Positions 1 through 64,000 of a DNA stretch of 64,000 nt are shown in pieces. The translations under genes and the position numbers were made by a program. Origin of the DNA: Turicibacter sanguinis (GTDB taxonomy: Bacteria; Bacillota_I; Bacilli_A; MOL361; Turicibacteraceae); NCBI RefSeq assembly GCF_013046825.1, contig NZ_CP053187.1:62001-126000 (forward strand). Reading direction: 5' to 3'. Numbering within the stretch: the stretch's first letter is position 1; each line of letters opens with the position of its first letter. A model generated the notes under the pieces. It made no database searches. It saw only the letters and a program-made list of their open reading frames with translations, and was not told where the DNA came from.

Positions 1-1406
1 GTATTTACATGCTAATTTCACCGACATTGATGTTATTAACGACATTCGCAAGTATCGGGCTTCCCGTTGCCATCCCAACCTTAATTTCACGAGCAAACAA
101 GCGACAGAAAAAAATATTATCTGTCTCTCTTATTATTGCGATGGCCTCTAGCCTTTTAATTTCTATCATCCTCTTTTTCACAGCAAAACCATTAGCTGTT
201 TATTTATTAAAGGATGCTAGAACCTATCTTCCCCTCATTTCAATCGGACCCCTTTTATTTTGTGTGTCATTATCGTCCATTTTGAAAGCCTATTTTCAAG
301 GGGAACAAAACATGTATCCCTCAGCGATTTCAACACTTGTTGAACAAATTGTCAGAATTATCATTTGTATCTTCTTTATTAATTGGTTATTGCCTTATGG
401 TGTAATCTATGGCGTTGTCGGGACAATTTGGGCTTCGATTGCAGGAGAATTAGCTTCCATTTTTATTTTAATTGTGATGTTCTTAAACAATATGAGAATT
501 AACCATCGTGGTGCTAATCTCTTACCAACTCGATTAACTTCTCAAAACTTCAAAGATGTTATCGCCATCTCCTTACCCGCAACTGGAAGTCGTTTAATCG
601 GTTCTTTCTCACACTTTCTAGAACCCATCATTGTCGTACAATGTCTCTACCAAATCGGTTATACTAGTGAATCAAGTGCCAAATTATACGGTGCCGTTTC
701 AGGATTCGCCCTTCCTATGCTATTGATGCCATCCTTTATTACGATGGCTGTCACACAATCGATTGTACCTCCGATTAGCCAAGCTTTTGCAAGTAAAAAC
801 TTCGAACGAATCCACTCGCATCTCAATGCAGCTTTTCAACTCTCTTTTCTTCCGAGTGGACTTTATACGGTCTTACTGATGATTTTCCCATTTGAATTAA
901 TGAAACTTCTATATGGCACAAGTACTGGATCAGACTATCTACTCATCATGGCACCCTTTTTCCTTTTATACTATTTCCAAGGGCCGATGACAGCCAGTTT
1001 ACAAGCCATTGATGAAGCAAGTCGTGCCATGACGACCACACTTATTTCCTCTATCATCAAAATTATCATGATGGTTGTCTTACTTTTAATCCCGTCTTTA
1101 AATATTTACGGATTAATTATCTCTGTTTTATTCAATATCGTCTTTATCACAGGATGGCATTATATTATTATTCATAAAAAAATCGGATATAGTATGGATC
1201 TTCGTGCTGTAATTAACGGAACGTTAATTATTGGGATTACCTTTTTACTGGGCCGATACCTATCCGCTACTATGAGCTTCTTCACAAACCCATTTCTCAA
1301 TATGATATTCATTATGATGATTGTATCGATTGCTTACCTATTTCTTATTGTTATTTGTGGACTTTTTCCAACACAAAAAATGACAACATCCATCAAAACG
1401 AAATAA
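1..1406 (+). CDS. spoVB: SpoVB-like MOP flippase, 5' end outside the window
   Basis: Polytopic membrane protein of the MOP/MATE flippase superfamily, resembling stage V sporulation protein B, which acts in spore cortex peptidoglycan synthesis. The frame is open to base 1, and the residues before the first ATG (base 9) continue the family N-terminus (the IYMLISPTLMLLTTFASIGL run matches the TM2 region), so about 50 residues are missing upstream. Hydrophobic segments fill nearly the whole 465 visible residues. SpoVB is usually about 520 residues. Its neighbours (yrbG, yrzE, yajC, tgt, queA, ruvB, ruvA) match the B. subtilis order, which favours SpoVB over other flippases such as MurJ. Confidence 0.85.
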   Translation, partial: IYMLISPTLMLLTTFASIGLPVAIPTLISRANKRQKKILSVSLIIAMASSLLISIILFFTAKPLAVYLLKDARTYLPLISIGPLLFCVSLSSILKAYFQGEQNMYPSAISTLVEQIVRIIICIFFINWLLPYGVIYGVVGTIWASIAGELASIFILIVMFLNNMRINHRGANLLPTRLTSQNFKDVIAISLPATGSRLIGSFSHFLEPIIVVQCLYQIGYTSESSAKLYGAVSGFALPMLLMPSFITMAVTQSIVPPISQAFASKNFERIHSHLNAAFQLSFLPSGLYTVLLMIFPFELMKLLYGTSTGSDYLLIMAPFFLLYYFQGPMTASLQAIDEASRAMTTTLISSIIKIIMMVVLLLIPSLNIYGLIISVLFNIVFITGWHYIIIHKKIGYSMDLRAVINGTLIIGITFLLGRYLSATMSFFTNPFLNMIFIMMIVSIAYLFLIVICGLFPTQKMTTSIKTK

Positions 1407-1455
1407 CGTTCTTATTATAACATATGTTTCCATGAGATAAAGAAGGATTGCGACT

Positions 1456-1485
1456 AAAAAACGTTACTGCTCGGTAACGTTTTTT
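1456..1485. terminator. Bidirectional terminator between spoVB and yrbG
   Basis: Perfect stem AACGTTAC/GTAACGTT with a six-base loop, flanked by A-run and T-run so it can work on both strands. It overlaps the last codons of the minus-strand yrbG gene. Confidence 0.8.
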
Positions 1486-2138
1486 GCATTTAAATCGAGA
1501 TTTCGTCGTGTTAAACATTGAAGATGCTCACCATCATAAGCTGCATAATACACCTCTTTAACCGAAAAAATCCCCTGATTTTCAAGTTCTTGTTTCACCC
1601 AATCTTCATTTTTTTGAATTAAAAATAAATTTTCTTTTTCAATTCCACCTGACGTAATAATTGGTAATGGGTTATATTCAGTTTCTTGTTTTTTAAAGGC
1701 AGATAACTCACCATTTGCTTCTAGTATCGCATACTCCACTTCAAATACAGACGAAATATTATTTGTTCTCAATTGAAGCATTAAATCATCAAATGTATAA
1801 CGTTGTCTACGCATCTCATCTAAATCAACCATGCCATGATGAATTAAAATAGAGGGCTTGCCGTCTACAATCTCTCTCACCTTTTTAAATCTTAATGTAA
1901 TAAAAGCGGAACAAAACTGTAAAGCCCCTAGAAGACCAATTGCTAACAAGACTTCATGAATGGGACGATTCAAGTTATCAATGGCCATCGCTGCAATCTC
2001 AGCCATTAAAACCGATACAACTAAATCAAGTAGCGTCAACTGACCAATTTCCCTTTTTCCCATTAATTTAAATACAATTAACAACACAATATAAAATAAA
2101 GTTGTTCGATACACCACAATATAACAATTCGGATCCAT
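1464..2138 (-). CDS. yrbG: DUF421 membrane protein, YrbG/YetF family
   Basis: 224 residues: about three N-terminal membrane helices (residues 5-80) with the family stretch KLMGKREIGQLTLLDLVVSV, then a soluble domain containing the DUF421 signatures KPSILIHHG and the region from DEMRRQRYTFDDLMLQLR. Molecular function is unknown in the family. The start is well supported by GAGGAGG upstream of the ATG. It lies convergent with spoVB, as yrbG does in B. subtilis. Confidence 0.85.
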   Translation of the reverse strand: MDPNCYIVVYRTTLFYIVLLIVFKLMGKREIGQLTLLDLVVSVLMAEIAAMAIDNLNRPIHEVLLAIGLLGALQFCSAFITLRFKKVREIVDGKPSILIHHGMVDLDEMRRQRYTFDDLMLQLRTNNISSVFEVEYAILEANGELSAFKKQETEYNPLPIITSGGIEKENLFLIQKNEDWVKQELENQGIFSVKEVYYAAYDGEHLQCLTRRNLDLNAKNVTEQ

Positions 2139-2255
2139 AACGTCCTCCTCTTTTTACTTAATCTATTACTAACTTTATTAATGATTCTCATAATCCTGTC
2201 GCATCGTTCATAAATTGATTATTGAGATAACATGATTGTATTAGGAGTTGAGAAT

Positions 2256-2636
2256 ATGACACAAAAATTAGGACGAGCATTATTATACGGTTTAAGCTTC
2301 ATTGTTATTAGTATCCTCATACTTGGGTTACTTATAACTACTTTTGCGTATTTTGAATGGCTTTCAGTTGGAGCATTAGAAAAATTAATTTATGCTTCAT
2401 ACGTTGCAATCTTTTTCATCGGATCTGCAGTTGTTGCCAAACAAGTCGCTGAAAAAGGTTGGTTAATTGGGTTAATGATTGCGGCTACGATGATTATCCT
2501 GAGCCTGCTTTACTATCTCATTGGAGTAGAATCACCTCTTTCATTTAAATTTGCTATTCGTTGTGTGATTACCTTAGTCATCTGTGTCACTGGAGGAATG
2601 ATTGGTGTTAATCTTCCGGGAACTAAAAAAAATTAA
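2256..2636 (+). CDS. yrzE: TIGR04086 family membrane protein, YrzE-like
   Basis: About 126 residues with four predicted membrane helices and a glycine-rich last helix (GGMIGVNL). It resembles the small YrzE membrane protein found next to yajC in Firmicutes; function unknown. The frame opens at 2232, but AGGAG at 2243-2247 sits eight bases before the ATG at 2256, so that start is chosen. It is convergent with yajC; in B. subtilis the two run the same way, so this gene appears locally inverted. Confidence 0.75.
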   Translation: MTQKLGRALLYGLSFIVISILILGLLITTFAYFEWLSVGALEKLIYASYVAIFFIGSAVVAKQVAEKGWLIGLMIAATMIILSLLYYLIGVESPLSFKFAIRCVITLVICVTGGMIGVNLPGTKKN

Positions 2637-2637
2637 T

Positions 2638-2677
2638 AAAAAAAGCATAGAACTAAAATTAGTTCTATGCTTTTTTT
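2638..2677. terminator. Bidirectional terminator between yrzE and yajC
   Basis: Perfect stem GCATAGAACTAA/TTAGTTCTATGC with a two-base loop, flanked by seven A and seven T. Confidence 0.9.
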
Positions 2678-2688
2678 ATTTTCAATTA

Positions 2689-2952
2689 CTACTCAGCTTT
2701 ACGTGCAATGGCACTACGTTCAAAAGTCCATTTTGCACCTTCATCATTAATTAAAGTAACAGTCGTCTCTTCTAATGCATGAATACGTCCGTGAACACCA
2801 CCAATAGTCACCACACGGTCACCTTTGTTTAAACTACTTTGCATCGATGCAACAGCTTTACGGCGTTTACTTTCTGGACGAATCATAAAGAAATAAATAA
2901 TTACCCCTAATAAGGCAAATTGAATAATAAGTACAATCATATCAGCGCTCAT
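2689..2952 (-). CDS. yajC: Preprotein translocase accessory subunit YajC
   Basis: 87 residues with one N-terminal membrane helix (MIVLIIQFALLGVIIYFFMI), then the YajC signature RPESKRRKA and the GDRVVTIGGVHGRI segment. YajC associates with the SecDF complex at the membrane. The longer reading with MVKERCS is unlikely because AAGGAG lies inside those codons, nine bases before the ATG at 2952. It is downstream of tgt on the same strand, separated by about 460 bases holding a structured repeat element. Confidence 0.92.
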   Translation of the reverse strand: MSADMIVLIIQFALLGVIIYFFMIRPESKRRKAVASMQSSLNKGDRVVTIGGVHGRIHALEETTVTLINDEGAKWTFERSAIARKAE

Positions 2953-3149
2953 TGAACATCTCTCCTTCACCATTCTTAATTTTAAAATTTATGAAAAATA
3001 AGATCGTAGTTGATTTCCTACACTTCTATTATAAAAAACTTTCACTTAAAAAAATAGAGAATATTCACATACTTTCAGTATTAAGTCTTTCTATTTTTCA
3101 CACTAAATTAAATAAATATGTTTAAACTCCAAAATTCATGATAAAAATC

Positions 3150-3413
3150 GACTTCATCAGTGGGGCCCCGCTTTTTTTATTGTCTAGCAACACTCGCACA
3201 ATGCTTGTAAAGTTCGAGAAGCTGTTGCAACTCTTCAGTTGCTTCCACCTCCTCTTAGCCCAGTAATTGAGGAAAGCTTTCCAAACTCTAGGTCCCTACT
3301 TTCTACGCATTATAGTAGTCCGTCTAATGGAATAAGATTTTTCCTTCAAGAAGGAACAGCCCCACCTACGGAGTAAACCTGACTTCGTCAGGGTGGGGAC
3401 CCCGCTTTTCTTA
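3150..3413. other. Structured non-coding element between tgt and yajC with repeated GC-rich ends
   Basis: This stretch has no convincing reading frame. Its two ends share the motif GACTTCRTCAG, then TGGGG and CCCCGCTTTT (3150-3175 and 3381-3407), about 231 bases apart. The right part folds: CCTGAC/GTCAGG (3379-3392) lies inside CCCCACC/GGTGGGG (3359-3398). GC content is well above its surroundings. Possible readings are tandem terminators of a short plus-strand RNA or the remains of a small mobile element. No named RNA family was recognised. Confidence 0.45.
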
Positions 3414-4565
<1,152 letters not shown>

Positions 4566-4585
4566 TTAACTATCTTAGTTGCATT

Positions 4586-5614
4586 TTATTCTATAATTAG
4601 CATCGCATCTCCAAAACTAAAGAAACGATATTTTTCCTCAACTGCAATTTTATAAGCATTCATCACAGCATCTTGTCCTGCTAAAGATGAAATTAACATA
4701 ATTAATGTTGACTTTGGTAAATGGAAATTTGTAATCATTCCATCAATCCCTTTAAATTGATACGGCGGATAAATAAAGATATCTGTCCATCCTTCACAAG
4801 CCACAAATTTCCCATGATCACGAGCAATGGTTTCAAGTGTACGTGTTGAAGTGGTTCCAACTGTAATAATACGTCCACCTAACTCATGAGTTTGATTTAA
4901 AATATCTGCCGTTTCTTGTGACATTTGATAAAATTCTGCATGCATATCATGTTCTTCGACAGAATCTACTGATACTGGTCTAAACGTTCCAAGTCCAACA
5001 TGCAACGTTACATAAGCAATTTTAACCCCTTTAGCTTGAATTTCTTCAAGTAATTCAGGAGTAAAATGTAACCCTGCTGTTGGGGCAGCTGCTGAACCAA
5101 TTTCCTTAGCAAAAACAGTTTGATAACGATCACGATCATCTAACTTTTCAGTAATATAAGGTGGTAATGGCATTTCTCCAAGTGAATCTAATACCTCATA
5201 GAAAATCCCATCATACATAAATTTGAAAACACGTTTTCCCATATCGCCTGTTGAAATACACTCTGCTTTTAAACGTCCGTCTCCAAATTCAACAATCGTC
5301 CCAACTTTAACACGCTTAGCAGGTTTTACTAACGTTTCCCAACAATCTTGTTGTTCTTGTTTTAATAATAAAACCTCAATGCTGGCTCCTGTATCTGGTT
5401 TTTGTCCCATTAACCTAGCTGGCATGACCTTCGTATTATTTAATACTAATGTATCATTTGGGCGCAAGTAATTTAACACATCATGAAATACTTCATGTTT
5501 TACCTCACCCGTTTTCTTGTTTAAAACCATTAAACGCGATGTATCGCGATCTTTTAATGGAGTCTGTGCGATTAATTCATCGGGCAATTCAAAATCAAAC
5601 TGATCGACTCGCAT
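4586..5614 (-). CDS. queA: SAM:tRNA ribosyltransferase-isomerase QueA
   Basis: Transfers and isomerises the ribosyl group of S-adenosylmethionine onto preQ1-modified tRNA to make epoxyqueuosine, the step after Tgt. 342 residues, full length. Family landmarks are the N-terminal [20 protein letters not shown], the central [24 protein letters not shown] and the C-terminal [19 protein letters not shown]. It lies between ruvB and tgt on the same strand, the classic queuosine/ruv cluster order. Confidence 0.96.
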
Positions 5615-5693
5615 AAAACACCAACTTTCTATGTTGCAAAATTAATTTAATTACTTCTTAAATTATCTACCAAATATCGCTTTTTTTCAATCT

Positions 5694-6701
5694 TTATTTT
5701 AACGGATACTCAATCCCTAAATGATGACAAGCTTGTGGTGTAATCACTCGACCACGAGGTGTTCGTTTAATAAATCCCATTTGAAGTAAATACGGCTCAT
5801 AAACATCTTCAAGCGTCTGTGATTCCTCCCCGATTGAAGCGGCAATCGCTTCAATTCCACAAGGACCACCACCAAAGCGTTCAATAATTCCTCTTAAATA
5901 CTTATGATCCACATAATCAAGCCCTAACTCATCAATGTCTAAACGATCAAGTGCTAATTTTGCAATATCATGTGTAATCACTCCATTCCCTACTACCTCG
6001 GCATAATCACGAACACGACGGAATAATCGATTTGCAATACGAGGTGTGCCACGAGAACGACGAGCTAACTCTAGTGCGGCTAAATCATCCATCTCAATCT
6101 CATAAACAATCGCCGTACGCTTAACAATAGAAGTTAACTGCTCTTCTGTATAGTACTCTAATCGATTAATAACACCAAAACGATCACGAAGTGGAGCTGA
6201 TAAATCCCCTGCTCTTGTCGTTGCCCCAACCAGTGTAAATGGCGCTAAATCTACACGAATCGAACGTGCTGACTCATCTTTTCCAACGACAATATCTAAA
6301 ACATAATCTTCCATCGCTGGATACAAAACTTCTTCGATTGATTTAGGTAAACGGTGAATCTCATCAATAAATAAAACATCTCCTGGTTCAAGAACTGATA
6401 AAATAGCCGCTAAATCACCACTTCTTTCAATCATAGGCCCTGATGTTGTTTTAATGTTAACACCCATTTCATTTGCAATAATCGTGGCTAATGTCGTTTT
6501 ACCAAGACCCGGAGGTCCGAATAATAAAACATGATCTAGCGACTCGTTACGATTTTTAGCCGCTTCAATGAAAATACGTAAATTTTCTTTTACAGCTGTC
6601 TGTCCGATATACTGATTTAAACGTTCAGGACGTAAGCTTAATTCAGACTCATCTCCCATGACTTCATCTGGTGTCACTAAGCGTTCTTCTGTCATCTTCA
6701 T
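5694..6701 (-). CDS. ruvB: Holliday junction branch-migration ATPase RuvB
   Basis: AAA+ motor that drives branch migration with RuvA. 335 residues, normal length. Motifs: N-terminal [13 protein letters not shown], Walker [10 protein letters not shown], Walker B LFIDEIHR, sensor 1 GATTRAG, arginine-finger region APLRDRFG, and a C-terminal winged helix ending in [16 protein letters not shown]. Its ATG overlaps the stop of the upstream small gene (ATGA), implying translational coupling. Confidence 0.97.
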
Positions 6702-6901
6702 TCCCTACTTCCTTCTTTTATTTTTGCACAAGCATGCAAAGTAATACCAAATTCCTCTTTAAGTTTTACTTCTCCCTCTTCAGTCAAATAATATTTCACC
6801 TCATGATCCATTACTTCCATCACAAGGTATCCCTTATCAACGCAATACTCAACAAAGGCGCCCCCAATAGCAAATGGATTAATACGTTGCATTGACTTCA
6901 T
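6698..6901 (-). CDS. Small unknown protein encoded between ruvA and ruvB
   Basis: 67 residues, not recognised. The sequence is soluble and mixed alpha/beta in look, with [18 protein letters not shown] resembling a winged-helix-like or transcription-factor-like fragment and one cysteine near the end. AGAGGG lies five bases before the ATG at 6901, so translation is plausible. It overlaps ruvB by four bases and so belongs to the same transcript. B. subtilis has no gene here; a role with RuvAB is only suggested by position. Confidence 0.7.
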
Positions 6902-7037
6902 CCTATCCCTCTCTTCTATATATAACAATTAATAACCAAGATAATAAAAGTCAGTCTTGATTATTCAAATGCTTGATTATCCACCCCAACTATAGACCCT
7001 ATAAAATAACTATAGAAAATTAATCAGGACTAATCGA

Positions 7038-7598
7038 TTACTTAACTAATAATTGTAGACCTTTTTTAATAATTTCATCAACAGAAGCATCAGTATCTTT
7101 AAATGCGTTTTTAACCTTCGTTAATTCTTTATCTCCATATCCAAGTGCTTGTAGAGCTTCAAGCGCCTCAGATAAACTATTATTGACAAAAATTGCAGCA
7201 TCTGGCACAACTAACTTACCTTTTAAATCCAAGATAATTTGTTGCGCAGTTTTTGGACCGATTTTAGGAAACTTACATAAATATTTTGCATCACCATTTT
7301 CAATCGCATGACGTAATCCACTCATATCCTTCATCGCTAAAATCGCACAAGCTGTTTTAGGTCCAATGCCTCTTGCACTAATCAAATTGATAAACAAATC
7401 ATGTTCCTCAAGCGTCTTAAATCCATACAAACTTAAATCATTCTCTGACACCACTTGGTGTGTAAAAACCTGTGTCGCTTCATCCTTTCTAAATTCATAA
7501 GGATTCGCCGTATAAACTTTATATCCAATACCCGCTACCTCAATCACAACGAAATCTTTAGCGCTATAAGCAACCGTTCCTTTTAAATATGCGTACAC
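7038..7598 (-). CDS. ruvA: Holliday junction DNA-binding subunit RuvA
   Basis: Binds four-way junctions and recruits RuvB. About 186 residues: N-terminal OB fold (YAYLKGTVAY, VVIEVAGIGYKVY), two helix-hairpin-helix motifs (LISARGIGPKTACAIL and FPKIGPKTAQQIILDLKGK) and the C-terminal RuvB-binding domain (EALEALQALGYGDKEL). The frame opens at 7625, but GAGGTG at 7605-7610 is six bases before the GTG at 7598, which gives the usual short N-terminus. Confidence 0.95.
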   Translation of the reverse strand: MYAYLKGTVAYSAKDFVVIEVAGIGYKVYTANPYEFRKDEATQVFTHQVVSENDLSLYGFKTLEEHDLFINLISARGIGPKTACAILAMKDMSGLRHAIENGDAKYLCKFPKIGPKTAQQIILDLKGKLVVPDAAIFVNNSLSEALEALQALGYGDKELTKVKNAFKDTDASVDEIIKKGLQLLVK

Positions 7599-7767
7599 CT
7601 TCATCACCTCTTTATATTGATTCATTATAACATAACTTCACCTAGATTAAAAAGTTACAAAAACAAACATTAGTTCTATTTTAGGAGATTCATTTCTATT
7701 TTAATCATGAATCCATTTAAAATCATCATAACCTTCTAAAAAATCACGTCAATAGTTGCTATAAATT

Positions 7768-7793
7768 AAAAAAGCTTGCCCTTACGGACAAGC
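7768..7793 (-). terminator. Terminator after the formate/nitrite-type channel gene
   Basis: Read on the minus strand, GCTTGTCC and GGGCAAGC pair around GTAA and are followed by six T. Confidence 0.75.
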
Positions 7794-7800
7794 CCTCATC

Positions 7801-8568
7801 TTAATGATGATCTTTATCTTTTAAGAATAAGAAGTAGTACGCTGCAGTCACTAACATCCCACCTATAATATTTCCGATTGTAACTGGAATAATATTAGCC
7901 ATAATTTGTCCAATCGTAAGATCTGCTCCAAGTAAATATCCCATTGGTAAAACGAACATGTTTGCCACGCAGTGTTCAAATCCTGTAATAACGAATAACC
8001 AAATCGGAATATAACTAATAATAACTTTTCCTGTAACATCCTTCGCTGCATAAGACATATAAACTGTGATTGCAACTAAAATATTACATAACGTACTACG
8101 AGTTAATAATTCAACCATATTTAAATGAACTTTTTTCTCAGCTAAATGCATCACACCTTCAGCTATTGATCCGGTAAATGTATTACTATAATACACTAAA
8201 ACAACTAAGAATAAAGCTCCAACTAAGTTTCCAAGCCAAACAATACTAAGATTTTTTGCTACATCACCTAATTTAATTTCTTTTTTATACCACGCCATCG
8301 TGACTAACGTATTACCGGTAAATAAATCAGCTCCAGCAATTAAAACTAATAATAATCCCACAGGGAATAATAAAGCTCCAACCACTTTACCAACTGCCGC
8401 ATCTGCCATAATGCCAGATACAATTAAATATCCTGTGTAGCCAAGTCCAATGAATAGTCCTGCCAACATAGCTGAAACAAATACAATACTATTTTTCTTA
8501 GATGTCTTATACTTACCAACACCAACCGTTGCTTCAGCAATTTCTTTTGGCGCTAACATTTGTTGCAT
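7801..8568 (-). CDS. Formate/nitrite transporter (FNT) family channel
   Basis: About 255 residues with six membrane helices, the FocA/NirC/FNT pentameric channel family. Signatures: LAPKEIAEATVGVGKYK at the N-terminus, AGADLFTGNTLVT, the third-helix WLGNLVGA, and the GFEHCVANMF stretch that carries the conserved pore histidine. The start at 8568 is preceded by GGAGGGG; an upstream in-frame ATG lies inside that site. Formate or a related small monovalent acid is the likely substrate; nitrite and hydrosulfide members exist. Divergent from the DUF1576 gene, with operator-like palindromes between. Confidence 0.9.
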   Translation of the reverse strand: MQQMLAPKEIAEATVGVGKYKTSKKNSIVFVSAMLAGLFIGLGYTGYLIVSGIMADAAVGKVVGALLFPVGLLLVLIAGADLFTGNTLVTMAWYKKEIKLGDVAKNLSIVWLGNLVGALFLVVLVYYSNTFTGSIAEGVMHLAEKKVHLNMVELLTRSTLCNILVAITVYMSYAAKDVTGKVIISYIPIWLFVITGFEHCVANMFVLPMGYLLGADLTIGQIMANIIPVTIGNIIGGMLVTAAYYFLFLKDKDHH

Positions 8569-8604
8569 AAAATACCCCTCCACGTAATTCTCCTAAAATC
8601 TAAC

Positions 8605-8650
8605 TATAACATCAGAGTTAATACATTATGATGTTATAACGTTATAACAT
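8605..8650. promoter_or_regulatory. Nested palindromic operators upstream of the FNT channel gene
   Basis: TATAACATCA (8605-8614) is mirrored exactly by TGATGTTATA (8629-8638), and an adjoining perfect 20-bp palindrome ATGTTATAACGTTATAACAT spans 8631-8650. Another copy of the core GTTATAACAT lies at 8820-8829 beside the promoter of the divergent gene. This looks like binding sites for one dimeric regulator controlling both genes; the regulator is not identified. Confidence 0.65.
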
Positions 8651-8789
8651 AACAATAACACCAATTCACTTTATTTGTAAATAAATTTTAAGCAATTTAG
8701 TGTCATTTTTTCCTTATTTTATCCACATTTCTCCTGTACTTCCCATATTCTCTCCACTTCTTTCTTACATTTTAATGAAAACGTTATAT

Positions 8790-8829
8790 TTACGACCATT
8801 CCCACAATATATTATAATAGTTATAACAT
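8790..8829 (+). promoter_or_regulatory. Putative promoter of the DUF1576 gene with operator half
   Basis: TTACGA (8790-8795), a 17-base spacer and TATAAT (8813-8818). GTTATAACAT, the core of the palindrome upstream, overlaps the transcription start region at 8820-8829, a position suited to repression. Confidence 0.6.
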
Positions 8830-8852
8830 TTAATAGAAAAGGAGATTGATAG

Positions 8853-10124
8853 ATGGAAACGATAGAGAGGCAAAAAATAAAAATTTGGAAAGAATCCGAT
8901 AAAATGTGGGTCATGATATTTATCGCCCTCTCCTTAATCGGATTTGGATTTATTACCTCTTCCTTTAAAGACATTTTAAACGGTTTATATGAAATTATTA
9001 TTCATCCAGATGCCCTTATCACTGATTATATCGTGATCGGTGGAATTGGAGGAGCATTTGTTAACTCTGGAATATTAACCTTAATTATCATTTTTCTACT
9101 CTGGAAAAACAAAATCCACTTTAATGGGGCAACCTTCGCTTCCCTATTCCTAATTGCTGGTTTTTCATTTCTAGGTAAGAATTTATTAAATATATGGGCC
9201 ATCATCATTGGGGTCTACTTATTTGCAAAGTATCATAAACAACCTTTTGCTAGATACATCTATATCGCATTATTCGGAACGGCGATGGCCCCCATCGTAA
9301 CAGAGATTATCTTTCACTTTCAACTTATTTTACCGCTTCGAATCATACTCGGTATTATCTTAGGAATTCTAATTGGATTTATTCTTCCCCCTCTAGCCTC
9401 TCACTTTTTAAAGGTTCACCAAGGATATAACCTTTATAATGTTGGATTTACAGCAGGTATGATGATTACCGTTTTAGTTGCCTTATTTAAATCCTTTGGA
9501 TATAAACCCTCATCTCAACTCATTTGGGGAGAGGGGAATAATCTTTTAATCGGAAGCTATCTCTATTTTCTTTGCACGGTAATGATTCTACTAGGAGAGT
9601 TGACTGATACACGATCAATTGAACAATTCAAACGGATTACACACCACTCAGGACGACTAGTTAGTGATTTCATTTTAATAGATGGTTTTTCTCCAACACT
9701 CATCAATATGGGAATCAATGGATTAATCGCTACTACTTACGTCTTAATAGTTGGTGGTCAGTTAAATGGACCAACTATCGGTGGAATTTTTGCCGTTATA
9801 GGATTCGGAGCATTTGGAAAACATTTTAAAAACATTATCCCGGTAATGATTGGTGTAGTCATCGGTTCCTATTTAAAGGTATGGTCTATTAATGATCCCT
9901 CGATTTTACTTGCAGCCTTATTTGGAACGTCACTCGCTCCGATTGCAGGTGAATTTGGTTGGGCATACGGAATTTTAGCAGGCTTTTTACATTCATCCGT
10001 TGTTTTACATGTCGGAAGCCTGCATGCTGGATTAAATTTATATAATAATGGTTTTTCTGCTGGCATTGTCGCCGCTATTTTGGTACCATTAATTGAAGCT
10101 TTTCGAAAGGAAACACGTCAATGA
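8853..10124 (+). CDS. DUF1576 family membrane protein
   Basis: 423 residues with about ten hydrophobic segments and glycine-rich motifs repeated in two halves: YIVIGGIGGAFVNSG and HKGYNLYN-like HQGYNLYNVGFTAGM in the first, HAGLNLYNNGFSAGIVAA near the end. This duplicated layout matches the uncharacterised DUF1576 family; a transport function is likely but no substrate is known. AAGGAG lies nine bases before the ATG. Its stop overlaps the next start (ATGA). Confidence 0.8.
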   Translation: METIERQKIKIWKESDKMWVMIFIALSLIGFGFITSSFKDILNGLYEIIIHPDALITDYIVIGGIGGAFVNSGILTLIIIFLLWKNKIHFNGATFASLFLIAGFSFLGKNLLNIWAIIIGVYLFAKYHKQPFARYIYIALFGTAMAPIVTEIIFHFQLILPLRIILGIILGILIGFILPPLASHFLKVHQGYNLYNVGFTAGMMITVLVALFKSFGYKPSSQLIWGEGNNLLIGSYLYFLCTVMILLGELTDTRSIEQFKRITHHSGRLVSDFILIDGFSPTLINMGINGLIATTYVLIVGGQLNGPTIGGIFAVIGFGAFGKHFKNIIPVMIGVVIGSYLKVWSINDPSILLAALFGTSLAPIAGEFGWAYGILAGFLHSSVVLHVGSLHAGLNLYNNGFSAGIVAAILVPLIEAFRKETRQ

Positions 10125-10465
10125 TTTCAACACAAAAACGCATAGCAAAAATAACTAACGAGCTTATTAGCTTCTTCTTCACCTTAGATGCAACGAATAT
10201 CTCTGTTCAAATCAATGAGCAAGACTCACAATTTGAACTTCTCCTAAGTTGTAACTATAACGTAGAAAAATCAGATAAGCTTAAAGATCTAAGCTATTAT
10301 TTACAAACTAATCGACAAGTTGAAATGGAAGAGTGTTATTGGGAATTAGCAGGCGAAGGATGTAAAGATTTTGAATTAGCCTTAATTGGGATGATGACTG
10401 ACTCATTTAAAATGGAAATCAATCAAAACCTTCTAAACCTTAAACTCTATAAAAATAAGGCTTAG
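10121..10465 (+). CDS. Small unknown protein coupled to the DUF1576 gene
   Basis: 114 residues, soluble, not recognised. The N-terminal half is predicted alpha/beta (TNISVQINEQDSQFELLLS), and the middle has an acidic/aromatic ECYWELAGEGCKDFELAL. The four-base overlap with the DUF1576 gene implies coupled translation, so it may be a cytosolic partner of that membrane protein. A terminator follows directly. Confidence 0.7.
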   Translation: MISTQKRIAKITNELISFFFTLDATNISVQINEQDSQFELLLSCNYNVEKSDKLKDLSYYLQTNRQVEMEECYWELAGEGCKDFELALIGMMTDSFKMEINQNLLNLKLYKNKA

Positions 10466-10475
10466 ACACAAAAAA

Positions 10476-10510
10476 GGAGATGCTTTATAACTTAAAGTAT
10501 CTCTTTTTTT
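10476..10510 (+). terminator. Terminator after the DUF1576 operon
   Basis: GAGATGCTTTA pairs with TAAAGTATCTC (one G-T pair), followed by eight T. Confidence 0.8.
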
Positions 10511-10542
10511 ATTTAATCATTTTTCTGTCTGTTCATCTTCAC

Positions 10543-11403
10543 TTATTTTTTCTTAAGATAACGTGGAGGTCTCGGATTTTCCTTTAAGACATTATACAAA
10601 ATTCGATATGCATCATTCCCTCCTAGTTCAATCGAATTTTCAATCACACTTTTTCTAAAATCAAAACTTCCGTAAATACCAGTGCCCAAATCTCGACTTG
10701 GTGCAATTTCAATCAGTCGTTTACCATTAATTTCTTTTCGACCCAAACACTGCCCCCGATTTAAATAAACAATAATAATCGTCTCACAATCTGATTTTAA
10801 CAAAGGAGCGAGAGGGGCACGTTCATATTTCATCGGATCACAATAATAGCTGTTATCAATATAAACAGGATTATACAACATCGGTACAGCTGTTGTCGCA
10901 AACAAAATATCTTGCATTTTCTTTGGAGACTGATGATTTAAGTTAAAATAGGCTAATTGCTTACTATTTACTTTTCCACATGATACGATAAGGTCTATTG
11001 ATTGTTTCTGTATAATAGATGGCTTTAAATACTGGCGTAATACTTTCTCAAATCCCTTTCTTTGTAATGGAAGTCCTGTTTGATTAGCAACTCCAACCAT
11101 ATTAATCGCCCCAAAAAAAGGCGACATCTGCCTCGTATTCACACGATGTACAATTTGATTTACCTTTTTAATATTTTCTTTACTCACACCAAAAATAGCT
11201 GTCCAATTACACTGTTGCCAAATTTGGTCAATCTCATCTGCACTATACATTAGGTACAGAGCCCCATTTAAAGCGCCAATGGATGAACCTGATATCATTT
11301 TTATTTCGTTTGCAATTTCTAATTCTTCCAACACTTTAAAAACACCCACTTGATAGGCACCTTTTGCCCCTCCACCACATAGAACTAACCCTATATTTTT
11401 CAC
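10543..11403 (-). CDS. Patatin-like phospholipase, RssA type
   Basis: 286 residues of the patatin fold, lipid acyl hydrolases with a Ser-Asp dyad. Oxyanion motif CGGGAKGAYQVGV at residues 8-20 and nucleophile elbow ISGSSIGALNG around residues 38-48 are intact. The usual catalytic DGG/DGA is read here as YIDNSYYCDP, so the Asp is kept but the glycines are not; activity may be altered. GTG start at 11403 with GGAGGGG upstream. No signal peptide, so cytosolic. Confidence 0.85.
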   Translation of the reverse strand: MKNIGLVLCGGGAKGAYQVGVFKVLEELEIANEIKMISGSSIGALNGALYLMYSADEIDQIWQQCNWTAIFGVSKENIKKVNQIVHRVNTRQMSPFFGAINMVGVANQTGLPLQRKGFEKVLRQYLKPSIIQKQSIDLIVSCGKVNSKQLAYFNLNHQSPKKMQDILFATTAVPMLYNPVYIDNSYYCDPMKYERAPLAPLLKSDCETIIIVYLNRGQCLGRKEINGKRLIEIAPSRDLGTGIYGSFDFRKSVIENSIELGGNDAYRILYNVLKENPRPPRYLKKK

Positions 11404-11465
11404 ACTATCCCCTCCTCTCTATATCAATAAGTTATGAAATTAGCCCCTAATGGTGCCTTTAAATA

Positions 11466-11490
11466 AAAAAGGATTCCACTTAGGAATCCT
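11466..11490 (-). terminator. Terminator of the methyltransferase-like gene
   Basis: On the minus strand AGGATTCC and GGAATCCT form a stem with a five-base loop followed by six T; it overlaps the last codons of the gene. Confidence 0.8.
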
Positions 11491-12571
11491 CTTCTTGACA
11501 TAACTTAAAAGCATTAGCCGTCACTTCTTTTTTAACAAGGCGATTGAGTGTACAGTAACGCTCTTGATACACTCCAACCTGACTTGCAGTTTGATAACCG
11601 ATGGTCTCATTTTGTAAATTCTTAGCCAGATGACTCCCAAGCGATGAAGAAGCAATTTTCATTACAAACAAATAACTTGATTGCCAAGCATATCGTGTCT
11701 GTTGCCACAACTTAACATAACACATGATCTCATCAAAACAACCTTTGCATGATTGACATTGCGACTTAGAAAGCCCTGCCAATCGTCTTGCAATACAGGG
11801 GGTCGGCGTTAAGGCATAAAGGGGCATTTGTTTTTTTTGTGTGCGAGAAGAAAACATCATAAACGCATTTAATGCTCTTTTGAAAACAGGTGACTCCTCA
11901 CTTTTCGAATTAGGATCGACAGTTTCCGCAATCACAGCAATTCGATTAGGATTCATCAAACTTTGAATTAACTCATATAAATCAAGAAACTTCATCTGTT
12001 TTCTAACTGATTTCTCGTTCATCCAATTAAAGCTTTGAATCATATCAAACTTTGTAAAATCGTAAGGTTTAAAACATAACTCATTTAACTTTTCTTTAAA
12101 TCCTTTAAATGATGGTTGAATAACCATCGAAATTGGAACTAAATTCACCTCATTTTTAATTAGTCCAACACTTACATAATGTCTAAAAATATTCATTTGA
12201 CTTCGCAAGGCTAACTTATTCCCCTCAACGGTAAAGACATTAATAATCTTATTAGAAAAAACCTCTTCCATCACCTGAATTAAGCCAAAGACATCTCCAC
12301 CTGAACCACTTCCAAGCGCTAGTACATTTATCACTTGAAGCTCATCATACGTTTGATACACCTCAACATTTAAAAACCAATCATGATAGACCTCATAACT
12401 TTGACGATAACTAATCGGAAACTGTTCTACTAAACAAGCAATAATCGCTTCCTTACTATTGTGTAAATTATCCTGAGTATGTCCAAGTGTTTTCACATCC
12501 ACATCAGGTGACAATTGTTCCTGCCACACTTCAATTTGTTCATACAATGTGGGATTTAATACTCTCATCAT
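11480..12571 (-). CDS. Putative class I SAM-dependent methyltransferase with a cysteine cluster
   Basis: 363 residues. VINVLALGSGSGGDVFGLIQ (around residues 78-97) reads as the SAM-binding motif I of a Rossmann methyltransferase, with FTVEGNKLALRSQ as the following acidic-loop strand. FDMIQSFNWMNEK fits motif IV poorly, so the activity is uncertain. A distinctive cluster CIARRLAGLSKSQCQSCKGC (around residues 270-290) plus a nearby Cys could bind metal. Two adjacent ATGs serve as possible starts after GGGGTGAG. No closer family was recognised. Confidence 0.6.
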   Translation of the reverse strand: MMRVLNPTLYEQIEVWQEQLSPDVDVKTLGHTQDNLHNSKEAIIACLVEQFPISYRQSYEVYHDWFLNVEVYQTYDELQVINVLALGSGSGGDVFGLIQVMEEVFSNKIINVFTVEGNKLALRSQMNIFRHYVSVGLIKNEVNLVPISMVIQPSFKGFKEKLNELCFKPYDFTKFDMIQSFNWMNEKSVRKQMKFLDLYELIQSLMNPNRIAVIAETVDPNSKSEESPVFKRALNAFMMFSSRTQKKQMPLYALTPTPCIARRLAGLSKSQCQSCKGCFDEIMCYVKLWQQTRYAWQSSYLFVMKIASSSLGSHLAKNLQNETIGYQTASQVGVYQERYCTLNRLVKKEVTANAFKLCQEEDS

Positions 12572-12599
12572 CTCACCCCAATCAAAAATTAGTCAACTC

Positions 12600-12619
12600 T
12601 TTACATCATATGATGTAAA
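12600..12619. promoter_or_regulatory. Perfect 20-bp palindrome upstream of the methyltransferase-like gene
   Basis: TTTACATCATATGATGTAAA reads identically on both strands and lies 29 bases before the start codon of the minus-strand gene, where an operator would sit. No flanking T-run, so it is not a terminator. Confidence 0.55.
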
Positions 12620-12623
12620 TCAA

Positions 12624-12660
12624 AAAAAGCAGTAAATTTTTATAAAAAATTACTGCTTCT
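12624..12660 (-). terminator. Terminator after the 101-residue gene
   Basis: On the minus strand GCAGTAATTTTT and AAAATTTACTGC form a long stem followed by seven T. Confidence 0.8.
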
Positions 12661-12677
12661 CCTACTAGTTGCCTATT

Positions 12678-12983
12678 TTATCGTAATGATGACCGATCAG
12701 GTGAATACATTCGTCCAACTTCAAAATATAATGATACTTGAACAAAACCTGATTGGTTATAATCATTGATTTCGTTATAAGGAAAATAAGCTGTCATTTC
12801 ATTATACTTTTCTGTCTTATCAAGAACAAATTCAACTTCTTGAGGGTAATTGATATTAGCTAACTTGCAAAAATAATTAAATTTATCAATTGCTGCCAAT
12901 ACATCGTCATAATAGCGATCAAAATAAACTTCATCCCCTGGCTGTACAACAACAATCCGAACACGACTAAAGCTTCGTTCCAT
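12678..12983 (-). CDS. Unknown 101-residue soluble protein
   Basis: Not recognised. 101 residues, rich in aromatic and acidic residues (DEVYFDRYYDDVLAAID, FVLDKTEKYNEMTAYFPYNE), without membrane segments or a signal peptide. AGGAGG upstream of the ATG supports translation. It is the only gene between two terminators, so it is probably monocistronic. Confidence 0.65.
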   Translation of the reverse strand: MERSFSRVRIVVVQPGDEVYFDRYYDDVLAAIDKFNYFCKLANINYPQEVEFVLDKTEKYNEMTAYFPYNEINDYNQSGFVQVSLYFEVGRMYSPDRSSLR

Positions 12984-13060
12984 CTTCTTTCCTCCTACCC
13001 TTATTATGATTTCATTCTATTATATTTTCAATGATCACAAACTATGTCTGCAAAAACATA

Positions 13061-13090
13061 AAAAGAGACCTTTCTTATGAAGGCCTCTTT
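13061..13090 (-). terminator. Terminator after the class III aminotransferase gene
   Basis: On the minus strand AGAGGCCTT and AAAGGTCTCT pair around a short loop and are followed by a T-run. Confidence 0.7.
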
Positions 13091-13096
13091 CATCTT

Positions 13097-14368
13097 TTAT
13101 AATTCACTTAAAACATCATCTAAATTCTGAATTAAAACTTCGATATTTTCTTCCGTAATCACTAAAGGTGGCTGGAAAGCTAGTACATTACGTCCTAGTC
13201 CATTTTTTCCAACAATTAATCCGCGATCTTTTAGCTTCTCTAAAATGAGATCTGTTTCTTCAGATGCTGCTTCTCCATTTGCTTTTACTAATTCAGCACC
13301 AAGCATTAAGCCAAGTCCACGAACCTCTTTAATAATCGGATGCTTTTCCTTTAGCAACTCTAATTTTTGTTTTAAAATAGCTCCTAAATACTCTGAACGT
13401 TCACACAGGTTATTTTTTTCAATGTAATCTAAAACTGCCATCGCAGTAGCTGATGAAACAGGATTTCCACCAAGTGTTGAAGCAGATGGCTTAGTAAATG
13501 CCTTTGCGATTTCATCATTCGTACAAAAAGCAGAAATTGGCATTCCATTTCCAAGTGCTTTCGCAACCGTCATAATGTCTGGAACCACGCCATAATTTTC
13601 AATCGCAAACATCTTTCCGGTACGTGCAAATCCAGTTTGAACTTCATCAATCAATAATAAAATATCATGTTGCTCAAGAAGAGCCTTTAATTCTTTGAAG
13701 TACCAAAGAGGAGGTGTAATAATTCCACCATTTCCTTGAATCGGCTCTGCGATTAAAGCTGCAATATTTTCTGCTCCTTGTTCTTCAATAACTTGTTTAA
13801 TACTTTCAATTGAAGCCTTTGCCGCTGATTCTAAGTCTAATGTATCACTATAAACATTCTTGGCAAAATGAATACAACGAGATAAATCTGGATCTGCTCG
13901 CCACATTGGAATAGCAGTGGCACTCATGGTTAAATGCGTACGTCCATGTAACCCATTATGAAGGGCTATAAAATCATTTTTCCCCGTATATAATCTTGCC
14001 AGCAACATGGCTCCTTCATTCGCCTCAGAACCCGTACAGCAGAAGAATGAGCGACGTAAATTTCCAGGTAACACCGTTGCTAACTTCTCTGCTAAATTCA
14101 CCATTTGCTCTGTTAAATAAATGATCGTCGTATGTTGTAACGTTTGCATCTGTGAAATCGCCACATCTAAAATTTCTTTATTACAATGCCCACAGTTCAT
14201 CACTGAAACACCCGCAAAAAAGTCAATATACTCTTTTCCTTGATCATCATATAAATACTGCATATCCCCTTTCACGATTTGTGGAGGATTTTTATAAAAA
14301 TGATTTCCATGAGACGATGGAAATAAAAACTCTTTTTTCTTTTGAATAATTTTATCTGCACCTATCAT
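13097..14368 (-). CDS. Class III pyridoxal-phosphate aminotransferase
   Basis: 423 residues. PLP-binding GSEANEGAML, the LLIDEVQTGFARTGKM aspartate motif and the Schiff-base lysine in TVAKALGNGMPISAF are all present, followed by TLGGNPVSSATAMAVLDYI. The N-terminal SHGNHFYKNPPQIVKGD and NCGHCNKEI look more like the alanine-glyoxylate type 2 or aspartate aminotransferase-family branch than ArgD. The exact amino donor cannot be told from sequence. It follows the U32 gene by 11 bases, so the two are probably co-transcribed. Confidence 0.85.
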   Translation of the reverse strand: MIGADKIIQKKKEFLFPSSHGNHFYKNPPQIVKGDMQYLYDDQGKEYIDFFAGVSVMNCGHCNKEILDVAISQMQTLQHTTIIYLTEQMVNLAEKLATVLPGNLRRSFFCCTGSEANEGAMLLARLYTGKNDFIALHNGLHGRTHLTMSATAIPMWRADPDLSRCIHFAKNVYSDTLDLESAAKASIESIKQVIEEQGAENIAALIAEPIQGNGGIITPPLWYFKELKALLEQHDILLLIDEVQTGFARTGKMFAIENYGVVPDIMTVAKALGNGMPISAFCTNDEIAKAFTKPSASTLGGNPVSSATAMAVLDYIEKNNLCERSEYLGAILKQKLELLKEKHPIIKEVRGLGLMLGAELVKANGEAASEETDLILEKLKDRGLIVGKNGLGRNVLAFQPPLVITEENIEVLIQNLDDVLSEL

Positions 14369-14379
14369 AATTTATCTCC

Positions 14380-16305
14380 TTAATTATATTGCATTGCTCC
14401 AAGTGTGAAGCCTAAGTTTTCATAATTTAATTCTTTTACTAACTCATCACAAAGCTCAAGATTCGCTATCGCTTTTTGATACGTATTAATAATCTGACGT
14501 AACGTTTCAAGTTCATAGTTACATCCTTCAATTTTAAAGGATGCCGCACCTAAATGATGTAATTCTTTTAATAAAGGTAAATAACATAATTCTTTAGCTA
14601 ATACCATATGGTTATTCCCTTTATTGTCACGATAAACAGGATGTTCCTGTCCTCTATCATCAATTAATAACAAGACCTCTTTATCACGATACTTACGATC
14701 TGCTTTTTGACTTGCCTCAACGATTTTTGTATTTTCATATAAATCATGACTCATATACATCACAACAGGGGCCCCATGAACTGTAATCTCAATCGGTAAC
14801 GCTGAATGTTGCAATAAATCTTTTGTATTCATCACTGGTGATTCATTTGACATGCCCGCTAAGCTTAAACCAAAACGTCCATAGAAATTAGCTGCTGTCG
14901 CATTATAAATATTTAAAGCTGTATCCCCAATCATTTCAAAAGCGAAATCTGCAAAATAACGAATAGCCCCTAAATTCGTCACGACAATCCCATCAATTCC
15001 TAAATTTTGCGTACGTAATAAATGAGCATAACGACTGAAATCATCTTCATACATCATCGTCGGTAATCCTAAATAAAGTTTAGAATTTCCCTTATTTTTC
15101 GAAAGACTTTGAATTTCTTTCACACTAAATGGCAACTGTGGTTGGAATACTTCACCTGATAAATAAATCTTTTCAACCCCTTCTTCGATTGCCATCATCG
15201 CGGCCTGATAAGAATTAACTTTAACACTTAAAGTCGGTCGATGCGTTTTGATGTCCTCTGTCGCAAGCATCGATTTAATTTGTTGAACTCGTGAGTCTTT
15301 CATTTCACTCTCTTCGACTGGTTTACTAAACACTTTTCCAGTACTATAAAACTTCCCTGTTCCTTCCCATCGTTCATTAATATTACTTAGTCCTGGTTTA
15401 CCAAAAGCATAAGCGGTCGAGAAATCACGTTTTCGGTTTTCATACAACGTTTTTGAATCCTTCTGACGATCATAAAAAATCGGATCTTCAATATAACGAT
15501 TAATGGCATCACTGTAGCTATTAATAATCCCCAGTAGATAGTCGGCTTCTCGCATACGACCTTCAATTTTAAATGAAACCACTCCCGCTTCAATTAATTC
15601 CGGAATATTTTCATACATATACATATCTTTAACCGCCAATGGGAAAGTTGTATTGTATTGGTTCCCCCCTTGGTTCATTTTATATCCCCAACGACAAGGC
15701 TTCATACATAAACCACGATTACCACTTTTTCCAAATAAAATTCCACTATACGTACATTGTGAACCATGTGCCACACACATGTCACCATGCACAAAATATT
15801 CAAACTCCATATCAGTTTGACGAGAGAAGTACTTGACCGTCTCTAAATCAATATCACGAGAAGTTACAACGCGTGTTACGCCAAGTTCTCGTAAGGCTTT
15901 AATGGTTTCAAGATTATGTGTATTCATCATAACAGAGGCATGAATATTTAAATCTAGTCCAAGTTCATTAACTAAGTACACAATACTCATATCTTGAACG
16001 ATAATAGCATCTGGCTTTAATTCACTCAAATAGGTTAAATAATCTTTTGCTTGTTTTAAATCCTCTGAACTTAACAGGTTATTAACTGTAATATAGATTT
16101 TCTTTCCTAGATCATGTGTAATTTTAACGGCTTCTGCTAACTCTTCATCTGTAAAGTTAAATCCTTTTCGATGCATACGCATATTGAAAATTTTACCACC
16201 TAAATAAACCGCATCTGCTCCACTATGAATGACTTGTTTAAATATTTCGAACGTCCCAACAGGGGCCAGTAATTCAACTTCTTGATTATTAAAATATCGA
16301 CTCAT
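14380..16305 (-). CDS. Peptidase U32 family protein, RlhA/YhbU-like
   Basis: 641 residues. N-terminal U32 TIM-barrel (LLAPVGTFEIFKQVIHSGAD, AVYLGGKIFNMR) with the family signature around EYFVHGDMCVAHGSQC and the iron-sulfur-type cysteines in GNRGLCMKPCRWGY, then a second related C-terminal half. Members act as 23S rRNA C2501 hydroxylases, tRNA hydroxylases or collagenase-like proteins; the cysteine pattern favours an RNA hydroxylase, which is an inference. The start has GAGGAAGCGGAG upstream. It is first in a two-gene unit with the aminotransferase. Confidence 0.85.
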   Translation of the reverse strand: MSRYFNNQEVELLAPVGTFEIFKQVIHSGADAVYLGGKIFNMRMHRKGFNFTDEELAEAVKITHDLGKKIYITVNNLLSSEDLKQAKDYLTYLSELKPDAIIVQDMSIVYLVNELGLDLNIHASVMMNTHNLETIKALRELGVTRVVTSRDIDLETVKYFSRQTDMEFEYFVHGDMCVAHGSQCTYSGILFGKSGNRGLCMKPCRWGYKMNQGGNQYNTTFPLAVKDMYMYENIPELIEAGVVSFKIEGRMREADYLLGIINSYSDAINRYIEDPIFYDRQKDSKTLYENRKRDFSTAYAFGKPGLSNINERWEGTGKFYSTGKVFSKPVEESEMKDSRVQQIKSMLATEDIKTHRPTLSVKVNSYQAAMMAIEEGVEKIYLSGEVFQPQLPFSVKEIQSLSKNKGNSKLYLGLPTMMYEDDFSRYAHLLRTQNLGIDGIVVTNLGAIRYFADFAFEMIGDTALNIYNATAANFYGRFGLSLAGMSNESPVMNTKDLLQHSALPIEITVHGAPVVMYMSHDLYENTKIVEASQKADRKYRDKEVLLLIDDRGQEHPVYRDNKGNNHMVLAKELCYLPLLKELHHLGAASFKIEGCNYELETLRQIINTYQKAIANLELCDELVKELNYENLGFTLGAMQYN

Positions 16306-16426
16306 ACTCCGCTTCCTCTTCTTTCATCAGATTGATTTTCATTATATCATAACCTGTTTTTAAATGAATAGACTTTAATATTTCGACATTTATCACTTTA
16401 TTCAGTTAACTCATTTTAATATGAAA

Positions 16427-16471
16427 TAAAAAAAATCGCCTCTTAAAAGCAAAAGGCTTTAACAGGCGATT
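16427..16471 (-). terminator. Terminator after the SEC-C gene
   Basis: On the minus strand AATCGCCT pairs with AGGCGATT across an imperfect stem (TTAAAGCC/TTTTAAG region) followed by eight T. Confidence 0.75.
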
Positions 16472-16482
16472 AAATAAGACGA

Positions 16483-17640
16483 TTAACGTCCACAACATTT
16501 TTTATATTTTTTTTGACTCCCACATGGGCAAGGTTCATTACGTCCAATTTTAGTTGATTTAATTGGATTAATCATTGGAACAACAACTTGTGTTGAGGCA
16601 ACCTCTTTCACTGCTGAAGCTTCTAAATCAACTTGACGGAATCCACGATTTTCCCACGTACGAGCATGATTAAATGCATCCATTAAAAGAATCATTAACG
16701 CCTGTCCTACATTGTAAGATTCCATTTCAATTTGACGGCCTTCAAGTGCCATAAAGGCTAATTTAGGTTGATATTTATATGCAAAAGACATTCCCATTTC
16801 ATGTGCAATTTCACGAGCGACTTTTTTATCTTCACAAATATTTTCTTCAATAAATTTTTGAACTTGCATTAATTGAGGAGTCCATTCACCTTCGTCCATT
16901 CCAAACTGTTGAATTTCTTCTTTTGTTGGCATGTAATATTCTTTTTCTTCTTGAGTTTCGCGTAAAGCTAATACTTCTTGTTCTGAATCAATAAGTAATG
17001 AATCTGAAACAAATAATGGTCCAAATGATTGAACATTTCCATGGAATGTTAATTTACAGAATAATACATTTAGCGCTTCTTCTGGCGTTAATGGTGTTGT
17101 TTCATACTCATTAAACACTTTACATAATTGAGCAAAATCACAAATTCCGTATAAATTAACTAATGCCTTCATATATAAATAAACAAGATCCGTACGTACT
17201 TTTGTATCTTGTAATTCTGGTTGAGAGATATTAGCATAAGCCTCTTTTACAACTTGAGGCATCATGTAAACAACCTCTTTACCGTTCATGACAGGGTAAA
17301 CATATCCAAGATTGTATAACGTGTAAACAGAAGAAGACATCATCTCATCACAGTTAACATATGCTTCATTAACTAACATAACGAAATCACTCATCATCAA
17401 ATCGTCCATGCCACACAGAATATACTCTAAACGTGATACATCACCAAGTGTGGCAATAATACGTTCAATTAATCCACCTTTTGCTAATGACGAACATCCT
17501 TTTAATCCATGATGATCCACTAAACGTTTTAATTCAGGTTTTTTGAGTTTATTTAGAATTGTTTCTAACTTCTCATCATAATTACATTTAATTGCATTTG
17601 CAATCATTGATTCTTTAATAATATCGTTCATATTTTGCAT
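16483..17640 (-). CDS. SEC-C motif protein with SAP-like N-terminus
   Basis: About 385 residues. Near the N-terminus LKRLVDHHGLKGCSSLAKGG resembles a SAP/Rho-N nucleic-acid-binding helix-turn-helix. The last residues GRNEPCPCGSQKKYKKCCGR are a canonical SEC-C zinc motif, as at the end of SecA, which binds zinc and can contact ribosomes. The middle is helical and unrecognised. The start at 17640 is preceded by AAGGTGGG; an in-frame ATG 18 codons upstream lacks a site. Role unknown. Confidence 0.75.
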   Translation of the reverse strand: MQNMNDIIKESMIANAIKCNYDEKLETILNKLKKPELKRLVDHHGLKGCSSLAKGGLIERIIATLGDVSRLEYILCGMDDLMMSDFVMLVNEAYVNCDEMMSSSVYTLYNLGYVYPVMNGKEVVYMMPQVVKEAYANISQPELQDTKVRTDLVYLYMKALVNLYGICDFAQLCKVFNEYETTPLTPEEALNVLFCKLTFHGNVQSFGPLFVSDSLLIDSEQEVLALRETQEEKEYYMPTKEEIQQFGMDEGEWTPQLMQVQKFIEENICEDKKVAREIAHEMGMSFAYKYQPKLAFMALEGRQIEMESYNVGQALMILLMDAFNHARTWENRGFRQVDLEASAVKEVASTQVVVPMINPIKSTKIGRNEPCPCGSQKKYKKCCGR

Positions 17641-17844
17641 CAGTAATCCCACCTTACAAAAGAAAAAGTCAACTCGAAATTTATACTTTATCATATTATT
17701 AATAAAAAAGCAAAAGAAAATTCTACAAACAAGGTGTTTTACCTCTTATTTTTCTTGTTTTCTTTTCTTTTTTCGACATCGAATTACACATAAAATAATC
17801 GATTTTTCTTAGACTATAACTAACAATCATTTAAGGTGGTGACC

Positions 17845-17934
17845 ATGATGGGATTATTATTGTTTTTTGAATTCATCTATACGTTGTTTTCCTATTGGGA
17901 GATTATATGGCCCAATATCGCAAACTTTTTTTAA
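17845..17934 (+). CDS. 29-residue hydrophobic peptide gene
   Basis: Short frame beginning MMGLLLFFEFIYTLF and ending WPNIANFF, almost entirely hydrophobic with three charged residues (two of them Glu) at most, so it would insert in the membrane. AAGGTGGTGACC directly precedes the paired ATGs, a strong ribosome site. The stop codon is the first part of a 24-bp perfect hairpin. Size and composition resemble type I toxin peptides or membrane-active leader peptides, but no family was recognised. No Arg or Lys is present. Confidence 0.55.
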   Translation: MMGLLLFFEFIYTLFSYWEIIWPNIANFF

Positions 17935-17983
17935 TCCAAAAATAGAAGCATTGCCTAACGCAATGCTTCTATTTTTGGATTAA
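17931..17983. terminator. 24-bp perfect hairpin following the peptide gene
   Basis: Bases 17931-17954 are exactly complementary to 17960-17983 with loop CTAAC; the arm begins TTAATCCAAAAATAGAAGC. It contains A- and T-runs that would make it terminate in both directions. The stem is unusually long for this window. Confidence 0.8.
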
Positions 17984-18217
17984 AGGATATTCTAATTCCA
18001 TGACGCATATATATGTATATGTCTAAGTCTAAATCAGTTTTGTACAACTGCAAAACTTTTGCCTCTCCTATCAGCGGAGAAGACTGCTTCAAGAGTAGGG
18101 GACCCATGGACTATTGGATGTCTTAGTAGTAGAAAGTCCGATGAACTAAGACTTATTCTAAAACTGAAAAGACATTTCTATTTCTGTATAGATAGTCTTA
18201 AAAAGGGGGGAATCCTA
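17984..18217 (+). other. GC-richer structured leader before the M50 protease gene
   Basis: Non-coding stretch with inverted repeats such as GTCTTAG/CTAAGAC (about 18118-18150) and AAGAC/GTCTT (about 18170-18199), plus GGGGACCCATGGAC. A continuous frame runs through it into the protease gene, but it has no ribosome site and unlike composition. It may be a cis-regulatory leader or a relic of a small mobile element; no known riboswitch consensus was recognised. Confidence 0.4.
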
Positions 18218-19039
18218 ATGCCAATTTTTCTATACATCGTCATTGCCTACCTCAGTATTTTCATTCATGAATGTGGCCACTATTGTGCAGCTTACCTCTT
18301 TGGAGTTAAAGCAACCGATGTGGTAACAGGAATGGGTATCAAAATATTGTCTATTAAAACCGCTCATACTCGCTTTATTTTTAAATTATTTCCGAGTGGT
18401 GGTGTAACAATTTATGATTTAACCGATGAAAATAAATTAAATTCCTTTCAACAAATCATCATCCTTCTAGCAGGTAGCACCTTTAATTACATCACAGCCG
18501 TTATCGCCTCTACTCTTTATTATCAAACAAACTTAATAGAAGGATTTAAAATTTTGAACCAACTCATTAGCAGATTCATTATCTCCTTAACCTCAATGTT
18601 GTCTGTTCATGATTTTTTAATACCGGATACCTCATTCACCGAATCAATCGAAATCATTGCAAATGAAAATACGCTTCAACAGTATGCCCTATTTATTATT
18701 TTATTCATGAATGTTTTACTATTTCTTTTCAACCTAATTCCGATTCCCTTTTTTGATGGAGGACAGATTGTATCCATTTTATTAGATCCTTTTTTAATAA
18801 AATTTGGACTACATGTAGAGTTATTGGAACAGATTAAAACAATCATTAATCAAGCCGTTGGTTATTTTTTAGTGTTTTTAATCGTCACTCCTTTTTTAAC
18901 TCGCTGGTATCAAAATATGATGCTCTCAAGTAACCCTAAATCAGAACTTCTAAAATGGATTCTCATTTTGTTAGGTGCCATTTTACTCAAACGCATTTTT
19001 AACACCCTAAGTCACCTTGTCCGTTCAAATAAAATATAA
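18218..19039 (+). CDS. M50 family site-2-type intramembrane metalloprotease
   Basis: 273 residues with several membrane helices. Zinc-binding HECGH at residues 17-21 lies in the first helix, and NLIPIPFFDGGQIVSILL near residue 180 supplies the third ligand, the two motifs of M50 proteases such as SpoIVFB and RseP. No PDZ domain is seen, which places it with the compact SpoIVFB-like members. GGGGGG lies seven bases before the ATG at 18218. A substrate cannot be named; the hydrophobic peptide gene upstream is a tempting but unproven one. Confidence 0.85.
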   Translation: MPIFLYIVIAYLSIFIHECGHYCAAYLFGVKATDVVTGMGIKILSIKTAHTRFIFKLFPSGGVTIYDLTDENKLNSFQQIIILLAGSTFNYITAVIASTLYYQTNLIEGFKILNQLISRFIISLTSMLSVHDFLIPDTSFTESIEIIANENTLQQYALFIILFMNVLLFLFNLIPIPFFDGGQIVSILLDPFLIKFGLHVELLEQIKTIINQAVGYFLVFLIVTPFLTRWYQNMMLSSNPKSELLKWILILLGAILLKRIFNTLSHLVRSNKI

Positions 19040-19125
19040 AATCAACCATTTTTTGAATAGTTTTACAAATAATTTCTAATAATAAAATTGGTACACTTTC
19101 ATTGCATCTATTCTTTCCTGTTTCA

Positions 19126-19158
19126 ATACTCCACTTCCATGAAGTGGAGTATTTTTTT
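19126..19158 (+). terminator. Terminator after the M50 protease gene
   Basis: Perfect stem ATACTCCACTTC/GAAGTGGAGTAT with loop CAT, followed by seven T. Confidence 0.9.
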
Positions 19159-19191
19159 ATACAAGCGATACCACATAAATATCGCTTTTTA

Positions 19192-20016
19192 CTACTTAAT
19201 AAAATATTGATTTAATCGAACATCGTATGTAATCGTCTGACTCGTTCCTTTTTCATCAATTATCGTATATTTAATCGTTTTAGTTTCCATATCTTCCATA
19301 TTTCCACTCTCAGGTCCCGTACAAGAAATAGGCCCAATACTTTCTCGTGCCCCAATCGTATCAACAACCATTAGATTAACATTTTTTCCATTATTCATTT
19401 CAAATGTATAAACTAATCCCATGATGGCATAATCAGAATTATTTTTAAGACTTGTCTCAAACACACTTCCACTAGCATTTGAAGGAACCGTTAACGTTGG
19501 ATTCATAAACTCCAAATCAGTCACGGTAACCTTAGGAGTTTCAGCTGAGAATGCCTCTCCTGGTGTATAAGTATATTTATTTTGATTAACATCATATTCC
19601 ACAACAGTATGAACCATATTCTCATCATACATATTAATCAAAATCCGCGTCGCTTTCATATCCTCAATACGACCTGAACTTGGACCAAAACATTGAATAA
19701 ACCCACTAATGTCACCTGATTTTAACGTATCTTGTGTGGAAATCGTTGTATAATTTCCATTACTCAACTCTATATCGATTGAAATCCCTCGTATAATAAA
19801 CTTTGAATTATTTTTAATTTGAGCTTGATAAATATAATTTCCTTCGCTACGTTGCTCAAGGGTTTGATTAATAAATTCTAACTCATTCACTAAAACATAC
19901 GAATCATCAGCCCCTCCTCCTGCTTTATTAGCAGAACAACCCATCACTAAACTAAGTGTTGTAAATAAGATGCTAGTACAGACTAAATACTTCACGGACC
20001 ATCTCTTGAACTTCAT
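19192..20016 (-). CDS. Lipoprotein with two tandem homologous domains
   Basis: 274 residues. The signal peptide ends in a lipobox LVMGC, so the mature protein is tethered to the outer face of the membrane. After it come two copies of a domain of about 110 residues, beginning VNELEFINQTL and VTDLEFMNPTL, each containing KNNS, a GPxSGxxEDM block and closing with YDVxxNxY. The duplicated FxxN-type beta domain resembles extracellular adhesive or ligand-binding modules, but no function is assigned. Confidence 0.8.
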   Translation of the reverse strand: MKFKRWSVKYLVCTSILFTTLSLVMGCSANKAGGGADDSYVLVNELEFINQTLEQRSEGNYIYQAQIKNNSKFIIRGISIDIELSNGNYTTISTQDTLKSGDISGFIQCFGPSSGRIEDMKATRILINMYDENMVHTVVEYDVNQNKYTYTPGEAFSAETPKVTVTDLEFMNPTLTVPSNASGSVFETSLKNNSDYAIMGLVYTFEMNNGKNVNLMVVDTIGARESIGPISCTGPESGNMEDMETKTIKYTIIDEKGTSQTITYDVRLNQYFIK

Positions 20017-20272
20017 AACTTATCATCCTTTATAACAAAAATTGACCGACTCAATAAGTTTTCTCCTATCTAATTGATTATCATTTAACTTACTTTTTGA
20101 TCGATTAGGCATGCATCTCATAATAAACTCCATTTCTACACAAATTCCTAATCCTGATGAACAGACATCAAGTTTATACCAATAGCAAGAATCCTTATCT
20201 CTATAGTTATAGAGTTAGAAATTTTAAGTAAAATTATACGAAACTCACCACTCCTTTTTTTAAAATGATAAT

Positions 20273-20316
20273 CAAAAAAAGGTTAAAATCTAATCTGATT
20301 TTAACCTTTTTTCTTT
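20273..20316. terminator. Bidirectional terminator after the aldo/keto reductase gene
   Basis: AAAGGTTAAAATC pairs with GATTTTAACCTTT around loop TAATCT, flanked by A- and T-runs. Confidence 0.85.
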
Positions 20317-21286
20317 ATAATAAACTTCTTCCTGGTATCACATTATACAAACGATACCACTGCTCACGTGTTAACTTAACTTGGGAACCTTCACACACTG
20401 CTTTAATTCTCTGTGGGTTTTTCGTGCCAACAATCGGTTGGATTTTAGCGGGATGACGTAGTAACCAAGCCATTAAAATAGCTTCTTGACTCACTCCGAA
20501 TTCATTGGCATACTCCTTAATGACCTCATGCGCTGCTTGATAAGGAGCCTCTACCTTCTCCTTTGTCAACATCCCCGTTGCAAGTGGTGACCAGGCTTGA
20601 ATCGTCATATGATTTAATCTCGCATACTCGAGTGTTCCTTGACTTCGATGATCAATCGGATTGGTTAAACTGTTAACATTCATCCCTTCATCAATTAAAT
20701 TAGCATGAACTAACGATAACTCCATTTGATTCACAATTAAATCTTGTTCAATATAACGTTTTAACAATTCTATTTGATGAGGATTATGATTACTAACCCC
20801 AAAATGTCTAACTTTCCCAAGAGCCTGTAATTCACTAAATGCCTGAGCCACCTCTTCTGGCTCAACTAGTGCATCTGGACGATGTAGCAATAAAGAATCT
20901 AAATAATCGACCTTCAATCTTTTTAAAATACCATCTACAGAATCAATAATATACTGATAGCTAAAATCATAATGTGGTGCAGAACCTTCCCCTAAACTTC
21001 CTTTCAAACGAATTCCACATTTAGATTGAATATAAATCTCTTCTCGCTTAACTAAGTCAGTCTCCCAGATTCCAGAAAAAGCTTCTTCCGACTTTCCATA
21101 CGTATAGATATCAGCATGATCAAAAAAATTAATTCCTTGCTCTAAGGCCGCTTCAATGGTTACTAAAGCCTGTTTCTTAACCTCATTTGTCAAAGGATTA
21201 TGAGTCCACTCTCCTCCCATTCCCATACATCCAAGTGCAATCTCTGAGGCATGAATGTTACTATTTCCAATTCGTATCTGCTTCAT
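20315..21286 (-). CDS. Aldo/keto reductase, YdhF-like
   Basis: About 323 residues, TIM-barrel NADPH-dependent reductase. The catalytic tetrad is visible: Asp and Tyr in FFDHADIYTYGKSEEAF, Lys in IYIQSKCGIRLKG, His in LLLHRPDALVEP. The cofactor end contains PIVGTKNPQRIKA. Start at 21286 follows GGAGGAG by four bases; sixteen further codons upstream have no ribosome site. Substrate not deducible. Confidence 0.9.
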   Translation of the reverse strand: MKQIRIGNSNIHASEIALGCMGMGGEWTHNPLTNEVKKQALVTIEAALEQGINFFDHADIYTYGKSEEAFSGIWETDLVKREEIYIQSKCGIRLKGSLGEGSAPHYDFSYQYIIDSVDGILKRLKVDYLDSLLLHRPDALVEPEEVAQAFSELQALGKVRHFGVSNHNPHQIELLKRYIEQDLIVNQMELSLVHANLIDEGMNVNSLTNPIDHRSQGTLEYARLNHMTIQAWSPLATGMLTKEKVEAPYQAAHEVIKEYANEFGVSQEAILMAWLLRHPAKIQPIVGTKNPQRIKAVCEGSQVKLTREQWYRLYNVIPGRSLL

Positions 21287-21400
21287 AACTCCTCCTAAAA
21301 AACATAATATCAATCCATTATAACTTATCAACACTTCATTATAAACGTTAACAAAGAAAAATTTTATGATAAAAAAGCCATCAGGGACTTCATCATCTTT

Positions 21401-21790
21401 TTACTGAAGCCGCAGTAGATAATCATCCATATCTTTTTTTAAAAAGCGCCACTCTCTTCCAACCTTATAGCCTTTTAATCTTCCATCACGAATCATATTA
21501 TAAATCGTTTGATGACTAACCCGTAACATTTTAGCCACCTCTGGCAGGGTTAAAATTTCAGGACCTTCTTCTTTTTCCTTTAAAGTAACCTCACTTCGTT
21601 CATAATCTAGCGTTTCTTTGAACTTCTGTAAAACAAGGGCATCCGTAGACTGTAATATTGTATCCCCACATTTAGGACAAACATAAATCGTGATTCCTTC
21701 AATTATCACCGTTAAAGTTCCTAATCCTGATTGAATAGATGTGGTTTTGACCTCAAACTGTTGTGAACACTTCTTGCATACCTTTGACAT
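21401..21790 (-). CDS. Zinc-finger plus excisionase-type helix-turn-helix protein
   Basis: About 129 residues. N-terminal MSKVCKKC and IYVCPKCGDTI form a two-CxxC zinc ribbon similar to YgiT/MqsA-type fingers. The C-terminal half, LTLPEVAKMLRVSHQTIYNM followed by KVGREWRFLKKDMDDYL, is a MerR/excisionase-family DNA-binding domain. AGGAGG precedes the ATG at 21790. No toxin partner is adjacent, so it is more likely a stand-alone regulator than an antitoxin. Confidence 0.8.
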   Translation of the reverse strand: MSKVCKKCSQQFEVKTTSIQSGLGTLTVIIEGITIYVCPKCGDTILQSTDALVLQKFKETLDYERSEVTLKEKEEGPEILTLPEVAKMLRVSHQTIYNMIRDGRLKGYKVGREWRFLKKDMDDYLLRLQ

Positions 21791-21969
21791 AAATTCAATC
21801 CCTCCTAAAAAATCCATTTCCCCCAATGGATGTGCCTCTTTATAACCATTATAAAGAATAATCAATCCTTATAAGTTATTTTTATTATAACCTAATTTTT
21901 ACCATTATTAAACAGTAAGACATTAATTAAAAACAAAAATGACACAAAAAATAACTTGACTTTATTCTT

Positions 21970-22004
21970 GGGTAATAAAAAAAGCATCAGCAAGCTGATA
22001 CTTT
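21970..22004 (-). terminator. Terminator after the zinc-ribbon gene
   Basis: On the minus strand GTATCAGC and GCTGATGC form a stem around TT followed by seven T. Confidence 0.8.
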
Positions 22005-22014
22005 TTCTTCATCT

Positions 22015-22275
22015 CTAATCTCTCCAACGCTTTAAAGTTTTTAATTGTAAGGGATAAATCTTTTTCAACATCCATTTTTGAAATTTATTAACTGGTGCTT
22101 GGTCAATCATTTGAATGACTTGTTTTTTCATATCAGTTAAAGTCATATCTGGCTTTATAAAGCGTCCATTTCGATAACATAAATAACAATATTCTTGCGA
22201 AAATGTCCCATTATTTTCATTTCCTAAAATTCTTTCATTCAGTGGTAATCCGCAACTTTGACAAACTTTTTCCAA
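22015..22275 (-). CDS. Small putative zinc-ribbon protein
   Basis: About 86 residues. CQSCGLPLNE and YCYLCYRNGRFIKPDMTLTD are the two cysteine pairs and tail of the putative zinc-ribbon family Zn_ribbon_2 (PF12674-like). A TTG at 22275 preceded by AAGGGA is the better start; the ATG at 22296 has no ribosome site. It follows the 5'-nucleotidase gene by about 40 bases on the same strand. Function unknown. Confidence 0.7.
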   Translation of the reverse strand: MEKVCQSCGLPLNERILGNENNGTFSQEYCYLCYRNGRFIKPDMTLTDMKKQVIQMIDQAPVNKFQKWMLKKIYPLQLKTLKRWRD

Positions 22276-22317
22276 TCTAAAGACATCCCTTCGCATTGTT
22301 TTAAGATTTATTTTATC

Positions 22318-23292
22318 TTAACCATGGTATGGTTCATGATGCTCATGCTGGTGCTCCTCATGATGCTCATGTTCATGATGTTGTTCTTTTTGAAATTGAT
22401 TCAAACTCGAATTGGATTTATATGGAACACGCCCAGAGGGAATCAACTGAGAAGCTGGACCAACATGATAATCTTGATCATCAAAAAAGATATGGGCATT
22501 AAACGCTTTAAGAACTTTATCTTTTGCCACTCCTCCTAAGAAGAACATCTCATCCACTTTACATCCCCATTCACGTAATGTAAGAATAACACGTTTATGA
22601 GCCGGTGAATTTCTTGCCGTCACAATTGCAATTTTAACTAAGCTATCATCTTTTTCCTTAATCGTTGATAATGTTTTAAGCAACTTAGCAAATGGGCCTT
22701 CATTCATTGCATTTTCAGCATTTGCATTTTCATTTTCAATAAAAGCTGCAAGTCCTTGTTCTTTATAAATTAATTCTGACTCATCTGAGAAAACAACCGC
22801 ATCAGCATCAAAAGCGATTCGAATCTCTTTTTGGTTAGGTTGATAATCTCTTGGAACATCGTAAACAAGTGCTGCCGCCACTCCATTATCAATCGCATCT
22901 TGAACATCATGTTCATTTCTTGATAAAAATAAGTCAATATTAAAAGCGCTCAGATACGGGAGCTTATCTTCTCCTCCCGTAAAAGCAGCACGAACAATAT
23001 CAAGTTTATATTCTGCAATACTATTAAAGACTCTTAGACCTGTTTCGGGGCTATTACTTGATAAAATAATAACCTCAACAATAGGGTAATCAAATTTATC
23101 ATTCAAACTTAACAATGCCTCAATCAATGGAAATGCCGTTCCTTTTTCTAAAACAGTATTTTCATTCTCAATTTGGTAACGATGATACGCCTCAATTCCT
23201 TCCGTTTCAAAAATCTGATTTTCATGCTCTAAATTAAAAAGAGCACGACTTGAAATTGCAACGACTAATTTATCCTGTAAATCATACGCCAT
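22318..23292 (-). CDS. 5'-nucleotidase of the cytosolic type I family, His-rich tail
   Basis: 324 residues. HAD-type nucleotidase similar to eukaryotic cN-I: nucleophile motif FDADAVVFSD (Asp162, Asp164), motif II VTARNSP (224-230) and metal motif FFDDQDYH (270-276). It should dephosphorylate nucleoside monophosphates in the cytosol. The C-terminus (about 305-323) is a run rich in His and Glu, likely metal-binding and unusual for the family. Start 23292 follows GAGGTGAAG. A degenerate paralogue is encoded at 25938-26690. Confidence 0.85.
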   Translation of the reverse strand: MAYDLQDKLVVAISSRALFNLEHENQIFETEGIEAYHRYQIENENTVLEKGTAFPLIEALLSLNDKFDYPIVEVIILSSNSPETGLRVFNSIAEYKLDIVRAAFTGGEDKLPYLSAFNIDLFLSRNEHDVQDAIDNGVAAALVYDVPRDYQPNQKEIRIAFDADAVVFSDESELIYKEQGLAAFIENENANAENAMNEGPFAKLLKTLSTIKEKDDSLVKIAIVTARNSPAHKRVILTLREWGCKVDEMFFLGGVAKDKVLKAFNAHIFFDDQDYHVGPASQLIPSGRVPYKSNSSLNQFQKEQHHEHEHHEEHQHEHHEPYHG

Positions 23293-23462
23293 TCTCTTCA
23301 CCTCAATCAATAAACTTACGTTTCACTATCATATTAGATGTGGATAACTTTAATACTTCCATTATATAGATTTAAGAAACGCTTTTCAACAAAGGACAGT
23401 AAACTATTTCCTCTCACCTTTATAATTTATATGTCTTTAATCGAATTTATTCTAAAACCAAC

Positions 23463-23502
23463 AAAAAAAGTCATAGTTCTCCATTAGTAGATTGCTATGA
23501 CT
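23463..23502 (-). terminator. Orphan minus-strand terminator beside the IS1595 element
   Basis: On the minus strand AGTCATAG and CTATGACT enclose an 18-base loop and precede seven T. No intact minus-strand gene feeds it; about twelve codons ending KETSDEEEKS then stop lie just upstream, next to the insertion sequence, so the gene it served may have been removed. Confidence 0.55.
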
Positions 23503-23550
23503 TCTCCTCTTCATCACTCGTCTCTTTAATACCTTATATTTTAAATTAAG

Positions 23551-24696
23551 GCTCTGTTTTAAAATAGTGTTGATATTTCACACAGAATTTGCATAACTAA
23601 CTCTTAAATTATCCATTATAATATTATTAGAACATATGTTTGAGGAGTTTTATCTATGCCAAAAGCAGTTATTTTAGCACTTTTAAAGCGAGTAGCATCC
23701 AATGATTTACCAGAAATCTTAGTTGAAGTTGAAAAAGGAATCTTTAAATCCGATTTGTCTAAACTTCAAAATGAGATTCAAGAAACCAGGTACTCATCAG
23801 GGCAGTATAAATGCCCTTTTTGTCATGACGACCATATCGTAAAGAATGGTAAAGCAAAAGGAAATCAACGTTATCTCTGTCGCAACTGCGGAAAATCATT
23901 TAGCCAACAAACTCAAACACCAACTGCTTATTCAAAGAAAGAAACAAAAGTATGGATTGACTATATTGAATGTATGATTAAGGGATATAGCTTACGCCGT
24001 TGTGCATGGGAATGTAATATCAATCTCGCCACAGCCTTTTTTTGGCGACACAAAATTTTAGACGCTCTTAGCTCATTCATGGGAGCAGGAGAAGTTGATG
24101 GATTGGTTGAAGCGGACGAATGCTATCTCCGTTATAGCTACAAAGGAAATCATTCTAAAAGCAAACGGTTTACAATGCCAAGACCACCCCGTAAACGAGG
24201 TGGAGAGTCTGTTGGCAAGCGTGGATTATCAAGTGAACAGGTCTGTATTGGAACGGCATTAGATAGAACAGGTAATATTTTAATTGGAATGATAGGAACA
24301 GGACGAGTGAAATATGATAACCTAAAACGTTTCTTTGAAGGTCGTATTGCATCCCATTCTATTTTGTGTACGGATAGCGCTCATGGATATGGAAAATTAG
24401 CTAAAGAATTAGATTTAGAACATAAGGCAGTTCCATCAGGAAAATATATGAAAGGTATTTATCATATTCAACACATCAATGCTTTTCATAGTAATTTTAA
24501 AGCTTTCCTACAAAAGTTTAGAGGAGTATCAACTAAGCATCTATATAGTTATTTAATGTGGTTCAAGTGGATTGAGCTTTTTAAGGATGAAAAAGAACTT
24601 CTAAAAATTCAGAAAGCTTATGTGCAATCACAAGCAAGTTATTGTGTAGTATCTAATGAAATGATTCGAGAAAGAAGAGCTAATTTTATTATGTAA
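23551..24696 (+). mobile_element. IS1595-type insertion sequence, right end not found
   Basis: The left end GGCTCTGTTTTAAAATAGTG starts at 23551 and has the look of an IS1595/ISXO2 terminal repeat. Its reverse complement was not found within the bases after the transposase, so the right end is probably deleted or diverged. The right boundary given is simply the end of the transposase gene. Confidence 0.65.
23656..24696 (+). CDS. IS1595 family transposase
   Basis: 346 residues, apparently uninterrupted. An N-terminal zinc finger KCPFCHDDHIVKNG with YLCRNCGKSFS is followed by the ISXO2-like DDE catalytic domain: VEADECYLRYS (first Asp), SILCTDSAHGYGKLA (second Asp) and HIQHINAFHSNFK (third position, Asn/His type). 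GAGGAG precedes the ATG. Because the right terminal repeat is missing, the protein may be expressed but unable to move its own copy. Confidence 0.88.
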   Translation: MPKAVILALLKRVASNDLPEILVEVEKGIFKSDLSKLQNEIQETRYSSGQYKCPFCHDDHIVKNGKAKGNQRYLCRNCGKSFSQQTQTPTAYSKKETKVWIDYIECMIKGYSLRRCAWECNINLATAFFWRHKILDALSSFMGAGEVDGLVEADECYLRYSYKGNHSKSKRFTMPRPPRKRGGESVGKRGLSSEQVCIGTALDRTGNILIGMIGTGRVKYDNLKRFFEGRIASHSILCTDSAHGYGKLAKELDLEHKAVPSGKYMKGIYHIQHINAFHSNFKAFLQKFRGVSTKHLYSYLMWFKWIELFKDEKELLKIQKAYVQSQASYCVVSNEMIRERRANFIM

Positions 24697-24765
24697 AGAC
24701 TAATACATTAGTTTGTTGTTAAAAAATGGAATAAGATATATAATAGAAAACAGGAGGTGATTGGA

Positions 24766-25242
24766 ATGAAGAAGTTACTTATGCTTTCAATGTTGTTATC
24801 ATTCGTTCTTGTCGGTTGTGGTAAACCAACTAATATGACTGAATTGTTAAATTACAAGGGGTCTTTCGTTGGTGATAATTCTGCTGTTGGTCATATTATA
24901 GAGCTATTGCCAGCTCATGAGTATTTAGATGGATTTGAATTACAAACAAGTCAAGAACCATATGAGGTGACGATTAATTACAAATCATTTGATGAGGCTA
25001 CTGTTGAGTTAGAAGATGGTTCAACGTCAAAAGTTGCATTAAACGAGGTATTACAAGGAAACTCAATGATTATCTTATCTCTCGTTACAAATGCAGAAAT
25101 TGTAAATTTTAATATCGGAGACCAAGAAACGATAACCTTTGATAGAACGACATTATCTGAAAATTATGGAAATGATTTAGAAAGTATTTCAGAAGATGTA
25201 TCATCTTTACAAAATTTTATAAACACTTATACCGTTAAGTAA
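24766..25242 (+). CDS. DUF4825-type lipoprotein
   Basis: About 158 residues. Signal peptide with lipobox FVLVGCGK, then LLNYKGSFVGDNSAVGHIIELLP, which matches the YKTxYIGDNSxV pattern of DUF4825, a domain of unknown function often found in secreted Firmicute proteins. AGGAGG lies before the ATG at 24766; an ATG nine bases earlier overlaps that site. It ends at a strong terminator. Confidence 0.8.
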   Translation: MKKLLMLSMLLSFVLVGCGKPTNMTELLNYKGSFVGDNSAVGHIIELLPAHEYLDGFELQTSQEPYEVTINYKSFDEATVELEDGSTSKVALNEVLQGNSMIILSLVTNAEIVNFNIGDQETITFDRTTLSENYGNDLESISEDVSSLQNFINTYTVK

Positions 25243-25243
25243 T

Positions 25244-25275
25244 AAAAAGCTGTTCAACTATTTGAACAGCTTTTT
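25244..25275 (+). terminator. Terminator after the DUF4825 lipoprotein gene
   Basis: AAAAAGCTGTTCAA pairs with TTGAACAGCTTTTT around a short loop. The following 25276-25506 stretch is AT-rich and shows no gene. Confidence 0.85.
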
Positions 25276-25506
25276 ATTATTGTTAAAATCAACATTTACT
25301 TAAAACACAGCGTAAATTAATAACCTATCTAGAACCAGACATATTTTTTTCCTATCAATGAGCATAGTAGATTCCAGATGTAACATAAATCACTTCAAAA
25401 GTACAATCGTATCATTCTTCCCGCTAGTAAACGATTCCCTTCTCATCTACTCCATAAAATTAAAGTTACTCAACGATAAAAAACTTATCTGGACTTCTAT
25501 CGTTTA

Positions 25507-25866
25507 TTAATTTTCCTTTTTATATTCATTTAAACGTTGAAGCAAAGCGTTAAAATCATTAAATACTAAATGACGTCCATATCGGATAAATAATTCAACA
25601 GGTAACTCACCTTGAACTTTTTTCACTTCAGGTAAGTTAAGGGTTAAGGGTGCAAAACCTACCTCATATCCTTCATCACTTGAGGTGATGGTTACAACTA
25701 ACTTATTTTCAAGTGCTAGGTCTCGCTTCGACTCTATAAATTTAGAACAAATCCCTAAAATTTCATCATCTGTCAAATATCCCTGATGATAAAAATCTAA
25801 CTTCTCTGTTTCATTATTTTTTAAATAAACGCGATTATCATTAGTAATTAACAATACGTCATTCAA
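25507..25866 (-). CDS. Unknown 119-residue protein
   Basis: Not recognised. Soluble, mixed alpha/beta; LLITNDNRVYLKN at the N-terminus and VQGELPVELFIRYGRHLVFND near the end. Initiates at TTG with GGAG five to eight bases upstream. It lies about 70 bases downstream of the degenerate nucleotidase on the same strand, so the two may share a transcript. Confidence 0.65.
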   Translation of the reverse strand: MNDVLLITNDNRVYLKNNETEKLDFYHQGYLTDDEILGICSKFIESKRDLALENKLVVTITSSDEGYEVGFAPLTLNLPEVKKVQGELPVELFIRYGRHLVFNDFNALLQRLNEYKKEN

Positions 25867-25937
25867 TAGTCTCCTCTCCTCTCATTTTATCTTCCTTTAA
25901 ATATATGTAATGGGTTTCTTTTTTATGTTACTTCAAA

Positions 25938-26690
25938 TTAAAAATCAATATTTAAAATACGAGGAGTTGGCTTCGTCCGTATCAAAGAATCTTGCCTCTC
26001 CCCCTCTATATAAACCGTAAGATCAAAAAGGCGGCAAACATCTTCAGTCCCTCCCATACCTAAAAAGCAGACTTCATTAACTTTACATTGAGATAATTTA
26101 AATAAATCTTTCACCCAAGATTCAACACTATAGCACCTTGTCGTTAGTAAAGCCACCTTAAAGTTAGCAAATAACTTTTGCCAAAATCCAAATACAGGTA
26201 GTATTTTTCCAAAGGCATCGCACATTCCCTCTTTTGCAAACAACCGATGATCGAGCGCCACCTTGAACTCATGGGTTGTTGTCACTCCTAAAGAAACTAA
26301 ACCAGCTAAAATATTCATCTTCTGGGTCTCCTGAACCAAATTTAAGTCAGAAGAGAAAAATAAGTCAACCTTTAAAGCTGCTAAATAATCTAAAATCGAG
26401 GTACGATTAGATAAAATGACATTATCAATTTCTAACTTATAATAAGCTAAACTTTCAAAAATACAATCAGATATTTCAGGAGGACTATCTGATATAATCA
26501 TCACGTCAACAAACGATAGATTAGCGCATAAAAGTTGCTCAATAAAAGAAAAAAGGGGACCTTTATCAAACACCTCATTTGCATTATGATACACAAAAAT
26601 ACGATCACTCTGATCAGTCATCGTTTGAATTTTCTTTAACTTAGGCTTAAATATCGCACTTAAAGAAATTGCCACCACTACTTTCTCCAT
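25938..26690 (-). CDS. Degenerate paralogue of the 5'-nucleotidase (likely pseudoenzyme)
   Basis: 250 residues aligning along its length with the nucleotidase at 22318-23292: VVVAISLSAIF, GPLFSFIEQLL, VMIISDSPPE and EVCFLGMGGTEDV match. The catalytic DxD is changed to LDHRLF (Asp147 kept, Arg149 in place of the second Asp), the threonine motif is LTTRCYS, and the metal DDQD becomes YIEGER. About 25 residues of the cap and the His-rich tail are missing. The frame is intact with GGGGGAG upstream of ATG, so it is probably expressed but not a normal phosphatase. Confidence 0.75.
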   Translation of the reverse strand: MEKVVVAISLSAIFKPKLKKIQTMTDQSDRIFVYHNANEVFDKGPLFSFIEQLLCANLSFVDVMIISDSPPEISDCIFESLAYYKLEIDNVILSNRTSILDYLAALKVDLFFSSDLNLVQETQKMNILAGLVSLGVTTTHEFKVALDHRLFAKEGMCDAFGKILPVFGFWQKLFANFKVALLTTRCYSVESWVKDLFKLSQCKVNEVCFLGMGGTEDVCRLFDLTVYIEGERQDSLIRTKPTPRILNIDF

Positions 26691-26765
26691 TTTTCTCTCC
26701 CCCAGCTAATCGTATCTTATTATATGAATTTAATAATCACTTTATTACTTTTGTTCTCGCATAAT

Positions 26766-26797
26766 AAAAAGCTTTCTAAAGATTTAGAAAGCTTTTT
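26766..26797. terminator. Terminator after the DUF1540 gene
   Basis: AAAAAGCTTTCTAAA pairs with TTTAGAAAGCTTTTT around a short loop; works on both strands. Confidence 0.85.
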
Positions 26798-26804
26798 ATC
26801 TATC

Positions 26805-27116
26805 CTATTTTTCAAATGTATCGCAACTTGCTGTATCTGTATTAATTTGTACGGCATCAGCATGACAACAATTTTTATCGTTATGTTTACAATGACATGC
26901 ACTGCATTTAATATCATTAACTGTCGCTTTGTGTGACGTATTACTAAACTCTGATCCAAATTCAACATCACCAACAAGCCCTTGATCAGCAAAACTTTTA
27001 CATAACGTTTCATCCGTTACCGTTGCTTGCGCGCCACGAACATTCACAACACTTGCATAACAATTTCCTTGATTATCATTATGCACACAATTATGCGCAC
27101 CACATTTAATTGACAT
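26805..27116 (-). CDS. DUF1540 protein with two cysteine-rich repeats
   Basis: 103 residues. Two DUF1540 units: IKCGAHNCVHNDNQGNCYA at residues 3-21 and IKCSACHCKHNDKNCCHAD near 69-87, each with four or more cysteines and one or two histidines, followed by a C-x-F-type ending (CKSFAD, CDTFEK). Such small proteins are presumed metal-binding and are common in clostridia and related spore formers. GGGAGG precedes the ATG. Confidence 0.88.
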   Translation of the reverse strand: MSIKCGAHNCVHNDNQGNCYASVVNVRGAQATVTDETLCKSFADQGLVGDVEFGSEFSNTSHKATVNDIKCSACHCKHNDKNCCHADAVQINTDTASCDTFEK

Positions 27117-27378
27117 ATGATAGACCTCCCTTTTATCACAATTGTTTCTCTTGTATCATTCCTCAAATTTAATCAAACTATTCTCGTGTTACTCGACATT
27201 TTTCAAAACAAAAAGACATTTTGCTTTTCAAATAAAAATTTTCATGCTAAAATAAGTTCAACTTTTATTGCTTAAGCCTTTTTATTAACATTTTAGTAGG
27301 TCTAGCATTAAAATAAAAGGATTATTGTAGGAAACGACTAGAAAGAGTCGTTGTGTAGGACAGTAGGAGGAATTAAAT

Positions 27379-28743
27379 ATGAGTCAAGAATTATCATCGA
27401 CAAAGCGCGATGGGTTTTCGTCACGCTTTGGAATCATTGCAGCTGCTGCTGGTTCAGCTGTAGGACTAGGGAACATTTGGAAATTCCCTTATATTGTAGG
27501 TGAAAATGGGGGATCAGCCTTCATTTTAGTTTACTTAATTGCGATTTTATTAGTTGGGATGCCAGTTTTATTAGCAGAATTTATTATCGGACGTCGTGGA
27601 CAATCAAATGCCGTTCGATCGTTTAAAAAAATTGCCCCTAAAACACCTTGGTTCGGTATCGGATGGATGGGAATCGTTGCTGCCTTCATGATTTTAGGCT
27701 TCTATACCGTTATTGCAGGGTATACGATTCATTACTTTATTTTAACAGTGACTAACGGATTTGCCGGTATGACTTCTGATCAAATTGCCAACACGTATCA
27801 AGCATTCTCAACAAGTAGTGTTGCGCCAATTGTTTATACCATCATCTTTATTTTACTATCATTAGCTATTTTATTCGGTGGTGTTAAAGAAGGAATTGAA
27901 AAATACAGTAAAATTTTAATGCCTGGATTAGTTGGAATTATCATTTTATTAGTAATTCGCGCCGTTACCTTACCTGGAGCAAGTGAAGGAATTGAATTCT
28001 TACTAAAACCAAACTTCAGTGAATTATCGATGTCAGCTGTTCTAGATGCATTAGGTCACTCATTCTTCTCCTTAAGCGTCGGAATGGGAACGATGTTAAC
28101 ATATGGTTCATACATTAATAAAAAAGAAAACTTAGCAGTTACAACAGCTTCTATCGCAGTTGCAGATACAGTGATTGCCTTATTAGCTGGTCTAGCAATT
28201 TTCCCGGCTGTATTTGCTTTTGGAATTGATCCAACTGCTGGTCCTGGTCTAGTTTTCATCACATTACCAAACGTCTTCTTACAAATGCCTGGTGGAACAA
28301 TTTTTGGAGCCTTATTCTTCTTCTTATTATTCATTGCCGCTTTAACATCTGTTGTGTCAATCTTTGAGGTTATTATTGCCTATGTGACAGAAGAGCTGAA
28401 ATTTAGCCGTCGTAAAGCAATGGGATTAACAGCTATTACAGTTGTTTTTATCTCAAGCTTATGCGCTTTATCAAACACACCAGATTCAAGCCTTATTTTC
28501 GCAGGAAAATCACTATTTGATTGGATGGATGTACTAACAGCTAATGTATTACTTCCAATTGGTGGATTATTAATCATTATTTTCTTAGGATTTATTTTCA
28601 AGCGTGATCAATTAGAAGATGAATTAAAACAAGGATCTAAATCAATTAAAACAACGATGGCCTATATTACTATTACAAAATATATAGCACCAGTTGCGAT
28701 TGCTATTGTCTTCTTATATGGACTTGGTATTATTAATTTCTAA
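27379..28743 (+). CDS. Sodium:neurotransmitter symporter family (SNF) transporter
   Basis: 454 residues, about eleven membrane helices of the LeuT fold. The TM1 signature SAVGLGNIWKFPYIVGENGG contains the unwound sodium/substrate site, followed by VLLAEFIIGRRGQ; TM6-TM8 features include SLSVGMGTMLTYGSY. Bacterial relatives MhsT and TnaT carry aromatic or hydrophobic amino acids; a related Turicibacter protein has been linked to serotonin uptake. Substrate here is inferred, probably an amino acid or indole amine. Strong GGAGG; preceded by a small ACGACT/AGTCGT hairpin in the leader. Confidence 0.9.
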   Translation: MSQELSSTKRDGFSSRFGIIAAAAGSAVGLGNIWKFPYIVGENGGSAFILVYLIAILLVGMPVLLAEFIIGRRGQSNAVRSFKKIAPKTPWFGIGWMGIVAAFMILGFYTVIAGYTIHYFILTVTNGFAGMTSDQIANTYQAFSTSSVAPIVYTIIFILLSLAILFGGVKEGIEKYSKILMPGLVGIIILLVIRAVTLPGASEGIEFLLKPNFSELSMSAVLDALGHSFFSLSVGMGTMLTYGSYINKKENLAVTTASIAVADTVIALLAGLAIFPAVFAFGIDPTAGPGLVFITLPNVFLQMPGGTIFGALFFFLLFIAALTSVVSIFEVIIAYVTEELKFSRRKAMGLTAITVVFISSLCALSNTPDSSLIFAGKSLFDWMDVLTANVLLPIGGLLIIIFLGFIFKRDQLEDELKQGSKSIKTTMAYITITKYIAPVAIAIVFLYGLGIINF

Positions 28744-28745
28744 TA

Positions 28746-28778
28746 AAAAAAGTTCTCGAAATTCGAGAACTTTTTTTA
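28746..28778. terminator. Bidirectional terminator between the symporter and hydrolase-like genes
   Basis: AAAAAAGTTCTCGAA pairs exactly with TTCGAGAACTTTTTT. Confidence 0.9.
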
Positions 28779-30311
28779 TTGCGGTTCTTTAACAAATGAT
28801 AAATCTGCTAATCGAATACATCCTTGACTACTTTGATTAAATAATAAATTAATTTGTTTAATCTTCGTTAAATCAACCTCTTTGAATTGATTTAAAACAA
28901 GACGCTCATTATATAAAACCTGTTCATTTGTTCCCATTAGAACTAATTCCTCAATCGAATTGATACTAGCATTTGAGGTTTGATTTTGTTCATCAATTAA
29001 CTCAATTTCAAAAGATTGAGTGGCTAATTGATTTTGAATGACTTCACCGCTCATCACTTCATTTGATAATTGATTACTTAAATACAAAGAAATCGCATCA
29101 TAGTGACTCAAATCCCGACTTCCTTTTGGAATTTCAATCGAAAGGCTCGCATTAGTATCATCCCACTTCATCAAAAAGCTCGTCGTTCCATCTGTTGTTC
29201 GTTCAATATTGATATCATTTGCAATAATTTTACCACCTAATGTATTCACCGTTGGATTAGATTCAATTTGAGCATTTATCAACATCATCGTATTCGGTAC
29301 TGTTAAACTTGTTCTCACTTCAGCACCATACAGTGTTTTTGGCATCATTTCTAAAACGGTAAATCCACTTCCAATAGGCGAGCTATCAAAAACACTCTGT
29401 AGAAAATCAACAATGTACTGACTGACAAACTCTACATTATTTTCAAAGTTTAGGACTGATTCTAATTCCGAATCTGCTACATTAAAATCGTCAAATTTTC
29501 CTGCTTTAACATACACCAATGAAGTCATCGATTTACGAGCTTTCTCCTGACGATAATCTTCATATAATGCTTTACCAACTAAATGTTCATCTTCATTATA
29601 TTCAGATAACATGATAGCGGTCGGAACATCAGGATATGAAAGTTCTTTATAATTAGTGTCTACTGGATCAATCAATAAAAGGCCTGCAAGGCTTAATTGT
29701 TGTTTATACTCTTGATCAAGTGCAATCTTATATACATTTGTTGTACTTTTTCCATGACCAATCATCACCACTTTTGCTAAACTGCCTTTATTCGTGAGCT
29801 CTACTCCAAACTCATCATTTTCACCAAGTAATGATTGACTTAAACGTTGACGATATTCATCAAAAACAGACTTCAACATCTCTTCATCGTATCCCTCAAT
29901 AGAACTTAGCTCAGATAAATCTAAATGAATCGCCAAACAATTAGTGCTTCCAATCGCTGCTAAGATCTCATCATAAGCTCTCGAAACACCCTCTTTGGCA
30001 TTCAAATCCGAAAAAATAAAGACAATCGGGTACTCTCCTTCAACTTCTGGAACAACTAAACTTCCCTTAAGAGGAATTTGAATTAAATTTGATTCATCTT
30101 TCAGTGTCATTTCACCTAAGTCAAAGGATAAAATAGACGCATCCATTTGTGTATTAAAGTTTGAATTATTTTGAACCCCAACAGGAGATATCGATTCAAC
30201 TGTATCCACCAATGACGTGTCCTCCTGATTGAAATAAAATAAACTACCAAAAACCATAGCCACAAATACTATACCTGAAATAGCTATACCAAAAATCCAT
30301 TTTATTTTCAT
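28776..30311 (-). CDS. Membrane-anchored alpha/beta-hydrolase-like protein lacking the nucleophile
   Basis: 511 residues. One N-terminal membrane helix (residues 4-26) leaves the rest outside the cell. Residues about 75-290 follow an alpha/beta-hydrolase layout (EYPIVFIFSDLNAKEG, then AKVVMIGHGKSTTNVYKIA, then LLLIDPVD), but the elbow reads GHGKS rather than GxSxG, so the usual Ser is a Gly. The C-terminal 200 residues are beta-rich (MKWDDTNASLSIEIPKGSRD, HYDAISLYLSNQ) like a carbohydrate-binding or jelly-roll module. Probably a binding or scaffold protein; function unproven. AAGGAGG upstream. Confidence 0.6.
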   Translation of the reverse strand: MKIKWIFGIAISGIVFVAMVFGSLFYFNQEDTSLVDTVESISPVGVQNNSNFNTQMDASILSFDLGEMTLKDESNLIQIPLKGSLVVPEVEGEYPIVFIFSDLNAKEGVSRAYDEILAAIGSTNCLAIHLDLSELSSIEGYDEEMLKSVFDEYRQRLSQSLLGENDEFGVELTNKGSLAKVVMIGHGKSTTNVYKIALDQEYKQQLSLAGLLLIDPVDTNYKELSYPDVPTAIMLSEYNEDEHLVGKALYEDYRQEKARKSMTSLVYVKAGKFDDFNVADSELESVLNFENNVEFVSQYIVDFLQSVFDSSPIGSGFTVLEMMPKTLYGAEVRTSLTVPNTMMLINAQIESNPTVNTLGGKIIANDINIERTTDGTTSFLMKWDDTNASLSIEIPKGSRDLSHYDAISLYLSNQLSNEVMSGEVIQNQLATQSFEIELIDEQNQTSNASINSIEELVLMGTNEQVLYNERLVLNQFKEVDLTKIKQINLLFNQSSQGCIRLADLSFVKEPQ

Positions 30312-30399
30312 CTATATTTAGCCTCCTTGAGAACTATTTATCACTATTTATTTTATTGTGAGACAAAAAATGGAATTTAAACAAAAAAAGTAAAAAAAT

Positions 30400-30433
30400 A
30401 AAAGATGATTTCAAAAAATGAAATCATCTTTTT
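30400..30433. terminator. Terminator after the GH127 gene
   Basis: AAAGATGATTTCA pairs with TGAAATCATCTTT around five A, with flanking A- and T-runs. Confidence 0.85.
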
Positions 30434-30436
30434 CAA

Positions 30437-32728
30437 TTATGCTTGTAAAATCGTGCGAACTTCTAAAATTCCTCCCACAATACTGTCTTCAAATCGATTT
30501 CTAAAACTAACCGTCACTTTATATTTTCCATCCTCATTCGGTTTAACATTTGCTAATAAATCAGATGAAATCGGATAAACCACATCTACTACCTCTACGT
30601 TTTTCGTGGCCATTAATCTCTCGGTTTGAATCAATTCATCATTCACCAAAAGATCAAAAACACGTTTGACAGGCTCCAAATTCTCACCATTTAATCCAAA
30701 GTAAGAAACAAGTAAAGCCATCTTCTCGTTTGGTATGACTTCCATTTCATAACTAAAACTTCCATCTATTCCACGTGCATCTCGCCACCACATATTTACA
30801 TCTGCTAAATAACCCGCGTAAGATTCAACTGATTTAAACTGATGCTCAATCTCAGACTGCTGTTCTCCCGTTTTAACAAGATCAACCGTCTGATCAAATA
30901 ACAACTCATCGCGACTTAACGTTTCATCGCCCAAATTCAAAAATTCCTCTGACCTATACTTCGAAAAATAAATCGTATATCGCTCATGATGAATGGCATA
31001 AAAAGGCTTAAGTGTAAAACTAACATCTCCTGGCTTTGCATTTGGTGCAGTCTTAAATGTTAATGTCTTTTGATTAACAAGTTCAATCCATTGATTCAAA
31101 TCTTGATAATCCGTCACAATTTTAGGGACCCTAATCGTTTGTTGCGTCATTAACGATAAGTGGTCAGGTACAATATCACAAGCAGGGAAATGCTCACAAC
31201 CAAGTACCGCTGCTAAAACAACGGGCCCATACATAAACGAAACCTTATGCGGATCATCCATCGACACATACTCATGAAGCCCCATTGGTAGGACAATCTC
31301 AATCTCATCATCTGCATGAAATGTATCAGAAATCATTAAATAGCCTTGCCCATTCGCTTCATAACTTTGACCTTTGAACCTTACTTCTATCGGTGCATTT
31401 AACCAATAAGGCACACGAATTTTAACATTTAAAAACAGCTGATTTGCTTCCTCAAAAACAAGTTTTACTACATTTGAAATAGGAAAATCTGTTTGAAGCA
31501 CTACTTTTAACTGCTCATCCTCTTTTACAAAACTTGAAGCCATAAATAAATTCACATAAAAATCTTCATCTTCTTTAAAGAAAATATGGTGCGTATAACG
31601 ACCTGGATTCTCCATTCCAGTTCCCGTACAACACCAAAACGAATCTTCCTTTGTTCCATAAACTTTAAAATGTCCTGGATAATTTGAGGTAAAATAAATT
31701 TTACATCCTGTATGCGGATCTTGTGATGCTAAAATATGGTTATACGTAGCACGTTCAATAAAATCTATATATTTAGAATCTTTCGTCCATTTAAATAAAT
31801 ACTTCGCCAACTTAATCATATTATACGTATTACACGTTTCAGCTGCTTCACGCGATAATGCTTCTGTATCACTTGGTCCAAAATGTTCACCACTTGAATT
31901 TCCACCGATTACATAAGAGCGATGCAAAACCACCGTCTCAAAGAAAAACTTTGCCACACGATAATAATAGTCATCACCTGTTACTTCATATAACTTAGCA
32001 GCACCTAACACCTTTGGAATCTGTGTATTGGCATGACGACCTTGTAAATCATCAACCCCTGCAGCTAATGGATCCATAATTAGATGTTGCGTAAATCGCT
32101 TCGCTAAATAAAGGTATCGCTCATCCTGGGTGATTTCATATAATTCGGCCATCACCTCATTCATACCACCGTACTCACAAATCAACATCCGTTGAAATTG
32201 TTCATCACTCATCAGCCGACTGCCCTCATAAGCCCAATCTGCTAACTTTTTTAAAATATTCAACGCTTCTACATTTTTTCCAATCTGATAAGCATCCATT
32301 AACCCTGCATATATCTTGTGAATCGAATACCAAGGTACCCAGTAATGACTCAAACTAAAATGATCAACATGAAACTCCCCTGTAAAAACTTGTTCAAATG
32401 GTGTACTTAAAAATCCACCTAAGTACCCGTCTGCTCGTTGCAATAGAGAAAATGTTTCAATAATATAGTCCATACGCTCTTTAAGCTCTAAATCTTTGGT
32501 CGCCTCATACATACAAGTAAGTGCCGATAAATAATGGCCAATGGAATGACCTTTAATCTCTAAACTTTCCCATCCTCCATAGCTTGGTTTAGGTGGGATT
32601 TGAGATGCTCCCTCATAAATCGGTGCTAACAAACGCTCAACATCTAAATCCAGTAAGTACTGCTTTCCCACTGCTTGCGAGATTTCAAATAAAGAATCCT
32701 TTTCTAACCTTACAAATTCCGAACTCAT
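30437..32728 (-). CDS. GH127-type beta-L-arabinofuranosidase
   Basis: About 763 residues. (alpha/alpha)6-barrel glycosidase of the PF07944/GH127 group: GHSIGHYLSALTCMYEAT, LQRADGYLGGF, the catalytic AAETCNTYNMIKLAKYL (Glu, Cys) and the FWCCTGTGMENPGRYTH pair of zinc-binding/nucleophile cysteines are present. C-terminal beta domains follow. There is no signal peptide, so it acts on imported arabino-oligosaccharides. Start at 32728 follows GGAGAGG; an in-frame ATG five codons earlier lacks a site. With the pectinesterase at 55421 it suggests use of plant cell-wall fragments. Confidence 0.88.
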   Translation of the reverse strand: MSSEFVRLEKDSLFEISQAVGKQYLLDLDVERLLAPIYEGASQIPPKPSYGGWESLEIKGHSIGHYLSALTCMYEATKDLELKERMDYIIETFSLLQRADGYLGGFLSTPFEQVFTGEFHVDHFSLSHYWVPWYSIHKIYAGLMDAYQIGKNVEALNILKKLADWAYEGSRLMSDEQFQRMLICEYGGMNEVMAELYEITQDERYLYLAKRFTQHLIMDPLAAGVDDLQGRHANTQIPKVLGAAKLYEVTGDDYYYRVAKFFFETVVLHRSYVIGGNSSGEHFGPSDTEALSREAAETCNTYNMIKLAKYLFKWTKDSKYIDFIERATYNHILASQDPHTGCKIYFTSNYPGHFKVYGTKEDSFWCCTGTGMENPGRYTHHIFFKEDEDFYVNLFMASSFVKEDEQLKVVLQTDFPISNVVKLVFEEANQLFLNVKIRVPYWLNAPIEVRFKGQSYEANGQGYLMISDTFHADDEIEIVLPMGLHEYVSMDDPHKVSFMYGPVVLAAVLGCEHFPACDIVPDHLSLMTQQTIRVPKIVTDYQDLNQWIELVNQKTLTFKTAPNAKPGDVSFTLKPFYAIHHERYTIYFSKYRSEEFLNLGDETLSRDELLFDQTVDLVKTGEQQSEIEHQFKSVESYAGYLADVNMWWRDARGIDGSFSYEMEVIPNEKMALLVSYFGLNGENLEPVKRVFDLLVNDELIQTERLMATKNVEVVDVVYPISSDLLANVKPNEDGKYKVTVSFRNRFEDSIVGGILEVRTILQA

Positions 32729-32779
32729 TCCTTCCTCTCCCATCCACTTTTAAATCCGCTTTCAATCATATAAAAACAA

Positions 32780-32814
32780 AAAATGTACTTACAACATCAA
32801 TCGTTATAAGTACA
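32780..32814 (-). terminator. Terminator after the second patatin gene
   Basis: On the minus strand TGTACTTATAAC and GTTGTAAGTACA form a stem around a seven-base loop, followed by six T. Confidence 0.75.
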
Positions 32815-32882
32815 ACTTAATTATAAGTTTAACCACTTATTCTGTAAATATTTTCTAAATCGTATCTTTCAAAACACTGTCA

Positions 32883-33941
32883 TTAAACTTCAAAATGCAT
32901 TCGATAACAACTTTCACGACGTCCCATTTCTTCAACAACCAATTTTCGAGCTAATATTTTGAGTCTATTATTATAACAATCAATCATTTGATCTCCCAAT
33001 GTTAATAAAGCCTCAATATTTTCTTTTGAAATATTGTCCATCTGATGACTGACATGATTGGCCTCTAATTCCGGATCAATCCTTATATATTGATCTTTTA
33101 TCCCATTTGAAGCGTATAATCGACTTAACTGATGATGAACTGTCTGTGAGCCTGCCGATCCGTAAATAGATAACGCTGGTATCGCCCATTGAATATCTCC
33201 CCAATTTCTAGCCTTTTCATATTCATAACTAATCTCTTTCGACCCTGTTCCAAGAGAAAAAATCAAAATATCCTCTTCACTCGGATTAAATGGAAACTTA
33301 CAGGCCTCTATAAACGCACATAAAGCTGGGTTATTAGCAAACATTCCCCCATCAATTAAAGCTAACTCTCCCCGTAACACATCACTAATTTTAGCCACTG
33401 GAAAATAAGTTGGCGCAGCTGTACTTCCCCTAACAACCTCACGGACCAAGAAATTAAACGATTCATCTCGATAAGCATTCATCTGATTAAAAAACATTGC
33501 CTCTCCTGAGACAATATTATATGCCGGAATCAAACAAGGCTTAACTAAGTCTTCCATCCGCGTCTCACCTAAATACTCTTCTAATAAATGTTCTAAATAA
33601 TGAGGTAAATATTTAGGTCCAATCAAACCAAAACCACTACTAATTCGACTCCAAATTGTTTTTTCAAAAATATAAATTCCCTCATTCACATATAAGTCTA
33701 AAATCTGTTGGGCACTATATTTTGATTTTGTTGATCCCGGTCTTTCAGGGCATAAATAAAGACTCGTTAAAATTGCCCCCGTACTCGTCCCGGCAATCAG
33801 ATCAAAATAATCACTAATGTGAGCCTCTTGATTCCCGCTATAAAATTTTAGTAATTCCTCCAGCCGAATCAGCAGTTTAGCAGGAATAATCCCTCTAATT
33901 CCTCCACCATCAATTGAAAGAACTCGAATCATATTCGGCAT
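32883..33941 (-). CDS. Patatin-like phospholipase with complete catalytic motifs
   Basis: About 352 residues. Oxyanion DGGGIRGIIPAKLL at residues 10-23, nucleophile elbow LIAGTSTGAILTS, and catalytic Asp in ALIDGGMFANNPAL are intact. This is the longer patatin branch found in plant patatins and in bacterial enzymes including CBASS effector CapV; no nucleotide cyclase gene lies nearby, so a housekeeping lipase is as likely. GGAGGG is six bases before the ATG at 33941. No signal peptide. Confidence 0.87.
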   Translation of the reverse strand: MPNMIRVLSIDGGGIRGIIPAKLLIRLEELLKFYSGNQEAHISDYFDLIAGTSTGAILTSLYLCPERPGSTKSKYSAQQILDLYVNEGIYIFEKTIWSRISSGFGLIGPKYLPHYLEHLLEEYLGETRMEDLVKPCLIPAYNIVSGEAMFFNQMNAYRDESFNFLVREVVRGSTAAPTYFPVAKISDVLRGELALIDGGMFANNPALCAFIEACKFPFNPSEEDILIFSLGTGSKEISYEYEKARNWGDIQWAIPALSIYGSAGSQTVHHQLSRLYASNGIKDQYIRIDPELEANHVSHQMDNISKENIEALLTLGDQMIDCYNNRLKILARKLVVEEMGRRESCYRMHFEV

Positions 33942-34033
33942 AATCATCCCTCCATTATTCCTTCTTACTTTAATATATGAGATGAGATGAGAAGAAAATA
34001 AAATTCGAAGAAAAAATACCCTCTTTTCGCAAA

Positions 34034-34057
34034 TAAAAAAAGGCCTACTGGCCTTTC
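34034..34057 (-). terminator. Terminator of the lost ABC permease gene
   Basis: On the minus strand AAAGGCCAGTAGGCCTTT is followed by a T-run; it sits seven bases after the permease remnant. Confidence 0.75.
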
Positions 34058-34063
34058 ATCTCA

Positions 34064-34144
34064 TTAAGCGCTGACTTTTGAAGCTTTTGATTTCGTATAA
34101 ACGTCAAAGAAGACTGCAATCAATAATACAAATCCTTTAATTGC
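34064..34144 (-). pseudogene. C-terminal remnant of a sugar ABC transporter permease
   Basis: Twenty-six codons plus a stop read AIKGFVLLIAVFFDVYTKSK and a short tail, the conserved C-terminus of MglC/RbsC-type permeases (IKG...AVxFDVY). Two in-frame stops lie directly upstream, and the next 280 bases have no coding sign. The terminator of the lost gene is still present at 34034-34057, so this looks like a deletion scar. Confidence 0.65.
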
Positions 34145-34308
34145 TTATTAATAATCAATCTACTTTCAGCTCTCATTATCTTTCACAAGAACATGACCAT
34201 TACTAGAGTCGAATTATCTTAAATTCTACTCTTTATGATATCAATTCCCCACTAATCTTACAGTTCAAATAAACTTATCACAAATACTGTCTATTCATCA
34301 CCTAAAAA

Positions 34309-34336
34309 TAAAAAAACCAGGACAAAATCCTAGTTT
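34309..34336 (-). terminator. Second orphan terminator left of the tRNA group
   Basis: On the minus strand ACTAGGA and TCCTGGT pair and are followed by seven T. The 34145-34308 stretch upstream of the remnant shows no gene. Confidence 0.6.
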
Positions 34337-34383
34337 CAAATCATATTCATCTTTACTATTTTACGACTTACATCTTTAGACAT

Positions 34384-34409
34384 AAAAAAAAGATATCCAT
34401 TTGGATACC
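34384..34409 (-). terminator. Terminator of the six-gene tRNA operon
   Basis: On the minus strand GGTATCC and GGATATC form a stem around AAAT, followed by eight T. Confidence 0.85.
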
Positions 34410-34423
34410 ATAATCATCATATT

Positions 34424-34507
34424 TGGTGCGGGTGACAGGAGTTGAACCTGCACACCAAAGGTACTAGAGCCTAAATCTAGCGCGTCTGCCAATTCCGCCA
34501 CACCCGC
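34424..34507 (-). tRNA. tRNA-Leu (anticodon TAG)
   Basis: Class II tRNA with variable arm; acceptor GCGGGTG/CACCCGC, anticodon loop TTTAGGC, encoded CCA. Last gene of the six-tRNA operon. Confidence 0.97.
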
Positions 34508-34569
34508 ATATCATTATTATAGCAAATTTTTAATAAAAATCAATACCATAATGACTCAAAATAAAAAAA

Positions 34570-34645
34570 TGGTGTCCTGCAGAGGACTCGAACCTCTGAC
34601 CCTCTGATTAAAAGTCAGATGCTCTACCAACTGAGCTAGCAGGAC
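34570..34645 (-). tRNA. tRNA-Lys (anticodon TTT)
   Basis: Acceptor GTCCTGC/GCAGGAC, anticodon stem-loop CTGACTTTTAATCAG, encoded CCA. Confidence 0.97.
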
Positions 34646-34677
34646 ACATTTAGAAATATAAAATTACTTTTATTTAA

Positions 34678-34752
34678 TGGCTGGGCTAGCTGGATTCGAA
34701 CCAGCGCATGACGGAGTCAAAGTCCGTTGCCTTACCGCTTGGCTATAGCCCA
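34678..34752 (-). tRNA. tRNA-Gln (anticodon TTG)
   Basis: Acceptor TGGGCTA/TAGCCCA, anticodon stem-loop CGGACTTTGACTCCG, encoded CCA. Confidence 0.97.
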
Positions 34753-34775
34753 ATATGATTTTAGTTTCTTATTAA

Positions 34776-34851
34776 TGGTGGAGGATGACGGGCTCGAACC
34801 GCCGACCCTCTGCTTGTAAGGCAGATGCTCTCCCAGCTGAGCTAATCCTCC
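34776..34851 (-). tRNA. tRNA-Val (anticodon TAC)
   Basis: Acceptor GGAGGAT/ATCCTCC, anticodon stem-loop CTGCCTTACAAGCAG, encoded CCA. Confidence 0.97.
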
Positions 34852-34858
34852 AACTGAA

Positions 34859-34934
<76 letters not shown>

Positions 34935-34943
34935 ACTAATAAA

Positions 34944-35020
34944 TGGTGACCCGTACGGGATTCGAACCCGTGTATGCATGCGTGAAAGGCATGTGTGTTA
35001 AACCGCTTCACCAACGGGCC
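34944..35020 (-). tRNA. tRNA-Glu (anticodon TTC)
   Basis: Acceptor GGCCCGT with ACGGGTC, anticodon stem-loop ATGCCTTTCACGCAT, encoded CCA. First gene of the six-tRNA operon. Confidence 0.96.
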
Positions 35021-35044
35021 ATTCCGTTAACAACTTACTCATAT

Positions 35045-35073
35045 ATAATATCACGCCTGTCGAATCCTGTCAA
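35045..35073 (-). promoter_or_regulatory. Promoter of the six-gene tRNA operon
   Basis: On the minus strand TTGACA, a 17-base spacer, then TATTAT, about 24 bases before tRNA-Glu. Same type as the promoters of the two large arrays but present only once. Confidence 0.8.
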
Positions 35074-35162
35074 CAATTTTTATTAGTTTTTTTGCCGAAT
35101 AACTAACAAATATATTATGACCTACTTTAATTTAAATATACTCAAATATTTACTTAAAAATA

Positions 35163-35202
35163 AAAACCTTGATAAAATTTTCAAAAGCTTTATCAAGGTT
35201 TA
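35163..35202 (-). terminator. Terminator after the helicase-nuclease gene
   Basis: On the minus strand AAACCTTGATAAAGC pairs with the complementary TTTTATCAAGGTTT across a short loop and ends in T. Confidence 0.8.
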
Positions 35203-35210
35203 ATTCAATT

Positions 35211-38200
35211 CTAGTTTTTAGGTTTAATATCTAATTGCTCTAATTTATCCCATAATACTTTTAACGCTTTCTCTGGATCACGGTAAAAGACACTTCCACG
35301 AATTCTTAAGAAACACCAACCTGCACGTTCTAGTACGCGCTGACGTTCCATATCTTGCTCAATTTTCTCACTGCCATAGAACGTATCACCATCACACTCA
35401 ATAGCCAACCTTGAACGTACCCCCTCAACAACTAAGTCAATTTGATACTTTCCTACGCGAACTTTTGGAGTCACTTCATAACCATGTGACAAAATAGCTT
35501 TCATCACATCAACTTCAAACAACGTTTCACATGTCCCACTTGTTGAGACAAACATCGGTTTAGGATTTTGACAATAACTTAATAATTGATAACGAATATC
35601 TTCAGGCATTAACTCTTCTAGTGTGACAGAGTGATATAATCTCATTTCGCATTTTGCTCGTGAGGCAGCTACATTAAATCGTTGAGTATATTGTTTTTTA
35701 TTCAACGTGTTATAACGCATATTCGGAGCAATAACTAATGATAAACACATAATATCACGTTCATCTCCCTGGAAAGAATAAGCGTCCCCACAAATAATTT
35801 GTCGCTCGATCATCACTTTCTCACCAACAGCATCAAGTAATAATGAAGAAATATATTTAGCTTGCTCTGCGCCAAGTAACGAAATAACGCCAATACTCTT
35901 ATGAAAATAGGCAGGATTTTGAACCATTTCCTTTATATCAGAAACAATACGAATCGCTTCTTCATGATTGACTTTTCGCTCATTACGCGTTGCATTTTCA
36001 ATATAAATAGCACAAACTGGTGGATTAAATTGCTCAGAAGTCAGTGGTAACTTTAATGGAATCATCTCGTTATGGTAACTTAATGCATTTGAAAAACCAA
36101 TGATTTCAGGCACACATCTAAAGTGTTCTTTTAACATTAATTTACCTTTACTTGAAAAAACACGACACGCCACATCGTAAAGTGATGTTTGTAAATCGTA
36201 TGAACTTCCTCCTTCAATATTATATAAATAACGCTGAGCTAAATCTTTGACTTGTGTTTCACTAATTCCCGGCATCATCGGACTAATTTGTTGATCATCC
36301 CCGACGATAACTGCCTTTTTAGCTCGCATAAAAATAGGTAAACTTAACAGATTACATTGACTACTCTCATCGATAATTACCACATCAAATAAATCTGGAT
36401 TAATCGTAAAATTCTCAATAGCTTCTTTTACTGGCATAATCCAAACTGGAATCGCCGACTGACACTTTTCCATCTCAGTACGTGCTTCACGACGATATTT
36501 AGAGGCATGACGTCCCGTTCCTTTACCAATGCGATTCATTTTTTGCATCCATGTTTGAAGCGCTCGATCCTCTTCTGGCGTCACACGTTCTAATTGATTT
36601 TTCCACGTCATTTTAAAAATTAACTGCTTAATAATTGAAACCTCTTCTTTTTCAAGCAGAGATAGTTTCATTTCGAGCTCGCCAATTTTCCACTCATCAA
36701 GCTGATTTAAAAACGTTTGAAGCTTTCCAAACTCAAAAATTTCTTGTAAGCTTCCCGGAATTGATTCAACTAACCCAACTGTTCCTAATATCTCATTTGC
36801 AAACAATGGCATACTAACTTTTAAAGTATTTAATAACTGATAAAATTCTTGATACTGTTCCTTAATTTGAATTAAAGATTTAATTTCAACTAGCAATTCA
36901 CTAAAACGTTCATGATTCTTTTCAACTAAGGACTCATATAATTTTGAACAAAGCGGATGCATATGATCATTCATCAAATTCGTTTTATATTGTGATAACA
37001 ATACTTGATAAACGTCTCGCCATCCCTTTAAGCGCATTTTAACTTGTGTCAACTCAATCGAATAAGCTAAATGACTTAGCTGTGATAAATTCTCATACTC
37101 AATCTTTTTAAACGTCTTTGTTGAGGCGGTAATATACTCATTCAATGCTTGAATACGCTCCACACACTCTAACGTATTTTCTAATTGTTTTAACTTTTGA
37201 TGATGCTCGAACAACTTCAAAAGCTGATTACTCTCAATCAAAGCTCCACCATTCACCGCTAAATTCTTATTCCAAACCGCCGCAAACTGTTGTAAAAGCT
37301 CAATCTTCTCTTTATACAATCTCACACAATCTAAATCATGCAATGTTTCAATCTTGTGCCCGTTTACACGCGTTTTTTCATAAAAAGCTTTTAAGTCGGG
37401 ATTAAACGTTAAATATAAACCTCGAATGGGTTTATTAGCGTGAAGTTTCTCTGAAATGGTCATCAAAAACTGCTCGTATTTTGGATGATCAAAAAACTCG
37501 CATCGAACTTCATCATTTACAATTTTTAACTCATGTTCATTTATCTTAACCATAATCTGTTTAAGATGCTCATACACCGTCTGCCAAACCGAATATCGAT
37601 CATCTGTTAATAAACACTCTTTTAAAATATGTTGTTCTAGTGGATCTTGTACTTTATCAAGCTTTGACACGAGTTGCACTAATTGTTGATGCACATTTTC
37701 TAAAAACACACGATTTTCATCAAACTCATATAAATCATCAAAAACTTTCAATTCCTCAAGACGAGTTAAATAACCTTGCTCCTCTTTTAACAAATGGCGG
37801 TATTCTTCAATACTTAACACACGACTTAAATTTGGAAAATGAGAATGAATAATCTCCTTATGCATTCTAGGTAAATGACACTTTAACTCCCACAATGTCA
37901 CAAACTGCTCATCACTTAAGGGACACGTTGCATTCATTTCAATTAAATCTTTAACCCAATGATACTGAGCTGATTTTTCAAAAAACAACTGTGCCATTTC
38001 ATAAGGCTGAGACATTTTCTCCTTCCATGGATATCCTTTTGAATCTAGCTCTCTGAATCTTATAATATTATTTCTCGTCATATTCATTTGGCGACGAATC
38101 ATATCTAACTGACGACTTAAAACCTGAATTTCTTTTTCTAAAATCTGGCTATCATATACTGCTAATCCTTCAGAAATACCACGAATCGATTGCTCAATCT

Positions 38201-39611
38201 GATTAAGTGACTGGCGATCCCCACCAAGTAATGAAACACAAAGCGGCTGAATTTCTTCAGGTAATTTATCCATCAGAACACGTAATGCTTTATCTTTTTC
38301 ACTCGTCACTAAAATTCGCTTCCCATGTGACAGCAAATGAGAAATTAAATTGACGATCGTATGGCTTTTCCCCGTTCCTGGAGGTCCCTGTACGGTAATG
38401 GCAATATTATTTTCAAGGCGTCTTGCAATATCTTTTTGCTCTTCATTCGCTGGAAGTGGAAATAATAAGTTCTCCCCTACACCCTTCCAACTTAAAACAT
38501 CCTCATCACTTAAATTTAATCCCTCTACCCCGATGATCGATTGAATCGTTTTAGGAATCTTTCCACCTTCATCTATATAATCAAGCGTTAACTTTAAATC
38601 CTCTTTTAATAAAACATCCGATTTAGCTCGTACAAATAGCACATTACGTGGAGCTACAACAGGATATTTTACGCCCTCTTCTGACATAAATTTCTCAACA
38701 TATTGACCATTTGGATGGATATAATGAATAAACTGGCGTAAATAAGGCTCAAATTCTTCTACGACAAATGGATTAATCGATTGATCCGCTACAAAATCCT
38801 TCAACTTCATAATTTCAGTATGATTTGGCAGTTCAATCCCCGATAGCATCTCAAGTTCTAGCTGATACCCCTTCCCCCCGGGAATTAATTTGGCAATTCC
38901 TTTTTCAGCATCAAACTCTAATTCTAACTTCGTTGTTAAAAGAGGATGATAAATTTGTGACTTACTTGGATAAGTGAGCATCCCAATTCCAAGCATTAAC
39001 TCGAGGGATTTTTCCTCTGATTTAAAAACCTGCATCAACTTGAAAAAATAATCATACATTTTTTGAACTTGACGCTTACGCTTTTGTATCACCGCCCATT
39101 GCGTCCATAACCCTAACCATAATTTATACTGAGATGTAATTAATTCAATTCTCGATAAAACATCATCCATTTTCTCTAGACATTCTTCTTTAAAGATAAA
39201 TGAAGAAGAATGTGAAAGTAAAAAGACTTGCCATGGCGTTAAATCAAATTCTTCATCTATCTCACTTTCAACTTTATCGCGTAATTTTTCAAGCTCTTCC
39301 TTTAGAATTTGCAATAACTCTAAATCAGAACAACTCACACTACTCTCTTTCGTATAATCAAAATCAAGTAATGTGACAACCTGAAAAACTAATTCATTTA
39401 AAGGAGGATAATCAGCATTAAAAGATTGTTGGTGAATTTCAATGACTGACTGTTCATCGTCTCCTTTACCATCCAAATATAGTCCAAATCCTTCTTCTAA
39501 ATCATCCAAAAACCAATATTTCTCGTATTTCTGTATGTGTCGAATCGGCTCATAACTTAAATTTCGAAGAGCCAATAAATACTCGAATAACTGTCTCACC
39601 TTTTTCTCCAC
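35211..39611 (-). CDS. Large superfamily 1 helicase fused to a Vsr/MTES_1575-type nuclease
   Basis: 1466 residues. Walker A VQGPPGTGKSHTIVNLISHL at about residue 410; a long helical region (about 470-1000) splits the helicase core; Walker B DVVIIDESSQCNLLSLP with GDDQQISP, then EHFRCVPEIIGFSN, an SF1 motif CGDAYSFQGDERDIMCLSLV and motif VI FNVAASRAKCEM. The last 100 residues (KVRVGKYQIDLVVEG, LAIECDGDTFYG, ERAGWCFLRIRG) form a Vsr-like restriction-endonuclease fold. GGAGGG is six bases before a GTG at 39611; an upstream TTG lacks a site. Such fusions are frequent in bacterial defence loci, so antiphage activity is inferred. It stands alone between tRNA groups. Confidence 0.85.
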   Translation of the reverse strand: MEKKVRQLFEYLLALRNLSYEPIRHIQKYEKYWFLDDLEEGFGLYLDGKGDDEQSVIEIHQQSFNADYPPLNELVFQVVTLLDFDYTKESSVSCSDLELLQILKEELEKLRDKVESEIDEEFDLTPWQVFLLSHSSSFIFKEECLEKMDDVLSRIELITSQYKLWLGLWTQWAVIQKRKRQVQKMYDYFFKLMQVFKSEEKSLELMLGIGMLTYPSKSQIYHPLLTTKLELEFDAEKGIAKLIPGGKGYQLELEMLSGIELPNHTEIMKLKDFVADQSINPFVVEEFEPYLRQFIHYIHPNGQYVEKFMSEEGVKYPVVAPRNVLFVRAKSDVLLKEDLKLTLDYIDEGGKIPKTIQSIIGVEGLNLSDEDVLSWKGVGENLLFPLPANEEQKDIARRLENNIAITVQGPPGTGKSHTIVNLISHLLSHGKRILVTSEKDKALRVLMDKLPEEIQPLCVSLLGGDRQSLNQIEQSIRGISEGLAVYDSQILEKEIQVLSRQLDMIRRQMNMTRNNIIRFRELDSKGYPWKEKMSQPYEMAQLFFEKSAQYHWVKDLIEMNATCPLSDEQFVTLWELKCHLPRMHKEIIHSHFPNLSRVLSIEEYRHLLKEEQGYLTRLEELKVFDDLYEFDENRVFLENVHQQLVQLVSKLDKVQDPLEQHILKECLLTDDRYSVWQTVYEHLKQIMVKINEHELKIVNDEVRCEFFDHPKYEQFLMTISEKLHANKPIRGLYLTFNPDLKAFYEKTRVNGHKIETLHDLDCVRLYKEKIELLQQFAAVWNKNLAVNGGALIESNQLLKLFEHHQKLKQLENTLECVERIQALNEYITASTKTFKKIEYENLSQLSHLAYSIELTQVKMRLKGWRDVYQVLLSQYKTNLMNDHMHPLCSKLYESLVEKNHERFSELLVEIKSLIQIKEQYQEFYQLLNTLKVSMPLFANEILGTVGLVESIPGSLQEIFEFGKLQTFLNQLDEWKIGELEMKLSLLEKEEVSIIKQLIFKMTWKNQLERVTPEEDRALQTWMQKMNRIGKGTGRHASKYRREARTEMEKCQSAIPVWIMPVKEAIENFTINPDLFDVVIIDESSQCNLLSLPIFMRAKKAVIVGDDQQISPMMPGISETQVKDLAQRYLYNIEGGSSYDLQTSLYDVACRVFSSKGKLMLKEHFRCVPEIIGFSNALSYHNEMIPLKLPLTSEQFNPPVCAIYIENATRNERKVNHEEAIRIVSDIKEMVQNPAYFHKSIGVISLLGAEQAKYISSLLLDAVGEKVMIERQIICGDAYSFQGDERDIMCLSLVIAPNMRYNTLNKKQYTQRFNVAASRAKCEMRLYHSVTLEELMPEDIRYQLLSYCQNPKPMFVSTSGTCETLFEVDVMKAILSHGYEVTPKVRVGKYQIDLVVEGVRSRLAIECDGDTFYGSEKIEQDMERQRVLERAGWCFLRIRGSVFYRDPEKALKVLWDKLEQLDIKPKN

Positions 39612-39841
39612 AGTCTTCCCTCCACTTTTCTTCAAAATACACCTAAACCTGATATTTTTCTACCTTTATTATATCATGAAATTTCCATGTTTCTTCCTCA
39701 TTTCTCTCGTAGAATTCTGGGATTGTTTGATGTTTTTTGTCGTAATATAACATTTTTTTATAATTAAAAGTTAAATCAATCACTAGACTTTATTAAAGAG
39801 AAAAATTTAAGCATTTTTTTGCATTAAGTGAAATAAAATTC

Positions 39842-40474
39842 ATGTTTATATTAATCGGAATTTCCACTCCTATCATGATATTCTCTCTCTTAACAACCGT
39901 ATATCCAACATTAAATGAAACTTTTAGAAACTCACTCTTTCAAATTATTTCAGCCATTTCAACAACTAGCTATGCAACCGTATCCTTTAACGACTGGACT
40001 CCATTTGCGCTTTTCTTAATGATAATTCTCATGATTATGAGCGGGGGAGCAGGTTCAACATCCGGTGATATAAAACTCTATCGTATCTTACTTTTATGTA
40101 AACAATGTATCTAGAATCTAGAATCTAAAAATGAAATTTAAATCAGAATTTTTTATTAAGGAAGACACACTCCTCAAACCGGAAGGAAAAATATTTTTAG
40201 AATCATCTTTCATTATTGAAGCTTCTACCTATGCTTTCGCCTATCTAATTCTCTTACTGATAGGTACTTTCATTTTTTTAGTATAGGGTTATCCACTTCA
40301 ATCCTCATTATTTGAATTTTCATCAGCACTTAAAACCAATGGACTATCTATCGGTATTACTTCTGCCACAACTCCACCGTCATCTTATGGACTGAGATAA
40401 TTGGGATGATGTTTGGCCAACTTGAAATCTGGGTGATTGTAATTGCTATTATTAAAATTTTTAGACAAAAGTAA
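39842..40474 (+). pseudogene. Decayed TrkH/KtrB-type potassium transporter
   Basis: Broken coding sequence in at least three pieces. First part: SAISTTSYATVSFNDWTPFA and MSGGAGSTSGDIKLYR, which matches the TrkH/KtrB pore region (GGxAGSTxGGIK). After a stop at 40114 a second frame reads FIIEASTYAFAYLILLLIGT and stops, then GYPLQSSLFEFSSALKTNGL and, in another frame, IGMMFGQLEIWVIVIAIIKI, the usual C-terminus. The N-terminal half is missing. Clearly non-functional. Confidence 0.8.
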
Positions 40475-40504
40475 AAGGAGTATATCTACAATATACTCCT
40501 TTTA
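40474..40504. terminator. Terminator after the trkH remnant
   Basis: AAAAGGAGTATAT pairs with ATATACTCCTTTT around a short loop; also serves the converging minus-strand gene. Confidence 0.85.
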
Positions 40505-40510
40505 CTTGAA

Positions 40511-40837
40511 CTAAATATACTCATTTTCTATTAAATAAACAATCTCAGTCGTTGCAGAATTTGAAAAAAACGATTTTTCTTGTTGTTCAATCAAAACATG
40601 ACCTGCAAACATCACTATAACTAAAAGAACCATTAAAATACCTAAAAAAATCCATCTAGACCAACTTGATTGATAAGATGGTCTTTTCTTATTACGCTTA
40701 TTAGAATTTATTTCAATCTCATTATCCGAATCATAGTCAATCAATACTCCTGCTTCTTCCAAGTCCTTTTTATTAAATTCTTCAACAGTTACATCTAAAG
40801 CGCAGGAATTGATAGAAATTATCTCACCTTTTTCCAT
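40511..40837 (-). CDS. Unknown single-pass membrane protein
   Basis: 108 residues: an acidic cytosolic N-terminal half (DYDSDNEIEINSN), a basic segment KRNKKRPS, one membrane helix WIFLGILMVLLVIVMFAG at residues 64-82, and a short outer tail. No family recognised. AGGAGGG precedes the ATG. It lies between the trkH remnant and the first large tRNA array. Confidence 0.65.
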   Translation of the reverse strand: MEKGEIISINSCALDVTVEEFNKKDLEEAGVLIDYDSDNEIEINSNKRNKKRPSYQSSWSRWIFLGILMVLLVIVMFAGHVLIEQQEKSFFSNSATTEIVYLIENEYI

Positions 40838-40922
40838 CTTCTATCCCTCCTATACTATTTAGTATATAAAAAATAAGAAAATAGGTGATATAAAAGTAAA
40901 TCTTTCACTATTTAACTAAATA

Positions 40923-40947
40923 AAAAAACATCCTTTAAGGATGTTAT
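40923..40947 (-). terminator. Terminator of tRNA array A
   Basis: On the minus strand ACATCC and GGATGT form a stem around TTAA-type loop and are followed by seven T. Confidence 0.85.
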
Positions 40948-40958
40948 CTACTAATTTA

Positions 40959-41035
40959 TGGGGCGACTGATGGGAATCGAACCCACGAATGCCGGAGCCA
41001 CAATCCGGTGCGTTAACCACTTCGCCACAATCGCC
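40959..41035 (-). tRNA. tRNA-His (anticodon GTG)
   Basis: Array A. Anticodon stem-loop CCGGATTGTGGCTCCGG, extra 5' G expected for tRNA-His, encoded CCA. Confidence 0.97.
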
Positions 41036-41036
41036 A

Positions 41037-41110
41037 TGGCAGGGGTGGCAGGAATCGAACCCACGCTAACGGTTTTGGAGACCGCTGTTCTACCGTTAAA
41101 CTACACCCCT
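41037..41110 (-). tRNA. tRNA-Trp (anticodon CCA)
   Basis: Array A. Acceptor AGGGGTG/CACCCCT, anticodon loop CTCCAAA, encoded CCA. Confidence 0.97.
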
Positions 41111-41120
41111 ATTAAATTAA

Positions 41121-41196
<76 letters not shown>

Positions 41197-41205
41197 ACTA
41201 ATAAA

Positions 41206-41282
41206 TGGTGACCCGTACGGGATTCGAACCCGTGTATGCATGCGTGAAAGGCATGTGTGTTAAACCGCTTCACCAACGGGCC
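41206..41282 (-). tRNA. tRNA-Glu (anticodon TTC)
   Basis: Array A. Same sequence as the tRNA-Glu at 34944. Confidence 0.96.
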
Positions 41283-41292
41283 ATTATTATAA

Positions 41293-41369
41293 TGGCGCCC
41301 CAACTAGGACTCGAACCTAGGACCCCTTGATTAACAGTCAAGTGCTCTAACCAACTGAGCTATTGAGGC
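41293..41369 (-). tRNA. tRNA-Asn (anticodon GTT)
   Basis: Array A. Acceptor GCCTCAA with TTGGGGC (one T-G pair), anticodon stem-loop CTTGACTGTTAATCAAG, encoded CCA. First tRNA after the 5S gene. Confidence 0.97.
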
Positions 41370-41376
41370 ATTGTAC

Positions 41377-41486
41377 AACCTAGCAACGTCCTACTCTCGC
41401 ACTTGCGTACTACCCTCGGCGCTAAGGAGCTTAACTTCTGTGTTCGGTATGGGAACAGGTGTGACCTCCTTGCCATCATCACTAGA
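41377..41486 (-). rRNA. rrf: 5S rRNA embedded in tRNA array A
   Basis: On the minus strand it contains GGTCACACCTGTTCCCATAC, GAACACAGAAGTTAAGCTCC and GAGAGTAGGACG, the conserved 5S core. Terminal stem CTAGTGA/TTGCTAG; about 110 bases. No 16S or 23S gene is adjacent: tRNA-Leu precedes it and tRNA-Asn follows. Confidence 0.95.
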
Positions 41487-41493
41487 TTATATT

Positions 41494-41582
41494 TGGTGCC
41501 TAGGGCCGGAATCGAACCGGCACGGGTGTCACCACCCGCAGGATTTTAAGTCCTGTGCGTCTACCAGTTCCGCCACCCAGGC
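41494..41582 (-). tRNA. tRNA-Leu (anticodon TAA)
   Basis: Array A. Class II tRNA, anticodon stem-loop CAGGACTTAAAATCCTG, encoded CCA; directly before the 5S gene. Confidence 0.97.
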
Positions 41583-41618
41583 ATTTCATTATTTCAGGCA
41601 CGCGCCTATTTTCAAAAA

Positions 41619-41694
41619 TGGTGTCCTGCAGAGGACTCGAACCTCTGACCCTCTGATTAAAAGTCAGATGCTCTACCAACTGAGCTAGCAGGAC
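41619..41694 (-). tRNA. tRNA-Lys (anticodon TTT)
   Basis: Array A. Same sequence as the tRNA-Lys at 34570. Confidence 0.97.
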
Positions 41695-41699
41695 TTTTA

Positions 41700-41775
41700 T
41701 GGTGGAGGATGACGGGCTCGAACCGCCGACCCTCTGCTTGTAAGGCAGATGCTCTCCCAGCTGAGCTAATCCTCC
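41700..41775 (-). tRNA. tRNA-Val (anticodon TAC)
   Basis: Array A. Same sequence as the tRNA-Val at 34776. Confidence 0.97.
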
Positions 41776-41778
41776 AAA

Positions 41779-41854
41779 TGGTGGCTTGGGACGGAATCGA
41801 ACCGCCGACACAAGGATTTTCAGTCCTTTGCTCTACCGACTGAGCTACCAAGCC
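41779..41854 (-). tRNA. tRNA-Phe (anticodon GAA)
   Basis: Array A. Acceptor GGCTTGG/CCAAGCC, anticodon stem-loop AAGGACTGAAAATCCTT, encoded CCA. Confidence 0.97.
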
Positions 41855-41862
41855 TATTTAAA

Positions 41863-41938
41863 TGGCGGTCCAGACGGGAATCGAACCCGCGATCTCCTGC
41901 GTGACAGGCAGGCATGTTAACCGCTACACCACTGGACC
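41863..41938 (-). tRNA. tRNA-Asp (anticodon GTC)
   Basis: Array A. Acceptor GGTCCAG/CTGGACC, anticodon stem-loop CCTGCCTGTCACGCAGG, encoded CCA. Confidence 0.97.
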
Positions 41939-41941
41939 TTT

Positions 41942-42017
<76 letters not shown>

Positions 42018-42034
42018 ATGTTATTTAATTAATA

Positions 42035-42127
42035 TGGCGGAGGAAGAGGGATTCGAACCCCCGCTACGCTCTCACGTACTGTCGGTTTTCAAGACCGATC
42101 CCTTCAGCCGGACTTGGGTATTCCTCC
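42035..42127 (-). tRNA. tRNA-Ser (anticodon TGA)
   Basis: Array A. Class II tRNA with long variable arm, anticodon stem-loop TCGGTCTTGAAAACCGA, encoded CCA. Confidence 0.97.
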
Positions 42128-42137
42128 ACATATTAGT

Positions 42138-42214
42138 TGGTAGCGGAGGAGGGACTCGAACCCCCAACCTCACGGGTATGAACCGTACGCTCTAGCCAGT
42201 TGAGCTACTCCGCC
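42138..42214 (-). tRNA. Elongator tRNA-Met (anticodon CAT)
   Basis: Array A. Acceptor GGCGGAG with CTCCGCT, anticodon stem-loop ACGGTTCATACCCGT; closely resembles B. subtilis elongator Met rather than the lysidine-modified Ile tRNA. Confidence 0.9.
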
Positions 42215-42238
42215 ATTTTATTATTTTTTTTATTTAAT

Positions 42239-42314
42239 TGGTGGAGACTAGGGGGATCGAACCCCTGACCTCCTGCGTGCAAGGCAGGCGCTCTCCCAGC
42301 TGAGCTAAGTCCCC
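42239..42314 (-). tRNA. tRNA-Ala (anticodon TGC), present only in array A
   Basis: Anticodon stem-loop CTGCCTTGCACGCAG, encoded CCA. TATTTAATT-type sequences flank it on both sides; array B lacks this gene. Confidence 0.97.
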
Positions 42315-42329
42315 TGGGTATTTAATTAA

Positions 42330-42406
42330 TGGTCGGGAAGACAGGATTCGAACCTGCGACCCCCTGGTCCCAAACCAGGTGCTCTACCAAGCTGAGCCAC
42401 TTCCCG
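42330..42406 (-). tRNA. tRNA-Pro (anticodon TGG)
   Basis: Array A. Acceptor CGGGAAG/CTTCCCG, anticodon stem-loop CCTGGTTTGGGACCAGG, encoded CCA. Confidence 0.97.
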
Positions 42407-42411
42407 TTTTA

Positions 42412-42488
42412 TGGCGCGCCCAAGAGGAGTCGAACCCCTAACCTTTTGATCCGTAGTCAAACGCTCTATCCAATTGAGCTATGGGCGC
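42412..42488 (-). tRNA. tRNA-Arg (anticodon ACG)
   Basis: Array A. Acceptor GCGCCCA/TGGGCGC, anticodon stem-loop TTTGACTACGGATCAAA; A34 would be edited to inosine. Confidence 0.97.
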
Positions 42489-42496
42489 TATTAAGT

Positions 42497-42585
42497 TGGT
42501 GCCTAGGGCCGGAATCGAACCGGCACGGGTGTCACCACCCGCAGGATTTTAAGTCCTGTGCGTCTACCAGTTCCGCCACCCAGGC
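42497..42585 (-). tRNA. tRNA-Leu (anticodon TAA)
   Basis: Array A, second copy; same sequence as at 41494. Confidence 0.97.
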
Positions 42586-42623
42586 ATTTATTTATCCATA
42601 AATGTTTATTCTTTTTTTTAAAA

Positions 42624-42699
42624 TGGTGTCCTGCAGAGGACTCGAACCTCTGACCCTCTGATTAAAAGTCAGATGCTCTACCAACTGAGCTAGCAGGAC
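42624..42699 (-). tRNA. tRNA-Lys (anticodon TTT)
   Basis: Array A, second copy; same sequence as at 41619. Confidence 0.97.
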
Positions 42700-42705
42700 T
42701 TTTAA

Positions 42706-42780
42706 TGGCTGGGCTAGCTGGATTCGAACCAGCGCATGACGGAGTCAAAGTCCGTTGCCTTACCGCTTGGCTATAGCCCA
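42706..42780 (-). tRNA. tRNA-Gln (anticodon TTG)
   Basis: Array A. Same sequence as the tRNA-Gln at 34678. Confidence 0.97.
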
Positions 42781-42789
42781 TTTTCAAAA

Positions 42790-42874
42790 TGGTGGTGGGG
42801 GACGGATTCGAACCGCCGAACTCGGAGAGAGCGGATTTACAGTCCGCCGCGTTTAGCCACTTCGCTACCCCACC
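42790..42874 (-). tRNA. tRNA-Tyr (anticodon GTA)
   Basis: Array A. Class II tRNA, acceptor GGTGGGG/CCCCACC, anticodon stem-loop GCGGACTGTAAATCCGC. Confidence 0.97.
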
Positions 42875-42877
42875 AGA

Positions 42878-42953
<76 letters not shown>

Positions 42954-42971
42954 ATCTTTTTTATTTAATTA

Positions 42972-43047
42972 TGGTGGAGGATGACGGGCTCGAACCGCCG
43001 ACCCTCTGCTTGTAAGGCAGATGCTCTCCCAGCTGAGCTAATCCTCC
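42972..43047 (-). tRNA. tRNA-Val (anticodon TAC)
   Basis: Array A, second copy; same sequence as at 41700. Confidence 0.97.
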
Positions 43048-43074
43048 ATGCAGATATTTCTATCTAATTTTAAA

Positions 43075-43151
43075 TGGTGACCCGTACGGGATTCGAACCC
43101 GTGTATGCATGCGTGAAAGGCATGTGTGTTAAACCGCTTCACCAACGGGCC
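43075..43151 (-). tRNA. tRNA-Glu (anticodon TTC)
   Basis: Array A, first transcribed gene; same sequence as at 41206. Confidence 0.96.
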
Positions 43152-43178
43152 TTTTATTTTCCGTTTTGCGACTTCGTT

Positions 43179-43450
43179 ATTCTATCATCTCAACTTGTTT
43201 TCGTCAAGAGTTTTTTTGAAAAAAGTTTTTTTTCAAGAAGTTACTCGATTATTTTATCAACCAACATCTCTTTTGTCAAATACTTTTTAAAATTCTTTGT
43301 TAGTTCGTTTTATTTACCAGAAACGAACTTCTATATAATACCAAGTTTGTCGTTTCTTGTCAAACCTTTTTTTCCTAAAAAGTTTTTTAACTCATCCCCT
43401 TCTCTTGAAGAGAACTTTTATATAATACCAAATCTGTCGGTTGTTGTCAA
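43179..43450 (-). promoter_or_regulatory. Four tandem promoters of tRNA array A
   Basis: On the minus strand four sigma-A-type promoters each have a 17-base spacer: TTGACA..TATTAT at 43450-43422 and 43363-43335, TTGACA..TAAAAT at 43279-43251, TTGACG..TAGAAT at 43207-43179. They are 72-87 bases apart, as in stable-RNA operons. Confidence 0.8.
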
Positions 43451-43477
43451 ACATTTTTAATATACTTTTTTAAAAAT

Positions 43478-43518
43478 ATAAAACACTCTAATATCAATCT
43501 GATATTAGAGTGTTTTAT
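43478..43518. terminator. Terminator after the oxidoreductase gene
   Basis: Perfect 19-bp stem: ATAAAACACTCTAATATCA pairs with TGATATTAGAGTGTTTTAT. Confidence 0.85.
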
Positions 43519-43523
43519 ATAAA

Positions 43524-44858
43524 TTATTTCGCTACACTTCCTGCAATATTTAAAGCATCCCACGTTCTTGCAAATGGTGGTGCATAGCATAAGTCTAACA
43601 TTGCCAGTTGATCGGTTGTCAATCCTGCAAAAATAGCAGTAGCTAATACATTAACTCGTTGAACTGCATCTTTACGTCCAACAACTTGTCCGCCTAATAA
43701 TACTTTTGTATCAGCATTATAGATTAACTTCACATAAATTTTGGTTTGTCCTGGATAATAACTTGTTTGATTCATATCTGTAATAAATACTGTTTTATAG
43801 TTTAATCCTAAATTTTTAGCCTCTTGTTCAGATAATCCAGTACGCCCGGCTTCTAAATCCATTACTTTTAGACACGCTGAACCTAAAGAACCGTTAAATT
43901 GTTGATGGGCACCTGCTAAATTTTCACCAATAATGCGTCCCATTTTATTTGCAACCGTTGCTAATGGAATATAAGCCGGTTCAGATTTCAAAATATGATT
44001 GATACTTGCACAATCACCAGCTGCGTAAATATCTTCAATTGAAGTACGCCCCTCTTGATCAATGATAATGGCACCATTACGGAGCATTTTAATTCCTGTA
44101 TCTACTAAAAATTCAGTATTCGGTCGTACACCAGCAGTTAAGACAACAATATCGACATCATAACTTTCATCTTTAGTTTGAATTTTAGTTACATATTCTT
44201 GACCTTCTAAAGCTGTAACTGTTTGAGCTAAATGCAGATGAACATTGTGAGCTCTTAGCTCTTCTTCTAGAATATCTGTTATTTCTTTATCAAAAGTATC
44301 AACCAGAACACGATCATTTAATTGGAAAACATGAACTTCTTTTCCATATTGCTTAGCCGCTTCAACAACCTCAAGCCCAATAAACCCTGCTCCTACAATC
44401 GCAACACGATTTAAATCAGAATTTTGCATTGCTTGTTTTAAATCATGACCGTCTTCCATGCTTTTTAAAGTGTAAACATGTTTAAGATTTACATTTTGAA
44501 TTGGAGGGATAATGGCACTTGCTCCTGTTGCAACCATTAATCGATCATAGTAATCGTCAAACACTTCATTTGTTGTTAAATTTTTTACAGTTACAACTTT
44601 ATTATCTACATCTACTTTTAATACTTCATGTTCTGGATGAACAGAAATTCCTGAGGAATTGAATTGCTCTACTGTTCTTGCAATCATATTTTGAGAATCT
44701 TCAAAGAAATTTCCGACAAAATAAGGTAAACCACATGCTCCAAATGAAACATGTTTTGATTTTTCATATACTGTTATACTTGCATCTTTATTTGAACGCT
44801 TTAATTTTGCAGCAGCACTCATTCCAGCTGCAACACCACCAATAATAACAACCTTCAT
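43524..44858 (-). CDS. CoA-disulfide reductase/NADH oxidase family flavoprotein
   Basis: About 444 residues. FAD-binding VVIIGGVAAGMSAAAKLKR at the N-terminus, the single redox cysteine in FGACGLPYFVGN (near residue 42), NAD-binding VAIVGAGFIGLEVVEAAKQY around 150-170, FAD motif IYAAGDCASINH and a C-terminal dimer domain. Members reduce CoA disulfide, persulfides or oxygen using NAD(P)H; sequence alone does not choose between these. AAGGAGG is followed by two adjacent ATGs; the second gives the better spacing. It is the only protein gene between the two large tRNA arrays. Confidence 0.9.
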   Translation of the reverse strand: MKVVIIGGVAAGMSAAAKLKRSNKDASITVYEKSKHVSFGACGLPYFVGNFFEDSQNMIARTVEQFNSSGISVHPEHEVLKVDVDNKVVTVKNLTTNEVFDDYYDRLMVATGASAIIPPIQNVNLKHVYTLKSMEDGHDLKQAMQNSDLNRVAIVGAGFIGLEVVEAAKQYGKEVHVFQLNDRVLVDTFDKEITDILEEELRAHNVHLHLAQTVTALEGQEYVTKIQTKDESYDVDIVVLTAGVRPNTEFLVDTGIKMLRNGAIIIDQEGRTSIEDIYAAGDCASINHILKSEPAYIPLATVANKMGRIIGENLAGAHQQFNGSLGSACLKVMDLEAGRTGLSEQEAKNLGLNYKTVFITDMNQTSYYPGQTKIYVKLIYNADTKVLLGGQVVGRKDAVQRVNVLATAIFAGLTTDQLAMLDLCYAPPFARTWDALNIAGSVAK

Positions 44859-44942
44859 CATATAACCTCCTTAAAATTACCTTACATTATCTTATATTAT
44901 ATCAAATTTTCTCATAATATATATAAATAATGCCAAGCATAA

Positions 44943-44967
44943 AAAAAACATCCTTTAAGGATGTTAT
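44943..44967 (-). terminator. Terminator of tRNA array B
   Basis: Same hairpin as in copy A with a T-run one base longer. Confidence 0.85.
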
Positions 44968-44978
44968 CTACTAATTTA

Positions 44979-45055
44979 TGGGGCGACTGATGGGAATCGA
45001 ACCCACGAATGCCGGAGCCACAATCCGGTGCGTTAACCACTTCGCCACAATCGCC
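44979..45055 (-). tRNA. tRNA-His (anticodon GTG)
   Basis: Array B; identical to 40959-41035. Confidence 0.97.
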
Positions 45056-45056
45056 A

Positions 45057-45130
45057 TGGCAGGGGTGGCAGGAATCGAACCCACGCTAACGGTTTTGGAG
45101 ACCGCTGTTCTACCGTTAAACTACACCCCT
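45057..45130 (-). tRNA. tRNA-Trp (anticodon CCA)
   Basis: Array B; identical to 41037-41110. Confidence 0.97.
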
Positions 45131-45140
45131 ATTAAATTAA

Positions 45141-45216
<76 letters not shown>

Positions 45217-45225
45217 ACTAATAAA

Positions 45226-45302
45226 TGGTGACCCGTACGGGATTCGAACCCGTGTATGCATGCGTGAAAGGCATGTGTGTTAAACCGCTTCACCAACGGG
45301 CC
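45226..45302 (-). tRNA. tRNA-Glu (anticodon TTC)
   Basis: Array B; identical to 41206-41282. Confidence 0.96.
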
Positions 45303-45312
45303 ATTATTATAA

Positions 45313-45389
45313 TGGCGCCCCAACTAGGACTCGAACCTAGGACCCCTTGATTAACAGTCAAGTGCTCTAACCAACTGAGCTATTGAGGC
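45313..45389 (-). tRNA. tRNA-Asn (anticodon GTT)
   Basis: Array B; identical to 41293-41369. Confidence 0.97.
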
Positions 45390-45396
45390 ATTGTAC

Positions 45397-45506
45397 AACC
45401 TAGCAACGTCCTACTCTCGCACTTGCGTACTACCCTCGGCGCTAAGGAGCTTAACTTCTGTGTTCGGTATGGGAACAGGTGTGACCTCCTTGCCATCATC
45501 ACTAGA
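45397..45506 (-). rRNA. rrf: 5S rRNA embedded in tRNA array B
   Basis: Identical to the 5S gene of array A, again between tRNA-Leu and tRNA-Asn and without 16S or 23S genes. Confidence 0.95.
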
Positions 45507-45513
45507 TTATATT

Positions 45514-45602
45514 TGGTGCCTAGGGCCGGAATCGAACCGGCACGGGTGTCACCACCCGCAGGATTTTAAGTCCTGTGCGTCTACCAGTTCCGCCACCCAG
45601 GC
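45514..45602 (-). tRNA. tRNA-Leu (anticodon TAA)
   Basis: Array B; identical to 41494-41582. Confidence 0.97.
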
Positions 45603-45638
45603 ATTTCATTATTTCAGGCACGCGCCTATTTTCAAAAA

Positions 45639-45714
45639 TGGTGTCCTGCAGAGGACTCGAACCTCTGACCCTCTGATTAAAAGTCAGATGCTCTACCAAC
45701 TGAGCTAGCAGGAC
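45639..45714 (-). tRNA. tRNA-Lys (anticodon TTT)
   Basis: Array B; identical to 41619-41694. Confidence 0.97.
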
Positions 45715-45719
45715 TTTTA

Positions 45720-45795
45720 TGGTGGAGGATGACGGGCTCGAACCGCCGACCCTCTGCTTGTAAGGCAGATGCTCTCCCAGCTGAGCTAATCCTCC
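45720..45795 (-). tRNA. tRNA-Val (anticodon TAC)
   Basis: Array B; identical to 41700-41775. Confidence 0.97.
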
Positions 45796-45798
45796 AAA

Positions 45799-45874
45799 TG
45801 GTGGCTTGGGACGGAATCGAACCGCCGACACAAGGATTTTCAGTCCTTTGCTCTACCGACTGAGCTACCAAGCC
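45799..45874 (-). tRNA. tRNA-Phe (anticodon GAA)
   Basis: Array B; identical to 41779-41854. Confidence 0.97.
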
Positions 45875-45882
45875 TATTTAAA

Positions 45883-45958
45883 TGGCGGTCCAGACGGGAA
45901 TCGAACCCGCGATCTCCTGCGTGACAGGCAGGCATGTTAACCGCTACACCACTGGACC
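45883..45958 (-). tRNA. tRNA-Asp (anticodon GTC)
   Basis: Array B; identical to 41863-41938. Confidence 0.97.
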
Positions 45959-45961
45959 TTT

Positions 45962-46037
<76 letters not shown>

Positions 46038-46054
46038 ATGTTATTTAATTAATA

Positions 46055-46147
46055 TGGCGGAGGAAGAGGGATTCGAACCCCCGCTACGCTCTCACGTACT
46101 GTCGGTTTTCAAGACCGATCCCTTCAGCCGGACTTGGGTATTCCTCC
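46055..46147 (-). tRNA. tRNA-Ser (anticodon TGA)
   Basis: Array B; identical to 42035-42127. Confidence 0.97.
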
Positions 46148-46157
46148 ACATATTAGT

Positions 46158-46234
46158 TGGTAGCGGAGGAGGGACTCGAACCCCCAACCTCACGGGTATG
46201 AACCGTACGCTCTAGCCAGTTGAGCTACTCCGCC
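46158..46234 (-). tRNA. Elongator tRNA-Met (anticodon CAT)
   Basis: Array B; identical to 42138-42214. The tRNA-Ala gene that should precede it in transcription is missing. Confidence 0.9.
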
Positions 46235-46261
46235 ATTTTATTATTTTTTTTATTTGATTAA

Positions 46262-46338
46262 TGGTCGGGAAGACAGGATTCGAACCTGCGACCCCCTGGT
46301 CCCAAACCAGGTGCTCTACCAAGCTGAGCCACTTCCCG
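46262..46338 (-). tRNA. tRNA-Pro (anticodon TGG)
   Basis: Array B; identical to 42330-42406. Confidence 0.97.
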
Positions 46339-46343
46339 TTTTA

Positions 46344-46420
46344 TGGCGCGCCCAAGAGGAGTCGAACCCCTAACCTTTTGATCCGTAGTCAAACGCTCTA
46401 TCCAATTGAGCTATGGGCGC
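46344..46420 (-). tRNA. tRNA-Arg (anticodon ACG)
   Basis: Array B; identical to 42412-42488. Confidence 0.97.
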
Positions 46421-46428
46421 TATTAAGT

Positions 46429-46517
46429 TGGTGCCTAGGGCCGGAATCGAACCGGCACGGGTGTCACCACCCGCAGGATTTTAAGTCCTGTGCGTCTACC
46501 AGTTCCGCCACCCAGGC
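46429..46517 (-). tRNA. tRNA-Leu (anticodon TAA)
   Basis: Array B, second copy; identical to 42497-42585. Confidence 0.97.
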
Positions 46518-46555
46518 ATTTATTTATCCATAAATGTTTATTCTTTTTTTTAAAA

Positions 46556-46631
46556 TGGTGTCCTGCAGAGGACTCGAACCTCTGACCCTCTGATTAAAAG
46601 TCAGATGCTCTACCAACTGAGCTAGCAGGAC
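46556..46631 (-). tRNA. tRNA-Lys (anticodon TTT)
   Basis: Array B, second copy; identical to 42624-42699. Confidence 0.97.
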
Positions 46632-46637
46632 TTTTAA

Positions 46638-46712
46638 TGGCTGGGCTAGCTGGATTCGAACCAGCGCATGACGGAGTCAAAGTCCGTTGCCTTACCGCTT
46701 GGCTATAGCCCA
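46638..46712 (-). tRNA. tRNA-Gln (anticodon TTG)
   Basis: Array B; identical to 42706-42780. Confidence 0.97.
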
Positions 46713-46721
46713 TTTTCAAAA

Positions 46722-46806
46722 TGGTGGTGGGGGACGGATTCGAACCGCCGAACTCGGAGAGAGCGGATTTACAGTCCGCCGCGTTTAGCCACTTCGCTAC
46801 CCCACC
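46722..46806 (-). tRNA. tRNA-Tyr (anticodon GTA)
   Basis: Array B; identical to 42790-42874. Confidence 0.97.
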
Positions 46807-46809
46807 AGA

Positions 46810-46885
<76 letters not shown>

Positions 46886-46905
46886 ATCTTTTTTTTATTT
46901 AATTA

Positions 46906-46981
46906 TGGTGGAGGATGACGGGCTCGAACCGCCGACCCTCTGCTTGTAAGGCAGATGCTCTCCCAGCTGAGCTAATCCTCC
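46906..46981 (-). tRNA. tRNA-Val (anticodon TAC)
   Basis: Array B, second copy; identical to 42972-43047. Confidence 0.97.
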
Positions 46982-47008
46982 ATGCAGATATTTCTATCTA
47001 ATTTTAAA

Positions 47009-47085
47009 TGGTGACCCGTACGGGATTCGAACCCGTGTATGCATGCGTGAAAGGCATGTGTGTTAAACCGCTTCACCAACGGGCC
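47009..47085 (-). tRNA. tRNA-Glu (anticodon TTC)
   Basis: Array B, first transcribed gene; identical to 43075-43151. Confidence 0.96.
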
Positions 47086-47112
47086 TTTTATTTTCCGTTT
47101 TGCGACTTCGTT

Positions 47113-47381
47113 ATTCTATCATCTCAACTTGTTTTCGTCAAGAGTTTTTTTGAAAAAAGTTTTTTTCAAGAAGTTACTCGATTATTTTATCAACCAACAT
47201 CTCTTTTGTCAAATACTTTTTAAAATTCTTTGTTAGTTCGTTTTATTTACCAGAAACGAACTTCTATATAATACCAAGTTTGTCGTTTCTTGTCAAATCT
47301 TTTTTGAAAAAAGTTTTTCAATTCATTACCTTTTATTGAAACGAACTTCTATATATTATCAAGTTTGTCGTTTTTTGTCAA
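47113..47381 (-). promoter_or_regulatory. Four tandem promoters of tRNA array B
   Basis: On the minus strand: TTGACA..TAATAT at 47381-47353, TTGACA..TATTAT at 47296-47268, TTGACA..TAAAAT at 47212-47184 and TTGACG..TAGAAT at 47141-47113, all with 17-base spacers. The outermost differs from its counterpart in array A. Confidence 0.8.
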
Positions 47382-47411
47382 ACCTATTTCCAAACTTTTT
47401 GAAGAATTTTA

Positions 47412-47438
47412 AAGTAGCATCTAATGATGCTACTTTTT
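47412..47438. terminator. Hairpin at the end of the PAP2 gene
   Basis: AAAGTAGCATC pairs with GATGCTACTTT; the T-run is better on the plus strand. It overlaps the last codons of the minus-strand gene and separates it from the array B promoters. Confidence 0.6.
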
Positions 47439-48269
47439 CTCTTGTCCTTTCCCCTTAAAAAACAAGGGATAGATACCAAATCCTATAAAACTTATACTGC
47501 TATAAATAATAAAAGTTGCATTCCTAATCTCTCCTAGGATTTCTTTGAATACATGTTTAAGACTTAAAATAACAAGAATTCCAATTAAGCATCTTAAGAT
47601 TTTAATCACTAGTGTTGTATTCTCTTGAAATTGAATATACCTTTTTTCAATTGTTGTTCCGAGCGCAAATCCAATAAATGTTCCTAATGATTTTGAAAAA
47701 TCTATTGAAGTCATAAAAATCCCAGGAATGAAAACAATTAAAGTCGCTAAATATAAGAACTGTTTATTTTCTGTTCTTTCATAAAGATAATACGTAATCG
47801 TTGCGACTATAATTCCAAGCAGTAATCCAACTATTACATCACGCGGATAATGAACACCTAAGTAGAGTCTAGAAATCGCAACTAATAATATAAGAAGTAA
47901 ACTTCCCCATCTAATCGAGCGCTTCTTCAGGAATATTCCTATCGCAAAATAGGTTGAAGAGGCTCCTTGCGTATGTCCGCTTGGAAATGAATAACCTGTT
48001 GCCGTCTGAGTTCTTAGAGAACGAATCCCTTCTTTACCAATCGGACGTTCTGCTTTAAAAATATTCTTAATCCAATTATTTAACAAACAACTTGTAAAAT
48101 AAGAATAGCCTATGTATTCACCAAACTTTTTATTATAGCCCCAGTAAATACAAAGAATCACCGACAAAATAACGGCACTTTCTCCTAACATCGTGATAAA
48201 CTGAACCACTTGATCTAAAACTTCATTATGTATACTTTGTATCATGCGTATAATATCTAACTCACTCAT
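47430..48269 (-). CDS. PAP2 family membrane phosphatase
   Basis: About 279 residues with six or more membrane helices. The three PAP2 motifs are present: KNIFKAERP (K-x6-RP), FSFPSGHT-type YSFPSGHTQG, and SRLYLGVHYPRDV. It should remove phosphate from a lipid or diphosphate outside the membrane, for example undecaprenyl diphosphate or phosphatidate. GAAGGGG precedes the ATG at 48269, which lies within the last codons of the upstream phosphodiesterase gene (8-base overlap), so the two are coupled. The C-terminal 90 residues add extra helices. Confidence 0.87.
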   Translation of the reverse strand: MSELDIIRMIQSIHNEVLDQVVQFITMLGESAVILSVILCIYWGYNKKFGEYIGYSYFTSCLLNNWIKNIFKAERPIGKEGIRSLRTQTATGYSFPSGHTQGASSTYFAIGIFLKKRSIRWGSLLLILLVAISRLYLGVHYPRDVIVGLLLGIIVATITYYLYERTENKQFLYLATLIVFIPGIFMTSIDFSKSLGTFIGFALGTTIEKRYIQFQENTTLVIKILRCLIGILVILSLKHVFKEILGEIRNATFIIYSSISFIGFGIYPLFFKGKGQEKK

Positions 48270-49665
48270 TTTCTTTTTCCCCTTCTTCAAATATTTCATT
48301 CAACACCCTGCCATCACAATCATAAAAATCTAATCCTAGTATGCTAGCAATAGTTGGAGCAATATCCATGACGCTTATATTTCCCATCTCAAATTGATTT
48401 TTTATCCCGACACCTGAAATCATGACAATAGTTTTATAACCTGCCTTAAGCGGTGAGTAGCCATGATTACCTTTTGTAAAATTTGATTTAACATCTTTAG
48501 AGGTTAAATCATCTTTAAATTGATAGCCCGCCTTGGCTTCAATTGCAATATCAACATCTGATGAAGCATGAAGACGCTTCAAGTCATTAACTGTATAGAT
48601 AGTTTCAATACCGTAAGTAGGATCTTGCATGACAGATCGCAGTAACGTCATCACTTCTTTTTTGATAACTGAATCGTGGTCTTTAATATAAACATAAGCT
48701 CCTAACCCAAGGGATTGAACATAAGCTTTGTAATTTAGTCCATCTTCTGTTTCAGTGATATAACCCGCTCTTTTTAACACATTATTTAAATAAACATTCT
48801 GATGAACATCCATCTGCCCATGATCACTTGTCACAACAAAGACTGTATCATCATAATATCCCGCTTCCTTTACTGCTTCTACAATTTCCATCACTGATTG
48901 CTCATACACATTAAATGCCTTCACCGATTCAATAGATTCAACACCAAAATCATGCCGAAAATGATCAACGGAAATAAGATGTATCGCTAACAAATTAGGT
49001 TTCTTAGATTTTATCGTATCAACTGCTACAGCGGTTGAAAATTGATCTAACTTAGGTTGGGTACCATCTCCTAGGATTTTTCCATATTTCAAATAGGACT
49101 TAACCAAGTACATCGGTGTACCACTTTCTAATAATTTCGTTGCTTGGTTTTCTCCTGCTAAGGCAATAATTTCAGGAATATTATAAGTGATATTTCCTCG
49201 CCCTGTGACTGGCCATAAAATACTAGCCGTCACAAATTGATGTTGTGCGAGTTTATCAAACAATGAAGGAACTTTTACTTCATCTTGATACCAGTACCAC
49301 GTTTGGTTTTTGATTGGGACTCCTACCTGTAGCTGGTGATTATGATAAATTCCGTGTTTATCCGGAGTCGTTCCAGTGACGATTGAAGTATGGATGGGAT
49401 AAGTTAAGGTTGGATAGACGGTAGTTACTTGATTAGAATAGGCTCCCCTGTTAATTAACTCTAAAAAAACAGGGCGTTGCATTAAGTTATCAAAATCCGC
49501 TTCATATACACCATCTAAACTAATCATGATGACATGTTTAGCTATTTCATTTCCTGTATAAGCTGTTTTTTTGAATACTTGTCCCAAATCAAAACACATC
49601 CAAACTCCCCCTATTAAAATAATGATTACTCCTATGTATATCATTACTTTCATTATTTTATTCAT
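48262..49665 (-). CDS. Membrane-anchored nucleotide pyrophosphatase/phosphodiesterase
   Basis: 467 residues; one N-terminal helix (residues 6-25) anchors an extracellular alkaline-phosphatase-superfamily domain of the NPP group (PF01663). Metal and nucleophile motifs: MISLDGVYEADF, nucleophile Thr in YPTLTYPIHTSIVTG, SVDHFRHDFG, VVTSDHGQMDVHQ and KGNHGYSPL. Such enzymes split nucleotide or lipid phosphodiesters. Coupled to the PAP2 gene, suggesting sequential diester and monoester cleavage of one external substrate. Confidence 0.88.
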   Translation of the reverse strand: MNKIMKVMIYIGVIIILIGGVWMCFDLGQVFKKTAYTGNEIAKHVIMISLDGVYEADFDNLMQRPVFLELINRGAYSNQVTTVYPTLTYPIHTSIVTGTTPDKHGIYHNHQLQVGVPIKNQTWYWYQDEVKVPSLFDKLAQHQFVTASILWPVTGRGNITYNIPEIIALAGENQATKLLESGTPMYLVKSYLKYGKILGDGTQPKLDQFSTAVAVDTIKSKKPNLLAIHLISVDHFRHDFGVESIESVKAFNVYEQSVMEIVEAVKEAGYYDDTVFVVTSDHGQMDVHQNVYLNNVLKRAGYITETEDGLNYKAYVQSLGLGAYVYIKDHDSVIKKEVMTLLRSVMQDPTYGIETIYTVNDLKRLHASSDVDIAIEAKAGYQFKDDLTSKDVKSNFTKGNHGYSPLKAGYKTIVMISGVGIKNQFEMGNISVMDIAPTIASILGLDFYDCDGRVLNEIFEEGEKENE

Positions 49666-49760
49666 GTTTTCACTGCCCCCATTAAATTCTCCCCTTTACC
49701 TTTTATTACACCTTATTTTTATAAACACTTAAATATAACGAGAGATTATGTTTAGCTCAT

Positions 49761-49792
49761 AAAAAAAAAAGAGTTGTCATAAAATACAACTC
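49761..49792 (-). terminator. Terminator after the rhodanese gene
   Basis: On the minus strand GAGTTGT and ACAACTC form a stem around an eight-base loop, followed by ten T. Confidence 0.85.
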
Positions 49793-49796
49793 CAAC

Positions 49797-50078
49797 CTAT
49801 CGATATTCTAACATTCCACCTAATACATTGATGACATCGTATCCTAAAGAATTTAGGTATGCTGTCACTTGCTCCGTACGAGCTCCTGAACGACAAATTA
49901 AATAATAGCACTCTGTTTTTGATAAATATTGATGGGGTTCTCTCACTAATTCTTGCATCGGGATATGTCTGGCTTGCGCTAATTTAGGTAACGTTTTAAA
50001 TTCTAATGCCTCGCGAATATCTATTAAATTGATCTCATTTAATTGAGGTTTTAAATCTTTGATATGAATGTGTTTCAT
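49797..50078 (-). CDS. Single-domain rhodanese
   Basis: About 93 residues. NEINLIDIREALEFKT and the active-site loop YYLICRSGARTEQVTAYL (catalytic Cys) with the ending NVLGGMLEY define a single rhodanese domain, a sulfur carrier or thiosulfate sulfurtransferase. AAGGAAGG is eight bases before the ATG at 50078; a GTG three codons earlier is too close. Cytosolic. Confidence 0.9.
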   Translation of the reverse strand: MKHIHIKDLKPQLNEINLIDIREALEFKTLPKLAQARHIPMQELVREPHQYLSKTECYYLICRSGARTEQVTAYLNSLGYDVINVLGGMLEYR

Positions 50079-50149
50079 ATTTTGCACCTTCCTTATCCTC
50101 TCTTATTGTACCATTGATTCTTTTATTTATAAAATGACATGCAATAAAT

Positions 50150-50185
50150 AAAAAAAGAGACTATCAGGAAAGTCTAATAGTCTCT
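50150..50185 (-). terminator. Terminator after the cold-shock gene
   Basis: On the minus strand GAGACTAT and ATAGTCTC pair and are followed by a long T-run. Confidence 0.85.
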
Positions 50186-50196
50186 TAAGTTAATGC

Positions 50197-50397
50197 TTAT
50201 AGTTTAACGATATGAGAAGCTTGTGGTCCGCGGTTTCCTTGAGTAATTTCAAATTCAACTTTTTGACCTTCTTCTAATGTTTTAAATCCATCACTTTGAA
50301 TTTCTGAGAAGTGAGCAAACACTTCATCACCGTTATCAACAGTAATAAATCCGTATCCTTTGTCAGCATTAAACCATTTTACAGTTCCTGTTGCCAT
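50197..50397 (-). CDS. Cold-shock protein, CspA/CspB family
   Basis: 66 residues, a complete cold-shock OB fold that binds single-stranded RNA and [18 protein letters not shown] (RNP1) and [10 protein letters not shown] (RNP2), ending [10 protein letters not shown]. The paralogue type (CspA, B, C) cannot be fixed. About 180 bases of AT-rich sequence precede it, enough for the long leader typical of cold-shock mRNAs. Confidence 0.96.
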
Positions 50398-50548
50398 GTT
50401 AAAAAAACCTCCAAAAATAAAATCATTTTAATTAATTAGTTACATCTCATCTAATACATGTCATTTATTAAATATTAAAACTGATGGAACTATCATTAAT
50501 ATTGTTGGTTTTATTTTTAAAATTATTCATATTTTATAAAAAAATTTT

Positions 50549-50574
50549 AAAAGCTACTTAAAAAAGTAGCTTTT
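50549..50574. terminator. Hairpin after the RlmL-type gene
   Basis: AAAAGCTACTT pairs with AAGTAGCTTTT; close to the stop of the methyltransferase gene. Confidence 0.75.
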
Positions 50575-50579
50575 AATGA

Positions 50580-51752
50580 TTATTCTTCTGTTGAAACAGC
50601 TGTTTCAGATACGACTGCTCCATATTTTTGTTTTAAGTTATTATCAAAATATTGATAGTAACGTGTTAAGATACGTCCATTATATAATTTACGGTTTTTA
50701 TCCGCTTCACGTCCAAATGCTTTTTCAAATTTAGAGAACGACGTTAAGATATTGAAATCCCAAGTATCTAATTTACGTTTCATGATTCCTAATTTTTTGT
50801 TTAATTTGAAGACTTCATCCTCTTCACCGATACGTTCTCCATATGGAGGATTTGTAATCATATAGGCGTATTTATAATTAGAAGAGAATTTATGAAAGTC
50901 TAATTGATGGAATTCAATTGCTTTAGCAACTCCTGCTTTTTCAGCATTTTGACGAGCCGTACGTAAAACTTGTCCATCTATATCATAACCAAACATACGT
51001 AATGAGTTATTCTTGATGGCTTTACGAGCACTGTCACGAACTTGTTCAAAAATTTCAGGATCCATTGATGGCCAATCTTCGCAAACAAATTGACGATTTA
51101 ATCCAGGTGCAATATTATTTCCAATTAAAGCTGCTTCAATTAAAATCGTTCCCGATCCACAGAATGGGTCAACCAGTAAGCGTTCTGGTTTCCAACGTGA
51201 TAAGTAAACTAAAGCTGCTGCTAATGTTTCTTTTAACGGAGCTTCTCCAGCGAATTCACGATATCCACGTTTGTGTAGTCCCGCTCCTGATGTATCGATT
51301 GTTAATGTCACAACGTCTTTAAGTAATGCTACTTCAATTTTATAAACCGGTCCATCTTCTGTAAACCAATCTTGGTTATACGCGCGTTGCATACTTTTAA
51401 CAACGGCTTTTTTTACGATTGATTGGCAGTCAGGTACACTGTGTAAAGTTGATTTTACCGACTTCCCTACAACATGCATTTTCCCGTTAACTGGAATGTA
51501 TTGACTCCAGTCAATGGCTTCTGTTTGATTAAATAAATCTTCGAATGTTGTCGCTTCAAATTCTGCTACTTTGATTAAAACACGTTCTGCTGTACGTAAC
51601 CATGTATTTGTAATGGCGATGTCCATTTCATCTCCTTCAAAATGAACCTTACCATTTTCTAATTTTAAATCTTCGTAACCTAATCGTTTTAATTCGCGAG
51701 CTGTTACGGCTTCAATTCCAAATGTGGTTGTTGCAATTAATTGATAATCCAT
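50580..51752 (-). CDS. THUMP-domain 23S rRNA guanine-N2 methyltransferase, RlmL/YpsC type
   Basis: 390 residues. N-terminal THUMP RNA-binding domain (about 1-155, from TTFGIEAVTARELKRLGYE) and a C-terminal Rossmann methyltransferase: LLVDPFCGSGTILIEAAL (SAM motif) and MITNPPYGERIGEEDE (catalytic NPPY). The B. subtilis relative is YpsC, a predicted G2445 methyltransferase. AAGGAG precedes the ATG. In B. subtilis rnpB lies beside ypsC, but no RNase P RNA is visible here; 51753-52020 is AT-rich and empty. Confidence 0.92.
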   Translation of the reverse strand: MDYQLIATTTFGIEAVTARELKRLGYEDLKLENGKVHFEGDEMDIAITNTWLRTAERVLIKVAEFEATTFEDLFNQTEAIDWSQYIPVNGKMHVVGKSVKSTLHSVPDCQSIVKKAVVKSMQRAYNQDWFTEDGPVYKIEVALLKDVVTLTIDTSGAGLHKRGYREFAGEAPLKETLAAALVYLSRWKPERLLVDPFCGSGTILIEAALIGNNIAPGLNRQFVCEDWPSMDPEIFEQVRDSARKAIKNNSLRMFGYDIDGQVLRTARQNAEKAGVAKAIEFHQLDFHKFSSNYKYAYMITNPPYGERIGEEDEVFKLNKKLGIMKRKLDTWDFNILTSFSKFEKAFGREADKNRKLYNGRILTRYYQYFDNNLKQKYGAVVSETAVSTEE

Positions 51753-52021
51753 ATATATTTCTCCTTATCTTAAAGTAGATCGTTTAGTTAAACGAATACT
51801 GAGATGACATTTAATTACAAAATTAGATTTAAACTACTCTTTTATTCTATCCATCTTACTCAAACTCACAACGTCGTTTTTAAGATGGCCCAAAATACCA
51901 TTTTTAAGTTTATCATTAATCTGAACTGGTGGCAACGATTATCTAACTTTGTCGTTTGAATCGTATCAGTTTAAACCGAAAGTATCCTTTATATCATGAA
52001 CGATTAAGAAACCGTTTAAAC

Positions 52022-52060
52022 AAAAAAAGTCATTCAATTATTCACTGAATGACTTTTTTT
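52022..52060. terminator. Terminator at the end of the 52061 gene
   Basis: AAAAAAAGTCATTCA pairs with TGAATGACTTTTTTT around a short AT-rich loop. Confidence 0.88.
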
Positions 52061-52930
52061 CTATTTAATTTCAATGGTTCCATTGACTTGTTTCACGTAC
52101 TTAATGTTTTGCTGATCAAGCAATGATGTCAGTTCCGATGTAATTTGTGTGCCCACTTGATTTTGATCGGTCACAAATTGGCTATAATAATCGCTGACTT
52201 CAGATGTCATGCTTTCATTTGCTACGACTAATTCTACCATTTGATTTAAGCTAGCTAATTTATAAGATAATAGGCGATTTAAATTAGAAAAAGATTCATC
52301 TGCCCCTTCACTGATACCAGTGGTTTTAATTTCAATATTTTGCTGAATAGTTTGAAGTTCTTGTTTATAGCTATCTGAAAAATCATTTAATTTTAAATGT
52401 GAGGTAAGTTGTTGATTCACTTCATTATGCATTGACATTAATTCGTCATACTCGGTTAGATATGTTGTGATTGGACTCACTGAATTCACTCCAAATAATC
52501 CAAGAAGTTTTTCTTGTGGAATCACGCCACTTGCATACAAAATAGTAACTAAAACAATGACAAGTGGTAGCCCCACTAATATACCTCGTAAAACATCAGC
52601 TCCCATTCCATCATTTGAAAGCGATAAGTTGAGGTGTTGATTTGAGGATTTATGATTTTGACGATTCCCTGCGTACTGACGGCTTAAATCATGATTCGCC
52701 TTATATTGTGTCGGGTCTATTCGTGGTTTTTCATATAGCTGTTTTCCTTCCTCTAATTCTTCTTCGAGTTTCCATTCTTGATACCAGTTACGATAATACT
52801 TTCTTTTTCTAGTCGACATCTCCCTCATTGCCAAAGTGATTAACTTTAGCAACTTCCCCCTTTCGTATGTGCTATTAGATCTTTTTTTATGTGTTATCTT
52901 TATCGTTACGACATAACAATCCTCATTCAT
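52061..52930 (-). CDS. Unknown single-pass membrane protein with coiled extracellular part
   Basis: Up to 289 residues, not recognised. The first 37 residues are doubtful: no ribosome site lies at the first ATG, and the ATG at 52819 (MSTRKRKYYRN) gives about 252 residues; GAAAGGGGG around 52858-52866 leaves intermediate starts possible. A basic, hydrophilic N-terminal part is followed by one membrane helix (GILVGLPLVIVLVTILYASG) and a Gln/Ser/Leu-rich helical C-terminal domain probably outside the cell. Confidence 0.65.
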   Translation of the reverse strand: MNEDCYVVTIKITHKKRSNSTYERGKLLKLITLAMREMSTRKRKYYRNWYQEWKLEEELEEGKQLYEKPRIDPTQYKANHDLSRQYAGNRQNHKSSNQHLNLSLSNDGMGADVLRGILVGLPLVIVLVTILYASGVIPQEKLLGLFGVNSVSPITTYLTEYDELMSMHNEVNQQLTSHLKLNDFSDSYKQELQTIQQNIEIKTTGISEGADESFSNLNRLLSYKLASLNQMVELVVANESMTSEVSDYYSQFVTDQNQVGTQITSELTSLLDQQNIKYVKQVNGTIEIK

Positions 52931-53121
52931 GATGTCTCATTATTTTAAAATAATTCTTTATATTGTAGCTTACGTGATTTAGATTCAGCGTATGACTTTA
53001 ATCAAAAAAAAGAATTCGACGTTTTTATTCATGTCAGAAAAAAAACAAAGAATGTGTCATTTGAATTCATAGGATAAGTCTTATATAATGATAGTTAAAT
53101 GTCTCAAAATTAGGAGGATAC

Positions 53122-54303
53122 ATGGAACAACAATCATTAAGAAAATTTTTGATTTTTAACTTGTTAATCATGACGGTCTTTAACTTTGCCCATCCCGTCA
53201 CACCTCGCCTTATTAATGAATTAGGGCTACCGTCATATATGTTTGGATTATTTTTTGCCATGATGTCTCTAGGTAGCTATATTTTTTCACCGATTTGGGG
53301 AAGTCTTTCCGATTACAAAGGGCGTAAACGCTTCTTGATGCTTGGTGTTTTAGGATATGGAACCGTACAACTTGGATTCGGACTTAGCCAAACAGCAGGT
53401 GTCATTTCAATCTTCAGGATTCTTGGGGGAATTTTAAGCGTTAGTTACGTCGCTGTTATAATGGCCTCTATTAGCGATCTTTCAACAAAAGAAAATCGTG
53501 CTAAATCACTGGCCTACTTAGCTGCCACAACAGCAATGGGAGCCGCTCTCGGGTCTAATATTGGAGGATGGATCGGAGCGTCAAATTATAAGTACACATT
53601 CATCGCCCAATTTATTGCCTGCATCTTATTAACGATTGCACTTGGTCTTTTCACAAAAGAAACCATTGAAACGAAAAAAGAAGGAAAAGCCTCTATTGCG
53701 ACTAACCACTTAAAACTGAGCCAGAAATCGATTGATTTTAAATCAACACTTGGAAGCTTGATTATAACGGTTGCCTTTATGAACATTACCACAACGTCTT
53801 ATAATTCAACAATCGGTTACTTTGTTGAATCAGATTTAAAACTTCCAACTCAATTAAATGGACTCGTTTTAAGTATCGCACCCATTTGTGCCATTTTAGT
53901 TAACTTCTTAATTAGTCCAAAACTGGCTGCTAAATACGATGAACTAAAAACATTAATGGTGGTCATCGCCTTAACTGCTTTCTCATTGTTTATGTGGGCC
54001 TTTAGTTCTAATCTGATAATTGTTGGATTATTCTTAATCATCTTCTTCATCGTCTTACCATTAGCACAACCGATTTATCAGAGTATGATTTCAAAACATG
54101 CAAAAGACAATGCTGGCGAAATCATGGGAATCCAGAATTCGGCCAGATCTCTTGGGATGATTGTCGGTTCTTTACTTGCTGGTTTCTTATATGACTATGG
54201 AAGTAAATTACCGTTTTTAGTCGGAAGTTTTACTGCATTTATTGCTTTAATCGTTCTGATTAAAGAATATAAAACAAAACAAAAAGACATCAGCAAATCA
54301 TAG
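53122..54303 (+). CDS. Major facilitator superfamily exporter, TetA-like
   Basis: 393 residues, twelve membrane helices. Motif A between TM2 and TM3 is WGSLSDYKGRKRFLMLG, and motif C-like glycines lie in TM5 (AATTAMGAALGSNIGGWIG), typical of drug:proton antiporters of the DHA1 class. Substrate unknown. AGGAGG precedes the ATG. A terminator overlaps its last codons. Confidence 0.87.
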   Translation: MEQQSLRKFLIFNLLIMTVFNFAHPVTPRLINELGLPSYMFGLFFAMMSLGSYIFSPIWGSLSDYKGRKRFLMLGVLGYGTVQLGFGLSQTAGVISIFRILGGILSVSYVAVIMASISDLSTKENRAKSLAYLAATTAMGAALGSNIGGWIGASNYKYTFIAQFIACILLTIALGLFTKETIETKKEGKASIATNHLKLSQKSIDFKSTLGSLIITVAFMNITTTSYNSTIGYFVESDLKLPTQLNGLVLSIAPICAILVNFLISPKLAAKYDELKTLMVVIALTAFSLFMWAFSSNLIIVGLFLIIFFIVLPLAQPIYQSMISKHAKDNAGEIMGIQNSARSLGMIVGSLLAGFLYDYGSKLPFLVGSFTAFIALIVLIKEYKTKQKDISKS

Positions 54304-54316
54304 CTGATGTCTTTTT
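54282..54316. terminator. Terminator between the MFS gene and the convergent gene
   Basis: AAAAGACATCAGC pairs with GCTGATGTCTTTT around an eight-base loop. Confidence 0.88.
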
Positions 54317-54319
54317 AGT

Positions 54320-54688
54320 TTAATACTTTTTAGGCTTAAATAATAACAAGGAACTAATGAGGCATAAAACGAACGATGGAATGCCATAAAAGGCACCAAT
54401 TGCAAAAAATGAAAAAGTATGACCAATTGCTCCAATCACAGCTCCTTTCACTTTTTTTCCTTCTCGATTTAAGTAAGCCATTGTAATGAGGTTAAGAACA
54501 AGTAATCCTAGTGCGAAACAAGAGAACACTAATAGCATGAAACCAGAAAACCCTTTTGCTGGTTCCGATAGCCCACCTGTTAATTCAATTTGTGGAATTA
54601 CGAGTTTTACTAACAAATAGACAACTCCTGCAATTAAGTTTAAAACAGCAGTCACAAGACTAAGGTTAAATCTTTTTTGCGCTTCCAT
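54320..54688 (-). CDS. Unknown small membrane protein
   Basis: 122 residues with four predicted membrane helices (about 10-30, 48-70, 80-100, 100-117) and a basic loop REGKKVK. Resembles the many DUF4064-like small membrane proteins of Firmicutes, but the match is not certain. GGGGATGAG precedes the ATG. No functional hint from neighbours. Confidence 0.7.
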   Translation of the reverse strand: MEAQKRFNLSLVTAVLNLIAGVVYLLVKLVIPQIELTGGLSEPAKGFSGFMLLVFSCFALGLLVLNLITMAYLNREGKKVKGAVIGAIGHTFSFFAIGAFYGIPSFVLCLISSLLLFKPKKY

Positions 54689-54768
54689 AAACTCATCCCC
54701 ATTCAGAAGTATTTCACCCTTATCTTAACATGTCACCCTATTTTTATCAACGCTTACAACAAATGGTT

Positions 54769-55245
54769 TTAGCTGACTTTTTCTAAGGTGATTAAGGCGT
54801 GCCGAGCATCAATTTCCTCTTCGGTTAAACCTAAGTTTAAAACCCGATTTAACTTTTCAACACAATACGAATTTGGTTTATAACAATTAGACGTCCAAAT
54901 CCACATGTCATCCATTCCAAGTAAACGGCAAATAGCAAAAGCAATCGCAGCACCACGAGATACACCCGCTAAGCAATGAATGACGATACTTTCTACTTCT
55001 TCTGCATGATCTAAGACAAAATCTTTAATTTGATGACACTGCGCCTCAGACAGTAACGTTTGACTATCCGCTACCTCCGTAATATCATCAAAGGCTAATG
55101 ATATTTTTTCAACAATTCTTGGGTTATGATAAAAGTTTGGGGGCTCTGTATTTGTTCCAACAATGGATACCAATAAAGCAACGCCCATCCATTGGTCATA
55201 GCTCCAATCCTGTGCTTCTTGTTGACTCATAATTTTGATTTCCAT
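54769..55245 (-). CDS. Tyrosine-phosphatase-like protein
   Basis: 158 residues. VESIVIHCLAGVSRGAAIAF contains the HC-x5-R phosphate loop (Cys and Arg present) of protein tyrosine/dual-specificity phosphatases, near residues 92-110. An upstream Asp suitable as general acid is not obvious from sequence. Similar small proteins occur in phages and bacteria. AAGGA precedes the ATG. Target unknown. Confidence 0.75.
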   Translation of the reverse strand: MEIKIMSQQEAQDWSYDQWMGVALLVSIVGTNTEPPNFYHNPRIVEKISLAFDDITEVADSQTLLSEAQCHQIKDFVLDHAEEVESIVIHCLAGVSRGAAIAFAICRLLGMDDMWIWTSNCYKPNSYCVEKLNRVLNLGLTEEEIDARHALITLEKVS

Positions 55246-55420
55246 TTGATCACATCCTTTTCTTTAGCTCTTATACTATAGTTTATTGTAGATTTTTGAA
55301 ATTTATCACCTTCTAATCAATGATTTTCTTTTTCCTTCCATCTAATGCTCATTTAACGATACATTTATAGAAAATTATTGATATAATTTTATTATAATTC
55401 TAATACCGGGGGGAAAAACG

Positions 55421-56365
55421 ATGATACGTGTCGCATTAGATGGAACAGGAGATTTTTTTACGATTCAAGAAGCGGTTGATTCCATCTCAGATAGTAAACC
55501 TGAAACGATTTATATTAAAAAGGGAGTCTATGAAGAAAAATTGGTGATTGAAAAGCCCCATTTAACCTTTATTGGGGAAGAGGCAAAAGAAACAATCATT
55601 ACCTTCTCTGATTATGCCAAAAAGCAATGGAATGAAGATGAAATTTATCAGACCTTTCGAACGTATACGGCTTTAATTGGAGCTAATCATTTATGCTTTT
55701 CTAACTTAACCTTTAAAAACGAAGCGGGAAAAGGAAGTGAGGTAGGACAAGCACTCGCATTATATGTAGATGGAGATTGTATTCAATTTCACGACTGCTA
55801 TTTCCTGGCGCATCAAGATACGCTATTTACGGGACCTCTACCACCAGCACCTATTAAGCCTGGGTCTTTTGTCGGCCCAAGAGAACACGCTAAACGAGAA
55901 GTGGGACGCCAATACTTTAACAACTGCTACATTCAAGGAGATATTGATTTTATCTTTGGAAGCGCAACGGCTTACTTTGAAAAATGTACTCTTTTTTCAA
56001 ATGCATTAAACGGACACAGTTATATTACAGCTGCCTCTACTCAAAAAGAAGAACCCTACGGCTACGTCTTTGAATCTTGCCAATTATTAAGTAATGCCAC
56101 ACCGCACACAGTTTTCCTTGGTCGTCCTTGGAGAGAATATGCACACGTTGCTTTTTTAAATTGTTATATGGGCCATCATATTCACCCTCTAGGATGGGAT
56201 GATTGGGGAAAATTAAGCTCTCATGACACCGTACAATTTGTTGAATACAACAGTTATGGTCCCGGTGCAACACCCCATCAACGAGCTTCATATGCCAAAG
56301 TCATTGATCATCCAACTTATTATACTCGCGAACGTGTGTTAAAAGGTTGGAATCCGAAATGTTAA
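55421..56365 (+). CDS. Pectinesterase family protein (CE8)
   Basis: 314 residues, right-handed beta-helix. Catalytic features: Gln in GQALALYVDGD (Q110), Gln-Asp in FLAHQDTLFTG (Q132, D133), second Asp in GDIDFIFGSATAYFEKC (D176) and Arg in LGRPWREYAHVAF. It removes methyl groups from galacturonan. No signal peptide, so it works on imported oligosaccharides in the cytosol. GGGGGG lies before the ATG. Single gene, followed by a terminator about 170 bases on. Confidence 0.9.
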   Translation: MIRVALDGTGDFFTIQEAVDSISDSKPETIYIKKGVYEEKLVIEKPHLTFIGEEAKETIITFSDYAKKQWNEDEIYQTFRTYTALIGANHLCFSNLTFKNEAGKGSEVGQALALYVDGDCIQFHDCYFLAHQDTLFTGPLPPAPIKPGSFVGPREHAKREVGRQYFNNCYIQGDIDFIFGSATAYFEKCTLFSNALNGHSYITAASTQKEEPYGYVFESCQLLSNATPHTVFLGRPWREYAHVAFLNCYMGHHIHPLGWDDWGKLSSHDTVQFVEYNSYGPGATPHQRASYAKVIDHPTYYTRERVLKGWNPKC

Positions 56366-56536
56366 GGGAATACCGTAAAATTAAAATCAATATTTCATTG
56401 AAACAAATTAGTGATTAAACAAGATGAATAGTAATTTTCAAAATAACTAAAAATAATGATTTTATAAAATATTGAACCTACTATTTACTGTATTTATAGT
56501 TCATAATTATACTATAAATACAATTATAAATGCTTA

Positions 56537-56567
56537 AAAAGGTCTATGCTAAGCATAGACCTTTTGT
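56537..56567. terminator. Terminator after the pectinesterase gene
   Basis: AAAAAGGTCTATGCT pairs with AGCATAGACCTTTT with almost no loop. Confidence 0.85.
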
Positions 56568-56588
56568 AGTAATTAGAGCCTTTTTTTG

Positions 56589-56616
56589 AAGCTATCTCGT
56601 TATAGCTCTTTTTTAT
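56589..56616 (+). terminator. Second terminator after the pectinesterase gene
   Basis: AGCTAT pairs with ATAGCT around six bases, followed by six T. Confidence 0.65.
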
Positions 56617-56795
56617 ATAATATTCACAACACTTTTTTAATAGTATATAAAAATAAAATACAGGATTAATGATTTATCCTGACTATAAATAATCTCTATT
56701 AATAAAATAAAAAAGTTTACTATTCAAAATAAATATCAAGAAAAAAATTTATTTTCAACTATCGAAACTTCATCGCTTTTTTGTCGAAAAAAACG

Positions 56796-56824
56796 TTGTA
56801 TATGTTGATATGATCCGCTATAAT
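56796..56824 (+). promoter_or_regulatory. First of two duplicated promoters upstream of a small RNA
   Basis: TTGTAT, 17-base spacer, TATAAT, with GTCTAG starting eight bases after the -10 box. The same arrangement recurs 88 bases downstream. Confidence 0.65.
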
Positions 56825-56883
56825 TGCGTATGTCTAGCAAAAAAAACGTCAAATATTGTCGAAAAATTAAAACATTAAAATTA

Positions 56884-56912
56884 TTGTATATTTTGTCATT
56901 TGTTGTTATAAT
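56884..56912 (+). promoter_or_regulatory. Second duplicated promoter, directly upstream of the small RNA
   Basis: TTGTAT, 17-base spacer, TATAAT; the predicted start at 56919 is the first base of GTCTAGTTATAA, the 5' arm of the RNA helix described next. Confidence 0.7.
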
Positions 56913-56918
56913 TCATGT

Positions 56919-57057
56919 GTCTAGTTATAAAATACTTTTTTTAACATTCTATTTCTCTAATATAAATCTTTACCACACAACTATATACCTTTTTTAAAAA
57001 AACTAAATCATTAGAACAATCTTCATCTTATTATAACTAGACTTGGATTGTTTTTTT
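56919..57057 (+). ncRNA. Probable structured small RNA of about 140 bases
   Basis: Starts seven bases after a TATAAT box and ends in the T-run of a hairpin (AACAATC 57015-57021 with GATTGTT 57046-57052). Its first twelve bases GTCTAGTTATAA are exactly complementary to TTATAACTAGAC at 57031-57042, which lies in the terminator loop, so a pseudoknot or a long-range switch is possible. No reading frame with a ribosome site is inside. No RNA family recognised. Confidence 0.6.
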
Positions 57058-57121
57058 AAACCATTAAGTAATTATATCTCACGAGTATGATTTTATTACT
57101 GTAAATACCTATCAATATTGA

Positions 57122-57144
57122 AGGGTCCTAGACCCGCTTTTTTA
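57122..57144 (+). terminator. Terminator between the small RNA and the 57192 gene
   Basis: GGGTC pairs with GACCC around three bases, followed by GC and six T. It probably stops read-through from the small-RNA promoters. Confidence 0.7.
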
Positions 57145-57191
57145 TTTATTTTATGAATGAATAACTAATAACCTAATAAAGGAGGTTGAAA

Positions 57192-57398
57192 ATGATCTCA
57201 CCTAATCATTTAAACAATATCTTACTCATTATAGATGAAGTAAAGCTAATCCACTTCCATAAAACCTCTTTACTTCATCAATCCTTGATTTCTAATACCG
57301 AAAAAAATAAAACATATAGACTAATCACAGATATAACAAAGCTTGAATTACTAATTAACCAATTAGAAGTGGTTATAAAATCATTAGAAAAAATCTAA
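57192..57398 (+). CDS. Unknown 68-residue protein
   Basis: Predicted all-helical, with a heptad-like second half (LITDITKLELLINQLEVVIK) suggesting a coiled coil. AAAGGAGG is six bases before the ATG at 57192, a very strong site. No family recognised. It lies upstream of the XRE regulator gene, separated by two repeated operator-like sequences. Confidence 0.65.
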   Translation: MISPNHLNNILLIIDEVKLIHFHKTSLLHQSLISNTEKNKTYRLITDITKLELLINQLEVVIKSLEKI

Positions 57399-57465
57399 TT
57401 TTCAAAAGCATCATCATAATAATTTGATAAATCTTCTAAATTTATTTTTTATCCCTTGAAACATA

Positions 57466-57507
57466 AATATACCACAAAAGTGTAGTATTGTCATTCAAAA
57501 TATACTA
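57466..57507. promoter_or_regulatory. Operator-like repeat 1 upstream of the XRE gene
   Basis: 42-base unit containing ATACCACAAAAGTGTAGTAT, an imperfect dyad (TACCAC/GTGTAGTA). 38 of 42 bases match the unit 83 bases downstream. Confidence 0.65.
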
Positions 57508-57548
57508 TAATTTCTCAAAAAATTCTTAAATTATAGAGAAAATAACAA

Positions 57549-57590
57549 AATATACCACAATAGTGTAGTATTGTCATTTAAAATACACCA
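57549..57590. promoter_or_regulatory. Operator-like repeat 2 upstream of the XRE gene
   Basis: Second copy with ATACCACAATAGTGTAGTAT; ends about 50 bases before the XRE start codon. Probably a binding site of that regulator itself. Confidence 0.65.
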
Positions 57591-57642
57591 CAAACTTTAA
57601 TAAATATCCATTACATCTAATCATACGAAAGGAGCATTCTAT

Positions 57643-57849
57643 TTGTCCTTTAATTCCTTTTTATCGAAGTATAAAATAACTGGGTATGCACTATCAAGAA
57701 TGACTGGTTTAAGCCAATCCACTATTGCAGCTTGGACTAGCGGTGTAAGAGATCCGATGGGAATGTCGTTAAAGAATGCGCTAAAAATTTGTAAAGCTCT
57801 AAATATTGACCTTAATACGCTTCACAAAGAATTGAATCAGAAAAATTAA
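57643..57849 (+). CDS. XRE-family helix-turn-helix regulator
   Basis: 68 residues, a single Cro/C1-type domain: KITGYALSRMTGLSQSTIAA is helices 2-3 and WTSGVRDPMG precedes the last helices ICKALNIDLNTLHKEL. It starts at TTG with AAAGGAG eight bases upstream. The paired repeats before it suggest autoregulation. An IS30 element lies directly downstream, so any following gene of the same operon may have been displaced. Confidence 0.85.
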   Translation: MSFNSFLSKYKITGYALSRMTGLSQSTIAAWTSGVRDPMGMSLKNALKICKALNIDLNTLHKELNQKN

Positions 57850-57900
57850 AATTAATTATCATCAAACTTACTATAACTATCTAATTTTTATTTATGACGA

Positions 57901-58947
57901 ATTGTCAATACAAATGCGACAGTTTCTCATGAAATAGCTCGAATGAAGTTTTCCACCCTAAACATTTTCGTGGTCGATGATTAATGAGGCAGAGTGCCTC
58001 ATTAATCTCTTCGTCACTGACTCGTGCTAAATCTGTCTTCTTCGGGAAAAACTCTCGAAGAAGACCATTGGCATTTTCATTACTTCCTCTTTGCCAAGAC
58101 GAATAGGCATCTGCGAAGTAAACAGGAACCTTTAAATCAGCTTCTACTTTGGAATAACAAGCAAACTCTTTTCCTCGATCAACCGTATAAGTTTTAAAGG
58201 TGTCTTTAGGAAAGAGTTTATATAACTCACTAATCGCTCGGTACATTTCTGTTGCTGAGCGATTTTCTATTTTAATGGCCACATAAAAACGTGTTTGACG
58301 TTCAACAAAGGTCGCCAAGCAACCTTTACTCTTTCCACGACTTGAAACAACCGTATCTAATTCCCAGTGCCCAAACGTTTCACGTCTTTTTACTTCTTTG
58401 GGACGTTGATGAATCGACGTTCCAATGTTAAATCGTCCGCGTGTTTCTCGTGGTTTTCGTCGCTTTCCTTTTTGTCTTAAACAACTTAAATCTCCTAACA
58501 AAATGGTTTCATCATAAATCCAACGATAAATGGTTTTAAATGAAAGAACACCCTTTAAAACGGTATTAGAAATTTGTTCAGGCGACCAGGTTAACTTTAA
58601 ATAATGTTGGATGGTCTGAATGACTTGTTCAGATTTCTTCTCTGGACAACGACAACTTAATCGACGTTGTCCAGCTAATTCTTCTGCTAACTCAGCCTGA
58701 TACGTCTTTTGAGTATTTCGTTTCAGTTCACGAGCAATCGTTGAATGATGGCGATTTAGTTGTTGAGCGATTTGTCTCGTTGAATAGCCCATTTTTGAAA
58801 GAACTTCTATACGTGTGCGCTCAAATGTGTTAAGATGTTTATAACTCATAAATAGATCTCCTTGTTAAGAATTTTGTGTGGTAACTTCATTCTATAACAA
58901 AGATCCTATTTATGAGTTTTTTTTTGTGTCGCACTTAATATTACAAT
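57901..58947 (-). mobile_element. Complete IS30 family insertion sequence
   Basis: 1047 bases bounded by imperfect 21-base inverted repeats: ATTGTCAATACAAATGCGAC at 57901 and, on the other strand, ATTGTAATATTAAGTGCGAC ending at 58947 (15 of 21 match). An intact transposase fills it. A target duplication could not be recognised with confidence. Confidence 0.85.
57905..58849 (-). CDS. IS30 family transposase
   Basis: 314 residues, full length. N-terminal helix-turn-helix YKHLNTFERTRIEVLSKMGY with IARELKRNT; catalytic DDE: FGHWELDTVVSSRG (Asp), KTYTVDRGKEFACY (Asp), and RGSNENANGLLREFFPKKTD (Glu). C-terminal INHRPRKCLGWKTSFELF is typical. AAGGAG precedes the ATG. Probably active. Confidence 0.95.
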   Translation of the reverse strand: MSYKHLNTFERTRIEVLSKMGYSTRQIAQQLNRHHSTIARELKRNTQKTYQAELAEELAGQRRLSCRCPEKKSEQVIQTIQHYLKLTWSPEQISNTVLKGVLSFKTIYRWIYDETILLGDLSCLRQKGKRRKPRETRGRFNIGTSIHQRPKEVKRRETFGHWELDTVVSSRGKSKGCLATFVERQTRFYVAIKIENRSATEMYRAISELYKLFPKDTFKTYTVDRGKEFACYSKVEADLKVPVYFADAYSSWQRGSNENANGLLREFFPKKTDLARVSDEEINEALCLINHRPRKCLGWKTSFELFHEKLSHLY

Positions 58948-59121
58948 CTATCTTATAGAATATACCCCATTTATAGAATATATTAAATAATTTATGACTA
59001 CACATTAATTTTTATTTTATGTGGTAGGGATGATCTGTATTTCTAAATTTATTTTCTTCCTATAAAAACTATTAAATTTAATGTACATCTTCTAAAACTA
59101 ATGTGTGACCTTTAAATAAGA

Positions 59122-59177
59122 GGAACTATCGGATAATAGATAATTAGCTTTATCTGCGAACCATAGCTCCTTTTTTT
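59122..59177 (+). terminator. Orphan plus-strand terminator right of the IS30 element
   Basis: Outer stem GGAACTATCGG with CCATAGCTCC (one mismatch, one bulge), inner stem AGATAA/TTATCT, then seven T. No plus-strand gene is between it and IS30, so it may have ended the XRE transcript before insertion. The rest of 58948-59352 is AT-rich and empty. Confidence 0.6.
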
Positions 59178-59352
59178 ATTCTTATTGGTGAAAAAATTTT
59201 CATTTATTTTCAAACTAATATACGAAGTCATCTTTTATATACACTAAAGGAATGGCAGTTTAAGCTGATAATTTATAGAATACTAAGCATAGTGTTTACT
59301 ATATTTATCTTTCATCATTATAAAAGCTACTTCCTTATATCCCCTTTTCTTA

Positions 59353-59724
59353 TTAACAAATATAAGCCGCTAAAATTTTGCTTACTTCTGTGACATTAAC
59401 ACCCCTTGCAATGGTTTTTTCAATAACGCCATATCCTGATACCAAGATCTTAAAATCAACATCTAAATCCACTGTTCCAGCTGCCTCCAAACTAAAACAC
59501 GAAATTTTATGATAGGGAATATTTACATACTCAACCTTACTTCCCGTCACACCCTGGACATCTGATAGAATTAATCGTTTATTTGTCAACACAATATAGT
59601 CTCGAAATGATTTAAAAGCAAACTTAATCTCCTCATCTGAAGTTAAAATTCGTTTAAACTTCTCATCCACCTTATCAGGATGAATCTCTACCGAATTACC
59701 CGATAAGTTTTGCATGAATGACAT
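59353..59724 (-). CDS. Bacterial PH-domain protein
   Basis: 123 residues, one bacterial pleckstrin-homology-type domain (PF08000-like): ILTSDEEIKFAFKSFRDYIV, LTNKRLILSDVQGVTGSK and YVNIPYHKISCFSLE form the beta sandwich, and VTEVSKILAAYIC the C-terminal helix. No membrane segment. AAGGAGG precedes the ATG; 12 bases separate it from the upstream J-like membrane gene, implying one operon. Confidence 0.82.
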   Translation of the reverse strand: MSFMQNLSGNSVEIHPDKVDEKFKRILTSDEEIKFAFKSFRDYIVLTNKRLILSDVQGVTGSKVEYVNIPYHKISCFSLEAAGTVDLDVDFKILVSGYGVIEKTIARGVNVTEVSKILAAYIC

Positions 59725-59736
59725 GCCATCCCCTCC

Positions 59737-60576
59737 TTAAAAATTATCCACATATATTCCACGAGTTTCTTGTTCAAAATACAACGATCCCACCGTTTGA
59801 ACACGTCCATCTGGATGATGATAATAAATAAAACGCTCTTCTCCCTCGTAAAAGGCATCGACATTAAAAACAATCCCAAATTTCTGACTTTTAGGCACAA
59901 TCTCACTGTAAGCCCCTAAGTAATGAATATGATTAACATCAGAATCTAGATAAACATCCTCAGGAATACTAATCGTCGGATAATCGGAATTTAATCGAAA
60001 ATTATTTAAATTAATCAGAGCTCCCAAATCCGTCGCTTCCGTGACTTCAAGTACGACGACAACCGTCCAAGTCGGTCCATTTTCATAGTATCCCCAATCC
60101 CACTCATCAGTTGACTTAAATTTTCCAAGGTTTAACGTGAAGTGATTCGCCAAATAAAATAATTCAGAATTTAAATCGGATGAAATAACATCTGAGATGA
60201 GATTTTCAGTTCCTTGAATTGAGGTCTGTTTTGTAAAGTACATTTGCTCAACCACTACTATTCCAAGCATGATTAAAACTGCTACTCCTACTATCATGCC
60301 AATTTTAATTTCTTTAACCAAATGATTCGAAGCACCAGAGAGACTCGGATAGATACGATCCATTTCTTCCGCTCTTTCATCTAATTCGTCTAATCGGCAT
60401 TCCATAATACAGTCATAAGCTTCCTCCCATTCCTGTAGCTTCTGCCTGTAATACATATTACACTTAGCCTCTTTTTTATATTTCAAAACGAGCTCATCAT
60501 AAATCGCTTCAATTTCTTCAAGCGACATCGAAGCATTCACTCCTAATACTTGATAGGCACGATTTAAATCATCCAT
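59737..60576 (-). CDS. Membrane protein with a degenerate J-like N-terminal domain
   Basis: About 279 residues. Residues 1-55 (LNRAYQVLGVNASMSLEEIE, then YDELVLKYKKEA and EWEEAYDCIM) follow the DnaJ J-domain plan, but the HPD loop is absent, so DnaK stimulation is unlikely. One membrane helix MIVGVAVLIMLGIVVVEQMY follows, then an extracellular beta-rich domain (DEWDWGYYENGPTWTVVVVL). GGGGGAAAGAA precedes the ATG at 60576. Paired with the PH-domain gene. Function unknown. Confidence 0.7.
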   Translation of the reverse strand: MDDLNRAYQVLGVNASMSLEEIEAIYDELVLKYKKEAKCNMYYRQKLQEWEEAYDCIMECRLDELDERAEEMDRIYPSLSGASNHLVKEIKIGMIVGVAVLIMLGIVVVEQMYFTKQTSIQGTENLISDVISSDLNSELFYLANHFTLNLGKFKSTDEWDWGYYENGPTWTVVVVLEVTEATDLGALINLNNFRLNSDYPTISIPEDVYLDSDVNHIHYLGAYSEIVPKSQKFGIVFNVDAFYEGEERFIYYHHPDGRVQTVGSLYFEQETRGIYVDNF

Positions 60577-60674
60577 TTCTTTCCCCCTACTCCCTTTCCA
60601 TCCATTCACTCACAGTATTTCATTTCATTTTATGAATAAAAATCAAAATAAATGTCATTTCATCAGTAAAAGCC

Positions 60675-60709
60675 AAAAAACGGGTAGAGTTAGCCCCTAC
60701 TCGTTTTTT
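60675..60709. terminator. Isolated hairpin between divergent genes
   Basis: AAAAACGGGTAG pairs with CTACTCGTTTTT (one G-T pair). It lies upstream of both neighbouring genes, so it may end a short unannotated transcript. The rest of 60577-60904 shows no gene. Confidence 0.6.
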
Positions 60710-60904
60710 ATCACCCACGTCATAACTTTCATACTTTATAATCGATCTATCCCTGCTCCTAATTTCTAGTTCCTATCCTCTTCATATGTAAAGTATTTTT
60801 AATTTTATTTTCTGTTTTTTTCAATTTTCCAAACCTTCAATTTGCTTAAAAATTAGAATGACTTAATTCATTCAAAATTCATCTTCAACTCTTATATGTA
60901 ACCT

Positions 60905-60933
60905 CTTACCTAAAGGATGGAATGTGGTATAAT
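60905..60933 (+). promoter_or_regulatory. Putative extended -10 promoter of the yhcH-like gene
   Basis: TGGTATAAT (TATAAT 60928-60933) is an extended -10 element; the -35 (CTTACC) is weak. The start codon follows 23 bases later. Confidence 0.55.
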
Positions 60934-60956
60934 ATGGATGTTGAGGGGGAATAACA

Positions 60957-61409
60957 ATGATAATCGGAAAACTAAAAGACTTACCACGTTACAAAGGATT
61001 AAACCAAAACTTAGATACAGCTATTGATTTTATTTCAAATCATGATTTATCGACTTTACCACTAGGCAAAACTGAAATTGATGGAAATGATGTCTTTATT
61101 AATCGATTTGATTACTATGGAGAAGAACTTTCTAATTGCTTACTTGAGGGGCATCAAAATTATTTAGATATCCATCTCGTGTTATCAGGATGCGAATACT
61201 TAGGATATGCAGATGTTAGTGATTTAAATATCAAAACAACTTATGACGAGAAAACTGATTTCATTGAATTTGAGGGAACTCCGTTGATTAACTGTCCATG
61301 TTATCCTGAAACATTCGTCATCGTGTTTCCAGAAGATATTCACATGCCAAAATTAAAAATCAATCACGAACTCGTTCAAAAAGCAGTTTGTAAAGTTAAA
61401 TTATCATAA
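60957..61409 (+). CDS. YhcH/YjgK/YiaL family cupin-like protein
   Basis: 150 residues, full length for the DUF386 family. Landmarks: IIGKLKDLPRYKGLNQNLDT, EGHQNYLDIHLVLSGCEYLG with metal-ligand type His and Glu residues, and FVIVFPEDIHMPKL. Family members occur in sialic acid (nan) operons and may open or epimerise amino sugars. Its closeness to nanE fits that. GGGGG precedes the ATG. Confidence 0.88.
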   Translation: MIIGKLKDLPRYKGLNQNLDTAIDFISNHDLSTLPLGKTEIDGNDVFINRFDYYGEELSNCLLEGHQNYLDIHLVLSGCEYLGYADVSDLNIKTTYDEKTDFIEFEGTPLINCPCYPETFVIVFPEDIHMPKLKINHELVQKAVCKVKLS

Positions 61410-61411
61410 AC

Positions 61412-61436
61412 AAAAAGAGGCCCTTGGCCTCTTTTT
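61412..61436. terminator. Terminator after the yhcH-like gene
   Basis: AAAAAGAGGCC pairs with GGCCTCTTTTT with a three-base loop; also serves the convergent cyclophilin gene. Confidence 0.85.
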
Positions 61437-61437
61437 C

Positions 61438-62082
61438 CTATTCTGAAATTACTTCTGGTTCAGGATAATCAATCCCAAACGTATTCACCGTCATAAACTC
61501 AATGATGACTTCTTTATCAACGGGTCTTCCATCAGGCGCAACCGTTAATGATTCTAAAGCATGCGCTACATCCATTCCACTAATCACTTTTCCAAAAGCT
61601 GCATAAGAACCATCTAAATGAGGAAATTCACCCAGCATAATAAAGAATTGACTTCCGGCACTGTCCATATCATTTGAACGTGCCATCGATAATACACCTT
61701 CTGTATGTTTTAAATCATTTCCAATCCCATTCGCTGCAAATTCTCCAACAATTTGATAACCAGGTCCACCACTTCCAATTCCTGTCGGATCCCCACCTTG
61801 TAAAACAAATCCTTTATCCACTCGATGAATCGTTAATCCATCATAAAACCCTTTTTCGATTAATGAAATAAAATTATACACGGTATTCGGTGCGATCTGC
61901 GGATACAATTGGGCTTCAATGGTTCCATAATCTTTAATAACCATCGTCACAATCGGTAATTGTTCAGGTGTTTCAACTTCTGGATAAATAATTTCATCTG
62001 GTAATTCAACTTTACTGCATCCCATTACGATTAAAGTCATGGCACACATGATGATTCCGGCTAAATATTTTATTTTTTTCAT
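61438..62082 (-). CDS. Cyclophilin-type peptidyl-prolyl isomerase lipoprotein
   Basis: 214 residues. Signal peptide with lipobox LIVMGCSK, so it is anchored outside the membrane. The cyclophilin domain has VYNFISLIEKGFYDGLTIHR, the active-site VDKGFVLQGGDPTG and GSQFFIMLGEFPHLDGSYAA, including catalytic Arg, Phe and Gln positions. It helps fold secreted proteins. AAGGGGG precedes the ATG. It ends 14 bases after the GntR gene in transcription order, so read-through is likely. Confidence 0.93.
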   Translation of the reverse strand: MKKIKYLAGIIMCAMTLIVMGCSKVELPDEIIYPEVETPEQLPIVTMVIKDYGTIEAQLYPQIAPNTVYNFISLIEKGFYDGLTIHRVDKGFVLQGGDPTGIGSGGPGYQIVGEFAANGIGNDLKHTEGVLSMARSNDMDSAGSQFFIMLGEFPHLDGSYAAFGKVISGMDVAHALESLTVAPDGRPVDKEVIIEFMTVNTFGIDYPEPEVISE

Positions 62083-62096
62083 TTTTTAAATCCCCC

Positions 62097-62813
62097 TTAA
62101 ATTCCTTTTCGATAAGCTGGCTGAATAAATTTATAGCGATCGGCTCGGTAATATGATTCCACGTATTCAAAAATTTGACCACTTTTTAAGTAAGACTGTA
62201 AACAAATGAGTAAACAAGGTGCTCCCGCTTCTACTTCTAAATAAGTACTAATCGGGGCTTCTAGTGAAATAGCTTCAATTTCTTGAATCGAATAATCAAT
62301 TAAAAGTCCTAACTCTTTTTCAATGTAATCATATAATGAAATAGCGCCGATATCATCAGGTAATGACTTAATAATTTGAACCGGTAAATAAACAATTTCT
62401 ACTGCCATTGGTTCTTCATCAGCCATGCGAACACGTTTTAATTCAATCACTTCTTGACCTTCTTTAATTTGAAGTTTACTTGCAACGATTTCATTGGCGA
62501 GCCTCACGGTCTGACTAATTAATCGACTACTCGGTTTGAATCCTTTTTGAATCATATCTTCGCTAAAACTTGTCAGTCCATGAATGCTTTTTTCATACTT
62601 TTGATGATTAACAAACGTTCCTTTCCCTTTTACGCGATACAAAACACCTTCGTACACTAATTCATTAATCGCTTGACGTGCTGTCATCCGACTCACATCA
62701 TAAAGTTTCGCTAATTCCGGTTCTGAAGGAATCGTTTGATGCTCTTTATAATGTCCCACTTGTATTTGCTCTTTTAATTCTCGTGCAATTTCACGATATC
62801 TTGGTAACGACAC
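62097..62813 (-). CDS. GntR-family regulator with UTRA ligand domain
   Basis: 238 residues. N-terminal winged helix (PRYREIARELKEQIQVGHY, SEPELAKLYDVSRMTARQAI, YRVKGKGTFV) and a C-terminal UTRA domain (SLYDYIEKELGLLIDYSIQE, ending FEYVESYYRADRYKFI), the HutC/NagR branch that binds sugar phosphates. Starts at GTG. Being next to nanE, it probably senses an amino-sugar phosphate; this is an inference. Confidence 0.92.
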   Translation of the reverse strand: MSLPRYREIARELKEQIQVGHYKEHQTIPSEPELAKLYDVSRMTARQAINELVYEGVLYRVKGKGTFVNHQKYEKSIHGLTSFSEDMIQKGFKPSSRLISQTVRLANEIVASKLQIKEGQEVIELKRVRMADEEPMAVEIVYLPVQIIKSLPDDIGAISLYDYIEKELGLLIDYSIQEIEAISLEAPISTYLEVEAGAPCLLICLQSYLKSGQIFEYVESYYRADRYKFIQPAYRKGI

Positions 62814-62857
62814 GCCTCATCCATCCTTTATATTATATTAATTTGATTTTACCAAAA

Positions 62858-62896
62858 GAAAAACCAGGTGTCTATGTAATCTGACACCTGGTTCTT
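62858..62896. terminator. Terminator after nanE
   Basis: AACCAGGTGTC pairs with GACACCTGGTT and is flanked by A- and T-rich runs. Confidence 0.85.
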
Positions 62897-62911
62897 TTTG
62901 TTTTATTGTTT

Positions 62912-63610
62912 CTAATCTTGATGCAAAGCATCAACAAATCGTTTTGTGATTTCTAAAGGCCTTGTAATAGCCCCTCCCACAACAACGGAAAAAGCCCCAA
63001 TTTCAAGCATTTTAGCCGCTTGTTCTGGATAATGAATTTTACCTTCTGCAATAACAGGCACCTTAATTGTTTGAGCTAACTTTTCTACTAACTCATAATC
63101 AGGTCCCCCACTTGGCATTGAATAACTGGTATACCCACTTAAAGTCGTTCCAACAAAGTCAACCCCACTTTCATAGGCATAAACGCCTTCTTCATATGTT
63201 GAAATATCAGCCATTAATAACAACTCTGGATATTTGTCCTTAATAGCCTGAATAAATTCTTTAACACTGCGTCCATCTACTCGATCTCTTAACGTACAAT
63301 CAAGCGCCACAATATCTGCACCAGCCCCAACTAATTGATCCACTTCATCCATTGTCACTGTAATATATTGCTCAAACCCTTCGTATTGTTTTTTAATAAT
63401 CCCGATAATCGGTAAATTTGTTTCTTCTTTAATCAAGGCAACATCACGAACACTATTCGTTCGAATCGCACAAGCTCCCCCACGTTTTGCAGCTCGTGCC
63501 ATCAAAGGCATGACACTATAATCCTCTTGATATAATGGTTCACCCTCTAAAGCCTGGCAGGACACAATTAAATTCCCTTTTAATTTTTCAAGTATAAAAT
63601 CTTTTGTCAC
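62912..63610 (-). CDS. nanE: N-acetylmannosamine-6-phosphate 2-epimerase
   Basis: Converts N-acetylmannosamine-6-phosphate to N-acetylglucosamine-6-phosphate in sialic acid breakdown. 232 residues, normal length, (beta/alpha)8: [65 protein letters not shown] with the catalytic lysine region, and [20 protein letters not shown] start with GGAGAGGGG upstream. It follows the ABC transporter ATPase by about 35 bases on the same strand. Confidence 0.96.
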
Positions 63611-63644
63611 GTTTCCCCTCTCCTTTTATAACCGACATCAACCC

Positions 63645-64000
63645 TTAAATAACTTCTTCGACATCTTGACTCATTTTATCTGCAACAAGGTGACAAGCCA
63701 CAAAATGTTCTTCTCCGTCAATCAAGTAACGTTTTAATTCTGGTATGACTGTTTTACATTTTTCCATACAATCTTTACAACGTCCATGAAAATGACAACC
63801 ACTCGGCGGATTAACTGGACTTGGAACATCGCCCTCAAGAACAATACGTTCGGTCTTTTTATCTAAATTAGCTACCGGAATAGCCGATAAAAGAGCTTGT
63901 GTATATGGGTGAAGCGTATGCGAGAAAATCTGATCTGTTTTAGCAAGTTCAACAATTTTTCCAAGATACATCACCGCAATTCGATCACTAATATATTCAA
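63645..64000 (-). CDS. Peptide-type ABC transporter ATPase, C-terminal part only
   Basis: The frame runs off the right edge; visible 118 residues start [20 protein letters not shown], the H-loop-distal segment of OppD/OppF-type ATPases. [15 protein letters not shown] and the C-terminal cysteine cluster [14 protein letters not shown], which may bind an iron-sulfur cluster, are typical of the oligopeptide/dipeptide ABC C-terminal domain. Placed before nanE in the same direction, it may belong to a peptide-type transporter for sialic acid or another nutrient. Confidence 0.9.

Follow-up and report, generated by a model that had tools for sequence, protein, structure and literature searches.

Small RNAs under the control of sporulation regulators are a known kind of element (PMC9147052; PMC10267692). 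Those described in Bacillus include SurA (before asymmetric division), SurC (sigma-K) and CsfG and Bvs196 (sigma-F/G) (PMC9147052). In Clostridioides difficile, the small RNAs SpoX and SpoY act on the spo0A mRNA, and SpoX has a 5′ seed and exists as short and long isoforms that arise via an internal terminator (PMC10267692). Among protein-coding targets, spoIIG and spoIIE of B. subtilis are transcribed from Spo0A-activated sigma-A promoters (PMC12090719), and the published core of the 0A box is TGTCGAA (PMC3485338). A limited literature search found no study of small RNAs in Turicibacter and no description of the locus reported here.

We analyzed a 64,000 nt stretch (hereafter, the window) of the genome of T. 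sanguinis MOL361T (2,999,687 bp, CP053187.1; PMC11165905). Downstream of a pectinesterase gene, an intergenic region has a pair of similar promoters, each downstream of a perfect match to the Spo0A box, and two terminators ahead of a small ORF (Table 1). We tentatively read this region as a Spo0A-responsive, species-specific, short untranslated transcription unit that starts from the tandem promoters P1 and P2, a reading that falls somewhat short of probable. Its most likely output would be a small RNA or an attenuated leader of the ORF at 57192.

Table 1. Features of the candidate RNA locus and its neighbors (positions in the window).
Feature	Position	Strand	Basis or remark
Pectinesterase gene	55421-56365		Pfam PF01095; 5′ neighbor of the candidate RNA region
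Strong terminator-like hairpin, possibly bidirectional	56537-56565	+	3′ of the pectinesterase gene
Putative Spo0A box 1, TTGTCGAAAA	56781-56790	+	Sequence; about -51 to -42 from the predicted P1 start
Predicted promoter P1, TTGTAT-N17-TATAAT	56796-56824	+	Sequence; TTGTAT 56796-56801, TATAAT 56819-56824
GTCTAG at the predicted P1 start	56832-56837	+	Sequence
Putative Spo0A box 2, TTGTCGAAAA	56856-56865	+	Sequence; about -63 to -54 from the predicted P2 start
Predicted promoter P2, TTGTAT-N17-TATAAT, extended -10 (TGTTATAAT)	56884-56912	+	Sequence; TTGTAT 56884-56889, TATAAT 56907-56912
Arm A, GTCTAGTTATAA, predicted RNA 5′ end	56919-56930	+	Perfect inverted repeat
Predicted short RNA from P2, ~140 nt	56919-57057	+	From the positions of P2 and of terminator 1
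Predicted terminator 1, AGAACAATCT / GGATTGTTTT stem, 22-nt loop, T run	57013-57057	+	-9.7 kcal/mol, z -2.6
Arm B, TTATAACTAGAC, inside the terminator 1 loop	57031-57042	+	Perfect inverted repeat
Predicted terminator 2, GGGTCCTAGACCC GC TTTTTT	57123-57143	+	Hairpin 57123-57135, GGGTC-CTA-GACCC; holds the second CTAGAC
Small ORF, 68 aa, Shine-Dalgarno AAAGGAGG	57192-57398	+	Possible gene behind a leader
Cro/CI-type regulator gene	57643-57849		3′ of the 68-aa ORF
IS30 transposase gene	57905-58849		3′ of the Cro/CI-type regulator gene

Duplicated promoters in a gene-free region

P1 and P2 lie 88 nt apart and are the only matches to TTGTAT-N17-TATAAT in the window. Each is followed by GTCTAG at its predicted start, the second copy being at 56919. 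A sequence-only reading had described this arrangement with all coordinates right, and its view that the region is free of genes and bounded by further terminators also held, as hairpins are present at 56537-56565 and at 57123-57135. The first of these has a 13-bp stem, a 3-nt loop and TTTT at its 3′ end. It folds strongly (-22.6 kcal/mol, z -6.6 for 56527-56577) and would insulate the candidate RNA on its upstream side. The Spo0A boxes and the small ORF with its Shine-Dalgarno sequence were both missing from the sequence-only reading.

Only P2 has an extended -10. The -35 hexamers of both promoters are poor, matching the sigma-70 consensus at three of six positions, which is why neither was listed by the promoter scanner. 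The spacers between the motifs differ between the two copies. Aligned together with their upstream parts, the P1 and P2 segments scored 73, compared with 46.1 ± 4.7 (maximum 68.5) for mononucleotide shuffles, all 2000 of which were exceeded. In 20 Mb of Markov sequence modeled on the AT-rich region we found no pair of promoters sharing a TTGNNN -35 and the 6-mer after the -10. Given both results, P1 and P2 are probably the products of an old tandem duplication that has preserved the box, the -35, the -10 and GTCTAG. The window contains 13 copies of GTCTAG or its complement, and four of these fall within ~300 nt at this locus, one at each start site and one in each terminator.

A transcript from P1 would start near 56832 and be ~228 nt long. 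The stretch framed by promoter and terminator is apparently non-coding, and terminator 1 is weak. A 55-aa ORF that spans P2 (56830-56997) was considered and rejected, as it belongs to no family and its coding score is within the range of the intergenic background.

Putative Spo0A boxes and the spoIIAA control

A search of the 3.0 Mb genome for TTGTCGAAAA-N20-49-TATAAT gave exactly two matches, those at P1 and P2. Matches to box plus TATAAT in the other four Turicibacter genomes are in unrelated places and were set aside. The box sequence itself is not enriched: the genome has 22 copies, and the reversed control occurs 32 times. Most copies are therefore attributable to chance, and a lone copy means little. 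Given 22 copies, a same-orientation pair 75 nt apart appears unusual; by a rough estimate, the expectation for any such pair within 100 bp is ~0.015.

In Bacillus, spoIIAA is a classic direct target of Spo0A. We took the region upstream of this gene as a positive control for the form of box used in Turicibacter. In all five Turicibacter genomes, which represent five species, TTGTCGAAA occurs 71-77 nt before the spoIIAA start codon (at G000:C1:1695-1704 in one case), and this near-fixed distance is kept where the flanking bases have diverged. A related genus has a similar sequence, TTGTCGAA, before spoIIAA. Thus, TTGTCGAAA is probably a Spo0A box. No perfect 0A box was found within ~500 nt before spoIIGA in the five Turicibacter genomes, which leaves spoIIAA as the positive control. 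The T. bilis genome has the variant TGACGAA far upstream of spoIIGA. Upstream of spoIIGA, all five genomes also have a conserved TTGACAGATTTTACA, followed after a gap of ~21 nt by a -10-like TACAAT or TAAAAT, an arrangement resembling that of the B. subtilis spoIIG promoter with its long spacer.

Several points count against control by Spo0A. The distance from box to promoter differs between P1 and P2, and box 2 may be a mere by-product of the duplication. Moreover, MOL361T has been described as non-spore-forming (PMC11165905), despite the presence in its genome of spo0A (Spo0A_C match 2.4e-45) and of spoIIAA-spoIIAB-sigF-like genes.

Predicted pairing between the RNA 5′ end and the terminator loop

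The 12 bases at the predicted P2 start (GTCTAGTTATAA) are an exact complement of part of the terminator 1 loop, with 100 nt between the arms, as had been noted from the letters of the sequence. With pseudoknots disallowed, folding of the 141-nt RNA gave the helix of arms A and B at 78% (-12.6 kcal/mol) and the terminator 1 stem at 19%. The two are mutually exclusive unless they coexist as a pseudoknot, and arms A and B could pair before the 3′ arm of terminator 1 is transcribed. The terminator stem has 10 pairs (57013-57022/57045-57054), of which only two are G-C. A 12-bp helix in a 22-nt loop, with flanks of 8 and 2 nt, looks strained, so competition, or a partial pseudoknot of GUCUAG with CUAGAC, would be expected rather than a full one. 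The earlier proposal of a pseudoknot, or of a choice between a long-range helix and termination, is retained in part: the predicted pairing of 5′ end and loop stands, as do the exclusive helices of the pseudoknot-free fold, whereas a function for the pairing is putative.

Chance could account for the pairing of the ends in this intergenic stretch, which is very AT-rich and species-specific; the 12-mer would then have no function, whether or not the promoters are real. We rate this explanation as falling just short of probable; it is compatible with a Spo0A-responsive RNA, and the confidences given to the two therefore do not sum to one. The window contains five independent perfect 12-mer inverted repeats with arms separated by 50-200 nt, compared with 1.1 ± 1.0 under a Markov null, so such a repeat by itself is not rare. 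Half of the 12-mer (6 of 12 bases) is the AT palindrome TTATAA, which places the information in GTCTAG/CTAGAC. Genome-wide, the 12-mer with up to one mismatch allowed is no commoner than its reversed control (20 sites compared with 34), and the overall fold of the 141-nt RNA has a z of only -1.5. Against chance, it appears unusual for arm A to coincide with the predicted start while arm B falls in the loop of the terminator. Among dinucleotide shuffles of the 141-nt RNA, 0.5% had an inverted repeat of at least 12; 0.7% had an arm that began in the first 6 nt, and in 0.015% the first 12 nt were complemented anywhere in the RNA. The latter two figures were measured after the fact and are uncorrected for the selection of this locus from many. 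The return of GTCTAG at P1 and of CTAGAC in terminator 2 also argues against chance.

A possible leader of the small ORF or a possible DNA operator

Transcription attenuators of Firmicutes are leaders that combine a terminator with an antiterminator. The region from 56919 could likewise be the 5′ leader of the 57192-57398 ORF, which P1 and P2 would drive, with terminators 1 and 2 as serial attenuators and the pairing of 5′ end and loop as the antiterminator. We consider this unlikely, but it competes seriously with a free small RNA because the ORF, with a strong Shine-Dalgarno sequence, follows terminator 2 after only ~50 nt. Visual inspection gave no convincing promoter in the interval from terminator 2 to the ORF start. 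The mutually exclusive helices, and the ability of arms A and B to pair ahead of the terminator's 3′ arm, also fit attenuation, as does the recurrence of GTCTAG at both starts and CTAGAC in both terminators. However, the ORF has a weak coding score and no relatives in GTDB contigs, phages, plasmids, Pfam or NCBIfam, and none that is convincing in PHROGs. A candidate promoter picked out by eye (TTAAGT-N16-TATGAT, 57064-57091) could drive the ORF alone, terminator 2 would still stop most read-through, and no site for a ligand or an anti-terminator protein was recognized.

It is very improbable that GTCTAG is a DNA operator, that is, a half-site for a repressor at +1 of P1 and P2 that loops to inverted copies downstream: GTCTAG does lie 7 and 6 nt past the -10s of P1 and P2, a few nt 3′ of the -10 being the classical operator position, and a Cro/CI-type regulator is encoded at 57643, but GTCTAG itself is non-palindromic and the likely sites of that regulator are another motif (TACCACAANAGTGTAGTA, found twice upstream of its gene).

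Two copies of TACCACAA(A/T)AGTGTAGTATTGTCATT are located just 5′ of the regulator gene, at 57470-57495 and 57553-57578 (83 bp apart), and the first 18 bases of the repeat are a near palindrome. Judged by position and symmetry, these are probably autoregulatory operators of the Cro/CI-type regulator.

Genomic context and search for relatives

In T. bilis, the pectinesterase gene is followed after ~530 bases by a DnaJ-like gene. Between these shared neighbors we found no counterpart of the promoters, the small ORF, the regulator or the IS30 element, and alignment of the T. bilis intergenic region 3′ of the pectinesterase gene to this locus was no better than alignment of shuffles. The block missing in T. 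bilis corresponds to 56366-59352, with the same flanking genes. Neither the small ORF nor the regulator was convincingly matched in any of the other four Turicibacter genomes. From this pattern, the region was acquired, is species-specific or was lost elsewhere. A mobile element with 12-bp terminal repeats was also considered and rejected, as by eye the arms have no adjoining target-site duplication. Elsewhere in the window, nearly identical tRNA/5S arrays are repeated at 34427-35020, 40962-43151 and 44982-47085.

No Rfam family matched 56300-57700 at the gathering threshold, and there were weak matches only. The region is intergenic and lacks an Rfam family, in keeping with the proposal of an undescribed RNA, whose regulatory role would be putative. 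No DNA relatives of the RNA were detected in eight genomes of the order, in phage and plasmid records or in viral contigs, a set from which records very near this genome may be absent, and a scan of GTDB contigs with the pectinesterase as query revealed no relative of the locus. The RNA thus shows no conservation within these collections, which counts against it. Weak DNA matches in two genomes, G002 and G003 (77-78% over 73 nt), were rejected as AT-rich coincidences in the 3′ end of a gene for an HD-type protein, and a match in G005, from the related genus, is inside coding sequence. Viral contigs with box-TTGTAT-TATAAT or TTGTAT-TATAAT-GTCTAG held no related RNA.

A model for the locus

In the Spo0A-responsive unit that we favor, phosphorylated Spo0A, at entry into stationary phase or sporulation, would lead polymerase to make a short untranslated RNA from the sigma-A-type promoters P1 and P2. 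The RNA would start at GTCTAG, with the length set by the promoter used, and end mostly at terminator 1, which is weak; terminator 2 would serve as a back-up. We infer the firing of the promoters, their binding and activation by Spo0A and the RNA end at terminator 1 from the arrangement of these elements. Terminator 1 (z -2.6), the strong upstream hairpin and a promoter alignment beyond that of shuffles argue for such a unit; the two G-C pairs and long loop of terminator 1 count against it.

In the finished RNA, the 5′ end would pair with the loop of terminator 1 to form a 5′-3′ clasp, and during synthesis the same pairing would weaken the terminator. The clasp is a reasonable but putative addition to the model, and its use as a switch is a hypothesis. 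It is quite improbable, on our assessment, that the first 12 nt of a Spo0A-switched RNA act as the antiterminator of its own terminator, giving the unit two alternative products: a clasped small RNA and, on read-through, an mRNA for a lineage-specific small protein. If the Spo0A-responsive reading is true, Turicibacter, a genus common in the gut, would have a candidate RNA regulated by Spo0A. This would in turn suggest roles for Spo0A beyond spore formation in a type strain that retains spo0A but is described as non-spore-forming (PMC11165905).

Comparison with known systems

The candidate resembles SurA, SurC, CsfG and Bvs196 in being a short intergenic RNA placed under a sporulation regulator. 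It differs from these Bacillus RNAs in that it has no Rfam family, its transcription is predicted and its putative control is by Spo0A boxes at sigma-A-type promoters. The likeness to SpoX and SpoY is one of kind, as both are small RNAs that belong to the Spo0A network of a spore-former from the gut; they target the spo0A mRNA, whereas the T. sanguinis candidate has no assigned target. With the attenuators of Firmicutes, the locus shares a long-range helix that excludes a terminator ahead of a small ORF, in this case without a recognized Rfam riboswitch, T-box or protein-binding leader. Like spoIIG and spoIIE, it has 0A boxes upstream of a sigma-A-type promoter, but here the output is apparently non-coding, the spacing is the normal 17 nt and the promoter is duplicated.
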